Origin: Streptomyces sp. Go-475
GTDB lineage: Bacteria > Actinomycetota > Actinomycetes > Streptomycetales > Streptomycetaceae
Length of the DNA stretch: 64,000 nt
Assembly: GCF_003330845.1 (NCBI RefSeq)
Contig: NZ_CP026121.1
Location: 248,001-312,000 of the forward strand
Direction: 5' to 3'
The first letter of the stretch is position 1, and each line of letters begins with the position of its first letter. Both the position numbers and the translations under genes were made by a program. Below are positions 1 to 64,000 of the stretch, piece after piece. Below the pieces are notes generated by a model. It did not search any database. It was given only the letters and a program-made list of their open reading frames with translations, and had not been told where the DNA came from.

Positions 1-458
1 CGTCGAGCGGGAACTGGCCGATCAACGTGCGGGTCGACGGCCGTACGTTCCTGCGCCGCTCCCTGGGGTCCGGGGGCCGCGAGCTGCCGACGCGGGCCGA
101 GGTCGACTCGGTGCTGGCGATGCCGACGTACGACATGGCGCCCTGGAACAGCGGCTCGGACGGTTTCCGCAACCACCTCGAAGGGTGGCGGGGCGTCAAT
201 CTGCACAACCGCGTCCACGTCTGGGTCGGCGGGCAGATGGCCACCGGGGTCTCCCCCAACGACCCGGTGTTCTGGCTGCACCACGCGTACATAGACAAGC
301 TGTGGGCCGACTGGCAGCGGCGCCACCCCGGCTCCGGCTATCTGCCGGCCGCGGGCACGCCGAACGTGGTCGACCTGCGCGAGACGATGCGGCCGTGGCA
401 CGACATGACCCCGGCGGACCTGCTGGACCACACGCCGCACTACACGTTCGACGTCTAG
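1..458 (+). CDS. melC2: Tyrosinase MelC2, C-terminal part
   Basis: This is the 3' end of a type-3 copper tyrosinase, which hydroxylates monophenols and oxidises o-diphenols for melanin. The frame is open from base 3 to the window edge, so the start and the CuA site lie outside. The CuB site is visible: the two His of HNRVH and the His of FWLHHAYIDKLW. The C-terminal YTFDV matches the usual end of Streptomyces tyrosinases, so the 3' end is intact. The copper chaperone melC1 normally lies just upstream and would be outside the window. The symbol rests on family resemblance; MelD2 is the alternative paralogue. Confidence 0.9.
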   Translation, partial: SSGNWPINVRVDGRTFLRRSLGSGGRELPTRAEVDSVLAMPTYDMAPWNSGSDGFRNHLEGWRGVNLHNRVHVWVGGQMATGVSPNDPVFWLHHAYIDKLWADWQRRHPGSGYLPAAGTPNVVDLRETMRPWHDMTPADLLDHTPHYTFDV

Positions 459-483
459 GTCCCGAAGCGGCCGCGGCGGCCCG

Positions 484-1197
484 TCAGACGGTCGTGGCCG
501 TGCGGCACTCGGGGTGGCCCCAGCCGCTGTCGTTCTTGGCGATGGGCTCGCCGGCCGCGTAGGAGCGACCGCACTGGCAGCGGCCGGGGAACTTCGCCTT
601 GATCGTGCGCGAGGAGCCCTTCGCCGTGGAGGTCTTCGCGGCGCGGGCCGCGCCGCCGCGCGGGCGGGAGCGCGGGGCCTTGGCCGGGGTGTCCGGGGCG
701 GGCGGCGGCTCGGGGGAACCGAGGCCGCTGCCCGCGGGCTCCTGGACGGTCGCGGCCTGGCTGGCGGCGCGGTCGGCGAAGTCGTTGAGCCGGTCGCCGC
801 CGACCTGGTGGGCGGGGACGTAGCGGAACTCGACCGAGCGGCCGTCGAGCAGTTCGTCGATGCGCACGACGAGGTCCTGGTTGGCGACCGGCTTGCCGGC
901 GGCCGTCTTCCAGCCGTTGCGCTTCCAGCCGGGCAGCCAGGTGGTGACGGCCTTCATCGCGTACTGCGAGTCCATGCGGATCTCCAGCGGCACGTCCGGG
1001 TCGGTCGCCGCCAGCAGGCGCTCCAGCGCGGTCAGTTCGGCGACGTTGTTGGTGGCCCTGCCGAGGGGCCCCGCCTCCCACCGCTCCGGCGTCTCGGAAG
1101 CGTCGGCGACGACCCAGGCCCAGCCCGCGGGCCCGGGGTTTCCCTTCGAAGCACCGTCGCACGCGGCCACAACACGTTCACCCATGGGCACGATCAT
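484..1197 (-). CDS. rnhA: Ribonuclease HI with C-terminal extension
   Basis: Predicted RNase HI, which cuts the RNA strand of RNA-DNA hybrids. The 237-residue protein has an RNase H fold in the first ~150 residues. The four acidic catalytic positions are visible: Asp in CDGASKGNPG, Glu in ELTALERL, Asp in MDSQYAM and Asp in LNDFADRAA. After a Pro/Ala/Arg-rich linker there is a ~50-residue tail with CQCGRSY and GWGHPEC, which looks like a small metal- or nucleic-acid-binding module. A second in-frame ATG four codons later (1185) is equally possible, since neither start has a clear ribosome site. It lies 35 bp behind the VOC gene on the same strand. Confidence 0.9.
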   Translation of the reverse strand: MIVPMGERVVAACDGASKGNPGPAGWAWVVADASETPERWEAGPLGRATNNVAELTALERLLAATDPDVPLEIRMDSQYAMKAVTTWLPGWKRNGWKTAAGKPVANQDLVVRIDELLDGRSVEFRYVPAHQVGGDRLNDFADRAASQAATVQEPAGSGLGSPEPPPAPDTPAKAPRSRPRGGAARAAKTSTAKGSSRTIKAKFPGRCQCGRSYAAGEPIAKNDSGWGHPECRTATTV

Positions 1198-1232
1198 GCC
1201 ATGGGCGGGCCGGGCGCCCGTCGCGCGGCCGT

Positions 1233-2033
1233 TCAGGAGACGTCGGTCATGGCCGGCATCTCGCCCTCGGTCCTGGTGGTGTCGATCACCGAGAAGTTCG
1301 CGCCCTGGGGGTCGGTCAGCGCCGCGAACCGACCGAAGGGGGTGTCCATCGGCCCGAACTGCAGCGTCGCGCCGAGCCCGGTGGCCTTCGACACCGCCTC
1401 GTCGCAGTCGGCCACGCTGAAGTAGACGTTGATGTACGGCGGCACCTCGGGCGGGAAGTCGTCCGTCATCTCCATCCGGCCCAGGGCGGGGCGCTCGCCG
1501 AGGTTGTAGACCCGGAAGTCCATCGCGTGGTCCTGCATCTGCTGGGCGCTGTAGCCGAAGACGGCGGGGAAGAACGCGTCGGACTTCTGCGGCTCGCGGG
1601 TGAAGACCTCCGCCCAGCAGAACGACCCCGGTTCGCCCATGTCCGCGGCGAACCCCTGGTGGGTGCCGGCCTGCCAGACGCCGAACAGCACGCCACCGGG
1701 GTCGCGGGCCAGGCACATGGTGCCGAAGTCCGCCACCCGCATCGGCTCCATCAGCACCTCGCCGCCGTTCTCGCGGATCTTGCGCGCGGTGGCGGCGGCG
1801 TCCTCGGCCGCGAAGTACAGGCACCACTGCGACATGCCTTCCTGGCCGGGCATGGGCGGGACGACGGCGGCGGCCGCCTTGCCGTTCGCGTAGGCCTCGG
1901 TGTAGTTGCCGAGTTCCGTCGACGCCTCGGCGAAGGTCCAGCCGAGGACGTCGCCGTAGAAGCTCTTGGCCCCTTCGAGGTCGCTGAACATCGCGTCGGC
2001 CCAGCAGGGGGCTCCTTCAGGTTGCACGGCCAT
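1233..2033 (-). CDS. VOC-family protein with two glyoxalase-type domains
   Basis: A 266-residue soluble protein made of two tandem vicinal-oxygen-chelate repeats of about 125 residues each. Both repeats begin with similar W-x-(D/E) segments (PCWADAMF, FCWAEVFT) followed by F-Y/F-P-x-V-(L/F)-G-(W/Y). This arrangement is common in Streptomyces proteins annotated as hydroxylase or 27-kDa antigen (CFP30B-like), whose substrate is unknown. The ATG start at 2033 directly follows a long noncoding region. It is probably co-transcribed with the RNase HI gene downstream. Confidence 0.85.
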   Translation of the reverse strand: MAVQPEGAPCWADAMFSDLEGAKSFYGDVLGWTFAEASTELGNYTEAYANGKAAAAVVPPMPGQEGMSQWCLYFAAEDAAATARKIRENGGEVLMEPMRVADFGTMCLARDPGGVLFGVWQAGTHQGFAADMGEPGSFCWAEVFTREPQKSDAFFPAVFGYSAQQMQDHAMDFRVYNLGERPALGRMEMTDDFPPEVPPYINVYFSVADCDEAVSKATGLGATLQFGPMDTPFGRFAALTDPQGANFSVIDTTRTEGEMPAMTDVS

Positions 2034-2564
2034 GGCTGCGGCCCTCTCCGGACGGGTGGATGGTCCGTTTCCTCACGCTAGTCACCTGCGGGCCGGGCCG
2101 CGCGCCGAGCGCGGGCGGTGGCTACGGCGGGTGCACGACCGGGTCGGCGCGGTGGTGACGACGAGTGCACGACCGTGTCGGCGGTGGCTACGACGAGTGC
2201 ACGACCGTGCCGGCGGCGTTCGCGCACCCTGTGCGCCCGGCGGCGCGGGGCGGGCGACCGGCGTGGGGTCATACGGCTGTTCGTCCTCCGCCCCGATCGG
2301 GGGTTTGCCTCCGCCGACGCGAGAAGCCGCCCCCTTTCACGCGGTTATCCGGCCGCCTCCGCCGCTGTTTGGCTGGTACTCGTGCCGCGCCCGGCTCACC
2401 GGCGCCACGAGGCCGCCGGCCCCGCCGGCCGTCCCGCCGTCTTCACCGACCACTCCACCCACCCCTGCCGACCGCTCGGCCCGCCCCTGCTCGGTCCGGG
2501 GGCGTCCCGCTCCGCCCGTTCCACCCCAGGGAGGTCAGCACGCCAGAAGCACGAGGAGCCGTCC
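2034..2564. other. 531-bp intergenic region without a supported gene
   Basis: No frame shows a recognisable protein. I looked specifically for 2-methylisoborneol synthase motifs, because that gene normally precedes the GPP methyltransferase, and found none in three forward frames. The region carries the 32-34 bp direct repeats described separately and must hold the divergent promoters of the VOC gene (leftward) and the methyltransferase (rightward). A forward frame stays open through much of it, but its product is Arg/Pro/Ala-rich, as GC-rich shadow frames are. Confidence 0.7.
2115..2212. repeat. Three direct repeats of 32-34 bp
   Basis: Three consecutive copies at 2115-2146, 2147-2180 and 2181-2212 share the core GTGCACGACCG preceded by GGTGGYKACGRCG. 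Copy 2 has a 2-bp insertion. GTGCAC in the core is itself palindromic, so each unit presents one 6-bp dyad, spaced about 32-34 bp or three helical turns. The position between divergent genes would suit cooperative operator binding, but this is inference. Confidence 0.75.
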
Positions 2565-3449
2565 GTGACCACCACCGCAGACGCCGCGACAGCACCGCTG
2601 CCGACCCGGACCGCCGCCGACTCGACGTACCAGAACCGGGTGGCCGAGTACTGGAACGCGGAGGAGAACCCGGTCAACCTGGAACTCGGGAAGATCGACG
2701 ACCTGTACCACCACCACTACGGCGTCGGCGACGCCGACCGGTCCGTCCTCGACGAGACCGACCCGGGCCGGCGCCGCGAGCGGATCACCGCCGAACTCCA
2801 CCGCCTCGAACACGCCCAGGCCGAACTGCTCGCCGGCCACCTCGGCCTCCTCTCCCCCGCCGACCGCGTCTTCGACGCCGGCTGCGGACGCGGCGGCGGC
2901 AGCGTGGTGGCACACCTGAGGTACCGCTGCCGGGCCGACGGGGTGACCCTCTCCGCCAAGCAGGCTGACTTCGCCAGCGAGCAGGCCCGGCGCCGGGGCA
3001 TCGACGGCAAGGTCCGCTACCACTGCCGGAACATGCTCGACACCGGCTTCCCGACGGGCGCGTTCGCGGCCTCGTGGAACAACGAGTCGACCATGTACGT
3101 GGAGGTGGACCCGCTGTTCGCCGAACACGCCCGGCTGCTGCGCCGCGGCGGGCGCTACGTGGTGATCACCGGCTGCTACCACGACACCTACGGGCGGGCC
3201 TCGCGCGAGGTCTCCCTGATCAACGCCCACTACATCCGCGACATCCACCCGCGGTCGGCGTACTTCCGGGCCATGGCCCGCAGCCGGCTGGTCCCCGTCC
3301 ACGTGCAGGATCTGACGGCCGCGACCATCCCGTACTGGGAGTTGCGCCGGCAGGCCGAGCACCTGGTCACGGGCATCGAGGACACGTTCCTCAGCGCCTA
3401 CCGGAACGGCAGTTTCCAGTACCTGCTGATCTCCGCCGACCGCGTGTGA
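2565..3449 (+). CDS. Geranyl diphosphate 2-C-methyltransferase
   Basis: A 294-residue SAM-dependent methyltransferase. It is recognised as GPP 2-C-methyltransferase, which makes 2-methyl-GPP for the odorant 2-methylisoborneol. The family signature LYHHHYGVG lies near residue 47. SAM motif I is FDAGCGRGGG, and the ASWNNESTMYV segment and C-terminal GSFQYLLISADRV match the S. coelicolor enzyme as I recall it. The GTG start has AGGAG 6 nt upstream. In known 2-MIB operons the cyclase gene lies immediately upstream with a cyclic-nucleotide-binding protein. Neither is present here. Confidence 0.88.
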   Translation: MTTTADAATAPLPTRTAADSTYQNRVAEYWNAEENPVNLELGKIDDLYHHHYGVGDADRSVLDETDPGRRRERITAELHRLEHAQAELLAGHLGLLSPADRVFDAGCGRGGGSVVAHLRYRCRADGVTLSAKQADFASEQARRRGIDGKVRYHCRNMLDTGFPTGAFAASWNNESTMYVEVDPLFAEHARLLRRGGRYVVITGCYHDTYGRASREVSLINAHYIRDIHPRSAYFRAMARSRLVPVHVQDLTAATIPYWELRRQAEHLVTGIEDTFLSAYRNGSFQYLLISADRV

Positions 3450-3536
3450 CCCACCGCGTCCGGCGTACGTCTTCCCCCCGGCGCCCGGGTGTGCTTGCCT
3501 GAGGGCCGTTTCGGTGGCCGGGGTGGGAGTTGCCGT

Positions 3537-4436
3537 ATGCGCAAGCCGTGGGTCGTGGGGGTGCTGCTGGCCGGGATGCTGCTCGGGGGATGCGGGGATC
3601 CGGCGTCCGCGCCCGAGGAGCCGCCGCCGGCCGCACCCCGTACGTCGGCCACGACCCACCAGCGCGCTCCCGTCTCCCCCGACCCGGTCCCCAGGAAGGC
3701 GCCCAAGGTGCTGTACCTCGGCGACTCGCTGGCGATGGAGGCGCAGAAGGTCCTCGGCCAGGAGTTACGCCGGGACCTCAAGGCGGAGTACACCAGTGCC
3801 CCGTACTCCGGCACCACGCTCTGCGACTACCTGGAGGGCACCGCCGACCGGTCCCTCGTCCCGGCCGCCGACAAGGCCGCCGCGCTGGTGCGCAAGCTGC
3901 GGCCCGACTTCGTGGTGCTGCAGTTCTGGGGGAACTCCTGGGGCTACACGCCGTGCATGGACGGCATCACCTACGCCGAGTCCCCCGACCGGTACTTCAC
4001 CCGGTACGCCGCCGACGCGCGCCGGCTCGCCTCGCAGATCTCCGCGGCCGGGGGCGGCGGCCGCCCGAGGATCGTCTGGGTGTCCCAGGGCCCGGACCCG
4101 ATCACCCCCGACCGGGTCCGGCGCGTCAACGCGCTCTACGAGAAGCAGGCCGCCGCCTCAGGGGGCCTGGTGGCGGACGCCGGGAAGGCCGTGAGCCCGG
4201 CCGGCGGCCGCTACACCTGGACGCGGTACCTGCCGTGCACGGCCCACGAGCGCGCCCACCGGGACTACTGCACCCAGCCGTCCCGGGACCGTACGGCCCT
4301 GCACCGCGACGACGACTACCTTCACTTCTGCCTGGCGCCCACGACGTCCAGGCCGAAGCCCTGCCCGGTGCGCTCCCCGGGGATCCTGCGGATCGCCCGG
4401 GAGATCGTCAAAACCATTCGACATTCGGTGGGTTGA
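3537..4436 (+). CDS. SGNH/GDSL-like lipoprotein with a TTA codon
   Basis: A 299-residue secreted lipoprotein. The N-terminus is a lipoprotein signal (MRKPWVVGVLLAGMLLGGC, lipobox LGGC), followed by a Pro-rich linker to about residue 58. The mature domain starts with KVLYLGDSLAME, the GDS nucleophile block of SGNH hydrolases and acyltransferase partner domains, and has a late DDDYLHF segment that may carry the catalytic Asp/His. The ATG start has GGGAG 7 nt upstream. Codon 77 is TTA (3765-3767), the rare bldA codon, so translation should depend on the developmental tRNA-Leu. The substrate is unknown, possibly an O-acetylated cell-surface glycan. Confidence 0.8.
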   Translation: MRKPWVVGVLLAGMLLGGCGDPASAPEEPPPAAPRTSATTHQRAPVSPDPVPRKAPKVLYLGDSLAMEAQKVLGQELRRDLKAEYTSAPYSGTTLCDYLEGTADRSLVPAADKAAALVRKLRPDFVVLQFWGNSWGYTPCMDGITYAESPDRYFTRYAADARRLASQISAAGGGGRPRIVWVSQGPDPITPDRVRRVNALYEKQAAASGGLVADAGKAVSPAGGRYTWTRYLPCTAHERAHRDYCTQPSRDRTALHRDDDYLHFCLAPTTSRPKPCPVRSPGILRIAREIVKTIRHSVG

Positions 4437-4454
4437 CCGCTCGAATGGAGCGCC

Positions 4455-5345
4455 ATGTGCGCGCTGAGAATGCATGAGGACGAAGTCGCCATCGACGTCT
4501 CGCTCGTCGCCCGGCTGATCGCGGACCGGTTCCCGCGGTGGGCGGGGCTGCCGCTGCGTCGCGTGGAGTCGTCCGGCTCGGAGAACGCCCTGTTCCGCCT
4601 CGGCGCGGACAAGGTCGTGCGGCTCCCCCGGCACCCCCGGGCCGTCGACGCCATCACACACGAACTGCGCTGGCTGCCCCGGCTGGCGCCCGGGCTGCCC
4701 GCCGCCTCGCCCGAACCCCTCGGGCAGGGCGAGCCCGGGGAGGACTTCCCGTGGCCGTGGTCGGTGTACGGCTGGCTGGAGGGCCGCAACCCGGTACCCG
4801 GGGCCCTCGAGGAGCCCGGCCCGCTCGCCGAGGACCTGGCGGCGTACGTCAGGGCCCTGCGCCGCAAGGACGCCTCGGAGGGCCCCCTCGGGTACCGGGG
4901 AGTGCCGCTGGCGGCCCGGGACCCCTTCGTGCGGGACGCGCTCGCCCAGCTGGCGGGCCGGGTCGACACCACGGCGGTGGCGGCCGTGTGGGAGGAGGCC
5001 CTGCGGGCCCCCGCCCACGCCGGGCCGCCGGTGTGGGCGCACGGCGACCTGATGGCCGGGAACCTCCTGGTCACGGGCGGACGGCTGAGCGCCGTGATCG
5101 ACTACGGGACGGTGGGCGTGGGCGACCCGGCCGTCGACCTGATCAGCGCCTGGTGCCTGCTGCCCGCCGGGGTCCGCGGCGCCTTCCGCGAGGCCGTGGG
5201 CGCCGACGAGGCCGAGTGGGCGCGGGGCCGGGGCTGGGCCCTGTCGATCGCGGTCGTCGCGCTGCCGTACTACTGGGACACGAACCCGCCGGTCGCGGAG
5301 AACTCCCGGCACACGATCGGGGAGATCCTGACCGAGGCGGCGTAG
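4455..5345 (+). CDS. Aminoglycoside phosphotransferase-fold kinase
   Basis: A 296-residue APH/choline-kinase-fold protein. The catalytic loop HGDLMAGNLL (Asp general base) and the metal-binding DYGTVGVGDPAVD are both visible, and the N-lobe includes RVESSGSENALFRLG. The length fits the family. The substrate cannot be assigned: such genes in Streptomyces are often called antibiotic phosphotransferases without evidence. It starts 18 bp after the lipoprotein stop and may be cotranscribed with it. ATG 4455 is chosen because GGAG lies 6 nt before it; ATG 4470 is an alternative. Confidence 0.8.
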   Translation: MCALRMHEDEVAIDVSLVARLIADRFPRWAGLPLRRVESSGSENALFRLGADKVVRLPRHPRAVDAITHELRWLPRLAPGLPAASPEPLGQGEPGEDFPWPWSVYGWLEGRNPVPGALEEPGPLAEDLAAYVRALRRKDASEGPLGYRGVPLAARDPFVRDALAQLAGRVDTTAVAAVWEEALRAPAHAGPPVWAHGDLMAGNLLVTGGRLSAVIDYGTVGVGDPAVDLISAWCLLPAGVRGAFREAVGADEAEWARGRGWALSIAVVALPYYWDTNPPVAENSRHTIGEILTEAA

Positions 5346-5397
5346 GGACGGGGGCCGCCCCACGGGCACGGGCTCCTGCGCCCACGGGCGCCGGTGG

Positions 5398-5877
5398 TCA
5401 CTCGCCCGCGTAGGCCTTCTCCAGGGCGGCGATGTCGAACTTGCCCATCGCCATGAACGCCTCGGTCACCCGGGCCGCCTTCGCCGGATCCGGGTCGGTG
5501 ACCATCTCGTCGAGCCGCTCCGGGACGACCTGCCAGGACACGCCGTACTTGTCCTTGAGCCAGCCGCACGGGCCGGGCTCGCCGCCGTCGGTGAGCCTGG
5601 TCCAGTAGTAGTCGATCTCCTCCTGGTTCTCGCAGAAGATCATGAAGGAGACCGCCTCCGTGAACCTGAACTGCGGTCCGCCGTTGAGCCCGAGGAACTT
5701 GTGGCCGTTGGCCGTGAACTCGACGGTCATCACGCTGCCGGCGGGCTGGAGCGCTCCCTCGGGGTAGCGGGCGATCTTGCCGATGCTGGAGTTCTTGAAG
5801 ATCGAGACGTAGTGGTGGGCCGCCTCTTCGGCCTGGCCGTCGAACCAGAGGCAGGTGGTGAAACCGTCGGTCGCCAT
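5398..5877 (-). CDS. VOC-family PhnB-like protein
   Basis: A 159-residue protein of the PhnB/3-demethylubiquinone-methyltransferase-like VOC family. It shows the usual opening F-T-T-C-L-W-F-D-G-Q-A-E-E-A-A, the core FLGLNGGPQFRF, and the C-terminal GWLKDKYGVSWQVVP. The fold is a dimeric beta-alpha-beta-beta-beta unit. Most members have no known reaction, despite older annotation as methyltransferases. It converges with the APH-fold gene, ending 52 bp from its stop. Confidence 0.88.
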   Translation of the reverse strand: MATDGFTTCLWFDGQAEEAAHHYVSIFKNSSIGKIARYPEGALQPAGSVMTVEFTANGHKFLGLNGGPQFRFTEAVSFMIFCENQEEIDYYWTRLTDGGEPGPCGWLKDKYGVSWQVVPERLDEMVTDPDPAKAARVTEAFMAMGKFDIAALEKAYAGE

Positions 5878-6006
5878 GAGTTCCTCCCGGGGCGTGGATC
5901 GCTGTCACCTGTGTCGACCGGCCGACGGCCCGGAACTCATCGCTCGGTGGGGAAATTGTTCGGCCGCCTCCCGGCCGCCTCCCGACCGGCGCCCGGCATC
6001 GCGACC

Positions 6007-6511
6007 ATGATCACGTCCTCGGCCGCCGACAGCGGTATCCGCCCCTTCCGCCTCGACCACTGGCGACACGAGTACGCCTGGCGGGCCGCCGAGGCGCGGC
6101 TGAACGAGTGGCCGCGGTTCCCGACCACCATCGACGGGACGACGGTCCACTTCGCCCACGTCCGCTCTCCTGAGCCGCACGCCACCCCGCTGATGATCGC
6201 CCACGGCTGGCCCGGCTCGATCGTGGAGTACCCGGGACGTCGTCGGGCCGCCGGCCGATCCGGCCGCCCACGGGGGCGATCCGGACGGCGGGTTCGTCCG
6301 GCCGGATCTACTACGAGCGGGCACACGCCACGGGCCGTGCCGCCCGGCCGAGCCGTCCACCGCCCCGACGGCGCTCGCCCTCTTCCCGGCCGAGCCCCGG
6401 CTCCCCCTGCGGCACGGGGCGGAGCGCACCGGGAATTTCGTGCGCTGGACGGAGTTCGACCGCGGCGGGCACTTCGCGGCGATGGAGGAGTCCGCTCTGC
6501 TGGTCGGCTGA
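6007..6511 (+). pseudogene. Decayed epoxide hydrolase with internal deletion and frameshifts
   Basis: The first ~75 codons from ATG 6007 encode an epoxide-hydrolase N-terminal domain ([31 protein letters not shown]). At about 6233 the similarity moves one frame ([19 protein letters not shown]), then an out-of-frame [10 protein letters not shown] piece appears. The C-terminal end then follows ([10 protein letters not shown], then [19 protein letters not shown]), stopping with TGA at 6509-6511. About 190 middle residues, including the nucleophile Asp and the lid, are missing. No single frame joins the parts. The catalytic His region (GGHFAAMEE) survives. Confidence 0.8.
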
Positions 6512-6520
6512 GCCCGGCGC

Positions 6521-6550
6521 TCTGCCGGTGGCGGATCTGCCCAGGGCAGA
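6521..6550 (+). promoter_or_regulatory. Two tandem PopR boxes upstream of clpP3
   Basis: Two 15-bp dyads abut without a spacer: TCTGCC-GGT-GGCGGA (6521-6535, one mismatch between arms) and TCTGCC-CAG-GGCAGA (6536-6550, perfect). Both match the palindrome I recall for PopR, the activator of clpP3-clpP4 (TTCTGCC-N3-GGCAGAA). They lie 83-113 bp before the clpP3 start, as expected for an activator. A further half site, TTCTGCC, occurs about 17 bp before the start codon. Confidence 0.8.
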
Positions 6551-6633
6551 GAAACGTCGTCCGAGCGTCGTGCGAGGTCGACAGTGGAGTCGACGGCACG
6601 TCCCCGGCACTTCTGCCACCACGAGGAGAACCG

Positions 6634-7275
6634 ATGACTCCACTGTCGACACGCGCCCCGCGGGCGGAGGAGGGCGACACCCCTCCGACCCGGTTCGACG
6701 ACCATCTGGCCGCCCAACTGCTCGCGCAGCGCATCGTGCTGCTGGGCACGCAGGTCGACGAGGTCTCCGCGAACCGGGTCTGCGCCCAGCTGCTCATCCT
6801 GTCCGCGGAGGACCCGCGCACCGACATCAGCCTGTACATCAACAGCCCCGGCGGGGCGGTCCACGCGGGCCTGGCGATCTACGACACGATGCGGCTCATC
6901 CCCAACGACGTCTCGACCCTGGCCATGGGATTCGCGGCCAGCATGGGCCAGTTCCTGCTGAGCGTCGGCGCGCCCGGCAAGCGCTACGCCCTGCCGAACG
7001 CGCGGATCATGATGCACCAGCCGTCGGCGGGCATCGGCGGCACCACCGCCGACATCGAGATCCAGGCGGAGAACCTGGAGTTCACCAAGCGGACCATCGA
7101 GCGGATCACCGCCGAGCACACCGGCCAGAGCCCGGAGACGATCTCCCGGGACGGCGACCGGGACCGCTGGTTCACGGCCGAGGAGGCCAGGGAGTACGGC
7201 ATGGTGGACCGGGTCGTGGAGTCCCTCGAGGACGTCCGCCCGGCCGCCTCCCGGCGACGGATGGGACTGCAGTGA
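6634..7275 (+). CDS. clpP3: ATP-dependent Clp protease proteolytic subunit ClpP3
   Basis: A 213-residue serine peptidase subunit of the Clp protease, which forms heptameric rings fed by a Clp ATPase. The catalytic triad is complete: Ser in FAASMGQF, His in MMHQPSAG and Asp in DRDRWFT. The oxyanion segment is NSPGG. The start ATG has GAGGAG upstream. The stop overlaps the clpP4 start (TGATG), so the two are translated as an operon. In Streptomyces this pair is induced by PopR when ClpP1P2 is inactive; the boxes upstream support that here. Confidence 0.93.
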
Positions 7276-7877
7276 TGGGTACGTACACGATTCCGAACGT
7301 CGTCGAACGCACCCCGCAGGGCGAGCGGTCCTACGACGTGTTCAGCCGGCTGCTCTCGGAGCGGATCATCTTCCTCGGCACCGAGATCGACGACGGCGTC
7401 GCCAACGTCGTCATCGCGCAGCTCCTCCATCTGGAGTCGTCGTCCCCGGAGAGCGAGATCGCGGTCTACATCAACTCCCCGGGCGGCTCGTTCACTTCGC
7501 TCATGGCGATCTACGACACGATGACGTTCGTGCAGGCGCCGATCTCGACGGTCTGCGTCGGGCAGGCGGCCTCGACGGCGGCCGTGCTGCTGGCCGGCGG
7601 GGATCCGGGGCGGCGGTTCGTGCTGGAGCACGCGCGCGTGCTGCTCGGCCAGCCCGCCACCGGAGGGCAGCGCGGCATGGTGTCCGATCTGGCGCTCCAC
7701 GCCAAGGAGATGGTGCGGATCCGCTCCCAGGTGGAGGAGGTGCTGGCACGGCACACGCACCACGACGTGGCGAGCCTGCGGGCCGACATGGACCGCGACA
7801 AGGTGTTCACCGCGCGGGAGGCGGTGGCCTACGGGCTGGCCGACGAGGTGCTCGGCCGGCGCCCCGTGAAGGCCTGA
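7275..7877 (+). CDS. clpP4: Clp protease subunit ClpP4, catalytic His replaced
   Basis: A 200-residue ClpP paralogue, translationally coupled to clpP3 (ATG overlaps the TGA). The fold motifs are present (YINSPGG, the nucleophile Ser in VGQAASTA, the Asp region MDRDKVFT). However, the position of the catalytic His in ClpP3 (MMHQP) reads LLGQP here, so the triad lacks its His. If correctly aligned, ClpP4 would be inactive or a structural/regulatory partner in a mixed ClpP3-ClpP4 complex. Its length is normal, with no sign of decay. Confidence 0.9.
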
Positions 7878-7896
7878 GGCGCCGGGCGCGACCGGG

Positions 7897-7992
7897 ATGC
7901 CCCGGGGTCCGGATGCCCCGGGGTCCGGATGCCCCGGCGTCCGGATGCCCCGGCGTCCGGATGCCCCGGCGTCCGGATGCCCCGGCGTCCGG
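7897..7992. repeat. Six tandem copies of a 16-bp repeat
   Basis: The unit is ATGCCCCGGSGTCCGG, repeated six times without gaps (starts at 7897, 7913, 7929, 7945, 7961 and 7977) with a degenerate seventh copy. Copies 1-2 have GGGG and copies 3-6 GGCG at the variable position, suggesting stepwise local amplification. It lies between the convergent clpP4 and popR genes, and no other transcription terminator was seen there. Confidence 0.92.
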
Positions 7993-8021
7993 ATGCCGCT
8001 GGGCCCGGGGGCCGGCCGGGG

Positions 8022-8450
8022 TCAGGCGGCCAGGCACATCCCGTCGTACGACGACGTGGACGCGCCGCGGTGACTGCCGTCCGCGTACCGGGAGGTGACG
8101 CGGGTCAGTTCGCCCTGCGCCCTCGACAGCAGGTCGCCCAGGCCCAGTCCGAGGGCGTGGGCGGCGGCCGCGAGGACCTCCGAGGAGGCCTCCTTGCGGC
8201 CGCGCTCCACCTCCGACAGGTAGGGCATGGAGATCCGCGCCTCGTCGGCGACGTCCTTCAGGGTGCGCTCCTGCGCGAGGCGTTCACGCCGCAGGACGTC
8301 ACCCACCAGGTCGCGCCACAGGGGCTCCTTCGGGGCGGGGGCGGGGGGTCCCTGGCGCGGCGGAGCGGCGGTGGGGCGGGCCGCCTGGGGGCGCGCGCCG
8401 TGCGGACGCAGAGGGATGACGCGGGCTTCGTTCGGCACGTGGTTGCTCAC
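8022..8450 (-). CDS. popR: PopR, XRE-family activator of clpP3-clpP4
   Basis: A 142-residue DNA-binding protein. A Pro/Ala-rich N-terminal ~45 residues precedes an XRE helix-turn-helix (residues ~50-110; ERLAQERTLKDVADEARIS, LSEVERGRKEAS). The C-terminus ends in Leu-Ala-Ala. In S. lividans the two terminal alanines of PopR are reported to be needed for its degradation by ClpP1P2, which keeps clpP3-clpP4 silent. The same ending and the adjacent operon support the identity. The GTG start is at 8450. It converges with clpP4 across the 16-bp repeats. Confidence 0.88.
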   Translation of the reverse strand: MSNHVPNEARVIPLRPHGARPQAARPTAAPPRQGPPAPAPKEPLWRDLVGDVLRRERLAQERTLKDVADEARISMPYLSEVERGRKEASSEVLAAAAHALGLGLGDLLSRAQGELTRVTSRYADGSHRGASTSSYDGMCLAA

Positions 8451-8622
8451 TGTTCCAGCCTAGGAGTCCTGCTCGCCGGGGGAAGGGCCCGGCGTTCCGC
8501 CCTGGGTGGAATCGCCCCAACGTCCGTCCCGGAAAGGGAGGTTGGGGATGCCGGGTTCTGGCCCCGGTGTCCCCGGCGGCGGAGGCCCTACAGCCGGTTT
8601 TCCGCCGGTCGGCCCTTCGCGG

Positions 8623-8647
8623 GCATGTGTGGCGTCCGACCGGGTAC
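8623..8647 (+). promoter_or_regulatory. SigB-type promoter upstream of the sigma factor gene
   Basis: GCAT (8623-8626), a 15-bp spacer and GGGTAC (8642-8647) fit the Streptomyces SigB-type consensus GNNT-N14-16-GGGTAC. The element lies 55 bp before the ATG of the SigB-family gene, which suggests autoregulation or control by a related stress sigma factor. This is a pattern match only. Confidence 0.55.
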
Positions 8648-8701
8648 CCGCAACTCGGAAGGACCTAGGCAGATGTCCGCCATGACGTTCGGGGAGAGGT
8701 A

Positions 8702-9589
8702 ATGGAGACCGCCGTGATCCGGTCGAAGGCACAGGTCGTCGAGGAGAACGCCGAGGCCAGCACGGGTGACGGAGCACTGCCGGGAGTCGTGGACCCGCGG
8801 TCCGTGGCCCCGCGGGACGCGAGGGAGCTGTCCCGCCAGTTCTTCCAGCGCCTGACGGAACTCGAAGAGGGCACGCACGAGTACCAGTACGCGCGCAACA
8901 CGCTGATCGAGATGAACATGTCGCTGGTGCGGTTCGCGGCCGGCCGGTTCCGGGGCCGCGGCGACGACATGGAGGACATCGTCCAGACCGGCATGATCGG
9001 CCTGATCAAGGCCATCGACCGGTTCGAGCTGTCCCGCGAGGTCGAGTTCACCTCCTTCGCGCTGCCGTACATCGTCGGCGAGATCAAGCGGTTCTTCCGG
9101 GACACGACGTGGGCGGTGCACGTGCCGCGGCGGCTCCAGGAACTGCGCGTGGAGCTGGCCAAGGCCCGGGAGGAACTCGCGAGCCGGCTGGACCGCGAGC
9201 CGACGGTCGCTGAGCTGGCCACGCTGATGAACATCTCCGAGAGCCAGGTCATCGAGGGGCAGATCGCCGCGAACGGGTACAACTCCTCCTCGCTGGACGC
9301 CGCGCTCACCGGCGACGGGCCGGAGAGCGGCGAGGCCGTCCTGGCCGACTTCATCGGGGTCGAGGAGGACGGGCTGCGGCTCGTCGAGGACTTCCACTCG
9401 CTCGCCCCGCTCATGGCGGAGCTCAGCGAGCGGGACCGGCAGATCATCCACATGCGGTTCGTGGAGGAGGCCACCCAGGCGGAGATCGGCGAGCGGCTCG
9501 GCTGCTCCCAGATGCACGTCTCCCGCCTGATCAAGCGGATCATCACCCGGCTGCGCGAGGGCATGCTGGGCGAACTGGGCTGCGCCTGA
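8702..9589 (+). CDS. SigB/SigF/SigG-family RNA polymerase sigma factor (SigL-like)
   Basis: A 295-residue group-3 sigma factor. Region 2 (residues ~65-135) has DMEDIVQTGMIGLIKAIDRFE and the -10-binding FTSFALPYIVGEIKRFFRD. Region 3 follows from about 140 to 190, and region 4 has the HTH ATQAEIGERLGCSQMHVSR. Such factors run osmotic, oxidative and developmental responses and are held by RsbW-type anti-sigma kinases; one is encoded just downstream on the opposite strand. Its position beside popR and clpP3-clpP4 resembles S. coelicolor sigL, but the paralogue cannot be fixed without alignment. Confidence 0.9.
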   Translation: METAVIRSKAQVVEENAEASTGDGALPGVVDPRSVAPRDARELSRQFFQRLTELEEGTHEYQYARNTLIEMNMSLVRFAAGRFRGRGDDMEDIVQTGMIGLIKAIDRFELSREVEFTSFALPYIVGEIKRFFRDTTWAVHVPRRLQELRVELAKAREELASRLDREPTVAELATLMNISESQVIEGQIAANGYNSSSLDAALTGDGPESGEAVLADFIGVEEDGLRLVEDFHSLAPLMAELSERDRQIIHMRFVEEATQAEIGERLGCSQMHVSRLIKRIITRLREGMLGELGCA

Positions 9590-9596
9590 CGCAGCC

Positions 9597-9655
9597 GGAC
9601 GCCGTCGCGGGTGCCGCCCCCATGCGGGAGGGGGACGGCACCCGCGACGGCGTCC
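9597..9655. terminator. Long hairpin between convergent genes
   Basis: Arms 9597-9621 and 9630-9655 pair over 25 bp with one bulged A, around an 8-nt loop. The hairpin begins 8 bp after the sigma factor stop and faces the convergent anti-sigma gene. It is a strong bidirectional terminator candidate without a T tract, as is usual in Streptomyces. Confidence 0.85.
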
Positions 9656-9787
9656 TGGTCCGGCCGACCGGCTCCACCCGGGGGCGGCAGCGCGCAGAGC
9701 GTCCCGCCGGAGACCCGGAGCACCCGGAACACCGGGCGACAGCCGGAACACGGGAACACCCGGAACACCTAGGACACCCGCAGGGGC

Positions 9788-10252
9788 TCACCCGCCGGCT
9801 TCGTCGGCGAGAGGCACGACGGCGCGGACGCGCTTGCCCACCGGCACCCGTTCCACGCTGACCTGCTCGGCGAGCGCGTGGACGATCTCCAGGCCGTGCC
9901 GGCCGACGCGCTCGGGGTTGCGCGGGAAGATGCGGGGCAGGGCGGAGCTGCTGTCGTAGACCGACACCGTCACCGAGGTGTCCGTGCCCACGAGCTCCAG
10001 GATGTACGGCCCGTTGCTGTGCCGGTCGGCGTTGGTGACCAGCTCGCTCACCACCAGCAGCACGGCGCCGTCGACACGGTCGTCGATGCGCGCGCACCAC
10101 TCCGTCCTGAGCTGGTCGAGGAAGAGGGCGGCGAAGGACCGCGCCTCGGCGATGCATCCCTGCTCGCCCGAATAGTGTGCCGCCCGCCGCAGCGGTTCCA
10201 CGGGCACGTCGAAACCAGTCGGTATCACTGCCCCGTCCAGGTGGTCGATCAT
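9788..10252 (-). CDS. RsbW-like anti-sigma/ATP-binding protein (HATPase_c)
   Basis: A 154-residue GHKL-fold protein of the anti-sigma regulatory factor family. The N box is ELVTNADRHSNG, the G1-type segment is VYDSSSAL, and a Gly-rich GRHGLEIVHAL lid follows. Such proteins bind SigB-type sigma factors and phosphorylate anti-anti-sigma partners; many Streptomyces copies are of unknown target. It converges with the sigma factor gene, so pairing is plausible but not shown. The start is taken at ATG 10252; an upstream in-frame codon at 10294 would add 14 residues outside the fold. Confidence 0.82.
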   Translation of the reverse strand: MIDHLDGAVIPTGFDVPVEPLRRAAHYSGEQGCIAEARSFAALFLDQLRTEWCARIDDRVDGAVLLVVSELVTNADRHSNGPYILELVGTDTSVTVSVYDSSSALPRIFPRNPERVGRHGLEIVHALAEQVSVERVPVGKRVRAVVPLADEAGG

Positions 10253-10437
10253 TCGTTTCTCTCTGGGAAGCCGGACTGGCCGGACGCTCTGCACCAGTGC
10301 TCGTACCCCGAGCCGCGCCGTGCAGTCCTGACAGTGTCCGTCCGTCCCGTGCCCTGGGCATTGTCCCCCGTCCGCGGGGCACCCGGAAGGAACCAGGACC
10401 GGTCGAGGGCGGCCGGGCGGATCGCCGGAGGTGTGCG

Positions 10438-10578
10438 GTGGCCTGGTGGATATGGCTGGTCGTGGTGGTCGCGGCGCTCGTCGCGGTCGCCGTGGTGACG
10501 CTCGCGGTGCAGGCCGGCCGGCGGTCGGGGACGGTCATCGCGGTACGGCGCAGGCCCGGCGGGAAGGGCGTGCGATGA
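10438..10578 (+). CDS. Small single-span membrane protein (46 aa)
   Basis: A short gene starting at GTG 10438 with GGAGG 6 nt upstream. It encodes WWIWLVVVVAALVAVAVVTL, one transmembrane helix (residues ~3-25), followed by a basic tail (GRRSGTVIAVRRRPGGKG). The positive-inside rule puts the C-terminus in the cytoplasm. Its stop overlaps the next start (ATGA), so it is coupled to the PRC-barrel genes. A longer upstream in-frame extension is possible, but it has shadow-like composition and no ribosome site. Function unknown. Confidence 0.6.
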   Translation: MAWWIWLVVVVAALVAVAVVTLAVQAGRRSGTVIAVRRRPGGKGVR

Positions 10579-11168
10579 ACGAGCTGATGGCGGCGCGGAG
10601 CCTGACGACCCTGCCGGTGGTCACCCTGGGCGGGGACGCCGTCGCGCAGATCAAGGACACCGTCTTCGACGCCGCGGCCGGACGGGTCACCGGCTTCACG
10701 CTCAGCGGCCGCGGCCTGCTGTCCGGGCCGCTGAAGCAGAGCCTGCCCTGGGCGGCGGTGCACTCGCTGGGCCATGACGCCGTGATGATCCGTGACGCCC
10801 TCGCCCTGCAGGACACGTCCGTCGTGGTGGCGCGCCGCGAGGCCCAGCAGGGCCGGGTGCTGCACGCGAAGGTGCTGACGGACGAGGGCGCGGAAGTCGG
10901 CACGGTGCTCGACGTCATCATCGAGGGCGGCACCAGCGGCCGGGTGGTGGGCTTCCGGATCGCCGCGGGCAAGGCGCTCGTGCAGGGTTCCAGGCGCCGT
11001 CGGCACCGGGTGTACGTGCCGCGCGGGGAGACGCTCGCCGTCTCCGGGCGGGCGCTGGTCATCCCCGCGGACGCCACCCGTTACGTCGCCGACGACCTGA
11101 CGGCCTTCGTCGCCGGCGTCGGAGCCTTCCGCGAGGAGCGCGAGGAGCGCAAGGGGACGCCGTCATGA
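10575..11168 (+). CDS. Double PRC-barrel domain protein
   Basis: A 197-residue protein with two PRC-barrel beta domains (residues ~1-85 and ~90-165). Repeated motifs are GDAVAQIKDTVFDAAAGRVTG and GAEVGTVLDVIIEGGTSGRVVG (each an RNA/protein-adaptor-type barrel edge), plus VYVPRGETLAVSGRALVIP. PRC barrels occur in RimM and in photosynthetic and stress adaptor proteins; the partner here is unknown. It overlaps both neighbours by 4 bp (ATGA), giving a tight three-gene operon near sigma/anti-sigma genes. Confidence 0.8.
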   Translation: MNELMAARSLTTLPVVTLGGDAVAQIKDTVFDAAAGRVTGFTLSGRGLLSGPLKQSLPWAAVHSLGHDAVMIRDALALQDTSVVVARREAQQGRVLHAKVLTDEGAEVGTVLDVIIEGGTSGRVVGFRIAAGKALVQGSRRRRHRVYVPRGETLAVSGRALVIPADATRYVADDLTAFVAGVGAFREEREERKGTPS

Positions 11169-11581
11169 TGCTGTTCTCGCAGGCGCGGGGCCTGCCGGTG
11201 CTGACGCTGACCGAGGCGGAGGAGATCGGCGTCGTGAGGTCGCTGACGGTCGACGCCGCCTCCGGTGTGGTCACCCACGTCCGGGTGCGGGGCAGGCACT
11301 CCCGCAAGGAGACGGTGCTGGCCTGGGGCGCCCTGCACGCCATCGGCCCGGACGCCGTCCTGGTGCGCTCGACCGCCGCCCCCGCCGAGGTGCCGCCGCA
11401 CCACGAGCTGGCGGGCCTGCGGATCCTCGCCGAGACCGGTGACGCACTCGGCACCGTCCAGGACGTCGCGTTCGAGCCGGAGACGGGCCGCGTCGAGGCG
11501 GTCGTCAGTGCCCGGGGCGAGGTGCCGGCCGATCGGCTGCTCGGGCTCGGCGACTACGCCCTGGTGGTCCGTGCCGGGTGA
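11165..11581 (+). CDS. PRC-barrel domain protein
   Basis: A 138-residue paralogue of the preceding protein with the same two-barrel layout: EEIGVVRSLTVDAASGVVTHV and GDALGTVQDVAFEPETGRVEAV. The start overlaps the previous stop (ATGATG). The two proteins may form a heteromer, as coupled paralogues often do; this is inference. The stop lies inside the first unit of a 16-bp tandem repeat. Confidence 0.8.
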   Translation: MMLFSQARGLPVLTLTEAEEIGVVRSLTVDAASGVVTHVRVRGRHSRKETVLAWGALHAIGPDAVLVRSTAAPAEVPPHHELAGLRILAETGDALGTVQDVAFEPETGRVEAVVSARGEVPADRLLGLGDYALVVRAG

Positions 11582-11657
11582 GTCGGGTGCCGGGTGAGTC
11601 AGGCGCCTGTTGAGTCGGGTGCCTGTTGAGTCAGATGCCGGTCGAGTCAGGAGGCCG
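11578..11657. repeat. 16-bp tandem repeat at a convergent gene junction
   Basis: Units beginning at 11578, 11594, 11610, 11626 and 11642 follow KTGAGTCRGGTGCCKG with variation. The array contains the TGA of the PRC-barrel gene and runs into the stop of the convergent DUF6777 gene (11647). Every unit contains GAGTC, a 5-bp word that partly pairs with itself. The periodicity equals that of the array at 7897-7992, but the sequence is unrelated. Confidence 0.85.
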
Positions 11658-12786
11658 GCGCCTGGTCCGTCGTGCCGTTGCCGGTGTCGCTCCCCGGGGG
11701 CGGCGGCTGGGGCTCGGACGTCGGCGGCTCGCTCGTCGGCGGCTCGGACGACGTCTCCGACTCCGGCTCCGAGGTCGGCGGTTCGCTGGTGGGCGGCTCC
11801 GACGAGGTCGTGTCGGTCGGTGACGTCGGCGTGGTCACGCTCACCGACGGGGAGGGCTTGTCCGGCTTCTCGGTCTTGCGGTCCTTCGTGCCCGTGTCGC
11901 CCTTGTGGCGCTCGAACCACTCGCCGTCACGCTCGCACATGACGAAGACGTCGACCGGCTCCGGCGCGGGCGTGACCACGACGACGTTCGACGACTTGTA
12001 CGACGGCCACGCGTCACCGGAGGCCTTCGGCGCGGTCTGCTGGGCGACCGGCGGGGTCAGCGGGTTGCCGCACGCGCAGCGCACCCGGGGCACGCCGCGG
12101 TCGTCGACCAGGACGGCCGTGCCGGCCTGGAGGACGGCCTGGTAGCTGGTGGCGGCGCCGTCCTTGTAGCCGTGGTTGGTGACGCGGGTGTCCATGCGCA
12201 GCTGCACCGGTGTGAGCGAACGCAGGTAGGCGGGGACGTCGGTCGGGTCCACGCGGGCGACGGAGGCGAACGCCCGCTGCTTGTCCGGGGCACCCTCGAA
12301 GTACGTGATCTGCTTCTCCACGTCGCAGCTGGAGACGTTGCGGGTGCCGCCGTACAGGCCGGGCGCGCCGCCCTGCACACCCTGGACGGCGTTCTGCGGG
12401 GCCAGTTCGGTGGGCGAGGGCGAGACCGGCGCGGCGGAGCTCTCCTTCGCCGTGGACTCGGTGAACGGGTCCGGGCCGGTGTCCGCCGCGGGCTGGAGGA
12501 AGACCTCGCCCTCGGAGGTCCTGGTGCCTCCGTCGGACGCGCCGGTGCCACCACCGTCGGGGCGGGTGAACACCACGGCCAGGATGACGGCGGCCACCAC
12601 GGCGGTGGCGATCAGCGCGACGCGGGGGACGGATCCCCACCACGGGCGCCGCGGCTCCGGCGGCTCGCCGCTCCCGCCCGGCGGCTCGGCGGGCGGGCCG
12701 CCTCCCGGCGGCGGCTGGGAGGGGCCGGACAGCGGGCCCGAGGGAGGCCCTGTGGGGCGGCCGGACGACGGCGGTTCGACGCTCAC
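11647..12786 (-). CDS. DUF6777-type membrane-anchored protein
   Basis: A 379-residue protein. A Pro/Gly-rich cytoplasmic ~50 residues is followed by one transmembrane helix (RVALIATAVVAAVILAVVF), then a ~200-residue extracellular domain with four conserved-looking Cys (SSCDVEKQI, RCACGNPL, VMCERDGEWF). A Ser/Thr/Pro/Glu repeat tail follows (SEPPTSEP repeated). This layout matches the Streptomyces family I recall as DUF6777, often near Ser/Thr kinases, as here. Function unknown; a cell-wall sensor is possible. GTG start at 12786. Confidence 0.75.
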   Translation of the reverse strand: MSVEPPSSGRPTGPPSGPLSGPSQPPPGGGPPAEPPGGSGEPPEPRRPWWGSVPRVALIATAVVAAVILAVVFTRPDGGGTGASDGGTRTSEGEVFLQPAADTGPDPFTESTAKESSAAPVSPSPTELAPQNAVQGVQGGAPGLYGGTRNVSSCDVEKQITYFEGAPDKQRAFASVARVDPTDVPAYLRSLTPVQLRMDTRVTNHGYKDGAATSYQAVLQAGTAVLVDDRGVPRVRCACGNPLTPPVAQQTAPKASGDAWPSYKSSNVVVVTPAPEPVDVFVMCERDGEWFERHKGDTGTKDRKTEKPDKPSPSVSVTTPTSPTDTTSSEPPTSEPPTSEPESETSSEPPTSEPPTSEPQPPPPGSDTGNGTTDQAPAS

Positions 12787-12965
12787 GAGCTCTTCTTCCC
12801 ACGTGGGTTCTCTGCGGCCTTCGCACAGCCGAGGAATTTGATCCCGGTACAGGCCGCTTTTTCCGCTACGAGTTCATTGTGTGCTCCGGTCCGGTACGCC
12901 CCGCAAGCCGACGCGGACGGACCTCCCGGCGGGCGGGCGGCGCGGGTGCTGCTTAGCGTGGCAGC

Positions 12966-14264
12966 GTGAGTTCGCGCACCCCCTCCGGCCAGGTACGTAC
13001 CGCAGACGAGCGGGCCGTCGCCCGTCACGGCTGGGCGCAGGCCCTCGTCACGGTGCTCGGCGGGCTGCTCGCCATGGGGGTGGTGGCCGCGCTCGGCCTG
13101 TGGGCGGCCGGAGCCGCCGATCTGCCGGACGGCGCGTTCGCCCCGGTCGTCGCGGCGACCGTGGTGACCGCCGTCGGCGGCGCCGTGGAGCTCTCCGGGA
13201 GCGCCGGCGACCTCGCCGACACGCAGGCGGGCCTGACGGTGATCCCGTTGTCGGTCACGCTCACCGGGGCGCTGGTCATCGCCTGGGGCTTCCTGCGGCC
13301 GCTGCGGCACCGCGCGGTCGCCGGTGCCCGGGAGCTGGCCGGGTGGGCCGCCCGGGTCGCGGCGTTGTGGCTGCTCGCGCTGATCGGCCTGGCGCTCGCC
13401 GCCCGGCACACCTTCGACCTCTCCCTCGGGAACGACGCGCTGGGCGAACTCGGTGACCTGTTCGGCGCCTCGCCGAAGGTCGGCTTCACCACCGACGTTC
13501 CGCTGTCCGTGTTGGTCGGCGTGGTGTGGCTGGCCGGTGTGCTGGTGCTGGCGCTGCTGGTGTCGCGCGGGGCGCCGCTGCCGGGCGGGCTGCTGCGGTT
13601 CCAGGCCTCGGTGCGGCCGGCCGCGTACGCGATGGTGGCGCTGCTGCTCGCCTGCGTCGCCATCGGTGTGCTCGTCGCGCTCGTCGTCGCGGTGACGCGG
13701 GGGCACGCGGCGGAGACGTTCGCCGTGATCCTGCTGGGCATGCCCAACCTGGTGTGGCTGGCGCTGACGATCGGTCTCGGCGCCACCTGGAACGGCAGGG
13801 TGGAGGGGCCGTTCGGGCTGCCCATGCCGCACGTGCTGGACGAGGTGCTGCGCACCCCGGACATCTCGGAGCTCAACCTGCGGACGCTGGCGGAGCACGA
13901 CGGCCGGGTGTGGTGGCTGCTGGTCGTCGCCGCCGTGCTGCTGGCGGCCGCGGCGTTCGTGATGGCGGCCCGGTCCCCGGCCCGGGTCCGGGCCTGGGAG
14001 CACGCCGTACGCATGGCCGTCGCGCTGGTGCTCACGGTGTTCATGATCTGCCTCCTGGCGCGCGTCTCGGCGCACTACGGCCTGTCCGTGCTCGGCATCG
14101 GCGACCTGGGCGGCGGTCTCGCGGGCGAGCTGTTCCTCCGGCCCCGGCTGTGGGGTGCGGTCGGACTGGCCGTCCCGTGGGGGCTGGTGACCGGCTTCGC
14201 CGGCGCGCTGGCGGCCCGGCGCGTGCGGCGGCGGGGTGAGGTGCGCGGGGTCCGGAAAAGCTGA
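12966..14264 (+). CDS. Streptophobe-family integral membrane protein
   Basis: A 432-residue protein with about 9-10 hydrophobic helices spread from residue ~20 to 420 and short Arg-rich termini. It matches the actinobacterial streptophobe family of unknown function, usually found near Ser/Thr kinases and forkhead-associated proteins. No catalytic motif was seen. GTG start at 12966. It is transcribed divergently from the DUF6777 gene and ends 58 bp before the convergent kinase gene. Confidence 0.75.
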   Translation: MSSRTPSGQVRTADERAVARHGWAQALVTVLGGLLAMGVVAALGLWAAGAADLPDGAFAPVVAATVVTAVGGAVELSGSAGDLADTQAGLTVIPLSVTLTGALVIAWGFLRPLRHRAVAGARELAGWAARVAALWLLALIGLALAARHTFDLSLGNDALGELGDLFGASPKVGFTTDVPLSVLVGVVWLAGVLVLALLVSRGAPLPGGLLRFQASVRPAAYAMVALLLACVAIGVLVALVVAVTRGHAAETFAVILLGMPNLVWLALTIGLGATWNGRVEGPFGLPMPHVLDEVLRTPDISELNLRTLAEHDGRVWWLLVVAAVLLAAAAFVMAARSPARVRAWEHAVRMAVALVLTVFMICLLARVSAHYGLSVLGIGDLGGGLAGELFLRPRLWGAVGLAVPWGLVTGFAGALAARRVRRRGEVRGVRKS

Positions 14265-14322
14265 CGGCGGCCCGGGAGCTGACCGCGGCCCGCTACGGCC
14301 CGGGAGGGCTGACCGCCGCCCG
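14265..14322. repeat. Two imperfect direct repeats between convergent stops
   Basis: The 58-bp junction contains CTGACCGCSGCCCGCTACGG twice (about 14279 and 14309), each preceded by GGCCCGGGAG. It may be a local duplication that replaced a terminator; no clean hairpin is visible. Confidence 0.5.
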
Positions 14323-15318
14323 CTACGGTCGCGGCAGGAAGACCGGTTCGGCCCAGCGCGGGGGCGGCTTGGGCCGCTCGTCCCCCGCGACCGGCCGCTG
14401 CCGGTCCCCCCGAGGGGGTGCCGGGGCGGCCCCGGCCGCGCCCCCGGTCGTCGCGGCGCGCAGGGCGGCCACGAAGTCGAGGCAGGACGGGTAGCGGTCG
14501 TCGGGGCTCTTGGCGAGGGCCTTGGCGAGGACGGGGTCGGCCTGGGCGGGGATGCCGGGCCGGGCCTCGGTCAGCGGCGGCGGGTCGTCGTACTGGTGGG
14601 CCCACAGCAGGGCCATGTCGTCGTCCCGGCGGAAGGGCGGGTGCCCGGCCAGGGTCTCGTAGACGACGCAGGCGAAGCCGTACACGTCGCAGCGGGCGTC
14701 GACCGGCTTGCCGGAGATCTGCTCGGGCGCGACGTAGTCGAGCGTGCCGACGAACTGGCCGACCGTGGTGAAGCCGGTCAGCGACAGCGACTTCTTCGTG
14801 AGGCCGAAGTCGGTGAGGTAGACGTGCTCGGGGTGGTCGCTGTCGGTGCCGCGGGAGACCAGGATGTTGCCGGGCTTGACGTCCCGGTGCACCAGGCCGT
14901 GCTCGTGGGCGGCGTCGAGCGCGGAGGCGACCTGGGCGGCGACGCGGACGGCGGTGGCGGGCGGCAGCGGGCCCTCCCGGTCGAGGACGTGCCGCAGGTC
15001 GCTGCCGGCGACGTAGCGCATGGCGATGTAGAGGACGCCGTCCGTCTCGCCCGCCTCGAACACCGGCACGATGTGGGGGTGGTCGATCGCTGCGGCGGCG
15101 CGGGACTCGTGGGTGAAGCGGCGCCGGAAGGTGTCGTTGCGGGCGAGTTCCGGGGCGAGCAGCTTGAGGGCGACGGTACGTTCCAGACGCAGGTCGCGGG
15201 CCCGGTAGACGACGGCCATGCCGCCGCGCCCGATCTCCTGCTCGATCCGGTACCCGGCGATCTGCTGCCCGATCAGCTCGGAGGGCCGCCCCGAGAACAC
15301 GCTGGTCTCGCGGCTCAA
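14323..15318 (-). CDS. Soluble Hanks-type Ser/Thr protein kinase
   Basis: A 331-residue kinase without a transmembrane segment. The fold is complete: Gly-rich loop IGRGGMAVVY, VALKLL Lys, HRDVKPGN catalytic loop, TDFGLTKK magnesium loop, and GTLDYVAPEQ. The last ~50 residues are Pro-rich. Translation begins at TTG 15318, overlapping the previous stop (TTGA), so output is tied to the Thr-repeat protein. Its likely substrates are the other two products of the operon, the Thr-repeat protein and the FHA-ABC transporter. Compare mycobacterial PknF and Rv1747. Confidence 0.9.
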   Translation of the reverse strand: MSRETSVFSGRPSELIGQQIAGYRIEQEIGRGGMAVVYRARDLRLERTVALKLLAPELARNDTFRRRFTHESRAAAAIDHPHIVPVFEAGETDGVLYIAMRYVAGSDLRHVLDREGPLPPATAVRVAAQVASALDAAHEHGLVHRDVKPGNILVSRGTDSDHPEHVYLTDFGLTKKSLSLTGFTTVGQFVGTLDYVAPEQISGKPVDARCDVYGFACVVYETLAGHPPFRRDDDMALLWAHQYDDPPPLTEARPGIPAQADPVLAKALAKSPDDRYPSCLDFVAALRAATTGGAAGAAPAPPRGDRQRPVAGDERPKPPPRWAEPVFLPRP

Positions 15319-16256
15319 CGGACGTCACCCTCGGGCGACACGACCCGGGTGGGCGCCGCCTCCCCCGGCCGGCCCGCCTCCTCGACGTCCTCCGGCGTCA
15401 CGAGCCGTGTGGGTTCGGGAGGCCCGGCGGATTCGGGAGGTCGGGGAGGTTCGGCGGAGACGATACGGGTCGGCTCGGGAGCCTCCGGGGACACGGCCCC
15501 CGTCGGCTCAGGGGCCTCCGGAGACACGACCCGCGTCGGCTCGGGAGCCTCGGGTGGCGTGGTCTGTGCCCGTTCCGGCGCCTCGGGCACGACCACCCGT
15601 GTCGGCTCGGGAGCCCTGGGCGCCTCGGGCGGCGCGACCCGGGTCGGCCCGGGGGGTGCGCCCTGCTCGGGCGCAGGCGCCGGCGCCGGCTGCGAGCGAG
15701 GTGGTTCCTCGGGTACCACCCGCGTCGGTGGACGGGCGGGCGCCTCGGCCGGGTGCGACGGCTCCCGGTCGGCGCGGGGTGTCTCGTCCGTCGCGTACGT
15801 GGTCAGGCGGGTTCCGTCGGCGTACACCCAGTGCCCGTGCGCGGCGTCGTAGAGCCACACGGACTCGCCGTCGACGACCACGCCGATCCGCACCCCGCGG
15901 GTGCGGGCGCGGAAGGACTCCCGGTCCAGGCCGCCCGCGAGGTCCTCGACCGCCGACCGGTAGCGCGCCAGGCCTTCCTGCGCCCGGCTCAGCAGCGGAC
16001 GCGGATCCGCGGCGCGGGTGAGCGGCCCGTCCGCGGCGGGCGGGTCCTGCGGCACCGCGACCAGGCGGCGGCCGTCGACCCAGGCCGACCAGCCGTTGAA
16101 GCACAGCACGTGCCCCCAGTCGCCCTGGCGCTCCAGCAGCTGCACCGGCAGCAGCGGGTCGAGGTCGACGGTGGGCCGGGCCGGGTCGGGCGCCTCCCAG
16201 GCGGGCATCCCGTGCTGGGGCACGACGTGGGTGGGCCGGAAGCCGGGAGTCGTCAT
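15315..16256 (-). CDS. Protein with a repeated Pro-Thr-Arg-Val-Val tail
   Basis: A 313-residue protein. The first ~165 residues form an SH3-like/WW-like region (LLPVQLLERQGDWGHVLCF, GESVWLYDAAHGHWVYAD). From ~170 to the end there are eight PT(R/G)(V/I/L/A)(V/A)-type units, most followed by PEAP-like residues; a ninth, PTHVV, sits at residue 8. In most units a hydrophobic Val lies three residues after Thr, the spacing favoured by FHA domains. Lying between an FHA transporter and a kinase, it is a candidate phospho-scaffold. No known family was recognised. Confidence 0.75.
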   Translation of the reverse strand: MTTPGFRPTHVVPQHGMPAWEAPDPARPTVDLDPLLPVQLLERQGDWGHVLCFNGWSAWVDGRRLVAVPQDPPAADGPLTRAADPRPLLSRAQEGLARYRSAVEDLAGGLDRESFRARTRGVRIGVVVDGESVWLYDAAHGHWVYADGTRLTTYATDETPRADREPSHPAEAPARPPTRVVPEEPPRSQPAPAPAPEQGAPPGPTRVAPPEAPRAPEPTRVVVPEAPERAQTTPPEAPEPTRVVSPEAPEPTGAVSPEAPEPTRIVSAEPPRPPESAGPPEPTRLVTPEDVEEAGRPGEAAPTRVVSPEGDVR

Positions 16257-16265
16257 GGCGGCTCC

Positions 16266-18596
16266 CTACTTCCGCATCACGGCCGGTTCGTGCCGGCGCA
16301 GCAGCCGGGACACGAGGAAGCCGAAGAGCGCCGACAGCACGAGCAGCATCCCGACGTCGAGCAGCCACGTGCCCGCCGAGTGCTCGAAGAGGGGGTCCTT
16401 GGTCAGGTCGTCCGGCACGATCCTGGCCAGCCCGACGGTGCCGGCCATCGCCGCCAGCGCCCAGCGGGCCGGCACCAGCCAGCCCAGCTGCTCCAGCCCG
16501 GGCACGCCGTCCAGCTTCAGCAGGGCCCCGCAGAAGACGACCTGGACGATGGCGATGAGGACGAGCAGCGGCATCGTCACCTCCTCCTTGCGCACCAGCG
16601 CGGAGACGAGCAGCCCGAGCATCATCGCCGTGAACGCCAGCAGGGCGACGGCGACGGTGATCTCCACCAGGGGCGGCATCAGCACGCCCTCGCCGCCGGG
16701 CGCGTTCAGGTCCACGCCGAGCAGGGCGACCAGGGTCAGCACCACCGCCTGGAGCACGGTGATGACGCCGAGGACGACGACCTTGGACAGCAGGTACGCC
16801 GATCTGGACAGGCCCACCGCCCGTTCCCGCTGGTAGATCACGCGTTCCTTGACGAGCTCGCGCACGGCGTTGGCGGCGCCGGTGAGCACCGCGCCGACGC
16901 AGAGGATGAGCAGCGTGTTCATCGCCGTGTCGAAGGTCAGCTTGCCGGCCGCCAGGGCCCGCGCCATCACACCCATCACGAACGGCAGCGCGATCATGAT
17001 GATCAGGAAGGTGCGGTCGGCGCTCAGCGCGGAGGCGTACCGGCGCACCAGCGTGCCGAGCTGGGCGGCCCGGCTGCGCGGCCGGGGCGGCGCGGTGATG
17101 ACGACGGGTTCGGACCGGGGCAGCTGGGGCTGGGCGGAGGCGTCGGCGACGTACCGGCCGTGGAAGGGCGAGGCGCGGTACTCCTCGGCCCAGTCCCGGT
17201 CCGTGTCCCGGTCGAAGGCCTCGAAGGCCTCCGGCCACTGCTCGAACCCGAAGAACGCCAGGGCGTCCTCGGGCGGCCCGTAGTATGCGATCTTCCCGCC
17301 GGGCGCGAGCACGAGGAGCCGGTCGCACACGTCCAGGCTGAGCACGCTGTGGGTGACGACGATGACGGTCCGGCCGTCGTCGGCGAGGCCGCGCAGCATG
17401 TGCATCACCGAGCGGTCCATGCCGGGGTCGAGGCCGGAGGTCGGCTCGTCGAGGAAGAGCAGCGACGGCTTGGTCAGCAGCTCCAGGGCCACGCTGACGC
17501 GCTTGCGCTGGCCGCCGGAGAGGCTGTGCACGGGCTGGTTCGCGCGCTGTTCCAGGCCGAGTTCGCGGATGACCTCGTCGACCCGGGCGCGCCGTTCGGC
17601 CTTGGCGGTGTCCTGCGGGAAGCGCAGTTCGGCGGCGTAGGAGAGGGCCTTTCTGACGGTCAGCTGGGCGTGCAGGATGTCGTCCTGCGGGACGAGTCCG
17701 ATGCGCTGGCGCAGCTCGGCGTAGTCGCGGTAGAGGTCGCGGCCGTCGTAGAGGACGGTGCCGTGGTCGGCGGGGCGCTGGCCGGTGAGGGCGTTGAGGA
17801 GCGTGGACTTTCCGGCGCCGCTCGGGCCGACGACGGCGAGCAGGCACTTCTCCCCCACCGGGAACGACACGTGGTCGAGCAGGGTCTTGCGGCCGCGGTC
17901 GACGGCTACGGCGAGGTCCTGCACGTCGAGGGAGACCTCGCCGGTGTCGACGTACTCCTGGAGTTGGTCACCGACGAGGCAGAACGCCGAGTGGCCGATG
18001 CCGACGATGTCGCCCTGGGCCACGGGGGCGGTGGTGACGGGCCGGCCGTTGAGGTACGTGCCGTTGTGGCTGCCGAGGTCGGTGATCTCGTACGTGCCGT
18101 CGGGCAGGGCGCGCAGTTCGGCGTGCCGGCGGGAGACCACGAGGTCGTCGATGACCAAGTCGTTGTCGCCGGCGCGGCCGATGCGGACGGTGCGGGTGGG
18201 CAGCGGCCGCACGGTCGTGGGCTGCCGGTAGGTGCCGGTCAGGGCCGGCATGGAGACGGCGGAGGGGCGTTCCGGGGCGGGTGCGGGGCGACCCAGGAGG
18301 ACCACGCGCGGCCCGTCGGAGGGGCTGCCGAAGCGGATGACGCTGCCGGGTCCGACGTCCCATTCGTGGATGCGCCGGCCGTCCGCGTAGGTGCCGTTGG
18401 TGCTGTCCTCGTCCTCGATGGTCCAGTGGCCGTCCTCGGGCTTCAGCACCGCGTGGTGCCAGGAGACCCGGTCGTCGTCGAGGACGATGTCGCTCCTCGG
18501 GTCGCGTCCTACGTGGTAGTCGCGGCCCGGGATCATCACGGTGGAGCCCGTCTCGGTCTCCAGGACGAGTTCTGGTGCTACCGACGGCTGCGCCAT
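16266..18596 (-). CDS. FHA-domain ABC transporter (ATPase-permease fusion)
   Basis: A 776-residue half transporter with two N-terminal FHA domains (residues ~25-100 and ~135-205; RDPRSDIVLDDDRVSWHH and DLVVSRRHAEL with SHNGTYLNG). An ABC ATPase follows (~230-440; Walker A GPSGAGKST, signature LSGGQRKR, Walker B LLFLDEP, H-loop THS). The C-terminal ABC-2 permease has about six helices (~540-770). It resembles mycobacterial Rv1747, whose FHA domains bind phosphothreonines made by PknF. The exported substrate is unknown. ATG 18596 is preferred over TTG 18602; neither has a good ribosome site. Confidence 0.9.
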   Translation of the reverse strand: MAQPSVAPELVLETETGSTVMIPGRDYHVGRDPRSDIVLDDDRVSWHHAVLKPEDGHWTIEDEDSTNGTYADGRRIHEWDVGPGSVIRFGSPSDGPRVVLLGRPAPAPERPSAVSMPALTGTYRQPTTVRPLPTRTVRIGRAGDNDLVIDDLVVSRRHAELRALPDGTYEITDLGSHNGTYLNGRPVTTAPVAQGDIVGIGHSAFCLVGDQLQEYVDTGEVSLDVQDLAVAVDRGRKTLLDHVSFPVGEKCLLAVVGPSGAGKSTLLNALTGQRPADHGTVLYDGRDLYRDYAELRQRIGLVPQDDILHAQLTVRKALSYAAELRFPQDTAKAERRARVDEVIRELGLEQRANQPVHSLSGGQRKRVSVALELLTKPSLLFLDEPTSGLDPGMDRSVMHMLRGLADDGRTVIVVTHSVLSLDVCDRLLVLAPGGKIAYYGPPEDALAFFGFEQWPEAFEAFDRDTDRDWAEEYRASPFHGRYVADASAQPQLPRSEPVVITAPPRPRSRAAQLGTLVRRYASALSADRTFLIIMIALPFVMGVMARALAAGKLTFDTAMNTLLILCVGAVLTGAANAVRELVKERVIYQRERAVGLSRSAYLLSKVVVLGVITVLQAVVLTLVALLGVDLNAPGGEGVLMPPLVEITVAVALLAFTAMMLGLLVSALVRKEEVTMPLLVLIAIVQVVFCGALLKLDGVPGLEQLGWLVPARWALAAMAGTVGLARIVPDDLTKDPLFEHSAGTWLLDVGMLLVLSALFGFLVSRLLRRHEPAVMRK

Positions 18597-18653
18597 GGCC
18601 AAGATTCTACCGATTTGCCCTGGTGTGCGCCTCCGTGAGGGTGTGAGGGCCGG

Positions 18654-19064
18654 TCAGGCGACGGGGATGCCGAGGACGGGAGCCGTGCGCTGCATCCGCA
18701 GGGCGTCCACGGACTCGGCGAGCAGTTCGTACTCGGTCGTCTCGTCGCTGGTGGCGATGCGCACCAGCCGGCCGGCCGCCAGCTCCTCGGCGACCCGCTC
18801 CTGCTGGGCGGGGTCGCCGCACCAGGCGCGCAGCAGCGCGGGCACGTCGGGCACGGTGTCGGCGACCGGCACGAGCGCGCCCGGCGGTAAGTGCTCGGCG
18901 TCCGGCTGGGGGTCGAGGCGCTGGGCGATCCAGGAGGCGCGGTCGCGCAGCCACCACAGGGCGAGGGCGAGGGTGGGGGCGCGATAGGTGCCGAGGGGCA
19001 CTCCGATGCGGCGGCCGTCGCAGACTCCGTACGCCGTGACGTGGCACAGAAACTCGTCGTGCAC
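18654..19064 (-). CDS. Conserved hypothetical protein with a TTA codon
   Basis: A 136-residue acidic soluble protein starting at GTG 19064, preceded by GGGGGAGGG. It begins with HDEFLCHVTAYGVCDGRR and has no recognised domain; this opening is common in unassigned Streptomyces proteins. Codon 59 is TTA (complement of 18888-18890), so expression should require bldA. It is followed, downstream on the same strand, by the FHA-ABC operon (58 bp apart) and might be its first gene. Confidence 0.7.
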   Translation of the reverse strand: MHDEFLCHVTAYGVCDGRRIGVPLGTYRAPTLALALWWLRDRASWIAQRLDPQPDAEHLPPGALVPVADTVPDVPALLRAWCGDPAQQERVAEELAAGRLVRIATSDETTEYELLAESVDALRMQRTAPVLGIPVA

Positions 19065-19401
19065 GTGACCCTCCCCCGTCGCCCTGCCCGTCCGCCGGCC
19101 CGGCCTCGCTGCTCGGGCGGCTCGCGTGCTGTGCGTGAGGGCGCCGTCGCTGGAAGTGAAAGCGCTCTCGCAGGTCAGTATGTTCACTACTGAAACACTG
19201 TCACCACGACTTTCCGGCCACTCTCCTGGCATATTCACGCCCCGAGTTGGCCGAAACGCTGCGGCGGTCTCCGAGGGGCATGACCCGGGAGGTAATCGAC
19301 GGTCGCGGCGGGCCCGGGCAGGGTGGTCCGTGCCGGGTTCGCCGCGAGCGGTGATCCGGGCTCCGACCAGCAGGTACGACCTTTCTGGAGGCTGATCGCC
19401 C
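19065..19401. promoter_or_regulatory. Divergent intergenic region with a TCAGTA-N7-TACTGA palindrome
   Basis: This 337-bp region separates divergent genes. It holds a perfect 6-bp-arm inverted repeat, TCAGTA-TGTTCAC-TACTGA (19175-19193), in an AT-richer patch that includes GAAAGCGCT and GAAACACTG. This looks like an operator over the leftward promoter of the TTA-containing gene. Nothing else that looks like a gene was found. Confidence 0.5.
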
Positions 19402-19785
19402 ATGTCCGCACCCGACCGTCGCCACGAGGACGCCGTCGCCCGCTACTTCGAGGCCTGGAACGCCCAGGACGCGGTGGCGCGGGAGAAGGCGGTCGCCGCC
19501 GCCTGGACCCCGGACGGCGGTTACACCGACCCGCTGGCCGACGTCAGCGGCCATGAGCAGATCGCCGCGGTCATCGCGGCGGCCCGGGAGCAGTTCCCGG
19601 GGTTCGTCTTCCGGCTCGCCGGCGCGGTCGACGGGCACCACGACACCGCGCGTTTCTCGTGGGAGCTGGTGAGCGAGGCCGACGGCTCGGCGCCCGTCGC
19701 CGGGTCGGATGTGATCACGCTGGACGAGCAGGGCCGGATCAGGGCCGTGCTGGGGTTCCTGGACCGGGTGCCGGCCGGGGCGTGA
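19402..19785 (+). CDS. SnoaL-like (NTF2-fold) protein
   Basis: A 127-residue cone-shaped alpha+beta-barrel protein. Typical features are AVARYFEAWNAQD at the start, a W-T-P-D-G-x-Y-x-D-P-L segment, and the terminal DVITLDEQGRIRAVLGFLD. Members act as polyketide cyclases, isomerases or ligand binders; the substrate here is unknown. ATG 19402 follows GGAGG by about 10 nt. Confidence 0.85.
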   Translation: MSAPDRRHEDAVARYFEAWNAQDAVAREKAVAAAWTPDGGYTDPLADVSGHEQIAAVIAAAREQFPGFVFRLAGAVDGHHDTARFSWELVSEADGSAPVAGSDVITLDEQGRIRAVLGFLDRVPAGA

Positions 19786-19807
19786 GCCGGGGTCCGCGAT
19801 GAGTTTT

Positions 19808-19851
19808 CCGGTGCCCGGCGGTCTGCCGTGTGAGAGACCGCCGAGCACCGG
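19808..19851. terminator. 17-bp hairpin abutting the DUF1905 ribosome site
   Basis: Arms 19808-19824 and 19835-19851 pair with one mismatch around a 10-nt loop. It lies 22 bp after the SnoaL-like stop, and the right arm touches the GGAGGAAG ribosome site of the next gene. It can be a terminator for the first gene, a translation-attenuating leader for the second, or both. Confidence 0.7.
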
Positions 19852-19859
19852 AGGAAGCC

Positions 19860-20147
19860 ATGGCCCCGACCGGAGAACTGGACGCCGAGTTCACGGCCGT
19901 CCTGCGCAAGAGCCCCGCCGAGGGCGGCTGGACCTATCTGGTCTGGCCCGAGTCCGTCGCGTTCTTCGGCACCCGCGGCCTGGTCAAGGTCCGCGGGACG
20001 ATCGACGGGCATCCGTTCCGCGGCTCGTTCATGGCCCTCGGCGACGGCACGCACAAGCTGCCCGTGAAGGCCGACGTCCGCAAGGCCATCGGCAAGGCGG
20101 AGGGCGACACGGTGACCGTGCGCCTGGAGGAACGGATCGGTTCCTAG
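19860..20147 (+). CDS. DUF1905 domain protein
   Basis: A 95-residue beta-rich protein of the DUF1905/YdeI-associated family. Diagnostic segments are ELDAEF, the [10 protein letters not shown] opening, [19 protein letters not shown], and the [16 protein letters not shown] end. Family function is unknown. ATG 19860 has GGAGGAAG close upstream, partly shared with a hairpin arm. Confidence 0.88.
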
Positions 20148-20151
20148 CCCG

Positions 20152-20181
20152 CGTGCCCGGGGGCGCGCTCCCCCGGGCACG
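20152..20181. terminator. Perfect 12-bp hairpin between convergent genes
   Basis: Arms CGTGCCCGGGGG (20152-20163) and its exact complement (20170-20181) flank a 6-nt loop. It sits 4 bp after the DUF1905 stop and 8 bp before the convergent aldo/keto reductase stop, so it can serve both. Confidence 0.88.
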
Positions 20182-20189
20182 TACCGCGG

Positions 20190-21182
<993 letters not shown>

Positions 21183-21301
21183 CGCGACTCCAGAGGGGTT
21201 GGGCTCGGTCGGAGAGGAAACCGGTGTCCACTCTGGCGTGACCTGCTCCCATGCGTCCAACAGAAGAATCCGATGGAATTCAGCGGCTACGCTTCTCAGT
21301 C

Positions 21302-22186
21302 ATGGAACTGCGCCACTTGCAGCATTTCGTCGCGGTCGCCGAGGACCAGCACTTCACCCGGGCGGCCGAACGCCTCCTGGTGTCCCAGTCGGGCCTGTCG
21401 GCCTCGATCCGGGCGCTGGAGCGGGAGCTGCAGACGCCGCTGTTCGTGCGCACGACCCGGAGGGTGACGCTCACCCCGGCCGGGCGGGCGCTGCTCGGCG
21501 AGGCGGAGCGGATCCTGGCGCAGGTGCGCGCGGCCCACGAGGCGGTGGCGGCGGTGCAGGGCGTGCTGCGCGGCATGCTCGCGCTCGGCAGCGAGCAGTG
21601 CATCGCCGGGGTGCATGTGGCGGGGCTGCTCGCCGCGTTCCGGCACCGCCATCCGGACGTGGAGATCTGCCTGCGGCAGGCCGGGTCGGGCGCGCTGGCG
21701 GAGGAGGTCGCGGCCGGGCGGCTCGACCTGGCGTTCGCCGTGCGGACCCAGGAGGACAGCGACCAGTTGCGGTCGGTGCCGCTGACCAGCGAGCCGATGA
21801 CCCTGCTGTGCCATGCCAGTCACCGGCTCGCCGCCGCGGGCGCGGCCGTGACGCCGGAGGAACTGGGCGGGGAGGTGTTCGTCGACTTCCACCCGGACTG
21901 GGGTCCGCGCCGCACCACCGACGCGGTGTTCGCCGCCGCGGGCGTACGGCGGACCGTGGCCCTGGAGGTGAACGACGTGCACACACTGCTCGACCTGGTC
22001 GACGAGAACCTCGGCGTCGCCGTCGTGCCGCGGCACTTCGCGCACAAGCGCGCCTCGCTGACCGCGCTGCCCGTGAAGGGCACCGGCGAGGCGGTCTACG
22101 AGACGGTGGCGCTGCTGCCGCCCCGGCAGGCCACCAGCCCGGCGGCCCGCGCACTGATGGAGCTGCTGGAGACCACCGGCGCGTGA
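21302..22186 (+). CDS. LysR-family transcriptional regulator
   Basis: A 294-residue LTTR. The HTH lies at residues ~18-40 (FTRAAERLLVSQSGLSASIRALE) followed by the linker helix. The co-inducer domain is from ~90 to the end (two Rossmann-like lobes). The divergent aldo/keto reductase is its most likely target, with the shared promoter between about 21183 and 21301. The inducer is unknown. Confidence 0.92.
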   Translation: MELRHLQHFVAVAEDQHFTRAAERLLVSQSGLSASIRALERELQTPLFVRTTRRVTLTPAGRALLGEAERILAQVRAAHEAVAAVQGVLRGMLALGSEQCIAGVHVAGLLAAFRHRHPDVEICLRQAGSGALAEEVAAGRLDLAFAVRTQEDSDQLRSVPLTSEPMTLLCHASHRLAAAGAAVTPEELGGEVFVDFHPDWGPRRTTDAVFAAAGVRRTVALEVNDVHTLLDLVDENLGVAVVPRHFAHKRASLTALPVKGTGEAVYETVALLPPRQATSPAARALMELLETTGA

Positions 22187-22220
22187 ACGGGGGCGCACAC
22201 GGCGCGCACATGAACGGCGA

Positions 22221-22290
22221 CACACACGGCGCCCGCGCGCACGGGGACGCACACGGCGCCCGCGCCCACGGGGACGCACACGGCGCGCCG
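22221..22290. repeat. 27-bp tandem repeat before the DinB gene
   Basis: About two and a half copies of a 27-bp unit built on CACACGGCGCCCGCGC and CACGGGGACG lie between the LysR stop and the DinB-like start. A forward frame through it gives Ala-His-Gly-rich peptide, but no ribosome site supports translation. Confidence 0.65.
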
Positions 22291-22308
22291 ATGCGCGATG
22301 GTGGAGCC

Positions 22309-22824
22309 ATGCATGCGAAGGACATCCTCATCGACGGCTACAACCGCATCCAGGAAGAAGTCCACGCCACCGTCGAGGGGCTCGGGCCCGACGAACTGGC
22401 CGCCCGCCCCTCCCCCGACACCAACTCCATCGCCTGGCTGATCTGGCACCTCACCCGCGTCCAGGACGACCACATCGCCGACGCCTTCGGCCTGGACCAG
22501 GTGTGGCTGACCCAGGACTGGGAGAAACGCTTCGGCCTGGGCCTGCCCCGCCACGACACGGGCTACGGCCACAGCCCCGCCAAGGTCGCCAAGGTCAGGG
22601 TCGACTCCGGCGACCTGCTGACCGGCTACTACGACGCCGTGCACGCGCAGAGCCTGGACGCCCTGCGCGGCCTGGCCGCCAAGGACCTGGAGCGCATCGT
22701 CGACGAGCGCTGGGACCCGCCGGTCAGCCTGGGCGTACGGCTGGTCAGCGTCCTGTCCGACGATCTCCAGCACGTCGGACAGGCCGCCTACCTCAAGGGA
22801 CTGCTTCAGAGCACGGCCGCGTAG
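22309..22824 (+). CDS. DinB/DUF664-family protein
   Basis: A 171-residue four-helix-bundle protein of the DinB superfamily, which includes mycothiol-, bacillithiol- and glutathione-dependent S-transferases and maleylpyruvate isomerase. Metal-site His are visible in [14 protein letters not shown] and [12 protein letters not shown]. The substrate is unknown. ATG 22309 has GGAG very close (2 nt), and ATG 22291 is a weaker alternative. Its 3' end overlaps the convergent adenosine deaminase gene by 19 bp. Confidence 0.85.
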
Positions 22825-23885
22825 CCGGGCAGGACGACGTCCCGGATGAGCGCGTTCCGCTCGTCGAACGGCAGGAACGCGCTCTTCAGGGCGTTCACGG
22901 TGACGGTGCGCAGGTCCTCCACGGTCCAGCCCGCCTCCTCCACCAGCAGCGCCATCTCGCGGGTCATCGTCGTGCCCGACACCAGCCGGTTGTCGGTGTT
23001 GAGAGTGACGCGGAAGCCGAGGTCCTTCAGCGCGGTGATCGGGTGCTCGGCGATGGAGGTCGCGGCGCCCGTCTGCAGGTTGGACGTCGGGCACATCTCC
23101 AGGGCGATGCGCCGGTCGCGCACCCAGCCCGCGAGCCGGCCGAGCTTGCCCGCCGCGAGGTCGGGGATGTCGTCGGTGATGCGCACGCCGTGCCCGATGC
23201 GCTGGGCGCCGCAGACCTGGAGCGCCTGGTGGATGCTGGGCAGACCGTGGGCCTCGCCCGCGTGGATGGTGAACGGCACGTTCTCGCGGCGCAGGTGCTC
23301 GAAGGCAGCGAGGTGGTCGGCGGGCGGGAAGCCGTCCTCGGCGCCGGCGATGTCGAAGCCGACGACACCCGCGTCCCGGAACGCCACGGCCAGGTCGGCG
23401 GCCTCGCGCACCCGGTCGAACATCCGCATCCCGCACAGCAGGGTGCCGACCCGCACCGGCGTGCCGGCGGCGGCCGCCTTGGCCATGCCCGCCGCCAGGC
23501 CCTCCTGAACGGTCTCCACGACCTCGGCCATGGTCAGCCCGCCCTTGGTGTTCAGCTCGGGGGCGTAGCGCACCTCGCCGTAGACGACGCCGTCGGCGGC
23601 GAGGTCGAGCACGTACTCCTCGGCGGTGCGCAGCAGGCCCTCGCGGGTCTGCATGACGGCGAGGGTGTGCTCGAAGGTGGCGATGTAGCGCACCAGGTCG
23701 CCGGAGTTGGCGGCCTCGTAGTACCAGGCGGCGAGTTCGTCGGGGTCGGTGGTGGGCAGGGTGTGGCCGACCGCGGCCGCGAGTTCCACGACGGTGGCGG
23801 GGCGCAGGCCGCCGTCGAGGTGGTCGTGCAGCACGGCCTTGGGGAGGCGACGGATCACTTCGGTGTCTACGCGCGTAGCAGTCAT
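22806..23885 (-). CDS. add: Adenosine deaminase
   Basis: A 359-residue zinc hydrolase that converts adenosine to inosine in purine salvage. Motifs: [11 protein letters not shown] (zinc His pair), HAGEAHG (catalytic Glu region), GHGVRI and [10 protein letters not shown] (zinc Asp). Length and motif order match Streptomyces ADA proteins. ATG 23885. The VOC gene lies upstream on the same strand with a 46-bp gap, so the two may be cotranscribed. Confidence 0.92.
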
Positions 23886-23931
23886 GACGGGTCTTTTCCT
23901 TGAGCGGGGTGGTGCGGGGACGGGAGGAAGG

Positions 23932-24324
23932 TCAGCGGGCGGGCTGGAGCAGGTCCCAGCGGTTGCCGTACAGGTCCTGGAAGACGACGACGGTGCCGTA
24001 CGGCTCGTGCCGCGGTTCCTCCAGGAAGGTCACGCCCGCGGCGGTCATCCGGGCGTGGTCGCGGGCGAAGTCGTCGGTGTGCAGGAAGAACCCGACCCGA
24101 CCGCCGGTCTGGTCCCCGACCCGGGCTGCCTGGGCCTCCCCCTTGGCGCGGGCGAGCAGCAGTCCGGTGCCCGTTCCCGGGGCGCCGGGTTCGACGACGA
24201 CCCAGCGGGATCCGTCAGGCCGGGGCGCGTCCTCGACGAGCCGGAATCCGAGGGCCTCGGTGTAGAAGCGGATCGCCTCGTCGTAGTCGTCGACGACGAG
24301 GGTGACCAGGGCGATACGTCTCAT
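23932..24324 (-). CDS. VOC-family protein (glyoxalase/bleomycin-resistance fold)
   Basis: A 130-residue single-domain VOC protein. It opens [21 protein letters not shown], the classical first strand and helix, and ends with [18 protein letters not shown], where the Glu/Asp metal ligand region normally lies. The substrate is unknown. The start is placed at ATG 24324 with GAGAGG upstream; a longer open frame upstream is not protein-like. Confidence 0.85.
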
Positions 24325-24398
24325 CGGGGCCTCTCGGAGCGCGGGGTTAGCGGGAGAGGTTATACGTAAAACGCACGGGATGCCAACCGGGGCGGGGC

Positions 24399-24460
24399 TG
24401 CGCGACTGGTTGTAACTACTAGTATGTACACTCACGCTCAACGACGCCTCAACAACCCCC
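24399..24460. promoter_or_regulatory. AT-richer divergent promoter patch with TACTAGTA palindrome
   Basis: The patch GGTTGTAACTACTAGTATG in the VOC/tautomerase divergent region contains the perfect 8-bp palindrome TACTAGTA in unusually AT-rich surroundings. Several CTCAAC words follow further right. It may be an operator of an HxlR/MarR-type regulator; no regulator gene is adjacent. Confidence 0.4.
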
Positions 24461-24505
24461 TCAACACCACCCTCAACAACCCGTCGACGACACCCGGGGA
24501 GCCCC

Positions 24506-24901
24506 ATGCCCTTCATCCGCATCGACACGCTCCGCGCCGGGCCCGAGCGCCTCGCCGCGCTCGGCCGCGCCGTCCATGACGCCCTGACGGAGACGATCGG
24601 CATCCCGCCCGACGACCGGTTCCAGGTGCTCGTGGACCACGACGGCACGAGCGGCACCCTGCGGTACGGCGACTACCTCGGCGTGCGCCGCGACGGCGGC
24701 ATCGCCTACGTCGCGATCACGCTGCGCTCCGGTCGCACGCCCGCGCAGAAGCAGGCGCTGTACCGCAGGATCGCCGAACTCGCCCAGGCGTACGCGGGCA
24801 CCGAGCCGCGGAACGTGTTCGTCGTCCTGACCGAGAACGAGCCGGCCGACTGGTCCCTCGGGGAGGGGGCGGCGCAGTACCTGGACGGCGCGGGGGCCTA
24901 G
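24506..24901 (+). CDS. Tautomerase-family protein
   Basis: A 131-residue double-length tautomerase (beta-alpha-beta repeat). The catalytic Pro is residue 2 after Met removal (MPFIRIDTLRAG). The second half includes RRDGGIAYVAITLRSGRT and FVVLTENEPADWSLGEG, as in the malonate semialdehyde decarboxylase/4-OT subgroup. The substrate is unknown. ATG follows a GGGGAG site by 2-3 nt. Confidence 0.85.
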   Translation: MPFIRIDTLRAGPERLAALGRAVHDALTETIGIPPDDRFQVLVDHDGTSGTLRYGDYLGVRRDGGIAYVAITLRSGRTPAQKQALYRRIAELAQAYAGTEPRNVFVVLTENEPADWSLGEGAAQYLDGAGA

Positions 24902-24962
24902 GACAGGCGCCTACGCCCTCAGCCCGAGGCGTGGCGCCCGGGCGCCCGCTAGCGTCCCTGCC

Positions 24963-25424
24963 ATGAAGATCACCGAGCCGTCACCCCGCACCCCCGCGCA
25001 GCGCAAGGCCGACGTACTGGACCGTCTGGAACGGGAGATGGACATCTGGGTCGCCACGGCCGACGCCGACGGTGTGCCGTGCCTGGTCCCACTGTGGTTC
25101 GTCTGGCACGAGGAGGCCGTCTGGCTGTGCACCCGGCTGACCAACCCCACCGGCCGCAACCTGCGGGACGGCCGCCGGACGCGGCTGGCCTTCGGGGACA
25201 CCCGGGACGTCGTGCTCCTCGACGGCGACGCGGAGGCCTTCACGCTCCGGGAGGTTCCCCCGCCGGCGGCCGAGGCGTTCCGCGTGAAGACCGGCTGGGA
25301 TCCGCGCGAGGACCACGCGTCGTACGCCTTCTTCCGGGTCCGGCCGCGGGCGGTCCAGGCGTGGTGCGAGGTGCACGAGCTGCCGCGCAGGCATCTGATG
25401 CGGGAGGGGGTCTGGGCGGCCTAG
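24963..25424 (+). CDS. Pyridoxamine-phosphate-oxidase-fold (PPOX) protein
   Basis: A 153-residue split-barrel flavin/F420-binding-type protein. It has the opening RLEREMDIWVATADADGVPCLVPLWFVWHEE, typical of F420-dependent or FMN-binding reductases, and later TRLAFGDTRDVVLLDG. Cofactor and substrate are unknown. It is intact, ending at TAG 25422-25424. Immediately downstream in the same frame begins a truncated TetR fragment, suggesting a deletion at its 3' edge. Confidence 0.82.
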   Translation: MKITEPSPRTPAQRKADVLDRLEREMDIWVATADADGVPCLVPLWFVWHEEAVWLCTRLTNPTGRNLRDGRRTRLAFGDTRDVVLLDGDAEAFTLREVPPPAAEAFRVKTGWDPREDHASYAFFRVRPRAVQAWCEVHELPRRHLMREGVWAA

Positions 25425-25640
25425 CGGCTCCTCAGCGCTGCGGCGTCCGTGCTGTCCCGCCGGCGCGACGCCACGCTGGCGGACCTCGCGGCGGCCGCGG
25501 ACGTGGGACGCAGCGCCCTCCACCAGGTCCTCCCGGACCGGGAGGACCTGGTGTCGGCGGTGGTCGAGGACTGTCTGCGACGACTCGACGACTCGCTGAA
25601 GGAGGCAGTCGGACCCGTCGGAGGCCGAGGCGTTCGATTC
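25425..25640 (+). pseudogene. TetR-family regulator fragment
   Basis: From just after the PPOX stop the frame reads LLSAAASVLSRRRDATLADL, then AAAADVGRSALHQVLPDRED and LVSAVVEDCLRRLDDSL. That is the HTH and first helices of a TetR protein without a proper start. After about 65 codons the similarity ends. GTG 25449 could start a short product, but no ligand domain remains. Both ends appear lost. Confidence 0.65.
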
Positions 25641-25755
25641 CTCGTCCCTCGGCCCCATGCCGACGGCGGAAGCCGTCACCGGAAGGCCCGCCCGCACCTT
25701 CGCGCAGTGGGCAGGGACCACGCCAGGGCTGGCTGTCACTGCCCGGCCTTCCTCC
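25621..25755 (+). pseudogene. C-terminal scrap of an NmrA/SDR-like oxidoreductase
   Basis: In a different forward frame from the TetR fragment, bases ~25621-25755 encode EAEAFDSSSLGPMPTAEAVT followed by GRPARTFAQWA. The latter resembles the end of NAD(P)H-binding atypical SDR proteins (GRPxRTFxxWA). It has no start and runs into the antisense end of the aldo/keto reductase gene. The identity rests on one short motif. Confidence 0.4.
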
Positions 25756-26647
25756 GCGGTCCGTCGAGCCGCTTCAGTTCCTCGTCGGTGAGGCGGAGCG
25801 CGCCGGCTGCCACGTTCTCCGTGAGGTGGTCGGGGTTGCCGGTGCCGGGGATGGCGAGGACGTGGGGTCCCTGGTGCAGCGTCCAGGCGATGCGGATCTG
25901 TGCGGGGCTCACGCCATGGGTCCGGGCCACGGCTGTGACCTCCTCGTCGTGGGCGGTGGTCGCGCCGCGCTCACCGGCCTCGCCGGCGACGGCGTAGAAC
26001 GGCACGAAGGCGATGCCCTGTTCGCCGCAGATGCGGAGGAGTTCGTCCGTGTCGGGGTCGGGACGGTCGAGGGCGTAGCGGTTCTGCACGCAGACCACCG
26101 GTGCGATGGCCTGGGCCTCGGCGAGGTGGCGGGGTGTGACGTTGGAGATGCCGAGGTGCCGGATCAGGCCCGCCTCGCGCAGTTCCGCGAGGGCTCCGAA
26201 GTGTTCGGCGATCGAGTCGTACGTCGGCATCCGGCGCAGGTTGACGACGTCGAGGTGGTCGCGGCCGAGCTGGCGCAGGTTCTCCTCGACGTGGCCGCGC
26301 AGTTCGTCGGGGCGTGCCGAGGTGCCCCACTCCCCCGTGTACGTCCGGTACGGGCCCACCTTGGTGACGATCACCAGGTCGTCGGGGTAGGGCGCGAGCG
26401 CGCTGTTGATGAGTTCGTTGGCGGAGCGCAGCGACGAGAAGTAGAAGGCGGCCGTGTCGATGTGGTTCACGCCGAGGTCGATCGCCCGGCGCAGGACGGC
26501 GATCGACCGGTCGCGGTCGCTGGGTGTGCCGTGGTGGAAGGCGGCGCTGCCCGTGAGCCGCATCGCGCCGAGGCCGAGGCGGTGGACGGGCAGGTCGCCG
26601 AGTTTCCAGGTGCCCGCGGCGTCCGCGGTGATCGTCTGTGAGTCCAT
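25736..26647 (-). CDS. Aldo/keto reductase
   Basis: A 303-residue AKR. It has LGLGAMRLTG, the tetrad Asp in NHIDTAAFYFSS, the Lys in VIVTKVGPYRTY, a divergent active-site segment VVNLRRMP where many AKRs have VDLxxLH, GISNVTPRHL, and the NADPH-loop IPGTGNPDHLTEN. This pattern fits the subgroup related to pyridoxal reductase. The start is at ATG 26647. It is separate from the AKR at 20190 and only distantly similar. Confidence 0.87.
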   Translation of the reverse strand: MDSQTITADAAGTWKLGDLPVHRLGLGAMRLTGSAAFHHGTPSDRDRSIAVLRRAIDLGVNHIDTAAFYFSSLRSANELINSALAPYPDDLVIVTKVGPYRTYTGEWGTSARPDELRGHVEENLRQLGRDHLDVVNLRRMPTYDSIAEHFGALAELREAGLIRHLGISNVTPRHLAEAQAIAPVVCVQNRYALDRPDPDTDELLRICGEQGIAFVPFYAVAGEAGERGATTAHDEEVTAVARTHGVSPAQIRIAWTLHQGPHVLAIPGTGNPDHLTENVAAGALRLTDEELKRLDGPRRKAGQ

Positions 26648-26689
26648 CGGCGGAGTGTCACACACGCGGTGCGGGCCGGTGCGGCGGTT

Positions 26690-28057
26690 TTACGGATACG
26701 TGTACGAGTTGAGGGTGGCGACGGCGGCGGCCGGGTTGCCGAGGTCGTAGTGGTCGACGGCGAGGAAGGTGGGCTTCTTGCGGGCGGCGGGCTCGCAGAA
26801 GCGCCGGGCGCGGTCGGCCAGTTTGGCGTTGTCCGTGGCGGCCGTGGCGGTGATCCCGGCGTCGCGGAAGTGGTTCATGACGAACAGCGGGCGGAAGCCG
26901 GGTTCGGTGCGGGTCAGCGGGATGTTGGTGTGCGCGTCGTACCAGCGGCTGTAGCAGGACCAGTCGGAGGAGCCGATCCCGGGACCCATGGACCAGTGGT
27001 TCTCGACGGTCCATTCGCGCTGGTACATGACGCCGAAGCCGTCCCGGGTCAGGCCCGCGGCCTGGTCGGCGGAGCGGCTGTGGTCCGTGAAGATCAGCAG
27101 CCGGTCGTTCGCGGCGATCAGGTCCGCCATCGCCGGCCAGCCGTTGCGTCGTACGCCGGTGCGGTCGGGCCGGTAGAGCACGCCGGACAGGCCCTCGACG
27201 CGGGCGAGTTCGGCGCGCAGGACGGCAGGGTCGACGTAGTCCTCCAGGAAGACGGTCACGAACTGGTCGGGGTGAGCCTCCAGGAAGTCCACGATGCGCT
27301 GGAGGTCGACCCACAGGGCGACCGGGCGGCTGACGAGAGCGCAGCTGTTGTGGCAGAGGATCGCGCCGTCCGGGGTCTGGTGGATGTCCAGCATGAATCC
27401 TCGGACGCCGTCGGCGAGTTGCCGCTCGATGCCGCGGGTCTGGTTGGGCACCAGGTTGACGAAGGGCGGGGCGAAACCGCCGTCGACGCCGTTGGCGTAG
27501 GCGTTGTGCGCGGTGAGGAACGTGACCTGGTCCAGGGTGCGCCGGTCCTGCGGCGGCATGGGGCCGGTGGCCGGGTCGACCGGGGTGAGGTACCAGGCGG
27601 CGAGGTCGCCCGCGCCGCCGAGGGCGAGGCGGGCGGGGTGGGTGGCGCCGGACGGCTTGGGGGCGACCGTGAGGTAGCGCGGGGCGCCGGGCGTCTTGAG
27701 CGTGTAGCGGTCGACGCCGGTGGAGGCGATCTCCCAGGAGGCGTCGGGGCCGCCGCAGTCGACGGTCGCGGCCTGGTCGCCGTCGCGGCCGAGGCAACGG
27801 CCGGGCGCGTCGGTGTTCTCCAGGAGGTACGCGGACCCGTGCGGCTTCAGCCGCCACTGCTGGCGGTCCTCGTCGCCGCGGGGCCGGTGCTGCTCGACGG
27901 CTCCGCCGCTGTCGGCCGCGTTGAGGCCGGTCGTGGCGCTCTGGACGTAGTAGGTGCCCGGAGCCGGGACAGCGGCGGCGGCCGGCTGCGGGGCCACGAC
28001 CGCGGCTGCCAGGGCCGCGGTCGTGGCGAGCAGGGCGTGGGGGGTGCGTCTGCGCAT
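26690..28057 (-). CDS. Secreted PI-PLC X-domain protein with ricin-type lectin domain
   Basis: A 455-residue exported protein. The signal peptide covers ~1-35 (Arg-rich n-region, AVVAPQPAAAA end). A beta-trefoil/ricin-like region with QQW and SWEI repeats runs to about residue 160. The phosphatidylinositol-phospholipase-C X-like TIM barrel follows (TAHNAYANG with catalytic-type His, MLDIHQTPDGAILCHNSC, VFLEDYV). It likely cleaves or binds an inositol or glycerol phosphodiester at the surface; activity is unproven. Start ATG 28057 fits the signal peptide; ATG 28090 is possible. Confidence 0.85.
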   Translation of the reverse strand: MRRRTPHALLATTAALAAAVVAPQPAAAAVPAPGTYYVQSATTGLNAADSGGAVEQHRPRGDEDRQQWRLKPHGSAYLLENTDAPGRCLGRDGDQAATVDCGGPDASWEIASTGVDRYTLKTPGAPRYLTVAPKPSGATHPARLALGGAGDLAAWYLTPVDPATGPMPPQDRRTLDQVTFLTAHNAYANGVDGGFAPPFVNLVPNQTRGIERQLADGVRGFMLDIHQTPDGAILCHNSCALVSRPVALWVDLQRIVDFLEAHPDQFVTVFLEDYVDPAVLRAELARVEGLSGVLYRPDRTGVRRNGWPAMADLIAANDRLLIFTDHSRSADQAAGLTRDGFGVMYQREWTVENHWSMGPGIGSSDWSCYSRWYDAHTNIPLTRTEPGFRPLFVMNHFRDAGITATAATDNAKLADRARRFCEPAARKKPTFLAVDHYDLGNPAAAVATLNSYTYP

Positions 28058-28126
28058 GCGGGAGGCCCTTCGTTGACTGATCAGGTGCATGACATCCTGC
28101 ATGACACCACGCCCTGCGGTCCGGCG

Positions 28127-29017
28127 TCAGCAGGAGAGGTTGCCGCCGGGTGACGTGCCGAGGATCTGCGTGAACCGCTGGTAGTCGGTCACGCGGCTCC
28201 GCACCTGCGCCGGGTTCTTGCCGTCGCACTCCAGGGAGCCGTTGATGCTGCGGATGGTCTCGCCGAAGCCGGCGCCGTTGACCATGGCGTGGTGCGGGGT
28301 CATGGTGCCGGGGCCGGTCTGGGTGTTCCAGTACCACAGGGCCGTCTTCCAGGCGACGGCCGAGTCGTTCTGCACCAGCCAGGGGTTGTTCAGCAGGTCG
28401 ATGCCGAGCGCGTCGCCCGCGGCCTTGTAGTTGAAGTTCCAGCTCAGCTGGATCGGGCCGCGCCCGTAGTAGGCGGCCTGCCCGGCCGGACAGCCGTAGG
28501 GGCGGCTCCAGTCGCAGTAGTGCGGGTAGTTGGCGGTGTTCTGCTCCACCACGTGGACCAGGCCGCCGGTCTCGTGACCGACGTTGGCGAGGAAGGCGGC
28601 GGCCTCCTGCTTCCTCACGGTGTCGCTGCCGGTGTTGGCGAAGCCGGGGTAGGCGCTCAGGGCCGCGGTGAGGCCGCTGTAGGTGTAGAAGGGGTTCCGG
28701 TTCGGGAACATCTGGTGGAACTGCGCCTCGGTGACGACGAAGCGCCCGTCGGGCGTGCCCGGACCGCTGTCGCAGGCGTACGGCTCCCAGTACCAGGTGC
28801 TGATGGTGGGGTCGTACCCCGGGTTGGCGTGCTCGGCGATGTACGCCTTGCCGTCGGTGTAGCGGACGATGTCGCCGGCGGCGTAGGACTTGCCCGCCAC
28901 CCAGTTCGGGTAGCTGGAGCACGCGGCGGCGGAGGCGTTCGAGGCGGGCAGGAGCACCGGTGCGGTGCCCGCGAGGGCGAGGACGGTCAGGACGGCGGAG
29001 ACACGGCGTCTCGACAC
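28127..29017 (-). CDS. Secreted GH19 chitinase with N-terminal chitin-binding domain
   Basis: A 296-residue exported endochitinase. The signal peptide is ~1-32. A CBM5/12 chitin-binding module follows (NWVAGKSYAAGDIVRY, WYWEPYACDS), then a Gly/Thr-Pro linker and the GH19 catalytic domain (~75-296). Its catalytic Glu is in VGHETGGLVHVVEQ, the second acid lies nearby, and YYGRGPIQLSWNFNY is the family signature. The GTG start at 29017 has AAGGAG 8 nt upstream. Tandem DasR-like sites lie ~140-170 bp upstream, so induction by chitin/GlcNAc is expected. Confidence 0.93.
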   Translation of the reverse strand: MSRRRVSAVLTVLALAGTAPVLLPASNASAAACSSYPNWVAGKSYAAGDIVRYTDGKAYIAEHANPGYDPTISTWYWEPYACDSGPGTPDGRFVVTEAQFHQMFPNRNPFYTYSGLTAALSAYPGFANTGSDTVRKQEAAAFLANVGHETGGLVHVVEQNTANYPHYCDWSRPYGCPAGQAAYYGRGPIQLSWNFNYKAAGDALGIDLLNNPWLVQNDSAVAWKTALWYWNTQTGPGTMTPHHAMVNGAGFGETIRSINGSLECDGKNPAQVRSRVTDYQRFTQILGTSPGGNLSC

Positions 29018-29153
29018 GGGATCAACTCCTTTGCCGGGCACGGCCGCACCCGTCGAGGGCAGGACTGAGCAGAGCCCGCGCCGCACGTACCGGTGGACCG
29101 GTCACGGCGTGGACGCGGCCGTGGTGGGGGGTGATGGAGGCACACTCAACCGC

Positions 29154-29186
29154 GTTGGTCTGTACCAGTCAAGGGTGTAGACCAGT
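29154..29186. promoter_or_regulatory. Two DasR-like (dre) sites upstream of the chitinase
   Basis: GTTGGTCTGTACCAGT (29154-29169) and, read on the minus strand, ACTGGTCTACACCCTT (29171-29186) resemble the DasR consensus ASTGGTCTAGACCAST and the direct repeats of Streptomyces chitinase promoters. On the chitinase strand they give two direct ACTGGT units 17 bp apart. They lie 137-170 bp before the GTG start. Confidence 0.7.
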
Positions 29187-29212
29187 CATCCCCGCGCCGG
29201 TTCCCGGCGGGC

Positions 29213-29650
29213 TCACACGGGGGTCTGCTGCTCCAGCGTCGCCGCGAGCCGGTCGAGCAGGGACCGCAGCAGTTCGTCGTCGCCCTCGCCGAGCGGAGGC
29301 CAGGCGGCCCGGACCGCGCGGTCGACGCGCTGACCGTATTCCTGGCCGCGCGGGGTGAGGTGGGCGAGGACGCGGCGGCGGTCGAACGGGTCGACCCGGC
29401 GGTGCACGAGGTTCTGGTCGACGAGCTGGTCGATCAGCTTGGTCAGGGTCGGCGGCGGCAGGAAGGCGGCCTCCGCGATCGCCGTCATGTGGTGCCCCTC
29501 GCCGTCGGACAGCAGCGCCAGCACCCGCCAGGCGTCCAGCGAGCAGCCCTCTTCCGCCAGCACGGCCTGCAGCCGGCGGGCGGCGAGCCGCTCGGCCCGC
29601 GTGAGCAGCTGCACCAGGTCGTCGGGCCGACGCGGGGGTGGGGTGGGCAT
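29213..29650 (-). CDS. MarR-family transcriptional regulator
   Basis: A 145-residue winged-HTH regulator. The recognition region is AIAEAAFLPPPTLTKLIDQL followed by the wing (LVHRRVDPFDRRRVLAHLT). It is transcribed toward the chitinase but separated from it by 195 bp that include the DasR-like sites. Its own target may be the divergent binding-protein gene that starts 78 bp away. The ligand is unknown. Confidence 0.9.
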   Translation of the reverse strand: MPTPPPRRPDDLVQLLTRAERLAARRLQAVLAEEGCSLDAWRVLALLSDGEGHHMTAIAEAAFLPPPTLTKLIDQLVDQNLVHRRVDPFDRRRVLAHLTPRGQEYGQRVDRAVRAAWPPLGEGDDELLRSLLDRLAATLEQQTPV

Positions 29651-29728
29651 CCTGCTCCTTGCCTACGAGGGGTGTCCATCGTAGGAGACGCACTGGAGTT
29701 CGTCCGGTCGACCCGGAATCATGACGCC

Positions 29729-30832
29729 ATGTTCCGGCACGACCTCCCCGCGCCCGAGTGGTTCACGGCCGACGACTCCGTGCTCGGCGTGGCCCTGGTC
29801 TTCCCGCTCCAGGGGCCGGCCGGGATCTTCGGGCCGGCCTGCGAGCTGTGCGCGCGACTGGCCGCCGAGGAGGTCAACCGGGACGGCGGCGTGCTGGGCA
29901 GGGAGCTGCGGCTGGTGCCGGTCGACGGCTCGGGCCCGCCGCACGAGGTCGCCGCCCAGGTCGAGGCACTGGTGGACCTCGGCGTCGTGCAGGGCGTCAC
30001 GGGCTGGCACATCTCCTCGGTGCGCCAGGCGCTGGCACCGCGTATCGCGCACCGCGTGCCGTACGTGTACACCGCGCTGTACGAGGGCGGCGAGGACACG
30101 GCGGGCGTGTTCCTGACCAGCGAGACCCCGCGCGACCAGCTGCGGCCCGCGATGGACCTGCTGGCACACGAGCGCGGGGTGCGGCGGTGGTTCGTGGTGG
30201 GCAACGACTACGTGTGGCCGCGGCACACAGCCCGCTCGGCCCGTGTGTACGCCCGCGCGTCCGGCGGCCGGGTCGCCGGCGAGGCGTATCTCCCGCTCGG
30301 CACCCACGACTTCGAGCCGGTGCTGCGCCGGATCGAGCGCTCGGACGCGGACGCGGTGCTGATGCTGCTGGTGGGCAGCGACGCGGTGCGCTTCAACCGG
30401 GCGTTCGCGGCGTACGGCCTGCACGCGCGCTGTCTGCGGCTGAGCACGCTGATGGACGAGAACATGCTGATGGCGAGCGGCCCGGCGGCCACCGAGGACC
30501 TCTACAGCACGGCCGGGTTCTTCGCGTCGCTGGCCAACCGGGACACCCTCGACTTCCACGGGCAGTACGCCGCCCGGTACGGCGTCGAGGCGCCCGCCCT
30601 CGGCAGTCTCGGCGAGTCCTGCTACGAGGGGGTGCTGCTGCTGGCCGCGCTGCTGAAGCGGGCCGGGACGCTGGACGTGGCGGCGATCGGCGCGGCGGCG
30701 GGCGCGGTGTCGTACGAGGGCCCGCGCGGGCTGCTGCACCTGCGCGACGCCCATGTGCGCCAGCGGATCTACCTGGCGCGGGCCGACGGGCTCGACTTCG
30801 ACGTGCTCACGGAGCTGACCGCGCGCCCCTAA
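29729..30832 (+). CDS. AmiC/urea-ABC-type ligand-binding protein without signal peptide
   Basis: A 367-residue type-I periplasmic-binding fold (LGVALVFPLQGPAGIFGPAC, AAEEVNRDGGVLGRELRLVP, HISSVRQALAP). It matches the AmiC/FmdD/UrtA-like family of amide or urea binders. No signal peptide or lipobox is present, and no permease or ATPase genes adjoin, so it is more likely a cytoplasmic sensor, as AmiC is, than part of a transporter. ATG 29729. It is divergent from the MarR gene. Confidence 0.8.
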   Translation: MFRHDLPAPEWFTADDSVLGVALVFPLQGPAGIFGPACELCARLAAEEVNRDGGVLGRELRLVPVDGSGPPHEVAAQVEALVDLGVVQGVTGWHISSVRQALAPRIAHRVPYVYTALYEGGEDTAGVFLTSETPRDQLRPAMDLLAHERGVRRWFVVGNDYVWPRHTARSARVYARASGGRVAGEAYLPLGTHDFEPVLRRIERSDADAVLMLLVGSDAVRFNRAFAAYGLHARCLRLSTLMDENMLMASGPAATEDLYSTAGFFASLANRDTLDFHGQYAARYGVEAPALGSLGESCYEGVLLLAALLKRAGTLDVAAIGAAAGAVSYEGPRGLLHLRDAHVRQRIYLARADGLDFDVLTELTARP

Positions 30833-30948
30833 GGGGACCGTCCGGACCGTCCCCGGTGAGCGCCTTGCTACGGCGGTCGAGGCCCCCTGCACGCACGACA
30901 CACCCCCGGATCGGCACCCCGCGCCGGCCGACCGGGAGAATTCCCCCC

Positions 30949-31998
30949 ATGACCACCGCGCCTCATCCCCTCGTCACCCGCGCCCGGCGACTGGCGCGCG
31001 ACCTCCTCGTCCCGCACGCCGAGCGCGTCGACCAGGAGGGTGTGCCCGCGAGCCATGTGGAGGCGGTGAAGCGGTCGGGGCTGCTGGGAGTGGGCGCGCC
31101 GCGGGAGTACGGCGGGGCGGACGCGCCCGTGGCGGTGGCGCGGGAGACCGCGGAGATCCTCGCCGGGGCGTGCTGCTCCACATGGTTCGTGCAGACACAG
31201 CACCACACGCCGGTGAAGCTGCTCGCCACATACGACTCGCCCGTCCGGGAGAAGCTGCTGCGCCCGCTGGCGACCGGCGAGCTGCTGGCCGGCATCGCGT
31301 TCGCGCACGTCCGCGCCTTTCCCCGGGTCCCCGTGCGGGCCGTGCCCGAGCGGGGCGGCTGGCGCTTCGCGGGCACGGTGCCCTGGTACACGGGCTGGGG
31401 TCTGAACGACGTGCTGCTGCTGGCGGGGGTGACGGACACGGCCGAGGTGGTGTTCGTCGTCGCCGAGGCCCGGGAGCAGCCGGGGCTGTCCGCGTCGGCG
31501 CCGATGCGGCTCGCGGCCCTCACCGCCGCCCGTACGGTCTCCCTGGAGCTGGACGGCCTGTGGGTGCCGGAGGAGTCCGTCGTGCTGCGCGCCTCGCAGG
31601 AGGAGTTCGCCCTGGTCGACCTGGCCAGGGCGGCCAACGCCAGTCCGGCCGTGTTCGGGGTGGCGTCCGCGGCGCTGGACCTGGTGGCGCGGGCACCGGA
31701 GGGCGAGGAGACGGCGCGGTCGCTGCGGGCCCGGCTCGACGCGGTCCGGCGGGAGGCCTACGCGCTGGCCGACCACCCCGCCCCCCACGAGTGCGTCCCG
31801 GATCGTCTGGCGGTGAGGACACAGGCGTACGACGTGCTGCGCGCGGCCACGACCGCGGCGATCGTGGCCGGGGGCGGCCGGTCCATGGACCTGGGCAGCC
31901 GGGCGCAGCGGCTGGCGCGCGAGGGGATGTTCCTGCTGGTGCAGGGCCAGACGGCCGAGGCGCGCCGGATCCACCTCGGCTCGCTGGCGTCCGGCTAG
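30949..31998 (+). CDS. Acyl-CoA dehydrogenase-like flavoprotein
   Basis: A 349-residue protein of the ACAD fold. It shows helix/strand elements such as VEAVKRSGLLGVGAPREYGG, GWRFAGTVPWYTGWG and LARAANASPAVFGVAS. The usual C-terminal catalytic Glu segment and R-x-D-x-x-x motif were not recognised, and the chain is ~30 residues shorter than standard ACADs, so it may be a hydroxylase-type member (DszC/HpaH group) or divergent. The stop codon overlaps the convergent serine hydrolase stop within CTAG. Confidence 0.75.
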   Translation: MTTAPHPLVTRARRLARDLLVPHAERVDQEGVPASHVEAVKRSGLLGVGAPREYGGADAPVAVARETAEILAGACCSTWFVQTQHHTPVKLLATYDSPVREKLLRPLATGELLAGIAFAHVRAFPRVPVRAVPERGGWRFAGTVPWYTGWGLNDVLLLAGVTDTAEVVFVVAEAREQPGLSASAPMRLAALTAARTVSLELDGLWVPEESVVLRASQEEFALVDLARAANASPAVFGVASAALDLVARAPEGEETARSLRARLDAVRREAYALADHPAPHECVPDRLAVRTQAYDVLRAATTAAIVAGGGRSMDLGSRAQRLAREGMFLLVQGQTAEARRIHLGSLASG

Positions 31999-33215
31999 CC
32001 GAGCCGGGGCGGGGACGGTTCGCCGGCGCGGGAGGGGACCTTGCCGGTCCGGGAGGGCGTCCTGCCGCAGAACTCCGCCTCGATCACGCCGATGTAGAGC
32101 GACGGGTCGGGGAGCCAGTCGCCGTTGACGTTGAAGGTCAGCTGGTGCTTCCCGTCCCGGGTGCCGACCATGGCGGTCAGGGAGCCGTTCGTCCGGCCGG
32201 TCTTGCCCACCACCCCGACACCGCAGGACAGCGTCGCGAACTCGACCCCGAGCCCGAACCCGAGCCCGTCCCCCGTCGGGACCTCGTCGAGCATCTCCTT
32301 CATCTGCTCGGGGGGCAGCAACTCGCCCTTGATCAGCGCTCGTTGGAAGCGGTTGAGGTCGCCGCTGGTGGAGATGACGTCGCCGGCCGCGCCCAGCCAG
32401 GTCATGTTCTGTTCGGTGGCGTCGTGGACGGGGGCGTCCGGCGCGTCCTGGTGGAGCCGGGAGTAGCCGACGGGGTGCGGCTTCGGCATGCGGGGTGACG
32501 TACCGGGGAACGAGGTCCCGCGCAGCTTCAGCGGCCGGACGATGCGGCGGGTGATCTCCTGCGCGTAGGAGCGGCCCGTCGCCTTCTCGATGACCATCCC
32601 GGCGATCACGTAGTTGGTGTTGGAGTACGAGGGTGCCGTGCCCGGCTCGTTCACGGGCGGGTGCTGCAGCGCGATCGCCACGAGGTCCTCGGGCGTGTGC
32701 GTGTCGTACCGGTGCTCGGGGAATCCGGGTCCGGCGGCGTTGTGGCGGAACGCGGGGTCGTCGGTGTAGTTGGCGATGCCGCTGGTGTGGTTGAGGAGCC
32801 GGCGGAGCGTGATGCGGTCCGCGTCGTAGCCGTTGCCCCGTACCAGGCCGGGCAACCAGCGCTCGACCGTGTCGTCCAGGCTCAGTCTCCGCTCCGCCTC
32901 CAGCTGGAGCAGGACGGTGGCGATGAACGTCTTGGTGATGCTGGCGCCGCGGAAGTGGTCACCCGGGGAGCGCTCACGGCCGGTGGCGGTGTCCGCGTGG
33001 CCGGCCTCGGCGAACCAAGTCCCCTCACTGTCCCGGACCTCGGCGGCCACTCCGGGCAGGCCGCCTTTCTCGACCAGGTCGCGCAGTGCGGCCCGGGTCG
33101 CCTCGTGGCCGGGCCGCGGCGGCGCGGCGTGCGCGGAGGGCGCGACGGCCACCGCCCCGGTCGATAACGCCACCGCCAGTGCGAACGAGACGGTCCGTGC
33201 GGCTCGCTGCTTCAT
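31995..33215 (-). CDS. Secreted serine hydrolase (beta-lactamase/DD-peptidase fold), TTA codon
   Basis: A 406-residue exported class-C-type serine hydrolase. The signal peptide is ~1-30. The three active-site motifs are SITK (SxxK), YSNTNY (YxN) and KTG in VVGKTGRTNG. Such Streptomyces proteins are D-alanyl-D-alanine carboxypeptidases or esterases. Codon 17, inside the signal peptide, is TTA (complement of 33165-33167), so expression should depend on bldA. ATG 33215. Only 4 bp at the 3' end overlap the convergent gene. Confidence 0.88.
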   Translation of the reverse strand: MKQRAARTVSFALAVALSTGAVAVAPSAHAAPPRPGHEATRAALRDLVEKGGLPGVAAEVRDSEGTWFAEAGHADTATGRERSPGDHFRGASITKTFIATVLLQLEAERRLSLDDTVERWLPGLVRGNGYDADRITLRRLLNHTSGIANYTDDPAFRHNAAGPGFPEHRYDTHTPEDLVAIALQHPPVNEPGTAPSYSNTNYVIAGMVIEKATGRSYAQEITRRIVRPLKLRGTSFPGTSPRMPKPHPVGYSRLHQDAPDAPVHDATEQNMTWLGAAGDVISTSGDLNRFQRALIKGELLPPEQMKEMLDEVPTGDGLGFGLGVEFATLSCGVGVVGKTGRTNGSLTAMVGTRDGKHQLTFNVNGDWLPDPSLYIGVIEAEFCGRTPSRTGKVPSRAGEPSPPRLG

Positions 33216-33233
33216 AAGGTCTCGTCTCCCGTT

Positions 33234-33261
33234 CACCAAGGGGCCGGGGTGCCCCTTGGTG
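33234..33261. terminator. Perfect 11-bp hairpin downstream of ssuD
   Basis: CACCAAGGGGC and its exact complement flank a 6-nt loop. It lies between the ssuD stop (33313) and the serine hydrolase start (33215), both leftward. It is most simply the terminator of the ssu genes. Confidence 0.8.
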
Positions 33262-33312
33262 CGGATGACGCCGAACTCGGGCCGGGAGGTTGATCGTTGC
33301 CCTCGGGCGGCG

Positions 33313-34461
33313 CTAACTGGCGAAGGGCACGGCTGTGGCGGTCGCAGCGGCGAGCTCCTTGCCGGAGGGGTGCCGCCACAGGCCTTCCGCGGCCAGGCGC
33401 GGCAGGACACCCTCGCCGAACCAGTACGCCTCCTCCAGGTGCGGATAGCCGGAGAGGATGAACTCCTCGATGCCGAGGGCGTGGTACTCCCTGATCCGCT
33501 CGGCGACCTCGGCGTGGCTGCCGACCAGGGCGGTGCCCGCCCCGCCGCGCACCAGGCCGATGCCGGCCCACAGGTTGGGGTGGATCTCCAGACGGTCGCG
33601 CCGGCCGCCGTGCAGCGCGAGCATGCGCTGCTGCCCCTCGGACTCGCTGCGGGCGAGCCCGGCCTGCACCGACGCCACGGTCTCCGGGTCGAAGCCGTCC
33701 AGCAGCCGGTCCGCTTCGGCCCAGGCCTGCTCGGCGGTGTCGCGGGTGATCACGTGCAGCCGGATGCCGAAGCGGAGGGTGCGGCCCTGCCCGGCGGCCA
33801 GGGACCGGATCCGGGCGATCTTCTCGGCGACCTGGGCGGGCGGTTCGCCCCAGGTGAGGTAGACATCGGCGTGCCGGGCGGCGATCTCCCCGGCGATGGG
33901 CGAGGACCCGCCGAAGTACACCTGGGGGACGGGGTCGGGCACGCGGGCGAGCGCCGCGTCCTCCACCCGGAGGTGCTCGCCGTGCAGGTCGACCGACTTG
34001 CCCTCCCACAACTCCCTGACGATCTGCAGGAATTCGCCGGTCCGGCGGTACCGGCTGTCCTTGTCGAGGAAGTCGCCGAAGGCGCGCTGCTCCTGGTTCT
34101 CGCCGCCGGTGACGACGTTGAGCAGGAGCCGTCCGCCGGTCTGCCGCTGGAAGGTGGCGGCCATCTGCGCGGCGAGGGTGGGCGAGATCAGGCCGGGACG
34201 GAAGGCGACGAGGAACTTCAGGCGTTCGGTGTGCTGGCTGACCATCGCGGTGGTGAGCCACGCGTCCTCGCACCAGGCGCCGGTGGGCGTGAGGACGCCC
34301 TCGAAGCCCACTTCCTCGGCGGCGCGGGCGATCTGGCTCAGATAGGCGACCGTCGGCGGCCGGTCCCGTCCGGACGCGGTGGCGGGGCTGCCGTGGCCGC
34401 CGCCGACGACATGGCGGCTGTCGCCGTTGGTGGGCAGGAACCAGTGGAAGGTGAGGGACAC
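33313..34461 (-). CDS. ssuD: FMNH2-dependent alkanesulfonate monooxygenase
   Basis: A 382-residue bacterial-luciferase-family monooxygenase that releases sulfite from alkanesulfonates using FMNH2 supplied by SsuE. The family segments are FHWFLPTNGDSRH, TPTGAWCEDAWLTTAMVSQH (with the SsuD-type Cys), RLLLNVVTGGENQEQRAFGD, VYFGGSSPIAGE and the C-terminal GYPHLEEAYWFGEGV. The GTG start at 34461 lies 48 bp after the ssuE stop, consistent with one operon. The ssu ABC transporter genes are not in the window. Confidence 0.92.
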   Translation of the reverse strand: MSLTFHWFLPTNGDSRHVVGGGHGSPATASGRDRPPTVAYLSQIARAAEEVGFEGVLTPTGAWCEDAWLTTAMVSQHTERLKFLVAFRPGLISPTLAAQMAATFQRQTGGRLLLNVVTGGENQEQRAFGDFLDKDSRYRRTGEFLQIVRELWEGKSVDLHGEHLRVEDAALARVPDPVPQVYFGGSSPIAGEIAARHADVYLTWGEPPAQVAEKIARIRSLAAGQGRTLRFGIRLHVITRDTAEQAWAEADRLLDGFDPETVASVQAGLARSESEGQQRMLALHGGRRDRLEIHPNLWAGIGLVRGGAGTALVGSHAEVAERIREYHALGIEEFILSGYPHLEEAYWFGEGVLPRLAAEGLWRHPSGKELAAATATAVPFAS

Positions 34462-34509
34462 GGGAATCTCCGATCGATGGGAACGTCCGCGGGCGCGGCG
34501 GCGGGAGGG

Positions 34510-35064
34510 TCAGCCCGCCACGGCGAGGAGCGGGGTGCGGCCGAGCGCCGCGGAGAACTGGTCGACCACCTGGGCGAGCGCCTCGGTGGCGGCCGGCGCG
34601 ACGGTCAGGGAGCCGTCGTCGTGGACGGTGATGTCCTTGTCGAGGGTGAACCAGCCCTGGACGGTGTGGGCCGCGCCCATGGAGGTGAGCACCGGGCGCA
34701 GGGCGTAGTCGATGGCCAGGACATGGGCGATGCTGCCACCGGTGGCGAGGGGCAGCACGGCCTTGCCGGTGAGGGCGTACTGCGGGAGCAGGTCCAGCAG
34801 GGCCTTGAGGACCCCGGAGTAGGACGCCTTGTAGACGGGCGTGCCGACGACGACGCCGTCGGCACGCGCGAACAGTTCGGTGGCCTCGACGATGGCCGGG
34901 TGCCGGAAGTCCGCGCCGAGCAGGGCCTCGGCGGGGATGGTGCGGACGTCGAGCGGGATGACGTCGTGGCCCTGTGCGACCAGCCGCTTGTCCAGGTGGC
35001 GCAGCAGGCGGCTGGTGCGGGAGGAGGCGGAGGGGCTGCCGGAGACGGACAGGACGGTGGCCAT
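34510..35064 (-). CDS. ssuE: NAD(P)H-dependent FMN reductase
   Basis: A 184-residue flavodoxin-like reductase that supplies reduced FMN to SsuD. It has SVSGSPSASSRTSRLL (phosphate loop), ADGVVVGTPVYKASYSGVLK and LPLATGGSIAHVLAIDYALRP, typical of SsuE. It is the first gene of the two-gene sulfonate unit. The 510-bp region upstream probably holds the sulfate-starvation-responsive promoter. Confidence 0.92.
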   Translation of the reverse strand: MATVLSVSGSPSASSRTSRLLRHLDKRLVAQGHDVIPLDVRTIPAEALLGADFRHPAIVEATELFARADGVVVGTPVYKASYSGVLKALLDLLPQYALTGKAVLPLATGGSIAHVLAIDYALRPVLTSMGAAHTVQGWFTLDKDITVHDDGSLTVAPAATEALAQVVDQFSAALGRTPLLAVAG

Positions 35065-35575
35065 GGGCTCTCTTTTCCGGGAGAAGGCGCGACTGGGCGC
35101 GGACAGAGCCGAATTCGATGGGCGCCTCGCTCAAAGGGCGTGACAGTGCGCCGAATTCAGGCGTGCGGGAAGTGCACCGCGCAGTCCACCGCGCAGGGCG
35201 GGGGGAAATTCACCGCGCACCGGATCCCGTGGACGCGCCACGGCTCGACAGGCTGGGGCCGAAGGCGGATACGGCGGTGCGGGGAAGCGGCGAGCCGACG
35301 GGCTCAGGCTGCGGCGCGACAGGAAGCGCTGGAGACGCGTGCGAGGTCGACGTGGCGTCGCCGCGTGAGGTCCAGTCGCATGGTCATGCCATGGATCGTG
35401 GCAGCGGGACGCGAGGGCCGTCAAGGAAAACGCGGCTCATCTCGCATCCCGGACCACGGATTTCGGAGAACGACTGCCCCTGGCAAACGGCTGCCCTCGG
35501 AAAAGGGCTGCCCCCGGGAAACGGCTGCCCCCGGGAAAACGACGGAGCCCCGGAAAGCCCGTGCGCCCGGTTCGG
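35065..35575. other. 511-bp intergenic region upstream of ssuE
   Basis: No convincing gene was found. Near ssuE there are two GAATTCG half-elements facing each other (about 35111 and 35152) and three CACCGCGCA words between 35174 and 35220, which may be regulatory. A 17-bp tandem array occupies 35471-35538. Open frames through the rest are Arg/Ala-rich shadows. Confidence 0.6.
35471..35538. repeat. Four tandem copies of a 17-bp repeat
   Basis: Units at 35471, 35488, 35505 and 35522 follow SGVCTGCCCYBGGVAAA; the last two are nearly identical (GGCTGCCCCCGGGAAA core). The array ends 38 bp before the stop of the small leftward gene and may act in its termination. Confidence 0.88.
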
Positions 35576-35752
35576 TCAGTCCTCGTCGGACGGAACCACC
35601 ACGAGGAAGGCGTCCGACTCCAGGTCCATCACGACGGTCGCGGGCTTCCCCTCGGCGCGGAGGCGGGCCGCGCACTCCTCCGCCGGCCACGATCCGCGCG
35701 GAGCCCCCGCCGGGAACCGCTCCCACACCTTCGCGCTCATGGCCGCCGTCAT
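35576..35752 (-). CDS. Small conserved hypothetical protein (58 aa)
   Basis: A short acidic-ended protein: it contains AKVWERFPAGAPRGSWPAEE and VVMDLESDAFLVVVPSDED. Charge distribution and an amphipathic beta-like end look like a genuine protein and resemble short Streptomyces proteins of unknown role. The start is put at ATG 35752, with GGGGAGGA about 9 nt upstream; ATG 35740 is an alternative. No domain was recognised. Confidence 0.65.
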   Translation of the reverse strand: MTAAMSAKVWERFPAGAPRGSWPAEECAARLRAEGKPATVVMDLESDAFLVVVPSDED

Positions 35753-35979
35753 GTCCGCCGTCCTCCCCTGTCCCGCGCCGCCTGCCGGGCGGCGTCCGTC
35801 GGTCGCTGTCGTACATATCCGGTTGCCCGCGATCCGCCCGGACATGTACCGCGGGACGCCTCGGCCCACCCGTGCCGACCTCTACACATAAAAGGGAAAT
35901 AAGTGCAGAATGAGGCTTACGCGGCGCTTACCGCATACCGACCAGACGCGGTCGCCCTGCAAGTCGAAGGAGACGAGTC

Positions 35980-36420
35980 ATGGCCAACGTCTCGCCCACC
36001 AGAGGTGACATAGCCAGCCATCCTGATGCCTCCGAAATGCGGGCTCGGTACGCCCGCGTGCTCGGTGGTCGCGATGTGGCGCTCGTGGACGGACCGGTGT
36101 TCCTGCTCGGTCTGTACTGCGCCGCCTCCCCGTGGATAGTCCACTACACGACCAGCCAGCCGCCGCTCGTGACCCACAACCTGATCATGGGCATCGCGAT
36201 CGGCCTGCTGGCGCTCGGGTTCACCCGCGCTCCGGAGCGCATGTACGGCCTGAGCTGGGCCATGTGCGCCCTCGGGGTGTGGCTGGTCATCTCGCCGTGG
36301 GTCGTCGGCGACAGCCCGGACGCCGGCGTCGTGTGGAACAACATCATCATCGGTGCGCTGGCCGTGATCCTGGGGCTGGTGTGCGCCGGCACGGCGGCGA
36401 AGGCCTCCCAGCGGCCGTAG
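35980..36420 (+). CDS. SPW-repeat membrane protein
   Basis: A 146-residue membrane protein with four helices arranged as two SPW repeats. Each repeat ends with the diagnostic Ser-Pro-Trp (YCAASPWIVHY, WLVISPWVVG). Function is unknown; the family is common in actinobacterial stress regions. ATG 35980. An AT-richer block with GCTTAC repeats lies 70 bp upstream. A terminator follows the stop. Confidence 0.88.
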   Translation: MANVSPTRGDIASHPDASEMRARYARVLGGRDVALVDGPVFLLGLYCAASPWIVHYTTSQPPLVTHNLIMGIAIGLLALGFTRAPERMYGLSWAMCALGVWLVISPWVVGDSPDAGVVWNNIIIGALAVILGLVCAGTAAKASQRP

Positions 36421-36441
36421 CCCCGCCGGAGAGAGAACCGA

Positions 36442-36468
36442 AGGCCGGTCCGCGCCCCGGACCGGCCT
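36442..36468 (+). terminator. Rho-independent-type terminator after the SPW gene
   Basis: AGGCCGGTCCG and its exact complement enclose a 5-nt loop and are followed by CTCTTCAT. It lies 21 bp after the SPW stop. Confidence 0.88.
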
Positions 36469-36505
36469 CTTCATACCCGCGCCCGGCCGCGAGCGGCGGA
36501 GAGCC

Positions 36506-36571
36506 CAGGAGCCGGAGTTCCCTGGAGCCGGAGTGCCCAGGAACCGGAGTACTCCAAGAGCCGGACCGTCC
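36506..36571. repeat. 16-bp tandem repeat upstream of the GlsB-type gene
   Basis: Units at 36506, 36522 and 36538 read CWGGARCCGGAGTDCY, with a degenerate fourth copy. The array lies in the 5' region of the GlsB/YeaQ-type gene, about 70-135 bp before its start. Confidence 0.8.
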
Positions 36572-36640
36572 CGGACCGGAGTGTCCCGGCCGGCAGGGGG
36601 CACCCGCACTGCAACGGGGTCCTGAGGAGAAGGGGCGGAA

Positions 36641-36904
36641 ATGGAGATCGACGGGATCATCAGTGCCATCGTGATCGGCATCGTCATCGGCGTCCTGGGC
36701 CGACTCGTGGTCCCGGGCCGTCAGCGGATCGGCATCCTGTGGACGATCGTCGTCGGCATCATCGCCGCGCTGATCGGCTCCGCGCTCGCCGCCGCGTTCG
36801 GCGTGGCCGACACCAAGGGCGTCGACTGGGTCGAGTGGCTCATCCAGATCGGTCTCGCCGCGCTCGGCGTGATCGCACTGGACCGCTCGAAGGCACGCCG
36901 CTGA
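36641..36904 (+). CDS. GlsB/YeaQ/YmgE-family stress membrane protein
   Basis: An 87-residue protein with three helices (GIISAIVIGIVIGVLGRLVV, ILWTIVVGIIAALIGSALAA, WLIQIGLAALGVIAL). It belongs to the transglycosylase-associated family linked to stress response in many bacteria; molecular function is unknown. The ATG start has AGGGGCGGAA upstream. It follows the SPW gene on the same strand but beyond a terminator. Confidence 0.88.
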   Translation: MEIDGIISAIVIGIVIGVLGRLVVPGRQRIGILWTIVVGIIAALIGSALAAAFGVADTKGVDWVEWLIQIGLAALGVIALDRSKARR

Positions 36905-36934
36905 CGGCGTACCCGCCCGTACGGCACGACACAA

Positions 36935-36968
36935 CGCGTCCGCGCGGCCGACCAGCCGCGCGGACGCG
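36935..36968. terminator. Perfect 14-bp hairpin between convergent genes
   Basis: CGCGTCCGCGCGGC (36935-36948) and its exact complement (36955-36968) flank a 6-nt loop. It serves the GlsB-type gene and possibly the convergent GNAT gene. Confidence 0.88.
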
Positions 36969-37070
36969 GCCACCCGACGGCGGACGCGACCACCCGACGA
37001 CGGCACCCGGTGCCGGCACCCGCCCCCTGAGGCACAGGGCCGAGCGGCCCACCCACGGCGACGCGGTGCG

Positions 37071-37856
37071 TCACGGCTCGTAGACGTACGGCGTCGTCGA
37101 AGTCAGCGGCAGGAAGCCGAGGCGTTCCAGGATGGGTCGGCTCTGGCCGGAGGCGTCGACCTGGAGGTAGCGGTAGCCGCGGGCCGCGGCGGCGCGGGCG
37201 CGGTGGGCCACCAGGGCGCGGTAGATGCCGCGGCCGCGCCAGCCCTCGACGGTGCCGCCGCCCCACAGTCCGGCGAACCGCGTGCCGGGCACGAGTTCCA
37301 TGCGGGCCGCGCTCACCGGCTCGCCCCCGGCCATCGCCACGACGGCGACGACGGTGTCCGGGTCCGCCGCCAGTCGCGCGAGCAGTTGGTGACGCAGCCA
37401 GGAACTGTCCGCGCCGAAGGCCTTCTCGTGGACCTCGGCCACGAGGCCGACCCCCGGCGCGTCGGTGACCGGCACGACGCGGACCCCCTGCGGCGGTTCG
37501 GCGCCGACGACCGGTCCCGCGGCCTCGCCGATCATCAGCGTCTCCTGCGGCCCGGGCGTGAAACCGGCCGCGCGCAACCGGGCCCCGAGGTCCGCCGGCC
37601 GGTCGTGTCCGTACAGTTTCCACTCGAAGTCCAGGCCGAGGCCGGTGTAGTGGCGAATCTGCTCGGCGATCGCCGCCTCCGCTCCGGCCTCGTCGAGGGC
37701 GGACCACAGGACGCCGTTCCAGCCCTTCGCGGTGGCGACCTGGCGCACGACGCCGCCGGTGCGCTCGACACGGGCGCCGGGGCCGTCCGGCCGGGCTCCC
37801 TCCCTCAGGTCACGGTCGAACAGGGCGAGCAGCGCGGCATGATCCATGTGGTCCAT
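37071..37856 (-). CDS. GNAT-family N-acetyltransferase
   Basis: A 261-residue acetyltransferase with its GNAT fold in the C-terminal half. Acetyl-CoA-binding motif A is GGTVEGWRGRGIYRALVAHR, followed by AAARGYRYLQVDASGQSRPI and LERLGF. The N-terminal half (GARVERTGGVVRQV, FEWKLYGHDRPADLG) is typical of Streptomyces two-domain GNATs. The substrate is unknown. The start is taken at ATG 37856 (GGAG 8 nt upstream); ATG 37847 is also possible. Confidence 0.88.
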   Translation of the reverse strand: MDHMDHAALLALFDRDLREGARPDGPGARVERTGGVVRQVATAKGWNGVLWSALDEAGAEAAIAEQIRHYTGLGLDFEWKLYGHDRPADLGARLRAAGFTPGPQETLMIGEAAGPVVGAEPPQGVRVVPVTDAPGVGLVAEVHEKAFGADSSWLRHQLLARLAADPDTVVAVVAMAGGEPVSAARMELVPGTRFAGLWGGGTVEGWRGRGIYRALVAHRARAAAARGYRYLQVDASGQSRPILERLGFLPLTSTTPYVYEP

Positions 37857-37946
37857 GGGTGCACTCCACCACCGGCCGCCCGGCCCGGCAACGCCATTTC
37901 CGGGTACGGTCCCGTTGATCACATCGCCACGGGGAAGGACCGCACC

Positions 37947-38432
37947 ATGGTCGTGAAGGACACGGAACTGCCGCACCTGCGCCGCTGCGTGGAGCTCGCC
38001 GCCGAGGCGCTGCGGGCCGGGGACGAGCCGTTCGGATCGGTCCTGGTCGGCGGGGACGGCACGGTCCTCGCCGAGGACCACAACCGGGTGGCCTCCGGCG
38101 ACCGCACCCGGCACCCCGAGTTCGAACTGGCGCGCTGGTCGGCGGCCCGCCTCTCCCCCGAGGAGCGGGCGGCCGCCACGGTCTACACCTCCGGCGAACA
38201 CTGCCCGATGTGCGCGGCCGCGCACGCCTGGGTCGGCCTGGGACGCATCGTCTACGCCGCCTCCTCCGAGCAACTCTCGTCCTGGCTCAGCGAGTTGCTG
38301 GTCCCCGCGCCACCGGTCCGGACACTCCCCGTCCACGAGGTCGCACCCGGTGTAGTCGTGGACGGGCCCGTACCCGAACTCACCGAGAGTGTCCGGGAGT
38401 TGCACGTCCGGTTCCACCGCGGACGCGGCTGA
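37947..38432 (+). CDS. Nucleoside/nucleobase deaminase (CDA fold)
   Basis: A 161-residue zinc deaminase. The zinc site is HPEFEL (His and catalytic Glu) and SGEHCPMCAAAH (PCxxC-like, with one change: CPMC). The length and GDEPFGSVLV opening fit the guanine deaminase/tRNA adenosine deaminase superfamily. The substrate is undetermined. ATG 37947. It is divergent from the GNAT gene. Confidence 0.85.
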   Translation: MVVKDTELPHLRRCVELAAEALRAGDEPFGSVLVGGDGTVLAEDHNRVASGDRTRHPEFELARWSAARLSPEERAAATVYTSGEHCPMCAAAHAWVGLGRIVYAASSEQLSSWLSELLVPAPPVRTLPVHEVAPGVVVDGPVPELTESVRELHVRFHRGRG

Positions 38433-38572
38433 CCCCGCCCGAGCCGCCCGGCCCGAGCCCGCTCCCCCGGGCCGCGGGACCGGCCCCGAGATGCAGAGCC
38501 ACGCGGGCAAACTTACGATCGAATTCAACAAGACCAGGTGTACACCCCGGTCTCCCCGACGGGGGGAGGCAC

Positions 38573-41500
38573 ATGTCCTTGCTGCCGGCGCGGCGGCTGA
38601 TGGCCGCCTATATCGCCCTGGTCACGGCCGTCACGATCGTCTACCTGACCGTGCCGGTGCTGGCTCCCGCGCTGTGGGCCGTCATCGGGCTGGCCGGCGT
38701 CACCGCCGTCCTGGCCGGCGTGCGCCTGCACCGGCCCGCCCACCAGTGGCCCTGGTGGTTCCTGGCCGGCGGGCTGCTCACCTTCATCACGGGTGACACC
38801 TACTACAACGTGATGGAGGAGTACTTCGACGCCTCCAACCCGTTCCCGTCCCCCGCCGACGCCTGCTACCTCGCCACCTACCCGCTCTTCGCGATCGGCC
38901 TGTCCGGACTGGTGCGCCACCGCTGGGCCGACCGCGACCTGCCGAGCCTGCTCGACGCGCTGATCGTCACGGCGGGCCTCGCGCTGCCCGTGTGGGTGTA
39001 CCTGGTGCAGCCGCTGACGGTGGTGGAGGGGCTGACCTGGGAGCAGCGCGCGATCAGCATCGCCTACCCCCTGGGCGACGTCCTCGTACTGGCCCTGCTG
39101 GCCCGGCTGCTGACGCCGAGCCCGGTCACCGGCCACAACCGTGCCGTGGGCCTGCTGGTCGTCGGCACCGTGACGCTGCTCGGCTTCGACATCGCGTACG
39201 GGATCCTGCAACTGAACGGCCTGTGGCAGACGGGCACCCTGCTCGACACCGGATGGATCGCCTTCTACACCGCCTGGGGCCTGGCCGCCCTGCACCCCTC
39301 GATGGTCGAACTGACCGCCTCCGTGCCGCAGCGCGAGTCCCTGCTGCCGCCGCCGCGCCGGCTGGTCATGCTGGCCGTGGCCACGCTCATCGCGCCGGGG
39401 ATCCTGCTGTACGAGGGCTTGAGCGAGCAGACACGGGACGCCGCCGTGATCGCGGCCTTCTCCGGGGTGCTCTTCCTGCTGGTGATCCTCCGGCTGGCCG
39501 GGATGGTGGTGGCCCATCGGCACGCGGTGACCCGGGAGCTGGCCCTGCGCGGGGCCGCCGCCTCGCTGGTCTCGGCCTTCCGGCAGGAGGAGGTCGACGA
39601 GTCCTGCCGTACGGCGGTCGACCGGCTGCTCGGGCCGGACGTGCCGCACCGGACGGTGCTGCTGCCGTCGGAGCGGGTCGCGGACCTCGGCGCGCACGGC
39701 ACCCGGCTGGTCAGTCCGGCCGCCCTCGACGACAGCGTCGGCGCCGAGCTGGACGCCCTGCCGTCCGTCCTGGTGTGCCCGATGACCCAGCCGGACCGCC
39801 CGGCCGGAGCGATCCCGGGCGTCCTGCTGGTCGCCGGCCCGGAGCGACAGCTCACCGAGACCTGGGGCTCCCTGGAGATCCTGGCGTCGCACGCGGGCCT
39901 GGCCATGGAGCGGGTCAAGCTGCGCCAGGAAGTGGTCCGGCGGGAGAACGAGGCGTACTTCCGCACCCTCGTCCGCAACGCCTCCGACGTCATCCTGATC
40001 CTCGAGGACGACGACACCATCCGGTACGCCAGCCCGTCCGCGCGGTCCGTGTTCGGCACCGACGACCTCGTCGGCGTGTCCCTGCCGGAGCTGGTGGACC
40101 CCGGGGACCGGGAGCGAGCCACCCGGGAGCTGACCGCCGTACGGGAGCGGGGGTCGCCGGCGGGGCACGACCACTGGTGGGTGCGGCGCGGCGACGGGCG
40201 CGTCGAGGTGGAGGTGCGGTTCAGCGACTTCCGGGACGAGCGGACCGTATCGGGGCTGGTGGTGACGCTGCGGGACGTGACCGAGCAGCGGCGGCTGGAG
40301 CAGGAGCTGACCCAGCGGGCCTTCCACGACTCGCTGACCGGTCTGCCCAACCGGACGCTGCTGCTGGAGCGGATCGAACGCGCCCTGCTGCGCGGTCGCC
40401 GCGAGTCCTCCCTGACCTGTCTGCTCTTCATCGACCTCGACGACTTCAAGCTGGTCAACGACACGATGGGGCACCGGGCGGGCGACCATCTGCTGATCGC
40501 CGTCGGCAACCGGCTGTCGCGGACCCTGCGGCGCACCGACACGGCGGCCCGGCTCGGCGGTGACGAGTTCGCGGTGCTGATGGAGGACGCCAAGCAGCCC
40601 CTCGACGCCGAGCTGCTGGCGGCCCAGGTGATCCAGACGCTGGGTCGGCCGTTCGACCTGGACGACGAGTCGGTGACGGTGTCCGCCAGCGTGGGCGTGG
40701 CCACCGCGCGCGACAGCACGGACGCGGAGGAGCTGCTGGGCCACGCCGACCTCGCGCTCTACGCGGCGAAGGCGGCGGGCAAGCGGCAGTGGCGCCGTTT
40801 CCGGCCGCTGCTGCGCAGCCGCATGGTCGAGCGGCACGATCTGCAGTCGCAGCTGGCCCAGGCGGTCGCCGACAAGGCGTTCGCGCTGCGTTACCAGCCC
40901 GTCGTGGACATCGCGGCGGGGGAGGTCGTGGGGTTCGAGGCACTGGTCCGCTGGCCGGCCGAGGAGCGGCCGCCCGTCACGCCGGACCAGTTCATCGGCC
41001 TGGCCGAGGAGACCGGGCACATCGGCCCGCTGGGGTCGTGGGTGCTCGAGAACGCGGTCAGCGACATCGCGGGCCTGCAACGGCTGCCGGGGCCTTCCCG
41101 TGCCCCGTACGTGAGTGTGAACGTCTCCGCCCGCCAGTTCCGCGACGCCGGCTTCGTCGAGCAGGTCGGCCAGGCGCTCAGCACGCCGGGGCTGGAGCCC
41201 GGGTCGCTGCAGCTGGAGCTGACGGAGACGGTGCTGCTGCACCGCGACGACCGGCTCCAGACGGTGCTGCACACGCTCAAGGAACTCGGGGTGCACATCG
41301 CGGTCGACGACTTCGGCACCGGCTTCTCCTCGCTGCGCTATCTGCGGGACTTCCCCATCGACGTGCTGAAGATCGACAAGTCGTTCATCGACGACATCGC
41401 GCGCGACGCCCAGCAGGTCGCCCTGGTCGAGGGCATCGTGCGCATCGCCGACACCCTGGGCCTGCAGGTCATCGCGGAGGGCATCGAGGACGCGGCCCAG

Positions 41501-42877
41501 CGGGATCTGCTGGCGAGCATGGGGTGCCGGTTCGGGCAGGGGTTCCTGTTCGCCCGGCCCCTGACCGTCGAGCAGAGCGCCCACGTGCTGCGGGAGCCGA
41601 GCACCCGCCCCTTCGCGCCGCCCCGGACGCCTCGCCCGCGGGTGGACGCCGCCCGGGGACGCCGGGAGGCGCGCTGGGCGGACCTGGAGCACCTGCGGCG
41701 CACCAGTCCCATGAGCGACGCGGTCCTCGACGAGGTGCGCGGCCGGCACATCCGCAGCGGCGACCACTGGCTGATCGACTTCGCGTCGTGCAACTACCTC
41801 GGACTCGACTGGGACCCGGAGGTCATGGACGCGGTCGATCCCGCGGTGCGCGAGTGGGGCACGCACCCCAGCTGGTCGCGCCTGCTGGGCAGTCCGCGGC
41901 TGTACCCGGACATCGAGGAGCGGCTCGCCGCGCTGCTGGGCGCGCCGGACACGCTGCTGCTGCCCACGCTGACGCTGGTGCACGCCTCGGTGATCCCGGC
42001 GCTCGCGGAGGACGGTCACGTGTTCGTCGAGGCGACCGCCCACCGGACCGTCTACGACGGCTGTGTGGTGGCCCGTGGGCGGGGTGCCACCCTGCACCGC
42101 TTCCACGGCGAGCGGCTCGACGAGCTGCGCGCCCTGCTGTCCGGGGTGCCGCCGGGCACGCCCCGGCTGGTGTGTCTGGACGGCGTCAACAGCATGAGCG
42201 GCAACATCCCCGACCTGCCCGCGCTGGCGGCGGTGTGCCGCGCCGAGGGCGCGACGCTGTACGTCGACGACGCACACGGCTTCGGCGTGATCGGGGAACG
42301 CGGGCCGCGCGAGCCGTGCCCGTACGGCATGCGCGGCAACTGCGTGGTGCGGCACACCGGGGAGTCGTACGACGGGATCGTGCTGGTCGGCGGTTTCTCC
42401 AAGGCGTACTCGTCGCTGCTGGCGTTCCTGGCGCTGCCGTCGGAGCTGAAGAACCGGCTGAAGACCGCGGCGGCTCCCTATCTGTACTCGGGGCCGTCCC
42501 CGACGGCGTCCCTGGCCACCGCGCTGGCCGGGCTGGACGTCAACGAACGCCGGGGCGACGCGATCCGGGCCGACCTGTACCGCAAGACGGTGCGGGTGCT
42601 CGACCACCTGGACGACCTGGGGGTGAGCACCCTCAACACGGACCGGCTGCCCATCGTCGAGGTGCCGCTGGCGAACCCCGCGGACCTGGACGCGGTCGCC
42701 GCGTTCCTGTGGGAGGAGGGCATCTACGTGACGCTGGCCGCCTACCCCCTCGTCCCCCGCGACCGGGTGGGCTTCCGCATCCAGCTCACCGCCCTCAACT
42801 CGGACGACGACATCGACCGCCTGAACGGCACCCTGACCCGGCTGTCCGAACGATTCCCGCTGCGGCTGAAGGGCTAG
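38573..42877 (+). CDS. Membrane GAF-PAS-GGDEF-EAL protein fused to an alpha-oxoamine synthase
   Basis: A 1434-residue fusion. About ten transmembrane helices (~7-320) are followed by a GAF-like region (~330-455) and a PAS domain (~458-575). The diguanylate cyclase has GGDEF at 662-666 and an I-site RRTD ending five residues before it. The EAL domain has EAL at 789-791, with DDFGTG, KIDKSF, EGIED and GQGF all present. After a Pro/Arg linker (~1010-1035) comes a full PLP-dependent alpha-oxoamine synthase (~1037-1434) with FASCNYLGLD, VDDAHGFG (1231-1238) and the Schiff-base Lys 1277 in GGFSKAYSS. All catalytic motifs look intact. It is predicted to make and/or degrade c-di-GMP and to condense an acyl-CoA with an amino acid. 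GGAGG lies 3 nt before ATG. Confidence 0.88.
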   Translation: MSLLPARRLMAAYIALVTAVTIVYLTVPVLAPALWAVIGLAGVTAVLAGVRLHRPAHQWPWWFLAGGLLTFITGDTYYNVMEEYFDASNPFPSPADACYLATYPLFAIGLSGLVRHRWADRDLPSLLDALIVTAGLALPVWVYLVQPLTVVEGLTWEQRAISIAYPLGDVLVLALLARLLTPSPVTGHNRAVGLLVVGTVTLLGFDIAYGILQLNGLWQTGTLLDTGWIAFYTAWGLAALHPSMVELTASVPQRESLLPPPRRLVMLAVATLIAPGILLYEGLSEQTRDAAVIAAFSGVLFLLVILRLAGMVVAHRHAVTRELALRGAAASLVSAFRQEEVDESCRTAVDRLLGPDVPHRTVLLPSERVADLGAHGTRLVSPAALDDSVGAELDALPSVLVCPMTQPDRPAGAIPGVLLVAGPERQLTETWGSLEILASHAGLAMERVKLRQEVVRRENEAYFRTLVRNASDVILILEDDDTIRYASPSARSVFGTDDLVGVSLPELVDPGDRERATRELTAVRERGSPAGHDHWWVRRGDGRVEVEVRFSDFRDERTVSGLVVTLRDVTEQRRLEQELTQRAFHDSLTGLPNRTLLLERIERALLRGRRESSLTCLLFIDLDDFKLVNDTMGHRAGDHLLIAVGNRLSRTLRRTDTAARLGGDEFAVLMEDAKQPLDAELLAAQVIQTLGRPFDLDDESVTVSASVGVATARDSTDAEELLGHADLALYAAKAAGKRQWRRFRPLLRSRMVERHDLQSQLAQAVADKAFALRYQPVVDIAAGEVVGFEALVRWPAEERPPVTPDQFIGLAEETGHIGPLGSWVLENAVSDIAGLQRLPGPSRAPYVSVNVSARQFRDAGFVEQVGQALSTPGLEPGSLQLELTETVLLHRDDRLQTVLHTLKELGVHIAVDDFGTGFSSLRYLRDFPIDVLKIDKSFIDDIARDAQQVALVEGIVRIADTLGLQVIAEGIEDAAQRDLLASMGCRFGQGFLFARPLTVEQSAHVLREPSTRPFAPPRTPRPRVDAARGRREARWADLEHLRRTSPMSDAVLDEVRGRHIRSGDHWLIDFASCNYLGLDWDPEVMDAVDPAVREWGTHPSWSRLLGSPRLYPDIEERLAALLGAPDTLLLPTLTLVHASVIPALAEDGHVFVEATAHRTVYDGCVVARGRGATLHRFHGERLDELRALLSGVPPGTPRLVCLDGVNSMSGNIPDLPALAAVCRAEGATLYVDDAHGFGVIGERGPREPCPYGMRGNCVVRHTGESYDGIVLVGGFSKAYSSLLAFLALPSELKNRLKTAAAPYLYSGPSPTASLATALAGLDVNERRGDAIRADLYRKTVRVLDHLDDLGVSTLNTDRLPIVEVPLANPADLDAVAAFLWEEGIYVTLAAYPLVPRDRVGFRIQLTALNSDDDIDRLNGTLTRLSERFPLRLKG

Positions 42878-42883
42878 ACGGCC

Positions 42884-43618
42884 ATGACGACGCACAACGA
42901 CGACGTGGACTGGGACCGCTGGCCGGTCGCCGACTACCTCGCGGAGAACTACCGCGAGGTGCATCCCTCGGACGCGGCGGTCATCGCGCACCACTCCGCC
43001 TACTACCGGCGCCTGCCGCCCGGGAGCGTCGCCCGCTCGGTGGAGTTCGGCGCGGGCCCCAACCTCTACCCGCTCATCCTCGCGTCCGCCGTGAGCCGGA
43101 GGATCGACGCCGTGGAGGCGGGGTCGAGCAACGTCGCCTACCTCCAGGAGCAGATCTGCCACCGGCCCGACGCGAGCTGGCTGCCCTTCCACGCGCTGTG
43201 CCGGCGGCTCAACCCGGCCGTGCCGGCGACCCTGGCCGGGGCGCTGGCCCCGGTGAACGTCGTCCACGCCGATGTGCGAACCCTGCGGCCGGGCACGTAC
43301 GGACTCGCCTCCATGCACTTCGTCGCCGAGGGCGCCACGGAGGACTTCGCCGAGTTCGCCGACTTCTGCCGCACCTTCGTCCGCGTGGTCGCGCCGGGCG
43401 GCCACCTGGTCGCCGCGTTCATGGAGAACATGCCGACCTACCGCATCGGCCCCGCCTCCCGCTGGCCGGGCTGCCCGGTGAGCCCGACGACGGTCACCGA
43501 GGTCTTCACCCCGCTGACCCGCGACCTGGACGTCACCCACATCGACACCGACCCGACCCTGCCGGACTACGGCGACTCGGGGATGGTGCTGCTCACAGGG
43601 GTGGCGGAGGCGGTCTGA
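42884..43618 (+). CDS. SAM-dependent methyltransferase (NNMT/PNMT/TEMT-like)
   Basis: A 244-residue methyltransferase. SAM motif I is SVEFGAGPNLYPLI and the acidic ribose-binding residue is in DAVEAGSSN. VVHADVRTL follows, then SMHFVAEGATEDFAEF, as in the NNMT/PNMT/TEMT family that methylates small amines and other small molecules. It starts 6 bp after the fusion gene and must be cotranscribed with it. It could methylate the amino-ketone expected from the alpha-oxoamine synthase; this is inference. Confidence 0.85.
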   Translation: MTTHNDDVDWDRWPVADYLAENYREVHPSDAAVIAHHSAYYRRLPPGSVARSVEFGAGPNLYPLILASAVSRRIDAVEAGSSNVAYLQEQICHRPDASWLPFHALCRRLNPAVPATLAGALAPVNVVHADVRTLRPGTYGLASMHFVAEGATEDFAEFADFCRTFVRVVAPGGHLVAAFMENMPTYRIGPASRWPGCPVSPTTVTEVFTPLTRDLDVTHIDTDPTLPDYGDSGMVLLTGVAEAV

Positions 43619-43622
43619 GACA

Positions 43623-43660
43623 CCGGCCGCGGCTCCCGGGAGAGCCCCGGGAGCGGCCGG
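43623..43660. terminator. Hairpin between the methyltransferase and chaplin genes
   Basis: CCGGCC-GC-GGCTCCCGGG pairs with CCCGGGAGC-GGCCGG with a small bulge and an AGAG-type loop. It begins 5 bp after the methyltransferase stop and can serve both convergent genes. Confidence 0.75.
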
Positions 43661-43681
43661 CCCCCGTGCCGGATGGCTGTC

Positions 43682-44359
43682 TCAGCCGTCCGCTCCCGGG
43701 CGGAACCGTCGGCGCAGGACCACTCCCCCGGCCACGAGGGCCGCGCTCACCGCGACGGCCGGGAGGGTGTGGTCGGTGCCCGTGCGGGCGAGGGCGCCCC
43801 GGGTCTGCTGCGGGGTGTGCGGGGCCGGTTCCGGGGCCGGGGCCGGGTGCGCGCGCGGTGGGGTGGAGGGCTTCGGGGCCGGCTCCGGTGGGTGGTGGGG
43901 GCGGACCGGGCGTTCGCCGGGTGTGTTCGAGGACTCGTTGCCGGTCGAGGCGTTGCCGATGCCGACCACGTTCACCGAGTTGCCGGTGACGTTGACCGGC
44001 AGGTCGACCGGCAGCTGGATCCCGTTGCCGGAGACCACGCCCGGGGAATCCTTTCCGCTGCCCTGGGCGACCGCGCCGCCGGGCTTGCCGGGCCGGTCGC
44101 CGGGGCGATGCGCGGGCCTGCTCTTGTTCGCGCAGCTGTTGCCCGCGGCGGGGTTCAGGAGCCCCACCACGTTCACCGTGTTCCCGCACACGTTCACCGG
44201 GACGTGCACCGGCAGCTGGATGGTGTTGCCGGAGACCACCCCGGGCGAACCGGCCGCCGAGCCGTCCGCCCCGGAACCGGCGTGGGCGGGGACGGTCAGG
44301 GCCATCGCGCCCGAGGCGGCGGCGACGGCGATCACACCGTTTCGGGTAACCCGTCTCAT
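43682..44359 (-). CDS. Long chaplin with LAxTG sorting signal
   Basis: A 225-residue ChpA/B/C-type chaplin that forms the hydrophobic coat of aerial hyphae. The signal peptide ends about residue 27 (TVPAHA). Chaplin domain 1 (~38-78) has both Cys (NVCGNTVN, GNSCANK). Domain 2 (~103-145) reads NVTGNSVNVVGIGNASTGNE and lacks both. A Pro-rich spanner leads to LARTG (sortase site), a helix, and RRRFRPG. Sortase would anchor it to peptidoglycan. Start ATG 44359. Confidence 0.92.
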   Translation of the reverse strand: MRRVTRNGVIAVAAASGAMALTVPAHAGSGADGSAAGSPGVVSGNTIQLPVHVPVNVCGNTVNVVGLLNPAAGNSCANKSRPAHRPGDRPGKPGGAVAQGSGKDSPGVVSGNGIQLPVDLPVNVTGNSVNVVGIGNASTGNESSNTPGERPVRPHHPPEPAPKPSTPPRAHPAPAPEPAPHTPQQTRGALARTGTDHTLPAVAVSAALVAGGVVLRRRFRPGADG

Positions 44360-44618
44360 AGGTTCCCTGCCTTCCAGACATCGTCGCGGGCACTCACCCG
44401 CATGAGACAAAACGCGACGCCCCCGATCCGAGTTATGGCTTATCGGCCTTTCACTCCATCGAGCGGCCCGGTTGTCGAACTAGCGGTAAAACCCTTCGTA
44501 TGCGGGGTGCGGCGGCGCAGGATAAGGCACTTCGCCCGGCCCCGCCCGTGCGGAGGCGCGGCCCCGGGGGCCCGCTTATCGTGGGCGAGGGCGCCGTGGG
44601 GCGCCCTGGGAGGCATCG

Positions 44619-46190
44619 ATGCTGGCCAAGCTGTCCACGCACCCCTCGCTCCGGCGCTGCGCGGTCACCGGCACGGCCGGGCTCGCCCTGCTGGGTACGG
44701 GGCTGCCGGCCGCCGACGACCCCCCGCCCGGCCTGGCGCGCTTCTACGAACAGAAGGTCCGCTGGTCGGCCTGCGCGGGCGCGGAGATACCGAAGGACCT
44801 GCAGTGCGGCAAGGTCACCGTGCCGCTCGACTACTCCCGGCCGGAGCAGGGCACCCTCGATCTCGCCGTGGCCCGCTACCGGGCGACGGGCAAGTCCCGG
44901 GGCTCGGTGCTGCTGAACTTCGGCGGCCCGGGCGGTCAGGGCGTGGCCCAACTCGCCGTGGGCGGCAAGGACTTCATGGGCCTGACGGACGGGTACGACG
45001 TCGTCGCCTTCGACCCCCGCGGCGTCGGCCGCTCCTCACCGGTCAGCTGCGGCAACGCCTCGGGCGAGGCCCTGGACGCCACCGACGGCAACGCCGACGT
45101 GACCGACCCGCAGGCCGTGCTCGGCAAGCTGCGCGACGCGGCGGCCGAGTGCGCCGAGCACTCGGGCCCCGTCCTGCCCCACATCGGCACCGTGAACGCC
45201 GCCCGCGACCTGGACGTCATGCGTGACGCGCTCGGCGACGACAAGCTCAACTACCTGGGCTTCTCGTACGGCAGCCGGCTCGGCGCGGTGTACGCGGCCC
45301 AGTTCCCCGACAGGGTCGGCAGGATGGTGCTGGACGGCGTCGACACGCTGACCGAGCCGCTGGCCGAGCAGGGTGTGGTGAGCGCGCAGGGGCAGCAGAC
45401 CGCGCTGGAGAACTTCCTCACCTGGTGCACGGAGGACATCGCCTGCCCGTTCGGCCGGAACGCCCGCGAGGCGAGAGAACACGTCGTACAGGTGGTCGAG
45501 TCGCTCGACGAGGAGCCGGTGCCGACGGACTTCGGCGAGGAGTTCTCCGGGCAGGACTTCGCGGGCGCGCTGGCCCAGGGGCTGTACAGCCGGGAGCTGT
45601 GGCCCTCGCTGCAGCGGGCCATCGCGCGGCTGATCGAGGACGGGGACACCCGCGGCCTGGAGGCCTTCCTGTCCGGCGGGTTCCTCCTCCCGCCGCTGCG
45701 GGCCCCGCACGCCGGTCTCACCGACCCGGAGGACGTGCCCCTGGACAACCTGCCGGCGGCCCTGATGGCGGTCAACTGCGCGGACGATCCCGACCGCCCC
45801 GCCGCCGCGCAGGTCGGCCGGGAGCTCGGCCGGCTGCGCGCCCGCTACGAGCGCGCGTCACCGGTCTTCGGCCGGTACCGGCTCACCCAGGTGCTGATGT
45901 GCTACGGCCGCCCCAAGGGCACCGACTTCATCCGCGACGAGGTCAAGGACGTCGACACGCCGAGGATGCTGCTCGTCGGCACCCGGGGCGACCCCGCCAC
46001 GCCGTACCGGTGGACGATGGAGACGGCCGAGCGGCTCGGGTCGTCGGCCGTGGTGCTCGACAACCGGGGCGAGGGCCACACCGGCTACGGCTCCTCCCCG
46101 TGCGTGCACCGCAAGGTCGACGCCTTCCTGCTGTACGGCACGCTCCCGCCGGACGGCAGCTCCTGCGGCTCGGACCACGACACGGAGTGA
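44619..46190 (+). CDS. Secreted alpha/beta hydrolase of the tripeptidyl aminopeptidase (SlpD/TAP) family
   Basis: A 523-residue exported hydrolase. The weak signal peptide spans ~1-32 (no lipobox Cys). The fold shows the oxyanion segment LLNFGGPGGQG, the nucleophile Ser in LGFSYGSRLG, the Asp in GTRGDPATPY and His in GEGHTGYGSS. TAP-like C-terminal Cys pairs (CSDDPDR-like NCADDPDR, SSPCVH) fit S33 peptidases that remove N-terminal peptides. The natural substrate is unknown. ATG 44619 with GGAGG upstream. Confidence 0.88.
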   Translation: MLAKLSTHPSLRRCAVTGTAGLALLGTGLPAADDPPPGLARFYEQKVRWSACAGAEIPKDLQCGKVTVPLDYSRPEQGTLDLAVARYRATGKSRGSVLLNFGGPGGQGVAQLAVGGKDFMGLTDGYDVVAFDPRGVGRSSPVSCGNASGEALDATDGNADVTDPQAVLGKLRDAAAECAEHSGPVLPHIGTVNAARDLDVMRDALGDDKLNYLGFSYGSRLGAVYAAQFPDRVGRMVLDGVDTLTEPLAEQGVVSAQGQQTALENFLTWCTEDIACPFGRNAREAREHVVQVVESLDEEPVPTDFGEEFSGQDFAGALAQGLYSRELWPSLQRAIARLIEDGDTRGLEAFLSGGFLLPPLRAPHAGLTDPEDVPLDNLPAALMAVNCADDPDRPAAAQVGRELGRLRARYERASPVFGRYRLTQVLMCYGRPKGTDFIRDEVKDVDTPRMLLVGTRGDPATPYRWTMETAERLGSSAVVLDNRGEGHTGYGSSPCVHRKVDAFLLYGTLPPDGSSCGSDHDTE

Positions 46191-46244
46191 GCCGGCCCCG
46201 ACCTCAGCCGAACGGGACGTACGTCCGTGACGGCGCGCCCGTCC

Positions 46245-46601
46245 TCACGCACCCAGCCGCCGCCGAACGCTCTCGGCGACCTGCCCGGCGTCCGCGACGG
46301 AGACGGCGAGGCGGGTGAACGGCACCGGCCGCCGCAGCTCCAGGACCACGACGGGGACCCCCGCCCGGACGGCGACGAAATCCCGGCCCAGGGCGTGGAG
46401 CCGCTCCCCGACACACCACCGGCCGGGGCGGCAGCGGCCGCCGAGCTGCGTGCCGCGCAGAGCCCGCCACCATTCCGGCTCGACCCGCACGTCCCGCACG
46501 TCCGCGGAGCGCACCCGCACCTCGCGGCGCCGGGCCGGCAGCGCTTCCCGCGGCGCGAGCCGGACCACGACCTCGTCGCCGTCCACCACCAGGCGTGCCA
46601 T
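46245..46601 (-). CDS. Conserved hypothetical protein (118 aa)
   Basis: A beta-rich soluble protein (MARLVVDGDEVVVRLAPRE, RRREVRVRSADVRDVRVEPE, GRDFVAVRAGVPVVVLELRR) whose strand pattern resembles a bacterial PH-like domain. No catalytic motif. The start at ATG 46601 follows GGAGGAGG closely. It converges with the TAP-like hydrolase gene. Function unknown. Confidence 0.7.
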   Translation of the reverse strand: MARLVVDGDEVVVRLAPREALPARRREVRVRSADVRDVRVEPEWWRALRGTQLGGRCRPGRWCVGERLHALGRDFVAVRAGVPVVVLELRRPVPFTRLAVSVADAGQVAESVRRRLGA

Positions 46602-46713
46602 CGGCAGCCACCTCCTCCCCCAGCCTGCACCCGCGAAGGCCCCCGCGAGCACCCGAGCCGTCCGGCCGATTGCCCCAAATGCCCTAAAGGTGAATCCGCT
46701 CTATCGTGCTGTC

Positions 46714-47808
46714 ATGGAGCACGTTCTGAGTCCCGCGATCCTTGCCGAACTGCGGCGCCCGCGCCCCTACCCCGCGGTCTCCGTGCTGACGCCGACGCAC
46801 CGGCGCGAACCCGACAACGCCCAGGACCAGGTCCGGCTGCGCAATGTGGTGGCCGAGGCCAAGCGGCAACTGGAGGCGGATCCGGCGGTCAGCCGCGAGC
46901 GACGCGCCGAGGTCTGCCGGCACCTCGACCGCGCCCTGTCCGAGATCGATCTGACGCACGCCGAGGACGGTCTGGTGATCTTCGCCGCTCCGGGCGAGCA
47001 CCAGGTGTGGTCACTGGCCCGGCCCGTGCCCGAACGCGTGGTGCTCTCGGACACCTTCCTCACCCGCAACCTCGTCTCCGCGCAGACGGCCGAGCGGCCG
47101 TTCTGGGCGCTGTCGCTCGCCGCCGACCGCGTCACGCTCTGGAACGGCGGTGTCGACCGCGTCACCGAGGCCCGCGTCGGCGGCTTCCCGCTGACCCGGC
47201 GCGTGGAGAACTTCGACCCGGAGCGGCAGCAGCGCGTCGGCGACCTGCCGAGCGCCTTCCGCGAGGAACGCACCCGCCAGTTCCTGCGCGAGACCGACAC
47301 CGCGGTGGGCGCCGTCCTGCGCGACCACCCGCGGCGGCTGTACGTCACCGGCGAGCCGGCCGCCCTCTCCCTGCTGGACGAGGTCGGCAGCGCCGCCAAG
47401 GGTGCGGTGCACGTCCCGCACGGCGGGCTCGCGCACGGGACCCCCGAGGCGGTGTGGCAGGCCCTGCGTCCGGTGCTCGAGGAGGAGGCCCGCGGCAGCG
47501 CGGACGCCGTGGCCCGGGCCCTCGAAACGGCCCGGGGGCGACGGGCGTTCGCCGCCGGTGTCGACGAGCTGTGGCAGAGCGCCCGGGACGGCCGCGTCCG
47601 GCTGCTGGCCGTCGAGGAGAACTACCGCGTGACGGTCCAGGACGCCGGGGACCACCTGGTCCTCGCCGCGGACGGCGACCTCGACTCCCGCGAGGACATC
47701 GTGGACGAGATCGTCGAGCAGTGCCTGGAGACGGGAGCCGACGTCCGTTTCGTACCGGACGGCACCCTCGGGGAGGCGGAGGGCATCGCCGGAGTGCTGA
47801 GGTACTGA
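46714..47808 (+). CDS. baeRF3-type (archaeo-eukaryotic release-factor-like) protein
   Basis: A 364-residue protein with the layout of bacterial eRF1-like families: N-terminal PAVSVLTPTHRREPDN, a middle RNase H-like region (FWALSLAADRVTLWNGG, VGAVLRDHPRRLYVTG), and a C-terminal L7Ae-like half (RVRLLAVEENYRV, ADVRFVPDGTLGEAEGIAGVLRY). These families are proposed to act on stalled ribosomes. No GGQ-type peptidyl hydrolase motif was seen. ATG 46714. Confidence 0.8.
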   Translation: MEHVLSPAILAELRRPRPYPAVSVLTPTHRREPDNAQDQVRLRNVVAEAKRQLEADPAVSRERRAEVCRHLDRALSEIDLTHAEDGLVIFAAPGEHQVWSLARPVPERVVLSDTFLTRNLVSAQTAERPFWALSLAADRVTLWNGGVDRVTEARVGGFPLTRRVENFDPERQQRVGDLPSAFREERTRQFLRETDTAVGAVLRDHPRRLYVTGEPAALSLLDEVGSAAKGAVHVPHGGLAHGTPEAVWQALRPVLEEEARGSADAVARALETARGRRAFAAGVDELWQSARDGRVRLLAVEENYRVTVQDAGDHLVLAADGDLDSREDIVDEIVEQCLETGADVRFVPDGTLGEAEGIAGVLRY

Positions 47809-47933
47809 CCCGGGCATCGAACACAGGGCCGTCGAACATGCGCGGGAACCTACTCCCGGCGTCCCGACGGAGCGTCAAATACCCTGTGTAATCTACGACT
47901 TGGGCCTCCGGGGAGCGCGCCCAGCGCCTACCT

Positions 47934-47991
47934 CGGAGTAACTCCGTGAGACTGTGGCATATGCCAGAAGCACCACCGTATCGTGTGGTGC
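47934..47991. promoter_or_regulatory. Three palindromes in 58 bp upstream of the SpoIIE phosphatase
   Basis: Perfect dyads follow one another: CGGAGT-A-ACTCCG (47934-47946), TGGCATATGCCA (47955-47966) and GCACCAC-N8-GTGGTGC (47970-47991). They lie ~90-150 bp before the phosphatase start, in a patch with lower GC than the rest of the window. They may be operators; the third could also form an RNA hairpin. Confidence 0.55.
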
Positions 47992-48082
47992 CAAATCCCT
48001 TACAGGGCGTCGCGGGCTGTGCGACAGTCGTAACGGTCCCTCCGTCCGCCCTGGCCGTACCGTCCCCGCATCGGAGTGCGTC

Positions 48083-49492
48083 ATGCCGTCCCACCTCTCC
48101 GCGGACCGCCCAGCCGCCCAGCCGCCCGGACGCGGCTCGGTCGACGCCCTCATATCGCAGACGCGGCGGCTCAAGGGCGACGTGGACGCCGTGCGCCGGG
48201 GCGCCGAGGAGGAGGAAGCGGACCACCCGCGGGGACGCTGGCAGCGCGCCCTGTACGACCTCGCCCTGCACCAGCTCAACGACCTCGACCAGCACCTGGC
48301 CCAGCTGCGGGACGGCCCGCCGCCCACGACGCGGACGCCGGAGCCGGCCACACCCCCGCCGGGCTCACTGCTCAGCCGGGTCGGCAGCGCCGAGTGGAAC
48401 CTGCTGACGGACGAGGTCAGTTGGTCCGGGGAGCTCTACCAGATCCTCGGCCGCGACCCCGCCGCTCCCCCGCTCACCCTCGACGAGCTGCCGTCACTGG
48501 TACTCGACGAGGACCGGCCGAAGCTGACGGCGATGGTGACGAACTGCCTCGTCGACGCCCGGCCCATCGACGGCGAGTTCCGCATCGCACACCGGGACGG
48601 CGCCGTCCGGACCGTGCACATGATGGGCGAACCGGTGCTCGACACTGACGGCAGCACCGCCTCGATGTGGGCCGTGCTGCGGGACGTCAGCGAACTGCGC
48701 CGCAGCCAGCGGGTGGTGAGCGAGACCCGTGACTCGCTCCACCACCAGCGGGAGGCCGCGCGGACCGAGCACCGGCTCGCGGTAGAGCTGCAGGAAGCCG
48801 TGCTGCCGCCATGGCGCGGCTCCCTGCGGCTCCCGCACCGGGGCCCGCGGACCCTGGACCTCGCGGCCCGGTGCCTCCAGGCGTCCACGACCACCCTGAT
48901 CGGCGGCGACTGGTACGACGCGCTCGAACTGACCGACGGCGAGACGCTCCTCAGCGTCGGCGACCTCACCGGGCAGGGGGTCGGTGTCACCTCCAACATG
49001 ACCATGCTGCTCGGCGCCGTACGCGGCATGGCGATGGCCGGCGCGCAGCCCGGACAGTTGATGGCCTGGCTGAACCAGTTACTCGACGCCACCGTGCAAC
49101 CCGCCCTCGGCAGCGCCGTCTGCTGCCGCTACCGGCCCGACAGCCGCACCCTGGTGTGGGCGCAGGCCGGACACCCCGCCCCGCTGCTGTTCCGCGACGG
49201 GACGGGACGCGCGCTGGACGCCCCGGACGGCGTCCTGCTGGGCGCCACCTCGGGGCCGGTCTACGGGCAGGCCGAGGAAACCCTCCGCGTGGGCGACCTG
49301 CTGCTCCTGCACACCGACGGGCTGGTGCCCGGGCACACCGGAACGGCGGCCGCGAACCTCCTCCTCGACCTGGCCCCGCGCCTCGCCGGGAACCGCACCG
49401 CGGAGGACTGCGTGCAGACGGTCGTCGAGGAGTTCGGCGCGAGCGAGCGCGAGGACAACGCCTGTCTGCTCGCCGTCAAGGTCACGTCATAG
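48083..49492 (+). CDS. PAS-domain PP2C (SpoIIE-type) phosphatase, TTA codon
   Basis: A 469-residue cytoplasmic phosphatase. A Gln/Glu-rich N-terminus (~1-90) is followed by a PAS fold (~95-215; GSAEWNLLTDEVSWSGELY), a coiled linker, and a SpoIIE/RsbU-type PP2C domain (~235-469). The metal motifs are IGGDWYDAL, SVGDLTGQG, LLLLHTDGLV and EREDNACLL. Such enzymes dephosphorylate anti-anti-sigma proteins and free SigB-type factors; one is encoded at 8.7 kb. Codon 333 is TTA (49079-49081), implying bldA dependence. ATG 48083. Confidence 0.88.
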   Translation: MPSHLSADRPAAQPPGRGSVDALISQTRRLKGDVDAVRRGAEEEEADHPRGRWQRALYDLALHQLNDLDQHLAQLRDGPPPTTRTPEPATPPPGSLLSRVGSAEWNLLTDEVSWSGELYQILGRDPAAPPLTLDELPSLVLDEDRPKLTAMVTNCLVDARPIDGEFRIAHRDGAVRTVHMMGEPVLDTDGSTASMWAVLRDVSELRRSQRVVSETRDSLHHQREAARTEHRLAVELQEAVLPPWRGSLRLPHRGPRTLDLAARCLQASTTTLIGGDWYDALELTDGETLLSVGDLTGQGVGVTSNMTMLLGAVRGMAMAGAQPGQLMAWLNQLLDATVQPALGSAVCCRYRPDSRTLVWAQAGHPAPLLFRDGTGRALDAPDGVLLGATSGPVYGQAEETLRVGDLLLLHTDGLVPGHTGTAAANLLLDLAPRLAGNRTAEDCVQTVVEEFGASEREDNACLLAVKVTS

Positions 49493-49497
49493 GAACA

Positions 49498-50991
49498 TCA
49501 GGCCCGTGCGCTGGTGCCGCCCCTGCCCTTCGCCTTCGGCAGAGCGAGCTTGATCTCCTCCCGCAGCTCCTGGATCCTCGGGTATCCGGCGTACTCGGCG
49601 GTGAGCCGGTACATCTGGCGCAGCCGGTCCCAGGTGCGGTGGGAGGAGTTGGAACCCATCGACACCAGGGCCAGTCGCGCGTAGCGGTCCGCCTGTTCGG
49701 GGTCGTCCGCGATGAAGCAGGCCGAGGCCATCGACAGGTAGTCGAAGATCTTCGACCGCTGCCGGCCGTCGACCCGCAGGGCGAGCGCCTTCTCCGCGTA
49801 GTGCTGGGCATGCGCGGCCGCGCCCGGCTCGAACTCGGCGAGCGTGCGGTAGGCCAGGGCCTGCATGCCGTAGAGGTCCTCCTCCTTGAAGGTCTGCATC
49901 CAGTCCGGCGGGGGGACGTCGGCCTTGTCGGAGACGAAGAGGTCCTCCGCCTGCCCGAGCGTGCGGCGCATGGCCTGGCCCTTGCCCATGGAGGCCTGTG
50001 CCCAGGCCTCGATGGTGTAGAGCATCGCCCGGGTGCGGGGCAGCACCTCGTCGCCCGAGCCGGACGTGGCGAGCTTCATCAGGTCCAGGGCGTCGTCCGG
50101 CCGGCCCAGGTGCACCATCTGGCGGGCCGCGCGGGAGAGCGCCTCGCCCGCGCGGGGCCGGTCCCCGCCCTCTCTGGCCGCGTGCGCGGCGATGACGAAG
50201 TACTTCTGGGCCGTGGGCTCCAGGCCGACGTCGTGCGACATCCAGCCCGCGAGGACGGCCAGGTTGGCGGCGACGCCCCACAGGCGCCGCTGGAGGTGGG
50301 GTGGGTGACGGTAGGCGAGCATGCCGCCCACCTCGTTGAGCTGGCCCACCACGGCCTTGCGCTGGAGCCCGCCGCCGCGGGCCGCGTCCCAGGCGCGGAA
50401 CACCTCGACCGAGCGCTCCAGTTCCTCGATCTCCTGCGACCCGATGGGGGCGGCCTCGTAACGGTCGAACCCAGCGGGGTCGGCGTGCAGGGGATGGTCG
50501 AGGTCGGGGGCGTCGGCCGTCAGGGCAGGGTCGGTGTGCAGCCAGTCGTACATGGCGCTGCTGAGTGCGGATCCCGCGGCGAGCGCGGCGCCCGCGCCCA
50601 CCAAGCCGCGTCGGTTGAGCATGAGGTCCATTCCCGTGAATTCGGTGAGGACCGCAGCCGTCCGCTCGGGCGCCCACGGCACACCGTCGGGAGCCTCCGG
50701 GCTCCCGCCGCCCTGCCGTTTCCCCGCACGCCCGTGCCGGACCAGACCGAGGTCCTCGATGGTCACGACACGGCCGAGACGCTCGGTGAACAGAGCCGCC
50801 AGCACCCGCGGCACCGGATCGCGCGGGATCTCTCCCATGTCGATCCACCGCCGCACCCGGGAGGTGTCGGTCGACAGCTGGGGATGGCCCATGGCCGCCG
50901 CCTGCCGGTTGACCAGCCTCGCGAGTTCGCCCTTGGACCAGCCGGCCAGGCCGAACAGGTCCGCGAGCCGGGTGTTGGGTTGTCCGCTCAC
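49498..50991 (-). CDS. NsdA/NsdB-like negative developmental regulator
   Basis: A 497-residue Streptomyces regulator. It has an N-terminal HTH-like segment (RLADLFGLAGWSKGELARLV, DTSRVRRWIDMGEIPRD), then GLVGAGAALAAGSALSSAM and a long TPR-like helical array (~180-490). NsdA and NsdB repress antibiotic production and sporulation in S. coelicolor; this protein looks more like NsdB by gene context (near the clpP3-sigL region), which needs alignment. GTG 50991. It is divergent from the APH-fold gene. Confidence 0.8.
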   Translation of the reverse strand: MSGQPNTRLADLFGLAGWSKGELARLVNRQAAAMGHPQLSTDTSRVRRWIDMGEIPRDPVPRVLAALFTERLGRVVTIEDLGLVRHGRAGKRQGGGSPEAPDGVPWAPERTAAVLTEFTGMDLMLNRRGLVGAGAALAAGSALSSAMYDWLHTDPALTADAPDLDHPLHADPAGFDRYEAAPIGSQEIEELERSVEVFRAWDAARGGGLQRKAVVGQLNEVGGMLAYRHPPHLQRRLWGVAANLAVLAGWMSHDVGLEPTAQKYFVIAAHAAREGGDRPRAGEALSRAARQMVHLGRPDDALDLMKLATSGSGDEVLPRTRAMLYTIEAWAQASMGKGQAMRRTLGQAEDLFVSDKADVPPPDWMQTFKEEDLYGMQALAYRTLAEFEPGAAAHAQHYAEKALALRVDGRQRSKIFDYLSMASACFIADDPEQADRYARLALVSMGSNSSHRTWDRLRQMYRLTAEYAGYPRIQELREEIKLALPKAKGRGGTSARA

Positions 50992-51225
50992 GTCAAGCCC
51001 CCAGGTTCTCGGCTGAGTTGACAGTAGCCCGGGGAGACTTGCCGGGCGACTATTCGCCAGGGTTCGCCAGGGTGCGCCAGATGGTGTGCCACCGGCCATC
51101 CGGTGTCAGGTAGGAACGCGCCACCCCGACCCGGTCGCCGCAGGGACATTCCCCAGGGTGATCCCGGGAGTCCGGGCCGGGTGGTGCGCTGTCGTCGCAG
51201 GCACACGAAGGGATCTGTCTCGCCC

Positions 51226-52365
51226 ATGTACGCAGCATCGTCCTCCGTGTCCGCACCGCCCCGGCCGCTCCACCCGCGTCCCACGGACAGCGGCCCCTAC
51301 CTCGCCCCCGCGCGGCCGGCGGCCCCCGTGCTCGGAGCGGGCAGGGCCCGGCGCGGCGCGGTGCTCGGCACGCAACCGCTCAGCGGGAGACTCGACTTGT
51401 CCGGCCCCCAGGGCGCGCAGCTGCGCACGGCCATCGCGTCGGTGCACCGCATCTGCCCGGAGTTCTCCCCGGTGCAGGTCCTGCGCCGCAGCGGCCGGTC
51501 CGTGCTGCTGGTCGGTACGACCGGTCGCAGCTCGGCCGTCGCCAAGTGTTTACTGGACCACTCCCCCGCCTGGTCCGAGCGGATCCGCCACGAGATAGCG
51601 GCGTACCGCTCGTTCGTCCGGCACCGCCCTCCCGTGCGCGTGCCGCGACTGATCGCGGCGGACCCGGACAACTGCACCCTGGTGATCGAGCGGATGCCCG
51701 GGCGGGTGGCGGCCCTCCAGCGGCACCCGGCCGAGGCACCGCCCCGGGCGGACATCAGGGCGGCGCTCGGCGCGATCTGCCGGCTGAACGCCTGGCGGCC
51801 CCCGGCGGGCACGTTCGACGCCCCGCTGGACTACGCGGCCCGGATCTCGCGCTACCACGAGCTGGGACTGCTCACCGACCGGGACCTGGGCGACCTGCAG
51901 AAGCTGCTGCACGGCATCGCGCAGGCGGCCGGGCGGCAGGGCATGGGCCAGTTCTGCCACGGCGACGCCCTGCTGTCGAACATCCTCCTGTCACCGGCCG
52001 GTCCAGTGCTGGTGGACTGGGAGCACGCGGGCTGGTACCTGCCGGGTTACGACCTGGCGACGCTGTGGTCGGTGCTCGGGGACGCACCGGTGGCTCGTCG
52101 CCAGATCAGCCAGATCGCGCAGTCGGCGGGCACGGCGTCCAGGGATGCCTTCCTGGTGAACCTGATGCTGGTGCTGACGCGTGAGATCCGGACGTACGAG
52201 ACGGCCGTGCAGCGTTCGATGCACGACGCGACCCCGGCGGCACCGGGCACGGCCCACCCTGGTGCTGCGCCGTCCGGCGAGGAGCAGCGGCTGCTGCTGC
52301 GGCGGCTGCACGACGACTGCCAGATGGCCCGGCGGGCCGTGCGCGCGGCGGTCGGCACTCGCTGA
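51226..52365 (+). CDS. Aminoglycoside phosphotransferase-fold protein, TTA codon
   Basis: A 379-residue APH-fold kinase with a ~65-residue Pro/Ser-rich N-terminal extension. The catalytic loop is [13 protein letters not shown] and the metal loop is [16 protein letters not shown]. Codon 109 is TTA (51550-51552). The conserved divergent placement with an nsd-type regulator suggests a developmental rather than a resistance role; the substrate is unknown. ATG 51226. Confidence 0.82.
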
Positions 52366-52377
52366 CGGGGACGAAGA

Positions 52378-52411
52378 GGCCGCTGTACGCCTGGTCAGGC
52401 GCACAGCGGCC
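52378..52411 (+). terminator. Terminator after the APH-fold gene
   Basis: GGCCGCTGT and ACAGCGGCC pair around an inner partly paired GCCTG/CAGGC element and are followed by CTTTCG. It lies 12 bp after the stop. Confidence 0.85.
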
Positions 52412-52441
52412 CTTTCGTGTGTGCGGGCTGCCGCCGAGGGT

Positions 52442-52939
52442 TCAGCCCTGCTGGAAGAGCTCCGCGGGCAGTGGCTTGAGGAGGGCGTACAGGTCGTCCG
52501 TGATGGGGCGGTCCCAGGCTGCGATGGTCACCAGGACGTTGTCGCTGCGGTCGAACTGGACGCAGGAGATACGGCCCTCGGAGAGCTTGACGCGCCGCAC
52601 GATCAGGAGGTTGTCACCCTGCATCACCGGGACGTCCTCGGTGCCGACGACGGTGACCTCCTCGTCGTTCTCCAGCGCCAGCAGCAGCTGGGCCACCTCG
52701 AAGGGGACCTCGCCCTCGGGGACCTCGCGGGCCGGGGAGCCCTCCGGCAGATTGCCGATGATCATCGCGGGGCCGCGGCCGCCGAACAGGTCGTAGCGCA
52801 GGAAGACGCCCTGGCAGGTGCCGTCGGGCGCGGGCAGCAGGCCCGCACCGAGGTTGCCGGGCCAGTCGCCCGGATCCATGGCCAGTACGTCGAAGTCGGG
52901 CCCGGCGGGAGTGGCGCTGCGGCGGCGGAGGAACGACAT
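52442..52939 (-). CDS. Conserved hypothetical protein (165 aa)
   Basis: A soluble acidic protein with the opening FDVLAMDPGDWPGNLGAGLLP and a middle GNLPEGSPAREVPEGEVPFE; the C-terminal half is beta-rich (VVGTEDVPVMQGDNLLIVRR). No known domain recognised. It is convergent with the APH-fold gene, sharing the terminator between them. A role near nsd/APH genes is only positional. Confidence 0.7.
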   Translation of the reverse strand: MSFLRRRSATPAGPDFDVLAMDPGDWPGNLGAGLLPAPDGTCQGVFLRYDLFGGRGPAMIIGNLPEGSPAREVPEGEVPFEVAQLLLALENDEEVTVVGTEDVPVMQGDNLLIVRRVKLSEGRISCVQFDRSDNVLVTIAAWDRPITDDLYALLKPLPAELFQQG

Positions 52940-53054
52940 GCCGCCATGGTACGTGCCCGGGCCTGCGAAGTGCGGGGCGGGCGGCGTACCGGTCGGGCCG
53001 GATCGCCGCCCGCGCCGTCGGCGGGGGCGGGCCGCTACGGCCGTACCGGCCGGA

Positions 53055-53654
53055 CTAGGCCGTCGCCTTGTGGCGCTGATGGTGGCGGGCCACCCGGGCG
53101 CGGTTGCCGCAGGACGGCTTGCACCACTCCTGGCGCGCGTGCTCCTTGAGGAAGTACCGCACGCAGCGCGGTGCGTGGCAGGCCCGCAGCCGTTCGCGTT
53201 CCGGGCTCGCGAGGAACGCGATCACGGCGTGCGCGAGGGACGCCGTCAGTTCGTCGTCGGCCCGGACGGGCTGCCGGTGCACGACGGGGGCGGCCTCGTC
53301 GGGCCAGTCCAGGACGGGCACGGTGGGGGTACGGGCGGCCGCCTCGTTCAGCAGGCGCACGGCCTCCGGCACGGGCAGCAGGCGGGCCGCGTCGGCGGGG
53401 CTCGGTTCGCCGGGGCGCACGGCACGGGCGAAGAGCGCGCGGACGGCGGCGCGCAGTTCGCGGACGGCGGCGAGCTGCGCGGCGCCGGCGGTGAAACGGC
53501 CGGTGTCCGGCAGGACCTCGGGGTGGGCCCGGACCCAGGCGGTCAGGTCGGCCGGGCCGGTCAGGTCGTCGGTGACGCCACCGCTCCCGTCGTGCCGGAT
53601 GGTGAGGGCCAGGTCCAGGGCGAGCCGGGCGTCGCTGCTGATCGGTTCCCGCAT
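53055..53654 (-). CDS. CGNR zinc-finger (ABATE-domain) regulator
   Basis: A 199-residue protein. The N-terminal ABATE stress-sensor-like domain spans ~1-140 (DARLALDLALTIRHDG, LTAWVRAHPEVLPD). The C-terminal treble-clef finger is ACHAPRCVRYFLKEHARQEW followed by CKPSCGNRARVARHHQRHK. The family carries a CGNR motif that binds DNA, here CGNR exactly. Targets unknown. ATG 53654 chosen; ATG 53684 would add ten residues. Confidence 0.88.
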   Translation of the reverse strand: MREPISSDARLALDLALTIRHDGSGGVTDDLTGPADLTAWVRAHPEVLPDTGRFTAGAAQLAAVRELRAAVRALFARAVRPGEPSPADAARLLPVPEAVRLLNEAAARTPTVPVLDWPDEAAPVVHRQPVRADDELTASLAHAVIAFLASPERERLRACHAPRCVRYFLKEHARQEWCKPSCGNRARVARHHQRHKATA

Positions 53655-53694
53655 GTGGCTAATGATAGGCCCGCCCGTATACATTACCGCGAGG

Positions 53695-54597
53695 TCAGTC
53701 CTCCGGCGGCGCGGGCGGGACCACGGCCACGGGGCAGGCGGAGTGCAGCAGGACGGCGTGGGTGACCGAGCCCATCATGCGGGCGGGTGCCAGCAGGTGC
53801 CGCCGGTGGCGGCCCACGACGACGAGGTCGGCGTCCCGGGAGGCCGCCACGAGGTGTCCGGCCGCGTCGCCCGGGGCCGGGACCGTCTCGGCCGGGACGT
53901 CGGGGTGCCGTTCGCGGTGCGGGGTGAGGAAGCCCTCGGCGAGGACCCGGGCCTCGTCCTCGATCACGTCCTGGTCGACGATCGGCGGCGGCAGTTCCCC
54001 GGGCAGCATCCAGGGCTGCGCGGGCCAGGGGTAGGCGGCGACCGCCTGGAGCCGGGCGCCGCGCCGGGCGGCCTCGGCGAAGGCGAACTCGAGGGTGGCC
54101 TCGTCGGGCCCGTCCACCTTCAGGCCGACGACCACCCGCGGGCCGGAAGCGGCCGGCGCCTGGCCGTCGACCTCGCGGCCGGGCCGGGGCACCACGACGA
54201 CGGGGCACTCGGCGTCACGGGCGGCGGTCATGCTGTTCGAGCCGAGCAGCAGGCCGGCGAAGCCGCCGCGGCCCCGGGAGCCGAGGACCAGCAGCTGGGC
54301 GGTGGCGCCCAGTTCGGGCAGCAGCGCGGAGGTCGCGCCCTCCAGGCCGAGGTACTCGGTGGCCGGCAGGTCGGCGCGGCCTTCCAGGTGGGCCCGGACC
54401 CGGTCGAGGACGGGGTCGTCCTGCGGGTCCGCCGGCCCGGCGGCGAGGAACTCGGGCTGGGCCCAGTGGGCGTACTGGCGGACGTGCGCCACGCGCAGCG
54501 GCGCCGAGCGCCGGCGGGCGGCGTCGACGGCCCACTCCAGGGCGCGCAGGCTGTCGTCCGAACCGTCGACGGCCACGACGACCGGCAGAGTGCTCAT
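53695..54597 (-). CDS. Universal stress protein with two Usp domains
   Basis: A 300-residue tandem UspA protein. Domain 1 (~1-145) starts VVVAVDGSDDSLRALEWA and has the ATP-binding GSRGRGGFAGLLLGSNS. Domain 2 (~150-295) starts VVVGLKVDGPDEATLEFA, with the loop changed to GRHRRHLLAPARMMGSVT. Actinobacterial tandem Usps respond to hypoxia and stationary phase. ATG 54597. No DosR-like box was recognised upstream. Confidence 0.9.
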   Translation of the reverse strand: MSTLPVVVAVDGSDDSLRALEWAVDAARRRSAPLRVAHVRQYAHWAQPEFLAAGPADPQDDPVLDRVRAHLEGRADLPATEYLGLEGATSALLPELGATAQLLVLGSRGRGGFAGLLLGSNSMTAARDAECPVVVVPRPGREVDGQAPAASGPRVVVGLKVDGPDEATLEFAFAEAARRGARLQAVAAYPWPAQPWMLPGELPPPIVDQDVIEDEARVLAEGFLTPHRERHPDVPAETVPAPGDAAGHLVAASRDADLVVVGRHRRHLLAPARMMGSVTHAVLLHSACPVAVVPPAPPED

Positions 54598-54830
54598 GGG
54601 TCCTCACCTCCGGGACACGACCGTTGTCTCCCGGGACCAGCCTGGCTCAGCTGCCGGTCCCGGGGCGGTGCCTCGGTACGCGTGTCCGCAAACGCGGGCG
54701 GAACACCCCCGGATCGGCCGTCGGATCACGGCCGCCCGGGATGGTTCACCCGCCGTGTCGGGCTCAGACCGGCCGACTCGGCTGCGTCGGACGTGTCACG
54801 TGGGGTCGGCCCACACGGCCGTCGGAGGTC

Positions 54831-55073
54831 TCAGGTGAGATCGAACTCCCCTTCCCGCGCTCCCGAGACGAACGCGCCCCACTCGGCGGGCGTGAAGATC
54901 AGGGAAGGGCTTTCGGGGCGGCCACTGTTCCGCATGGCGATGAAGCCCTCCACGAAGGCGATCTGCACATCCCCCAGGCCGCGGCTGCTGGACTGCCACT
55001 GTGCCTTGCTGAGGTCCAGGTCCGGCTTGTCCCAGCCCGTGAGCGGTCGCTGCTGGGTGGTGGTCTCGGCCAC
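54831..55073 (-). CDS. DUF397 protein (orphan)
   Basis: An 80-residue protein of the DUF397 family, short actinobacterial proteins usually paired with a WhiJ-like XRE regulator. The core KAQWQSSSRGLGDVQIAFVE and the end RPESPSLIFTPAEWGAFVSG are diagnostic. No XRE partner adjoins, so it is an orphan here. The GTG start 55073 follows GGGAGGAG by 7 nt. Confidence 0.85.
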   Translation of the reverse strand: MAETTTQQRPLTGWDKPDLDLSKAQWQSSSRGLGDVQIAFVEGFIAMRNSGRPESPSLIFTPAEWGAFVSGAREGEFDLT

Positions 55074-55156
55074 GTCCGTGCTCCTCCCGATTGCGTCGTC
55101 CGCGGCCAGCCTAGCGATCGCGTCCCATGGCCAACAGGGCACGTGAGGGGGACCTT

Positions 55157-56323
55157 TCAGGAGTCCGGGGGCCGGTCTCCCACGAGCCACATGGAGAAGA
55201 ACTGCGATCCTCCGCCATAGGCGTGCCCGAGGACCCTGCGGGCGCCCTCCACCTGGTGTTCTCCGGCCTGCCCGCGCACCTGGAGCGCCGCCTCGGCGAA
55301 GCGGATCATGCCGGAGGCGCCGATGGGGTTGGTGGACAGCACGCCGCCCGACATGTTGACGGGCAGGTCCCCGTCCAGTTCGGTGACACCCGCCTCGGTG
55401 AGTTTCCAGCCCTCGCCCTCGTCGGCGAAGCCGAGGTTCTCCAGCCACATGGGTTCGTACCAGGAGAACGGCACGTAGATCTCGGCGCCGTCGATCTCCC
55501 GGCGGGGGTCGGTGATCCCCGCCTGCCGGTAGACGTCGGCGGCGCAGTCCCGCCCGGCCCGCGGGGAGACGAAGTCCTTGCCGGCGAAGAGGGTGGGTTC
55601 GCTGCGCATGGCGCCGCCGAGCATCCAGGCGGGCGGTCGCGGGGCCCGGGCGGCTCCGGTCCGGTCGGTGAGGATCATGGCGCAGGCGCCGTCGGAGGAC
55701 GGGCAGGTCTCCGAGTAGCGGACCGGGTCCCACAGCATCGGCGAGGCCATCACCTTCTCCAGGGTGATGTCGTGTTCGTGCAGGTGGGCGTAGGGGTTCT
55801 TCAGGGCGTTGCGGCGGTCCTTGTAGGCGACGAGGGCGCCGATCGTCTCGGGGGCGCCGCTGCGCCGCATGTAGGCGCGGATGTGCGGGGCGAAGAACCC
55901 GCCGGCCCCGGCGAGCAGGGGCTGCTGGAAGGGGATGGGCAGGGACAGGCCCCACATGGCGTTCGACTCGGACTGCTTTTCGAAGGCGAGGGTGAGGACG
56001 GTGCCGTGGACGCGGGCGGCGACGAGGTTCGCGGCGACGAGCGCGGTGGAGCCGCCGACGGAGCCCGCGGTGTGCACGCGGAGCATGGGTTTGCCGACGG
56101 CGCCGAGGGCGTCGGCCAGGTAGAGCTCCGGCATCATGACGCCCTCGAAGAAGTCGGGCGCCTTGCCGATGACGACGGCGTCGACGTCGGCCCAGGACAA
56201 TCCGGCGTCGTCCAGCGCCCGGCGGGCCGCTTCCCGGACCAGTCCCGCGATCGAGACGTCCCGGCGGGCCGCGACGTGCTTGGTCTGGCCGATGCCGACG
56301 ACGGCCACGGGCTCCTTGCTCAT
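55157..56323 (-). CDS. Thiolase-fold lipid-transfer-type protein, Ltp3-like
   Basis: A 388-residue thiolase-superfamily protein. Where true thiolases have the nucleophile Cys in a CxSG segment, this has VHTAGSVGGSTALV, so no Cys is available. Later motifs include EIYVPFSWYEP and NMSGGVLSTNPIGASGM. By size, order and neighbours it resembles mycobacterial Ltp3 (Rv3523). It probably works with the preceding Ltp4-like protein and the DUF35 protein in a C-C bond cleavage/condensation on a CoA thioester. ATG overlaps the previous stop (ATGA). Confidence 0.78.
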   Translation of the reverse strand: MSKEPVAVVGIGQTKHVAARRDVSIAGLVREAARRALDDAGLSWADVDAVVIGKAPDFFEGVMMPELYLADALGAVGKPMLRVHTAGSVGGSTALVAANLVAARVHGTVLTLAFEKQSESNAMWGLSLPIPFQQPLLAGAGGFFAPHIRAYMRRSGAPETIGALVAYKDRRNALKNPYAHLHEHDITLEKVMASPMLWDPVRYSETCPSSDGACAMILTDRTGAARAPRPPAWMLGGAMRSEPTLFAGKDFVSPRAGRDCAADVYRQAGITDPRREIDGAEIYVPFSWYEPMWLENLGFADEGEGWKLTEAGVTELDGDLPVNMSGGVLSTNPIGASGMIRFAEAALQVRGQAGEHQVEGARRVLGHAYGGGSQFFSMWLVGDRPPDS

Positions 56324-57384
56324 CGGGCTTCCCCTTCGAGGACGGCGACCAGGTTCTGCTGGAGGCAGGGGCCGGACGTGGCGTGGGCGAGGGCGCGGTC
56401 GGAGTCGCCGCGGTGGATGCGGGCGGCGGCCTCTCCGACGCGGATGAGCCCGGCGGCCATGATCGGGTTGGCGGCGAGGGCCCCGCCGGAGGGGTTGACG
56501 GTCACGTCGTCGCCGAGGCGGAGGGCCTTGCGCAGGACGATCTCCTGGGTGGTGAAGGGCGCGTGCAGTTCGGCGGTGTCGACGGGCCGTTCGAAGGCTC
56601 CGGCGCGTTCGGCGGCCAGGCGGGTGGAGGGCGAGTCGGTCAGGTCGCGCACGCCGAGGCCGTGGGCTTCCGTGCGGTGGTCGATGCCGCGGATCCAGGC
56701 GGGGCGTGCGCACAGCTCCCGGGCCCGGTCGCCCGCGGCGAGGATCACGGCGGCGGCGCCGTCGCCGATGGGCGGGCAGTCGCCGGTGCGCAGGGGCCGT
56801 ACGAGGTAGTCGCCCTGCGGCACGGCTCCCCGCAGCTGAGCGTGGGGGTTGGCGGCCGCCGACTCCCGGTTCCGGGCGGCGACGGCGGCGAGCGCCGGCT
56901 CGTCGGTGTCACCGGCGTCGATGAGGGCCTGGGCCTGGAGGGCGGCGAGGGCCACGGAGTCGGGCCACAGGGGCGCCACGTAGTACGGGTCGAGCTGGCG
57001 GGTGAGGACGTCGCGGACCGGGCCGGGCGAGGACTTGCCGTAGGAGTAGACGAGGGCGGTGTCGGCGTCGCCGGTCAGGAGTTTGGTCCAGGCCTCGTAC
57101 AGGGCCCAGGCGCCGTCCATCTCGACGTGCGACTCGGAGATCGGCGGCCAGGCGCCGACGCCGTCGAGCGCCAGGGTGAAGGAGAAGGCGCGGCCGGCGA
57201 GGTAGTCGCTGGAGCCGGAGCAGGTGAAGTCGATGTCGGCGGTCTTCAGGCCGGTCCGGTCGAGGACCTCGTGCAGCACCGGCATGAGCATCTCCACCTC
57301 GGAGAGCTCGTCGCTGGTGCGCCGGTGGCCGGTCTGGGCGAAGGCGACGACGGCGATCTCGCGGTGCGGCGGTGCGCTCGTCAC
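56320..57384 (-). CDS. Thiolase-fold lipid-transfer-type protein, Ltp4-like
   Basis: A 354-residue thiolase-fold protein, the length I recall for mycobacterial Ltp4 (Rv3522). The nucleophile region reads ISESHVEMDGAWALYEAW, again without Cys. TCSGSSDYLAGR and DVTVNPSGGALAANPIMAAG are conserved segments. GTG start 57384 overlaps the DUF35 gene stop by 4 bp, and its own stop overlaps the Ltp3-like start, giving tight coupling. The chemistry is probably aldolase-like rather than thiolytic, by analogy with Ltp2-DUF35 complexes. Confidence 0.78.
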   Translation of the reverse strand: MTSAPPHREIAVVAFAQTGHRRTSDELSEVEMLMPVLHEVLDRTGLKTADIDFTCSGSSDYLAGRAFSFTLALDGVGAWPPISESHVEMDGAWALYEAWTKLLTGDADTALVYSYGKSSPGPVRDVLTRQLDPYYVAPLWPDSVALAALQAQALIDAGDTDEPALAAVAARNRESAAANPHAQLRGAVPQGDYLVRPLRTGDCPPIGDGAAAVILAAGDRARELCARPAWIRGIDHRTEAHGLGVRDLTDSPSTRLAAERAGAFERPVDTAELHAPFTTQEIVLRKALRLGDDVTVNPSGGALAANPIMAAGLIRVGEAAARIHRGDSDRALAHATSGPCLQQNLVAVLEGEAR

Positions 57385-58322
57385 AGCAGCTCCTTGTAGG
57401 TGTCGTAGTCCGCGTCGGGTTCGCCCGTGGGCCGGTAGTGGTCGGGGTAGCGGGCGCCCTCGGTCCACACGGGTTCGACGCGCAGCCCCATGCGGACCTC
57501 GTCGTACGGGATGCCGCCGATGCGGCCGTGCAGCGCGAGGTCGGCGCCGTCGAGGGCGATGTGGGCGTAGACGTACGGCACCTCGATGTCGAGGTTCTTC
57601 GCCTTGATGTTGACGATGCAGAACGTGGTGACGGTGCCCCGCGGCCCGACCTCGACCTGTTCGGATGTGGCCACCCCACATGTGGGACACGCACCCCTCG
57701 GCGGGACGTACACCTTGCGGCAGGCCGGGCAGCGCTCGCCGACGGTCCGGCGGCCGGAGAGGGCGTTGATGTAGGCGGTCTGGGCGCGGCCGGGTGAGTA
57801 GGTGTAGTCGAGGCGGGCGGGGGCGACGATGCCGGTGACCGGGTCCTGGAACACGCCGGTGTGCCCGGCCGGTTCGCCCGGGGCGCCGTCGTACGGCTCG
57901 AAGCAGGCGATGTCCGTGATGGTGCCGGTGCGTTCGGCCGCCCAGCGGACGCGGACGCGCAGGCCGGTGCGTACGGCGTCGGGGCCGGGGGCGTCGAGGG
58001 CGTGCAGGAGTGCGGTGTCGGCGCCGTCGAGGCGGACCAGGGCCCAGGCGAAGGGGGTGGTGAGGGGCTGGCCGCGGCGGGGGGCGGGGTTCCAGGCCCA
58101 GGTGGTGACCGTGCCGGTGGGGGCGACCTCGACCAGGTCGCGGATCTCCTCGGCGGTGACGGGGTCGTACTCGACGGGCGGGACGAGGACGCGGCCGTCG
58201 CCGGTGCGGACGCCCAGGACGACGCGTTCGCGCAGGCCGGTCAGGAAGGCGCTCTGGACGGGGCCGAGGGAGCGGGTGAAGGGGAACTCGACGACCAGGG
58301 GGGCTTTGAGGACTTCGGGCAT
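57381..58322 (-). CDS. Duplicated DUF35/OB-fold zinc-ribbon protein
   Basis: A 313-residue protein with two OB-fold DUF35 modules. The second is preceded by a rubredoxin-like zinc ribbon with four Cys (CPACRKVYVPPRGACPTCG). DUF35 proteins are obligate partners of thiolase-fold aldolases in steroid side-chain degradation. Size and order match the mycobacterial gene before ltp4 (Rv3521) as I recall. It is coupled to the downstream thiolase-fold genes. The last TAC-x-x-x residues form the C-terminal tail YDTYKELL. Confidence 0.85.
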   Translation of the reverse strand: MPEVLKAPLVVEFPFTRSLGPVQSAFLTGLRERVVLGVRTGDGRVLVPPVEYDPVTAEEIRDLVEVAPTGTVTTWAWNPAPRRGQPLTTPFAWALVRLDGADTALLHALDAPGPDAVRTGLRVRVRWAAERTGTITDIACFEPYDGAPGEPAGHTGVFQDPVTGIVAPARLDYTYSPGRAQTAYINALSGRRTVGERCPACRKVYVPPRGACPTCGVATSEQVEVGPRGTVTTFCIVNIKAKNLDIEVPYVYAHIALDGADLALHGRIGGIPYDEVRMGLRVEPVWTEGARYPDHYRPTGEPDADYDTYKELL

Positions 58323-58340
58323 GGAGCGGGGCTCCTTCGG

Positions 58341-59141
58341 TCAGGCGCGTTTGTAGACGGGCGGTCGTTTCTCCGCGAAGGCGCGGGCGCCCTCCTTGGC
58401 GTCGGCGGTGTCGAACACGGGCCATCCGCGGGTGAGTTCGGCCGCGAGACCGTCGGACTCGGTCATCTCGGCGGTCGCGTAGACGGAGGCCTTGACGGCT
58501 TCGACGGCGAGCGGGCCGCAGGAGTTGATCTGCTCGGCGATCTCCAGGGCCTTGTCGAGGGCGGTGCCGTCCGGGACGACGTGTCCGACCAGGCCGATGG
58601 CGGCGGCTTCGGGGGCGCTGTAGGGGCGGCCGGTGAGCAGCATCTCCAGGGCGTGGGTGCGCGGGATCTGGCGCTGGAGGCGGACCGTGGAGCCGCCGAT
58701 GGGGAACAGGCCCCGCTTCACCTCGAACAGGCCGAAGGTCGCGGACTCGCCGGCGACGCGGATGTCGGTGCCCTGGAGCATCTCGGTGCCGCCCGCGACG
58801 CAGTACCCCTCGACGGCGGCGATGACCGGCTTGCGCGGCCGGTGGTGGCGCAGCATCGCCTTCCAGTGCAGGTCGGGGTCGGCCTTGAGCCGGTCCCGGT
58901 ACTCCTCCCCCGCCATGCCGTTCCCGGCGAGGGCCTTGAGGTCCATGCCCGAGCAGAACGAGCCCCCCGCGCCGGTGAGGACGATCGACCGGACCGAGTC
59001 GTCCGCGTCGGCTTCGAGCCAGCCGTCGTACAGGCCGACGAGCATCGGCAGCGAGAGCGCGTTCCTGGCCTCCGGCCTGTTGAGCGTGAGCACCAGTGTG
59101 GCGCCTTCGCGCTGCACGGTGAGGTGTTCCGTCCCGCCCAT
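58341..59141 (-). CDS. Enoyl-CoA hydratase/isomerase (crotonase fold)
   Basis: A 266-residue crotonase. The oxyanion-hole segments are GAGGSFCSGMDLKALAG and VEGYCVAGGTEML, with the catalytic-type Glu/Gly region at GGTEMLQGTDIRVA. The C-terminal EGARAFAEKRPPVYK is typical. It is the first gene of the four-gene leftward operon; the DUF35 gene starts 18 bp later. The palindrome at 59206-59222 lies in its promoter. Confidence 0.9.
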   Translation of the reverse strand: MGGTEHLTVQREGATLVLTLNRPEARNALSLPMLVGLYDGWLEADADDSVRSIVLTGAGGSFCSGMDLKALAGNGMAGEEYRDRLKADPDLHWKAMLRHHRPRKPVIAAVEGYCVAGGTEMLQGTDIRVAGESATFGLFEVKRGLFPIGGSTVRLQRQIPRTHALEMLLTGRPYSAPEAAAIGLVGHVVPDGTALDKALEIAEQINSCGPLAVEAVKASVYATAEMTESDGLAAELTRGWPVFDTADAKEGARAFAEKRPPVYKRA

Positions 59142-59205
59142 GGCGAACTCCCCTCTCCTGGAACGAGAACAGGTTGCAGTAGGCCGTGAGGCACTTCAAG
59201 GGTTT

Positions 59206-59222
59206 TCTGACAGACAGTCAGA
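59206..59222. promoter_or_regulatory. Perfect palindrome in the divergent acyl-CoA gene promoter
   Basis: TCTGAC-AGACA-GTCAGA is a perfect inverted repeat in a T/A-rich patch (TTTT on both sides) between the divergent crotonase and acyl-CoA ligase genes. Shape and context fit a TetR-family operator controlling both units. No TetR gene is adjacent. Confidence 0.7.
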
Positions 59223-59317
59223 TTTTCTTGTGCGGACCCTTCACAGTTGCGGCGCCCTTTGCTCTGATGACCGGCGAACCGTCCGATGCCAGGCACGTCC
59301 CGGGGTCAGGAGGAGCG

Positions 59318-60937
59318 GTGGAGTACAACCTTGCCGACCTGTTCGAGTCGGTCGTCGACGTCGTTTCCGGCCGTGAGGCGCTCGTCCACGTCGACCATCC
59401 CGGTACGGGCGCGGAGCGCCGGCTGACGTACGCGGAGCTGGACGCGGCGGCCAACCGCGTCGGCCACCACCTGCTCGACAGCGGGATACGGCCCGGTGAG
59501 CACCTCGGGCTCCACCTCTACAACTGCGTGGAGTACCTCCAGACGGTGCTGGGCTGCCTGAAGGCGCGGATCGTCCCGGTCAACGTCAACTACCGCTATG
59601 TGGAAGAGGAGTTGGTGTACCTCTACCGGGACGCGGATCTGGTGGCGCTGGTCTTCGACGCGGAGTTCACGGACCGGGTGGCGGCGGCGCGGCCGCGCGC
59701 GGAGAAGCTGCGGCACCTGATCCGGGTCGGCACGCCGGCGCCGGGAGCCGCCGCCCTGCCCTGTGTGGAGTTCGCACAGGTGGAGGCCGCCGGGTCCCCC
59801 GAGCGGGGCTTCCCGGCGCGCTCGGGCGATGACCAGTTCATCATCTACACCGGCGGTACGACCGGGATGCCCAAGGGCGTGATGTGGCGGCAGGAAGACC
59901 TGTTCTTCGCCGGTCTCGGCGGGGGCGCGCCGACCGGTGAGCCGGTGAGGAAACCGGAGGAGCTGGCCGAACGGGTCGCGGCCGGCGGGGCGGGGATCAC
60001 CTTCTTCCCCACGGCCCCGCTGATGCACGGCACCTCCACGCTCACGGCGTTCATCGGCTTCGACTTCGGGCAACGGGTGGTGATCCACCGCAAGTTCGTG
60101 CCCGAGGAGGTGCTGCGGACCGTGGAGAAGGAGAAGGTCAGCAGCATCTCGCTGGTGGGCGACGCGATGCTGCGGCCGCTGGTGGACGCGTTGCGCGGCC
60201 CGCTGCGGCACATCGACCTCTCGTCGCTGTTCAGTGTGTCGTCGTCCGGCGCGATCATGTCGGACACGGTCCGCCGGCAGTTCCAGGAGCTGGTGCCGAA
60301 CGCCATGGTGCTGAACAACTTCGGCTCCTCGGAGTCCGGGTTCAACGGCACGGCGACCGAGGACGCGGGCCCGGAGCGGGGCTTCCGGGTCCGCGTCAAC
60401 GCCCGCACGCAGGTGGTGGACCCCGCCACGCACCAGCCGGTCGCCGCGGGCGAGGTGGGGCGGGTGGCCCAGTGCGGACATGTGCCGCTCGGCTACTACA
60501 ACGACCCGGCCAAGACCGCCGAGACGTTCTTCGAGAAGGACGGCGAGCGGTGGGTGCTGCTGGGTGACATGGCCACCGTCGACGCGGAGGGTGTGGTCAC
60601 CGTCCTGGGCCGTGGCTCGCAGTGCATCAACACCGGCGGCGAGAAGGTGTACCCGGAGGAGGTCGAGCAGGCGCTCAAGTCCCACCCCGACGTCTACGAC
60701 GCGCTGGTGGCCGGGGTGCCGGATCCCCGGTGGGGACACCATGTGGCGGCCGTGGTGCAACTGCGGGAGGGTGCGGCGCGCCCGTCGCTGGAGGACATCC
60801 GGGAGCACTGCCGTGACCGGCTGGCCGGCTACAAGATCCCGCGGCAACTGGTGCTCACAGAGGCCATCCAGCGGTCGCCGAGCGGCAAGGCGGACTACCG
60901 GTGGGCGCGCGAGGTGGCGGTGGCGGCGAACGGGTGA
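59318..60937 (+). CDS. Acyl-CoA synthetase (FadD-like, AMP-forming)
   Basis: A 539-residue ANL-superfamily ligase. The AMP-binding P-loop is IIYTGGTTGMPKG, followed by NNFGSSESGFNG, LLGDMATVDAEG and the C-terminal catalytic Lys in SPSGKADYRW. It activates a carboxylic acid to its CoA thioester, supplying the divergent beta-oxidation/Ltp module. The GTG start at 59318 follows AGGAGGAG closely; upstream in-frame ATG codons lack ribosome sites. Confidence 0.9.
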   Translation: MEYNLADLFESVVDVVSGREALVHVDHPGTGAERRLTYAELDAAANRVGHHLLDSGIRPGEHLGLHLYNCVEYLQTVLGCLKARIVPVNVNYRYVEEELVYLYRDADLVALVFDAEFTDRVAAARPRAEKLRHLIRVGTPAPGAAALPCVEFAQVEAAGSPERGFPARSGDDQFIIYTGGTTGMPKGVMWRQEDLFFAGLGGGAPTGEPVRKPEELAERVAAGGAGITFFPTAPLMHGTSTLTAFIGFDFGQRVVIHRKFVPEEVLRTVEKEKVSSISLVGDAMLRPLVDALRGPLRHIDLSSLFSVSSSGAIMSDTVRRQFQELVPNAMVLNNFGSSESGFNGTATEDAGPERGFRVRVNARTQVVDPATHQPVAAGEVGRVAQCGHVPLGYYNDPAKTAETFFEKDGERWVLLGDMATVDAEGVVTVLGRGSQCINTGGEKVYPEEVEQALKSHPDVYDALVAGVPDPRWGHHVAAVVQLREGAARPSLEDIREHCRDRLAGYKIPRQLVLTEAIQRSPSGKADYRWAREVAVAANG

Positions 60938-61052
60938 ATCTCCCGCCCGCCGATTGAACCCGAGGTGACGTGCGGACGTACTGGTGGTGGCAGGCTCGGT
61001 CACTGGGCTGTGTTTGCCATGCCATCGCAAGACCGCACGGAAGGACCCCCGG

Positions 61053-63113
61053 GTGTCGCTCTTCACTCGCTCCCACCAGCAGTCGGACACGACCGAGGGC
61101 GGAGCGGAACCGGCTGACGACACGGGGGCGGCGGCACCGGGCGGGGAATCCGACGCGGAGGACTCGGACGGCGGAAAGGGAGCGGCCGCGTCAGGCGGTG
61201 ATGCGGGCGCTGCGAACGCTGCCGACCCTGTCGGCGCTGTCGACCGGGGCGAGGACACGGTCGCGACCGACTCGGGCGACCGGGCACCGGACACCGACGG
61301 CGAGGGCGAAGGCACCGGTGCCAATGCCGGTGCCGGCCACCCCGGCGACGACGGCGGCACCGGCACGCCCGACCATGACGGCGACACCGCCGCACAGGAA
61401 GCAGGCGACGACACCGGCGCCGCGCGGGAAGCAGCCGCCGAGGACACCCCGGGCGCGGCGAGTGCGGGCTGGTTCGGCTGGCGGCGGCGCCACCCCCGTG
61501 CCGCACGCGGCGTCTCCCTCGGGACGACCGTGCTGGCCGGGGCTCTCGTGGTGTTCGCGCTGCTCGTGCCCAACCGCGTCGAGCGGATCGAGTTCGCGTC
61601 GTTCGTGCGGATCCCCGCCGAGGGCGTGCTGCTCGCGGGCCTCCTGCTCGCGCTGCCGCCGAGGCCCCGGCGGATCACGGCGGTCGTGACGGGCGTGTTC
61701 CTCGGGCTGACCACGATCCTGAAATTCGTCGACATGGGCTTCTACCAGGTGCTGGCCCGGCCCTTCGATCTGGTCCTGGACTGGATTCTCATCGAGCACG
61801 CCACCGACTTCCTCCGGGAGACCTTCGGCCGCACCGGCCAGGTGCTGGCCGTGATCGGGGTGATCGTCCTGTTCGTCGCCGTGCTCGTGCTCACGACGCT
61901 CGCGGTCGTGCGGCTGACGAACCTGATGGTCGGTCACCGTCCCGTCGCGGCCCGTACGACGCTGATCCTCGGTACGGCGTGGATCACCTGCATGACGCTG
62001 GGCGTGCAGCTCGGCGGCGTGCCGGTCGCCACGAAGGGCAACGCCGAGTTCCTCGGCAACCGGGTGGAACAGGTGCGCGCGGGACTGCGGGACGCCCGGG
62101 TCTTCGAGAAGCAGGCCGCCGTGGACGCCTTCGCGAAGACGCCGCCGGACCAGTTGCTGACGGGCCTGCGCGGCAAGGACGTCCTGTTCACGTTCATCGA
62201 GAGCTACGGCCGGGTCGCGATCGACGACCCGGCGATGGCGCCGCGGATGGACGCGGTGCTCAACGAGGGGACGAGTTCGCTGAAGGCGGCCGGGTTCGAG
62301 TCGCGCAGCGGCTGGCTGCAGTCGCCGGTGACGGGCGCGGGCAGCTGGCTCGCCCACTCGACGTTCCTGTCCGGTCTGTGGATCAAGAACCAGCAGCGGT
62401 ACCGCAGCCTGACCACGAGCGACCGCATGACGCTGACCAAGTACTTCGGGAAGACGGGTGCCTGGCGGACCGTCGGCATCGTGCCCGGTGTGCGCCGGGC
62501 CTGGCCGGAGGGCAAGTACTTCGGCCTGGACCACATCTACGACTCCGAGCACCTCGGCTACCACGGCCCGTACTTCAGCTGGACGCCGGTGCCCGACCAG
62601 TTCAGCATGGAGGCGTTCCAGCGCCTGGAGCACGGCAAGAAGGACCGTGAGCCGATCATGGCGGAGATCATCCTGGCCTCCAGCCACAACCCCTGGTCCC
62701 CCATCGCGCGGATGATCGACTGGGAGGACCTCGGCGACGGCTCGGTGTTCCACCGGATCAAGAAGGAGGGCACCGACCCCGCGGAGGTCTGGAAGGACCC
62801 GGAGAAGGTCCGCACCGAGTACCGGAAGGCCATCGAGTACTCGATCCGCAGCCTCACCGAGTGGGTCGAGCGCTACGGCGACGAGGACACGGTGCTCGTC
62901 TTCCTCGGCGACCACCAGCCGGTGCCGACGGTCACCGCCGGGGACACCGGCAAGGACGTGCCGGTCACGATCGTCGCCCGGGACGAGAAGGTCCTGGACC
63001 GGGTCGCCGACTGGGGCTGGACCGACGGTCTCAAGCCCGCGCCGGACGCGCCCCGGTGGGGCATGGACAAGTTCCGCGACCGCTTCATGACGGCGTACGG
63101 TCCGCAGGGCTGA
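61053..63113 (+). CDS. Sulfatase-fold membrane protein with acidic disordered N-terminus
   Basis: A 686-residue protein. The first ~145 residues are highly acidic, Gly/Ala/Asp-rich and probably disordered. Four transmembrane helices follow (~165-310), then an extracytoplasmic alkaline-phosphatase/sulfatase domain (~355-680). Its segments are LFTFIESYGRVAID, GSWLAHSTFLSG, SSHNPWSP and VFLGDHQPVPT, which carry likely metal ligands. It resembles phosphoglycerol-transferase/LtaS-type enzymes; the cell-envelope substrate is unknown. GTG 61053. Its 3' end overlaps the convergent hydrolase gene by 29 bp. Confidence 0.85.
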   Translation: MSLFTRSHQQSDTTEGGAEPADDTGAAAPGGESDAEDSDGGKGAAASGGDAGAANAADPVGAVDRGEDTVATDSGDRAPDTDGEGEGTGANAGAGHPGDDGGTGTPDHDGDTAAQEAGDDTGAAREAAAEDTPGAASAGWFGWRRRHPRAARGVSLGTTVLAGALVVFALLVPNRVERIEFASFVRIPAEGVLLAGLLLALPPRPRRITAVVTGVFLGLTTILKFVDMGFYQVLARPFDLVLDWILIEHATDFLRETFGRTGQVLAVIGVIVLFVAVLVLTTLAVVRLTNLMVGHRPVAARTTLILGTAWITCMTLGVQLGGVPVATKGNAEFLGNRVEQVRAGLRDARVFEKQAAVDAFAKTPPDQLLTGLRGKDVLFTFIESYGRVAIDDPAMAPRMDAVLNEGTSSLKAAGFESRSGWLQSPVTGAGSWLAHSTFLSGLWIKNQQRYRSLTTSDRMTLTKYFGKTGAWRTVGIVPGVRRAWPEGKYFGLDHIYDSEHLGYHGPYFSWTPVPDQFSMEAFQRLEHGKKDREPIMAEIILASSHNPWSPIARMIDWEDLGDGSVFHRIKKEGTDPAEVWKDPEKVRTEYRKAIEYSIRSLTEWVERYGDEDTVLVFLGDHQPVPTVTAGDTGKDVPVTIVARDEKVLDRVADWGWTDGLKPAPDAPRWGMDKFRDRFMTAYGPQG

Positions 63114-63828
63114 CGACCACAGGGTTGGGGACCACGGGGCTGAGGAACTCCGCCACGACCGCCAGGAACTCCTTCGGCCGGGTCTCGTGCACGAGGTGGC
63201 CGGCGTCGATGGTGACGTGCCGGGCGTCGGGCAGCAGCCCGGCGAGCGCGGCGATCTGCTCCTGGGGGATCAGGCTGGTCGGGCCACCGCCGATCAGCAG
63301 CGTGGGCATGGTGATCCGCCCCATGTGGTCCCACCACACAGGGTTCGGGGCGTTGCGCTGTTCGTCGGTGGCGAGGATCATCGCCCAGTCGTACGGCAGG
63401 TCCCCGTCGGGCCGTTCGGCGGGCGGCCGCGGCGGGTCCAGCGGGACGGGCGCGGGCACGTCCTCCAGGACGAGCCGCCGTACCAGCCGCGGACTGTGCT
63501 GGGCGAGCAGGCAGGCGACGACGCCGCCGAGGGAGTGGCCCACGACGTCGGCGCCGCGGATGCCGAGCGCGCCGAGGAAGGCGTGGACGTCGTCCCGCAT
63601 GGTCTCGAGGGCGTAGTCGCCGGGCCAGTCACTGCGGCCGTGGCCGCGCAGGTCGAGGGCGTACACGCGGCGTGGCCCGGCGGCCAGCGCCGGGGCGGTC
63701 TCCGCCCAGTCGGCACCGTCGGCGCCGCGGGCGTGCAGGAGCAGGACGGGGGGTGCGTCCTGCGGTCCCCAGACGCGGTAGGCCAGGGTGATGCCGTTCG
63801 CCTGTACGGTGCGCGGTGGTGTGTCCAT
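63085..63828 (-). CDS. Alpha/beta hydrolase
   Basis: A 247-residue esterase-fold protein. The oxyanion strand is VLLLHARGADGADW, the nucleophile Ser is in VVGHSLGGVVA, DLRGHGRSD precedes it, and His is in DAGHLVHETRP. The substrate is unknown. ATG 63828. A near-perfect PopR-type box lies 41-57 bp upstream. Its last 29 bp overlap the sulfatase-like gene on the other strand. Confidence 0.9.
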   Translation of the reverse strand: MDTPPRTVQANGITLAYRVWGPQDAPPVLLLHARGADGADWAETAPALAAGPRRVYALDLRGHGRSDWPGDYALETMRDDVHAFLGALGIRGADVVGHSLGGVVACLLAQHSPRLVRRLVLEDVPAPVPLDPPRPPAERPDGDLPYDWAMILATDEQRNAPNPVWWDHMGRITMPTLLIGGGPTSLIPQEQIAALAGLLPDARHVTIDAGHLVHETRPKEFLAVVAEFLSPVVPNPVVVSPADRTPS

Positions 63829-63868
63829 ACCGGGGACGGTAGGCGACGGGCCGGGCCGGGGCGGGCCG

Positions 63869-63885
63869 TTCTGCCGACGGCAGAG
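63869..63885 (-). promoter_or_regulatory. PopR-type box upstream of the hydrolase gene
   Basis: TTCTGCC-GAC-GGCAGAG matches the recalled PopR palindrome TTCTGCC-N3-GGCAGAA at 13 of 14 defined positions, better than either box at clpP3. It lies in the 73-bp gap between two leftward hydrolase genes, 41 bp before the start of the downstream one. Confidence 0.6.
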
Positions 63886-63901
63886 GGACCCGCCGCGCCC
63901 G

Positions 63902-64000
63902 TCAGGAGAAGAAGGCGGCCACGCGCCGTGTGAACCACTCCTGGTCGTCCAGCCACGGGTAATGGCCCGCGCCCGGTTGCACCACGAACTCGGCCGCCGG
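63902..64000 (-). CDS. Alpha/beta hydrolase, C-terminal fragment at the window edge
   Basis: The last 32 codons of a leftward gene read PAAEFVVQPGAGHYPWLDDQ and then EWFTRRVAAFFS before TGA (63902-63904). This is the catalytic-His end of an alpha/beta hydrolase. The rest lies beyond the window. Confidence 0.75.
   Translation of the reverse strand, partial: PAAEFVVQPGAGHYPWLDDQEWFTRRVAAFFS

Follow-up and report, generated by a model that had tools for sequence, protein, structure and literature searches.

Results

Organization of the locus

Within the window, the 64,000-nucleotide stretch of the Streptomyces sp. Go-475 chromosome analyzed here, positions 38573–42877 read as a single frame of 1434 amino acids with an ATG start at 38573 (the furthest upstream in-frame start of the gene is a GTG at 38210). 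The frame joins a membrane domain, hereafter SENS, and c-di-GMP turnover domains to an alpha-oxoamine synthase (AOS). Its stop codon ends at 42877 and a methyltransferase gene follows 6 bp on, in agreement with the first-pass annotation of this DNA, which had described one uninterrupted 1434-residue frame and a coupled methyltransferase. The features are as follows.

38573..39562, + strand: SENS, ten-helix membrane domain, residues 1–330, presumed receptor (AlphaFold2; matches of profile A2 beside AOS phylum-wide)
39545..39937, + strand: alpha/beta domain between the membrane part and PAS (AlphaFold2 model; without Pfam family)
39974..40294, + strand: PAS, residues 468–574 (Pfam)
40319..40786, + strand: GGDEF, residues 583–738, GGDEF and RRTD I-site intact (PF00990, 5.1e-46; motifs)
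40850..41560, + strand: EAL, residues 760–996, motifs intact (PF00563, 1.1e-70; motifs)
41573..41662, + strand: linker, residues 1001–1030 (start and Shine-Dalgarno scan)
41663..42874, + strand: AOS, PLP-dependent alpha-oxoamine synthase, residues 1031–1434, with Lys1277 (PF00155; TIGR00858, 174 bits)
42884..43618, + strand: SAM methyltransferase of the NNMT/PNMT type, 244 aa (PF01234, 27.3 bits against a cut-off of 25)

The annotated motifs were all located by motif search: RRTD at residue 653, GGDEF at 662, EAL at 789, DDFG at 912, EGIE at 969, the DxAH motif of the synthase (DDAH) at 1232, and Lys1277. The GGDEF, I-site and EAL motifs are kept in all 102 distinct Streptomycetaceae loci, DDFG and EG[IV]E in 101, and LKxD in 98. 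A GAF-like part, also annotated, was not confirmed, Pfam giving no match to it up to an E value of 10; AlphaFold2 predicts a confident alpha/beta fold followed by PAS for residues 320–580, and the structural matches of this model depend on its PAS half.

Residues 1–330 were modeled as ten long membrane helices (AlphaFold2, pLDDT 89.7, pTM 0.86). No Pfam family matched SENS of the window, and MASE5 was matched weakly by 4 of 31 SENS homologues. Because the SENS fold also returned no significant structural match in the PDB, its receptor role is assigned by position only.

The synthase domain and the methyltransferase

We assigned the C-terminal part to the fold-type I PLP-dependent oxoamine synthases on the basis of a Pfam Aminotran_1_2 match (residues 1068–1417 of the fused protein), a 174-bit score against the BioF model, and matches of profile A1 to serine palmitoyltransferase (SPT), BioF and KBL structures down to 4e-53. 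Columns K247, D202–D203, H205, H127 and R372 of the AOS alignment, which we take to have catalytic roles, were invariant in 24 homologues. The domain carries the residues of an active alpha-oxoamine synthase. CqsA structures were matched only to 1e-17, far below SPT and BioF; the CqsA/LqsA model PRK07179 scored 88.6 bits with one homologue (L093) against a cut-off of 428, missing equivalog level, and was not among the best 25 of 42 families for the window protein. By sequence, then, BioF, KBL and SPT are nearer to the AOS than CqsA is.

The methyltransferase matches PF01234 (NNMT/PNMT/TEMT) over its whole length and passes narrowly, and no single stretch of it passes alone. Its profile (A3) matched nicotinamide N-methyltransferase structures at 2.5e-6 and also picked indolethylamine N-methyltransferases. 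Against NF040568, the SCO2525 family, it scored 125.1 bits over its whole length without reaching the cut-off of 240, which makes it a sister group of the SCO2525-type enzymes.

The fusion is conserved in Streptomycetaceae

We searched for close AOS homologues in 150 Streptomyces genomes and found them in 26, the next best matches being ordinary synthases near 30–35% identity. The 25 of these besides the host show the same order of parts, with 15 loci fused, eight split by a stop or a change of frame, one (L054) carrying several frameshifts, and one (L055) with a large internal deletion and an intact methyltransferase gene. Searches at wider levels recovered AOS in 47/394 genomes of the family (E ≤ 1e-50), 52/245 of the order (E ≤ 1e-60), 36/394 of the class (E ≤ 1e-40) and 26/296 of the phylum (E ≤ 1e-60, with an f18 synthase as query); a scan of named genomes, from which the top 80 out of at least 563 relatives were retained, yielded Streptomyces throughout except for one Actinacidiphila. 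Pooling gave 122 distinct synthases, of which 90 are fused to EAL, 13 are split from it, and 19 stand alone in family f18. Both parts are adjacent in 103 distinct loci, 102 of them in Streptomycetaceae, and the methyltransferase follows AOS in 99 of these 102 (with a gap of 1.3 kb in five).

Two checks proposed with the annotation are thereby answered: the fusion is conserved, 90 of the 103 adjacent loci forming one frame, and the methyltransferase comes next nearly always, three loci being exceptions. It had been reasoned that homologues regularly encoding the two parts as separate genes would undo the claim. Such loci do occur, in 13 of the 103 and in all ten fetched stretches of family f50 (see below); the gene pair and its coupling persist in them. 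A sequencing error at the junction, the other concern raised, is very unlikely: the chromosome of the host is a single contig of 8.57 Mb, and in the window's clade AOS and EAL share a frame in each of the 13 AOS rows. The fusion is neither an error nor unique to the window.

Origin of the fused frame

We examined how the synthase starts in split and fused loci. In all 13 split loci the synthase begins about 36–60 bases before its conserved part, behind a ribosome site that is at least weak, and the start frequently overlaps the EAL stop. Under a loose rule, 16 of the 90 fused synthases have an internal start and 74 have none. Eleven of the 90 keep a start behind a Shine-Dalgarno match of at least 6 bases, a feature absent from all 450 control windows taken from these genes. 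Furthermore, the tree pairs the split locus L161 with the fused locus L164 as sisters, and the two have the same ribosome site in different frames. From the split starts, the leftover strong starts and this sister pair we reconstruct three stages: a coupled gene pair, a joined frame that still has an internal start, and a joined frame that lacks it. The 13 rows of the window's clade stand at the last stage, retaining no strong internal start at the junction, and the fusion therefore looks obligate in them; in the window, the linker holds no start with a Shine-Dalgarno match of even 4 bases where split relatives begin the synthase. On an AOS tree rooted on f18, the split loci L092 and L129 are basal, and the fused and non-fused states require at least seven changes.

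An open frame by itself is weak evidence here, as stops are rare in this DNA: among the 90 fused linkers, a stop codon interrupts frame +1 in only 17 and frame +2 in 13, and 35 stops would be expected in their 4107 codons. The claim of fusion is carried by the conservation of frame, not by openness. This rarity of stops, together with the strong internal starts kept in 11 fused genes and the mixture of fused and split forms in some clades, would also suit an incidental fusion, in which a translationally coupled gene pair came to share a frame by drift in GC-rich DNA, with no functional gain. We regard such drift as quite improbable, since a frame break would cost the 74 distinct fused loci without an internal start their synthase, and their linkers are still in frame; moreover, in two large clades 23/23 and 45/47 rows lack an internal start, and all 70 rows are in frame.

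SENS is the constant partner of the synthase

We investigated the co-occurrence of SENS and AOS in two sets of genomes; the Fisher values for these comparisons ignore the relatedness of the genomes. Among the 150 Streptomyces genomes, SENS was matched strongly (E ≤ 1e-100, counting in the frameshifted copy of G009) in 25 of 26 genomes with AOS and in 3 of 124 without, whereas the other genomes gave weak matches of about 80–110 bits, due to a CdgC-like protein in those checked. In the 296-genome phylum draw (E ≤ 1.3e-77), SENS was found in 26/26 AOS genomes and 11/270 others. In 25 of the 26 no more than 5 kb separated it from AOS, and in the remaining genome the two sit on two contigs.

SENS also occurs apart from AOS: three of the 124 AOS-less Streptomyces genomes (G030, G103 and G110) have it, and four AOS genomes (G099, G114, G139 and G009) contain extra copies. 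This observation weighs against the synthase-receptor reading proposed below. Four of these copies (L292, L294, L295 and L298) rank with the domains most closely related to the sensor in the window.

The AOS extends to other orders and classes of Actinomycetota. In family f50, a sister family in the same order, a SENS-GGDEF-EAL gene lies directly upstream of AOS in another frame in 10/10 fetched stretches, from which the methyltransferase is absent. In other classes SENS is near AOS in 20/20 stretches, usually just downstream, and EAL is present in 15 of the 20, two more being cut by a contig end. In family f18 (28 genomes found), 17 of 19 fetched stretches carry a GGDEF-EAL gene no more than 5 kb from AOS, mostly convergent, and the SENS match is weak (36–71 bits, 16/19 loci). 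Of 14 sampled genomes, 11 have an EAL gene no further than 3.4 kb from AOS; gene density predicts 0.5 within 6 kb and so does not account for this proximity.

Seven loci carry, near AOS, a SENS domain attached to a histidine kinase, two of these loci with receiver or Hpt domains. Four (L272, L273, L289 and L309) have no EAL near AOS, and three (L275, L284 and L287) carry kinase and GGDEF-EAL versions of SENS side by side. A tree built from 51 SENS domains requires six changes of the kinase label, five of them forced by well-supported branches. These results suggest that the constant partner of AOS is SENS rather than the c-di-GMP enzyme. Because SENS stays beside AOS even with a kinase output, the simplest reading is that SENS senses the AOS product and that c-di-GMP is the output.

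We also considered whether the sensor and the c-di-GMP state might instead allosterically regulate the attached synthase. The protein would then produce a diffusible metabolite under regulation without being the receptor for it. The covalent fusion and the conservation of catalytic GGDEF and EAL motifs in 102/102 Streptomycetaceae loci are in keeping with such control. We nevertheless judge it unlikely: split relatives encode the synthase as a chain apart, begun at a start of its own, in f18 it is often on the opposite strand, and some AOS loci swap GGDEF-EAL for a histidine kinase while retaining SENS. Furthermore, the fused linkers are long and variable (24–138 codons) and rich in Pro, Ala, Arg and Gly, where a tight joint would need otherwise.

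Neighboring genes

An MFS_3 exporter gene adjoins AOS in seven Pfam-tested loci (L046, L129, L192, L271, L276, L280 and L308), and in L129 exporter and methyltransferase share one frame. A gene for LFTR accompanies AOS in 13 of 19 f18 loci (ORF clustering; two Pfam-tested), beginning 2–5 bases after AOS in L094. LFTR belongs to an aminoacyl-tRNA transferase family that is also at work in livipeptin formation (PMC10548850). Amine-modifying enzymes beside a putative aminoketone maker fit a tailored small molecule.

SENS genes without an AOS adjoin an LFTR gene in six loci as well (L291, L293, L296, L297, L299 and L300), and in L291 an MbtH-A-T-reductase NRPS sits between the two. These loci resemble the livipeptin-type clusters of LFTR with a C-minus NRPS: SENS-PAS-GGDEF-EAL homologues precede the MbtH-A-T-reductase NRPS and LFTR, and an amino aldehyde is chemically like an amino ketone. 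Unlike the window locus, livipeptin-type clusters have no AOS, and the available excerpts of the livipeptin paper (PMC10548850) mention neither GGDEF nor c-di-GMP.

It is conceivable, if rather doubtful, that AOS and methyltransferase make an ordinary specialized metabolite or lipid, with the c-di-GMP protein serving as an environmental sensor next to the pathway and joined to it by chance. SENS-PAS-GGDEF-EAL genes directly preceding a reductase-type NRPS and LFTR, as in the livipeptin protease-inhibitor type, would agree with this, as would the closeness of the AOS to SPT, KBL and BioF structures. The unit, however, consists of three genes only, its wider neighbors vary between clades, and genes for a carrier protein, a ketosynthase or resistance do not recur beside it.

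Discussion

The first-pass annotation had proposed a self-contained signal device in which the c-di-GMP state controls synthesis of a methylated amino-ketone. A real, conserved fusion coupled to a methyltransferase, and likely a signal device, stands; the proposed direction probably does not, for SENS stays with AOS, and the signal more likely flows the opposite way, the product being sensed and c-di-GMP being the output. We consider the protein to be a self-contained signal synthase and receptor with a probability of roughly one half. The receptor assignment draws on a strong and repeated genomic association; the ligand and the product are both inferred.

In the mechanism we propose, AOS would form an alpha-aminoketone by condensing an amino acid and an acyl thioester; the methyltransferase would methylate this product, probably at the amine, and it would leave the cell by diffusion or through an exporter. 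SENS would bind the product and, via PAS, shift the balance of cyclase and phosphodiesterase, making c-di-GMP a readout of the signal. Ancestrally, synthase and receptor would have been separate neighboring genes, as in CqsA/CqsS, and their joining in Streptomyces would tether the synthase to the membrane next to its receptor. More tentatively, and with somewhat less confidence than in a synthase-receptor as such, a single chain may make an alpha-aminoketone, sense the same (methylated) signal through SENS and turn cell density or a self-made signal into c-di-GMP, as the fused end point of a phylum-wide family of AOS/ten-helix-receptor systems with interchangeable c-di-GMP and histidine-kinase outputs.

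The closest parallels are CqsA/CqsS, LqsA/LqsS and JqsA/JqsS, in which a PLP-dependent synthase gene likewise lies beside that of a multi-helix membrane protein; cqsA, lqsA and jqsA each adjoin the gene of the cognate sensor kinase (PMC3566124), and the six-helix part of CqsS transfers the CAI-1 response to another enzyme (PMC4821796). The actinobacterial unit shares this adjacency (SENS within 5 kb of AOS in 25/26 genomes), with SENS as the putative receptor; as in those systems an exported small ketone would be expected, and some of the partners in Actinomycetota are histidine kinases. It differs in its AOS subfamily, which is nearer to BioF, KBL and SPT, and in its receptor: the Cqs-, Lqs- and Jqs-type receptors have six helices and a histidine kinase, whereas here there are ten helices and the usual output is GGDEF-EAL, a kinase occurring in seven relatives and not in the window. 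Unlike in those systems, synthase and sensor of Streptomyces form one chain, with a methyltransferase.

Our literature search found no published description of a fusion of a c-di-GMP protein with an AOS, in line with the annotation, which knew of no described protein of this architecture. Genomes hold many such proteins, and the first half of this one probably has been described. CdgF of S. venezuelae (vnz02140/sven0451) is given as 10TM-PAS-PAC-GGDEF-EAL with both active sites, and no synthase is listed for it in Table 1 of PMC6205966; the window protein has the same 10TM-PAS-GGDEF-EAL order with both active sites. In three close relatives, S. zaomyceticus, S. narbonensis and S. gardneri, we found five EAL matches each. 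Two of the five, with about 20 kb between them, fit RmdB and CdgC. The fused protein is the sole EAL protein matching SENS, and the PAS query matches it and a CdgC-like protein. Since only the fused protein among the three left has both SENS and PAS, CdgF is probably, by elimination, the orthologue of the fused protein, whose first half would then already carry a name. According to PMC6205966, C-terminally tagged CdgF-FLAG was found in membranes only and deletion of cdgF gave no developmental phenotype in S. venezuelae; a paper from 2026 (PMC13232838) calls the role of CdgF undefined. The silent deletion, the position of the AOS nearer to BioF, KBL and SPT than to CqsA and the weak SENS match in f18 are observations that speak against the proposed synthase-receptor.

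The locus suggests that a bacterium senses its own signal with a single protein. A single gene here points to a candidate signal together with the enzyme that would make it and the receptor that would sense it, and gives a likely role to CdgF; SENS becomes a candidate ligand-binding module without a Pfam family in several classes of Actinomycetota. If the proposal is true, this single-chain synthase-receptor would be the fused end point of phylum-wide actinobacterial AOS/ten-helix systems.

Variation of the fusion and its partner gene

At two homologous loci the sensor-synthase fusion is damaged, and the methyltransferase gene is intact at both:
L054, 4852-9889: frameshifted copy of the fusion
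L055, 6407-7830: fusion copy with an internal deletion

One of the two split loci at the base of the tree (L129) carries a second fusion within the synthase/methyltransferase unit:
L129, 3794-5854, - strand: MFS_3 exporter and methyltransferase in a single 687-aa frame

At L169 and L209, the EAL-synthase linker contains tandemly repeated peptides, with the frame kept.

Neighboring genes

ORF clustering of the family with a stand-alone synthase gene (f18; L093-L111) revealed two recurrent neighbors, an aminoacyl-tRNA transferase family (LFTR) gene (cluster 4; 13 of 19 loci) and a Methyltransf_11 gene (cluster 5; 12 of 19). An LFTR gene also lies close to a SENS-PAS-GGDEF-EAL gene (SENS, the presumed membrane receptor domain) at L291, L293, L296, L297, L299 and L300; at L291, an MbtH-A-T-reductase NRPS sits between the two:
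L291, 5304-12739: SENS-PAS-GGDEF-EAL, NRPS and LFTR region

These loci represent a livipeptin-like operon carrying its own c-di-GMP sensor.

Convergent with the methyltransferase gene of the window, we observed:
window 43682-44410, - strand: long chaplin gene, PF03777 (ChpA-C) matches in two stretches

Counting the window, ORF clustering placed a same-cluster ORF 3' of the unit in 10 loci; the Pfam comparison covered the window copy. Because chaplins coat aerial hyphae, this nearby gene makes a developmental connection of the unit possible.
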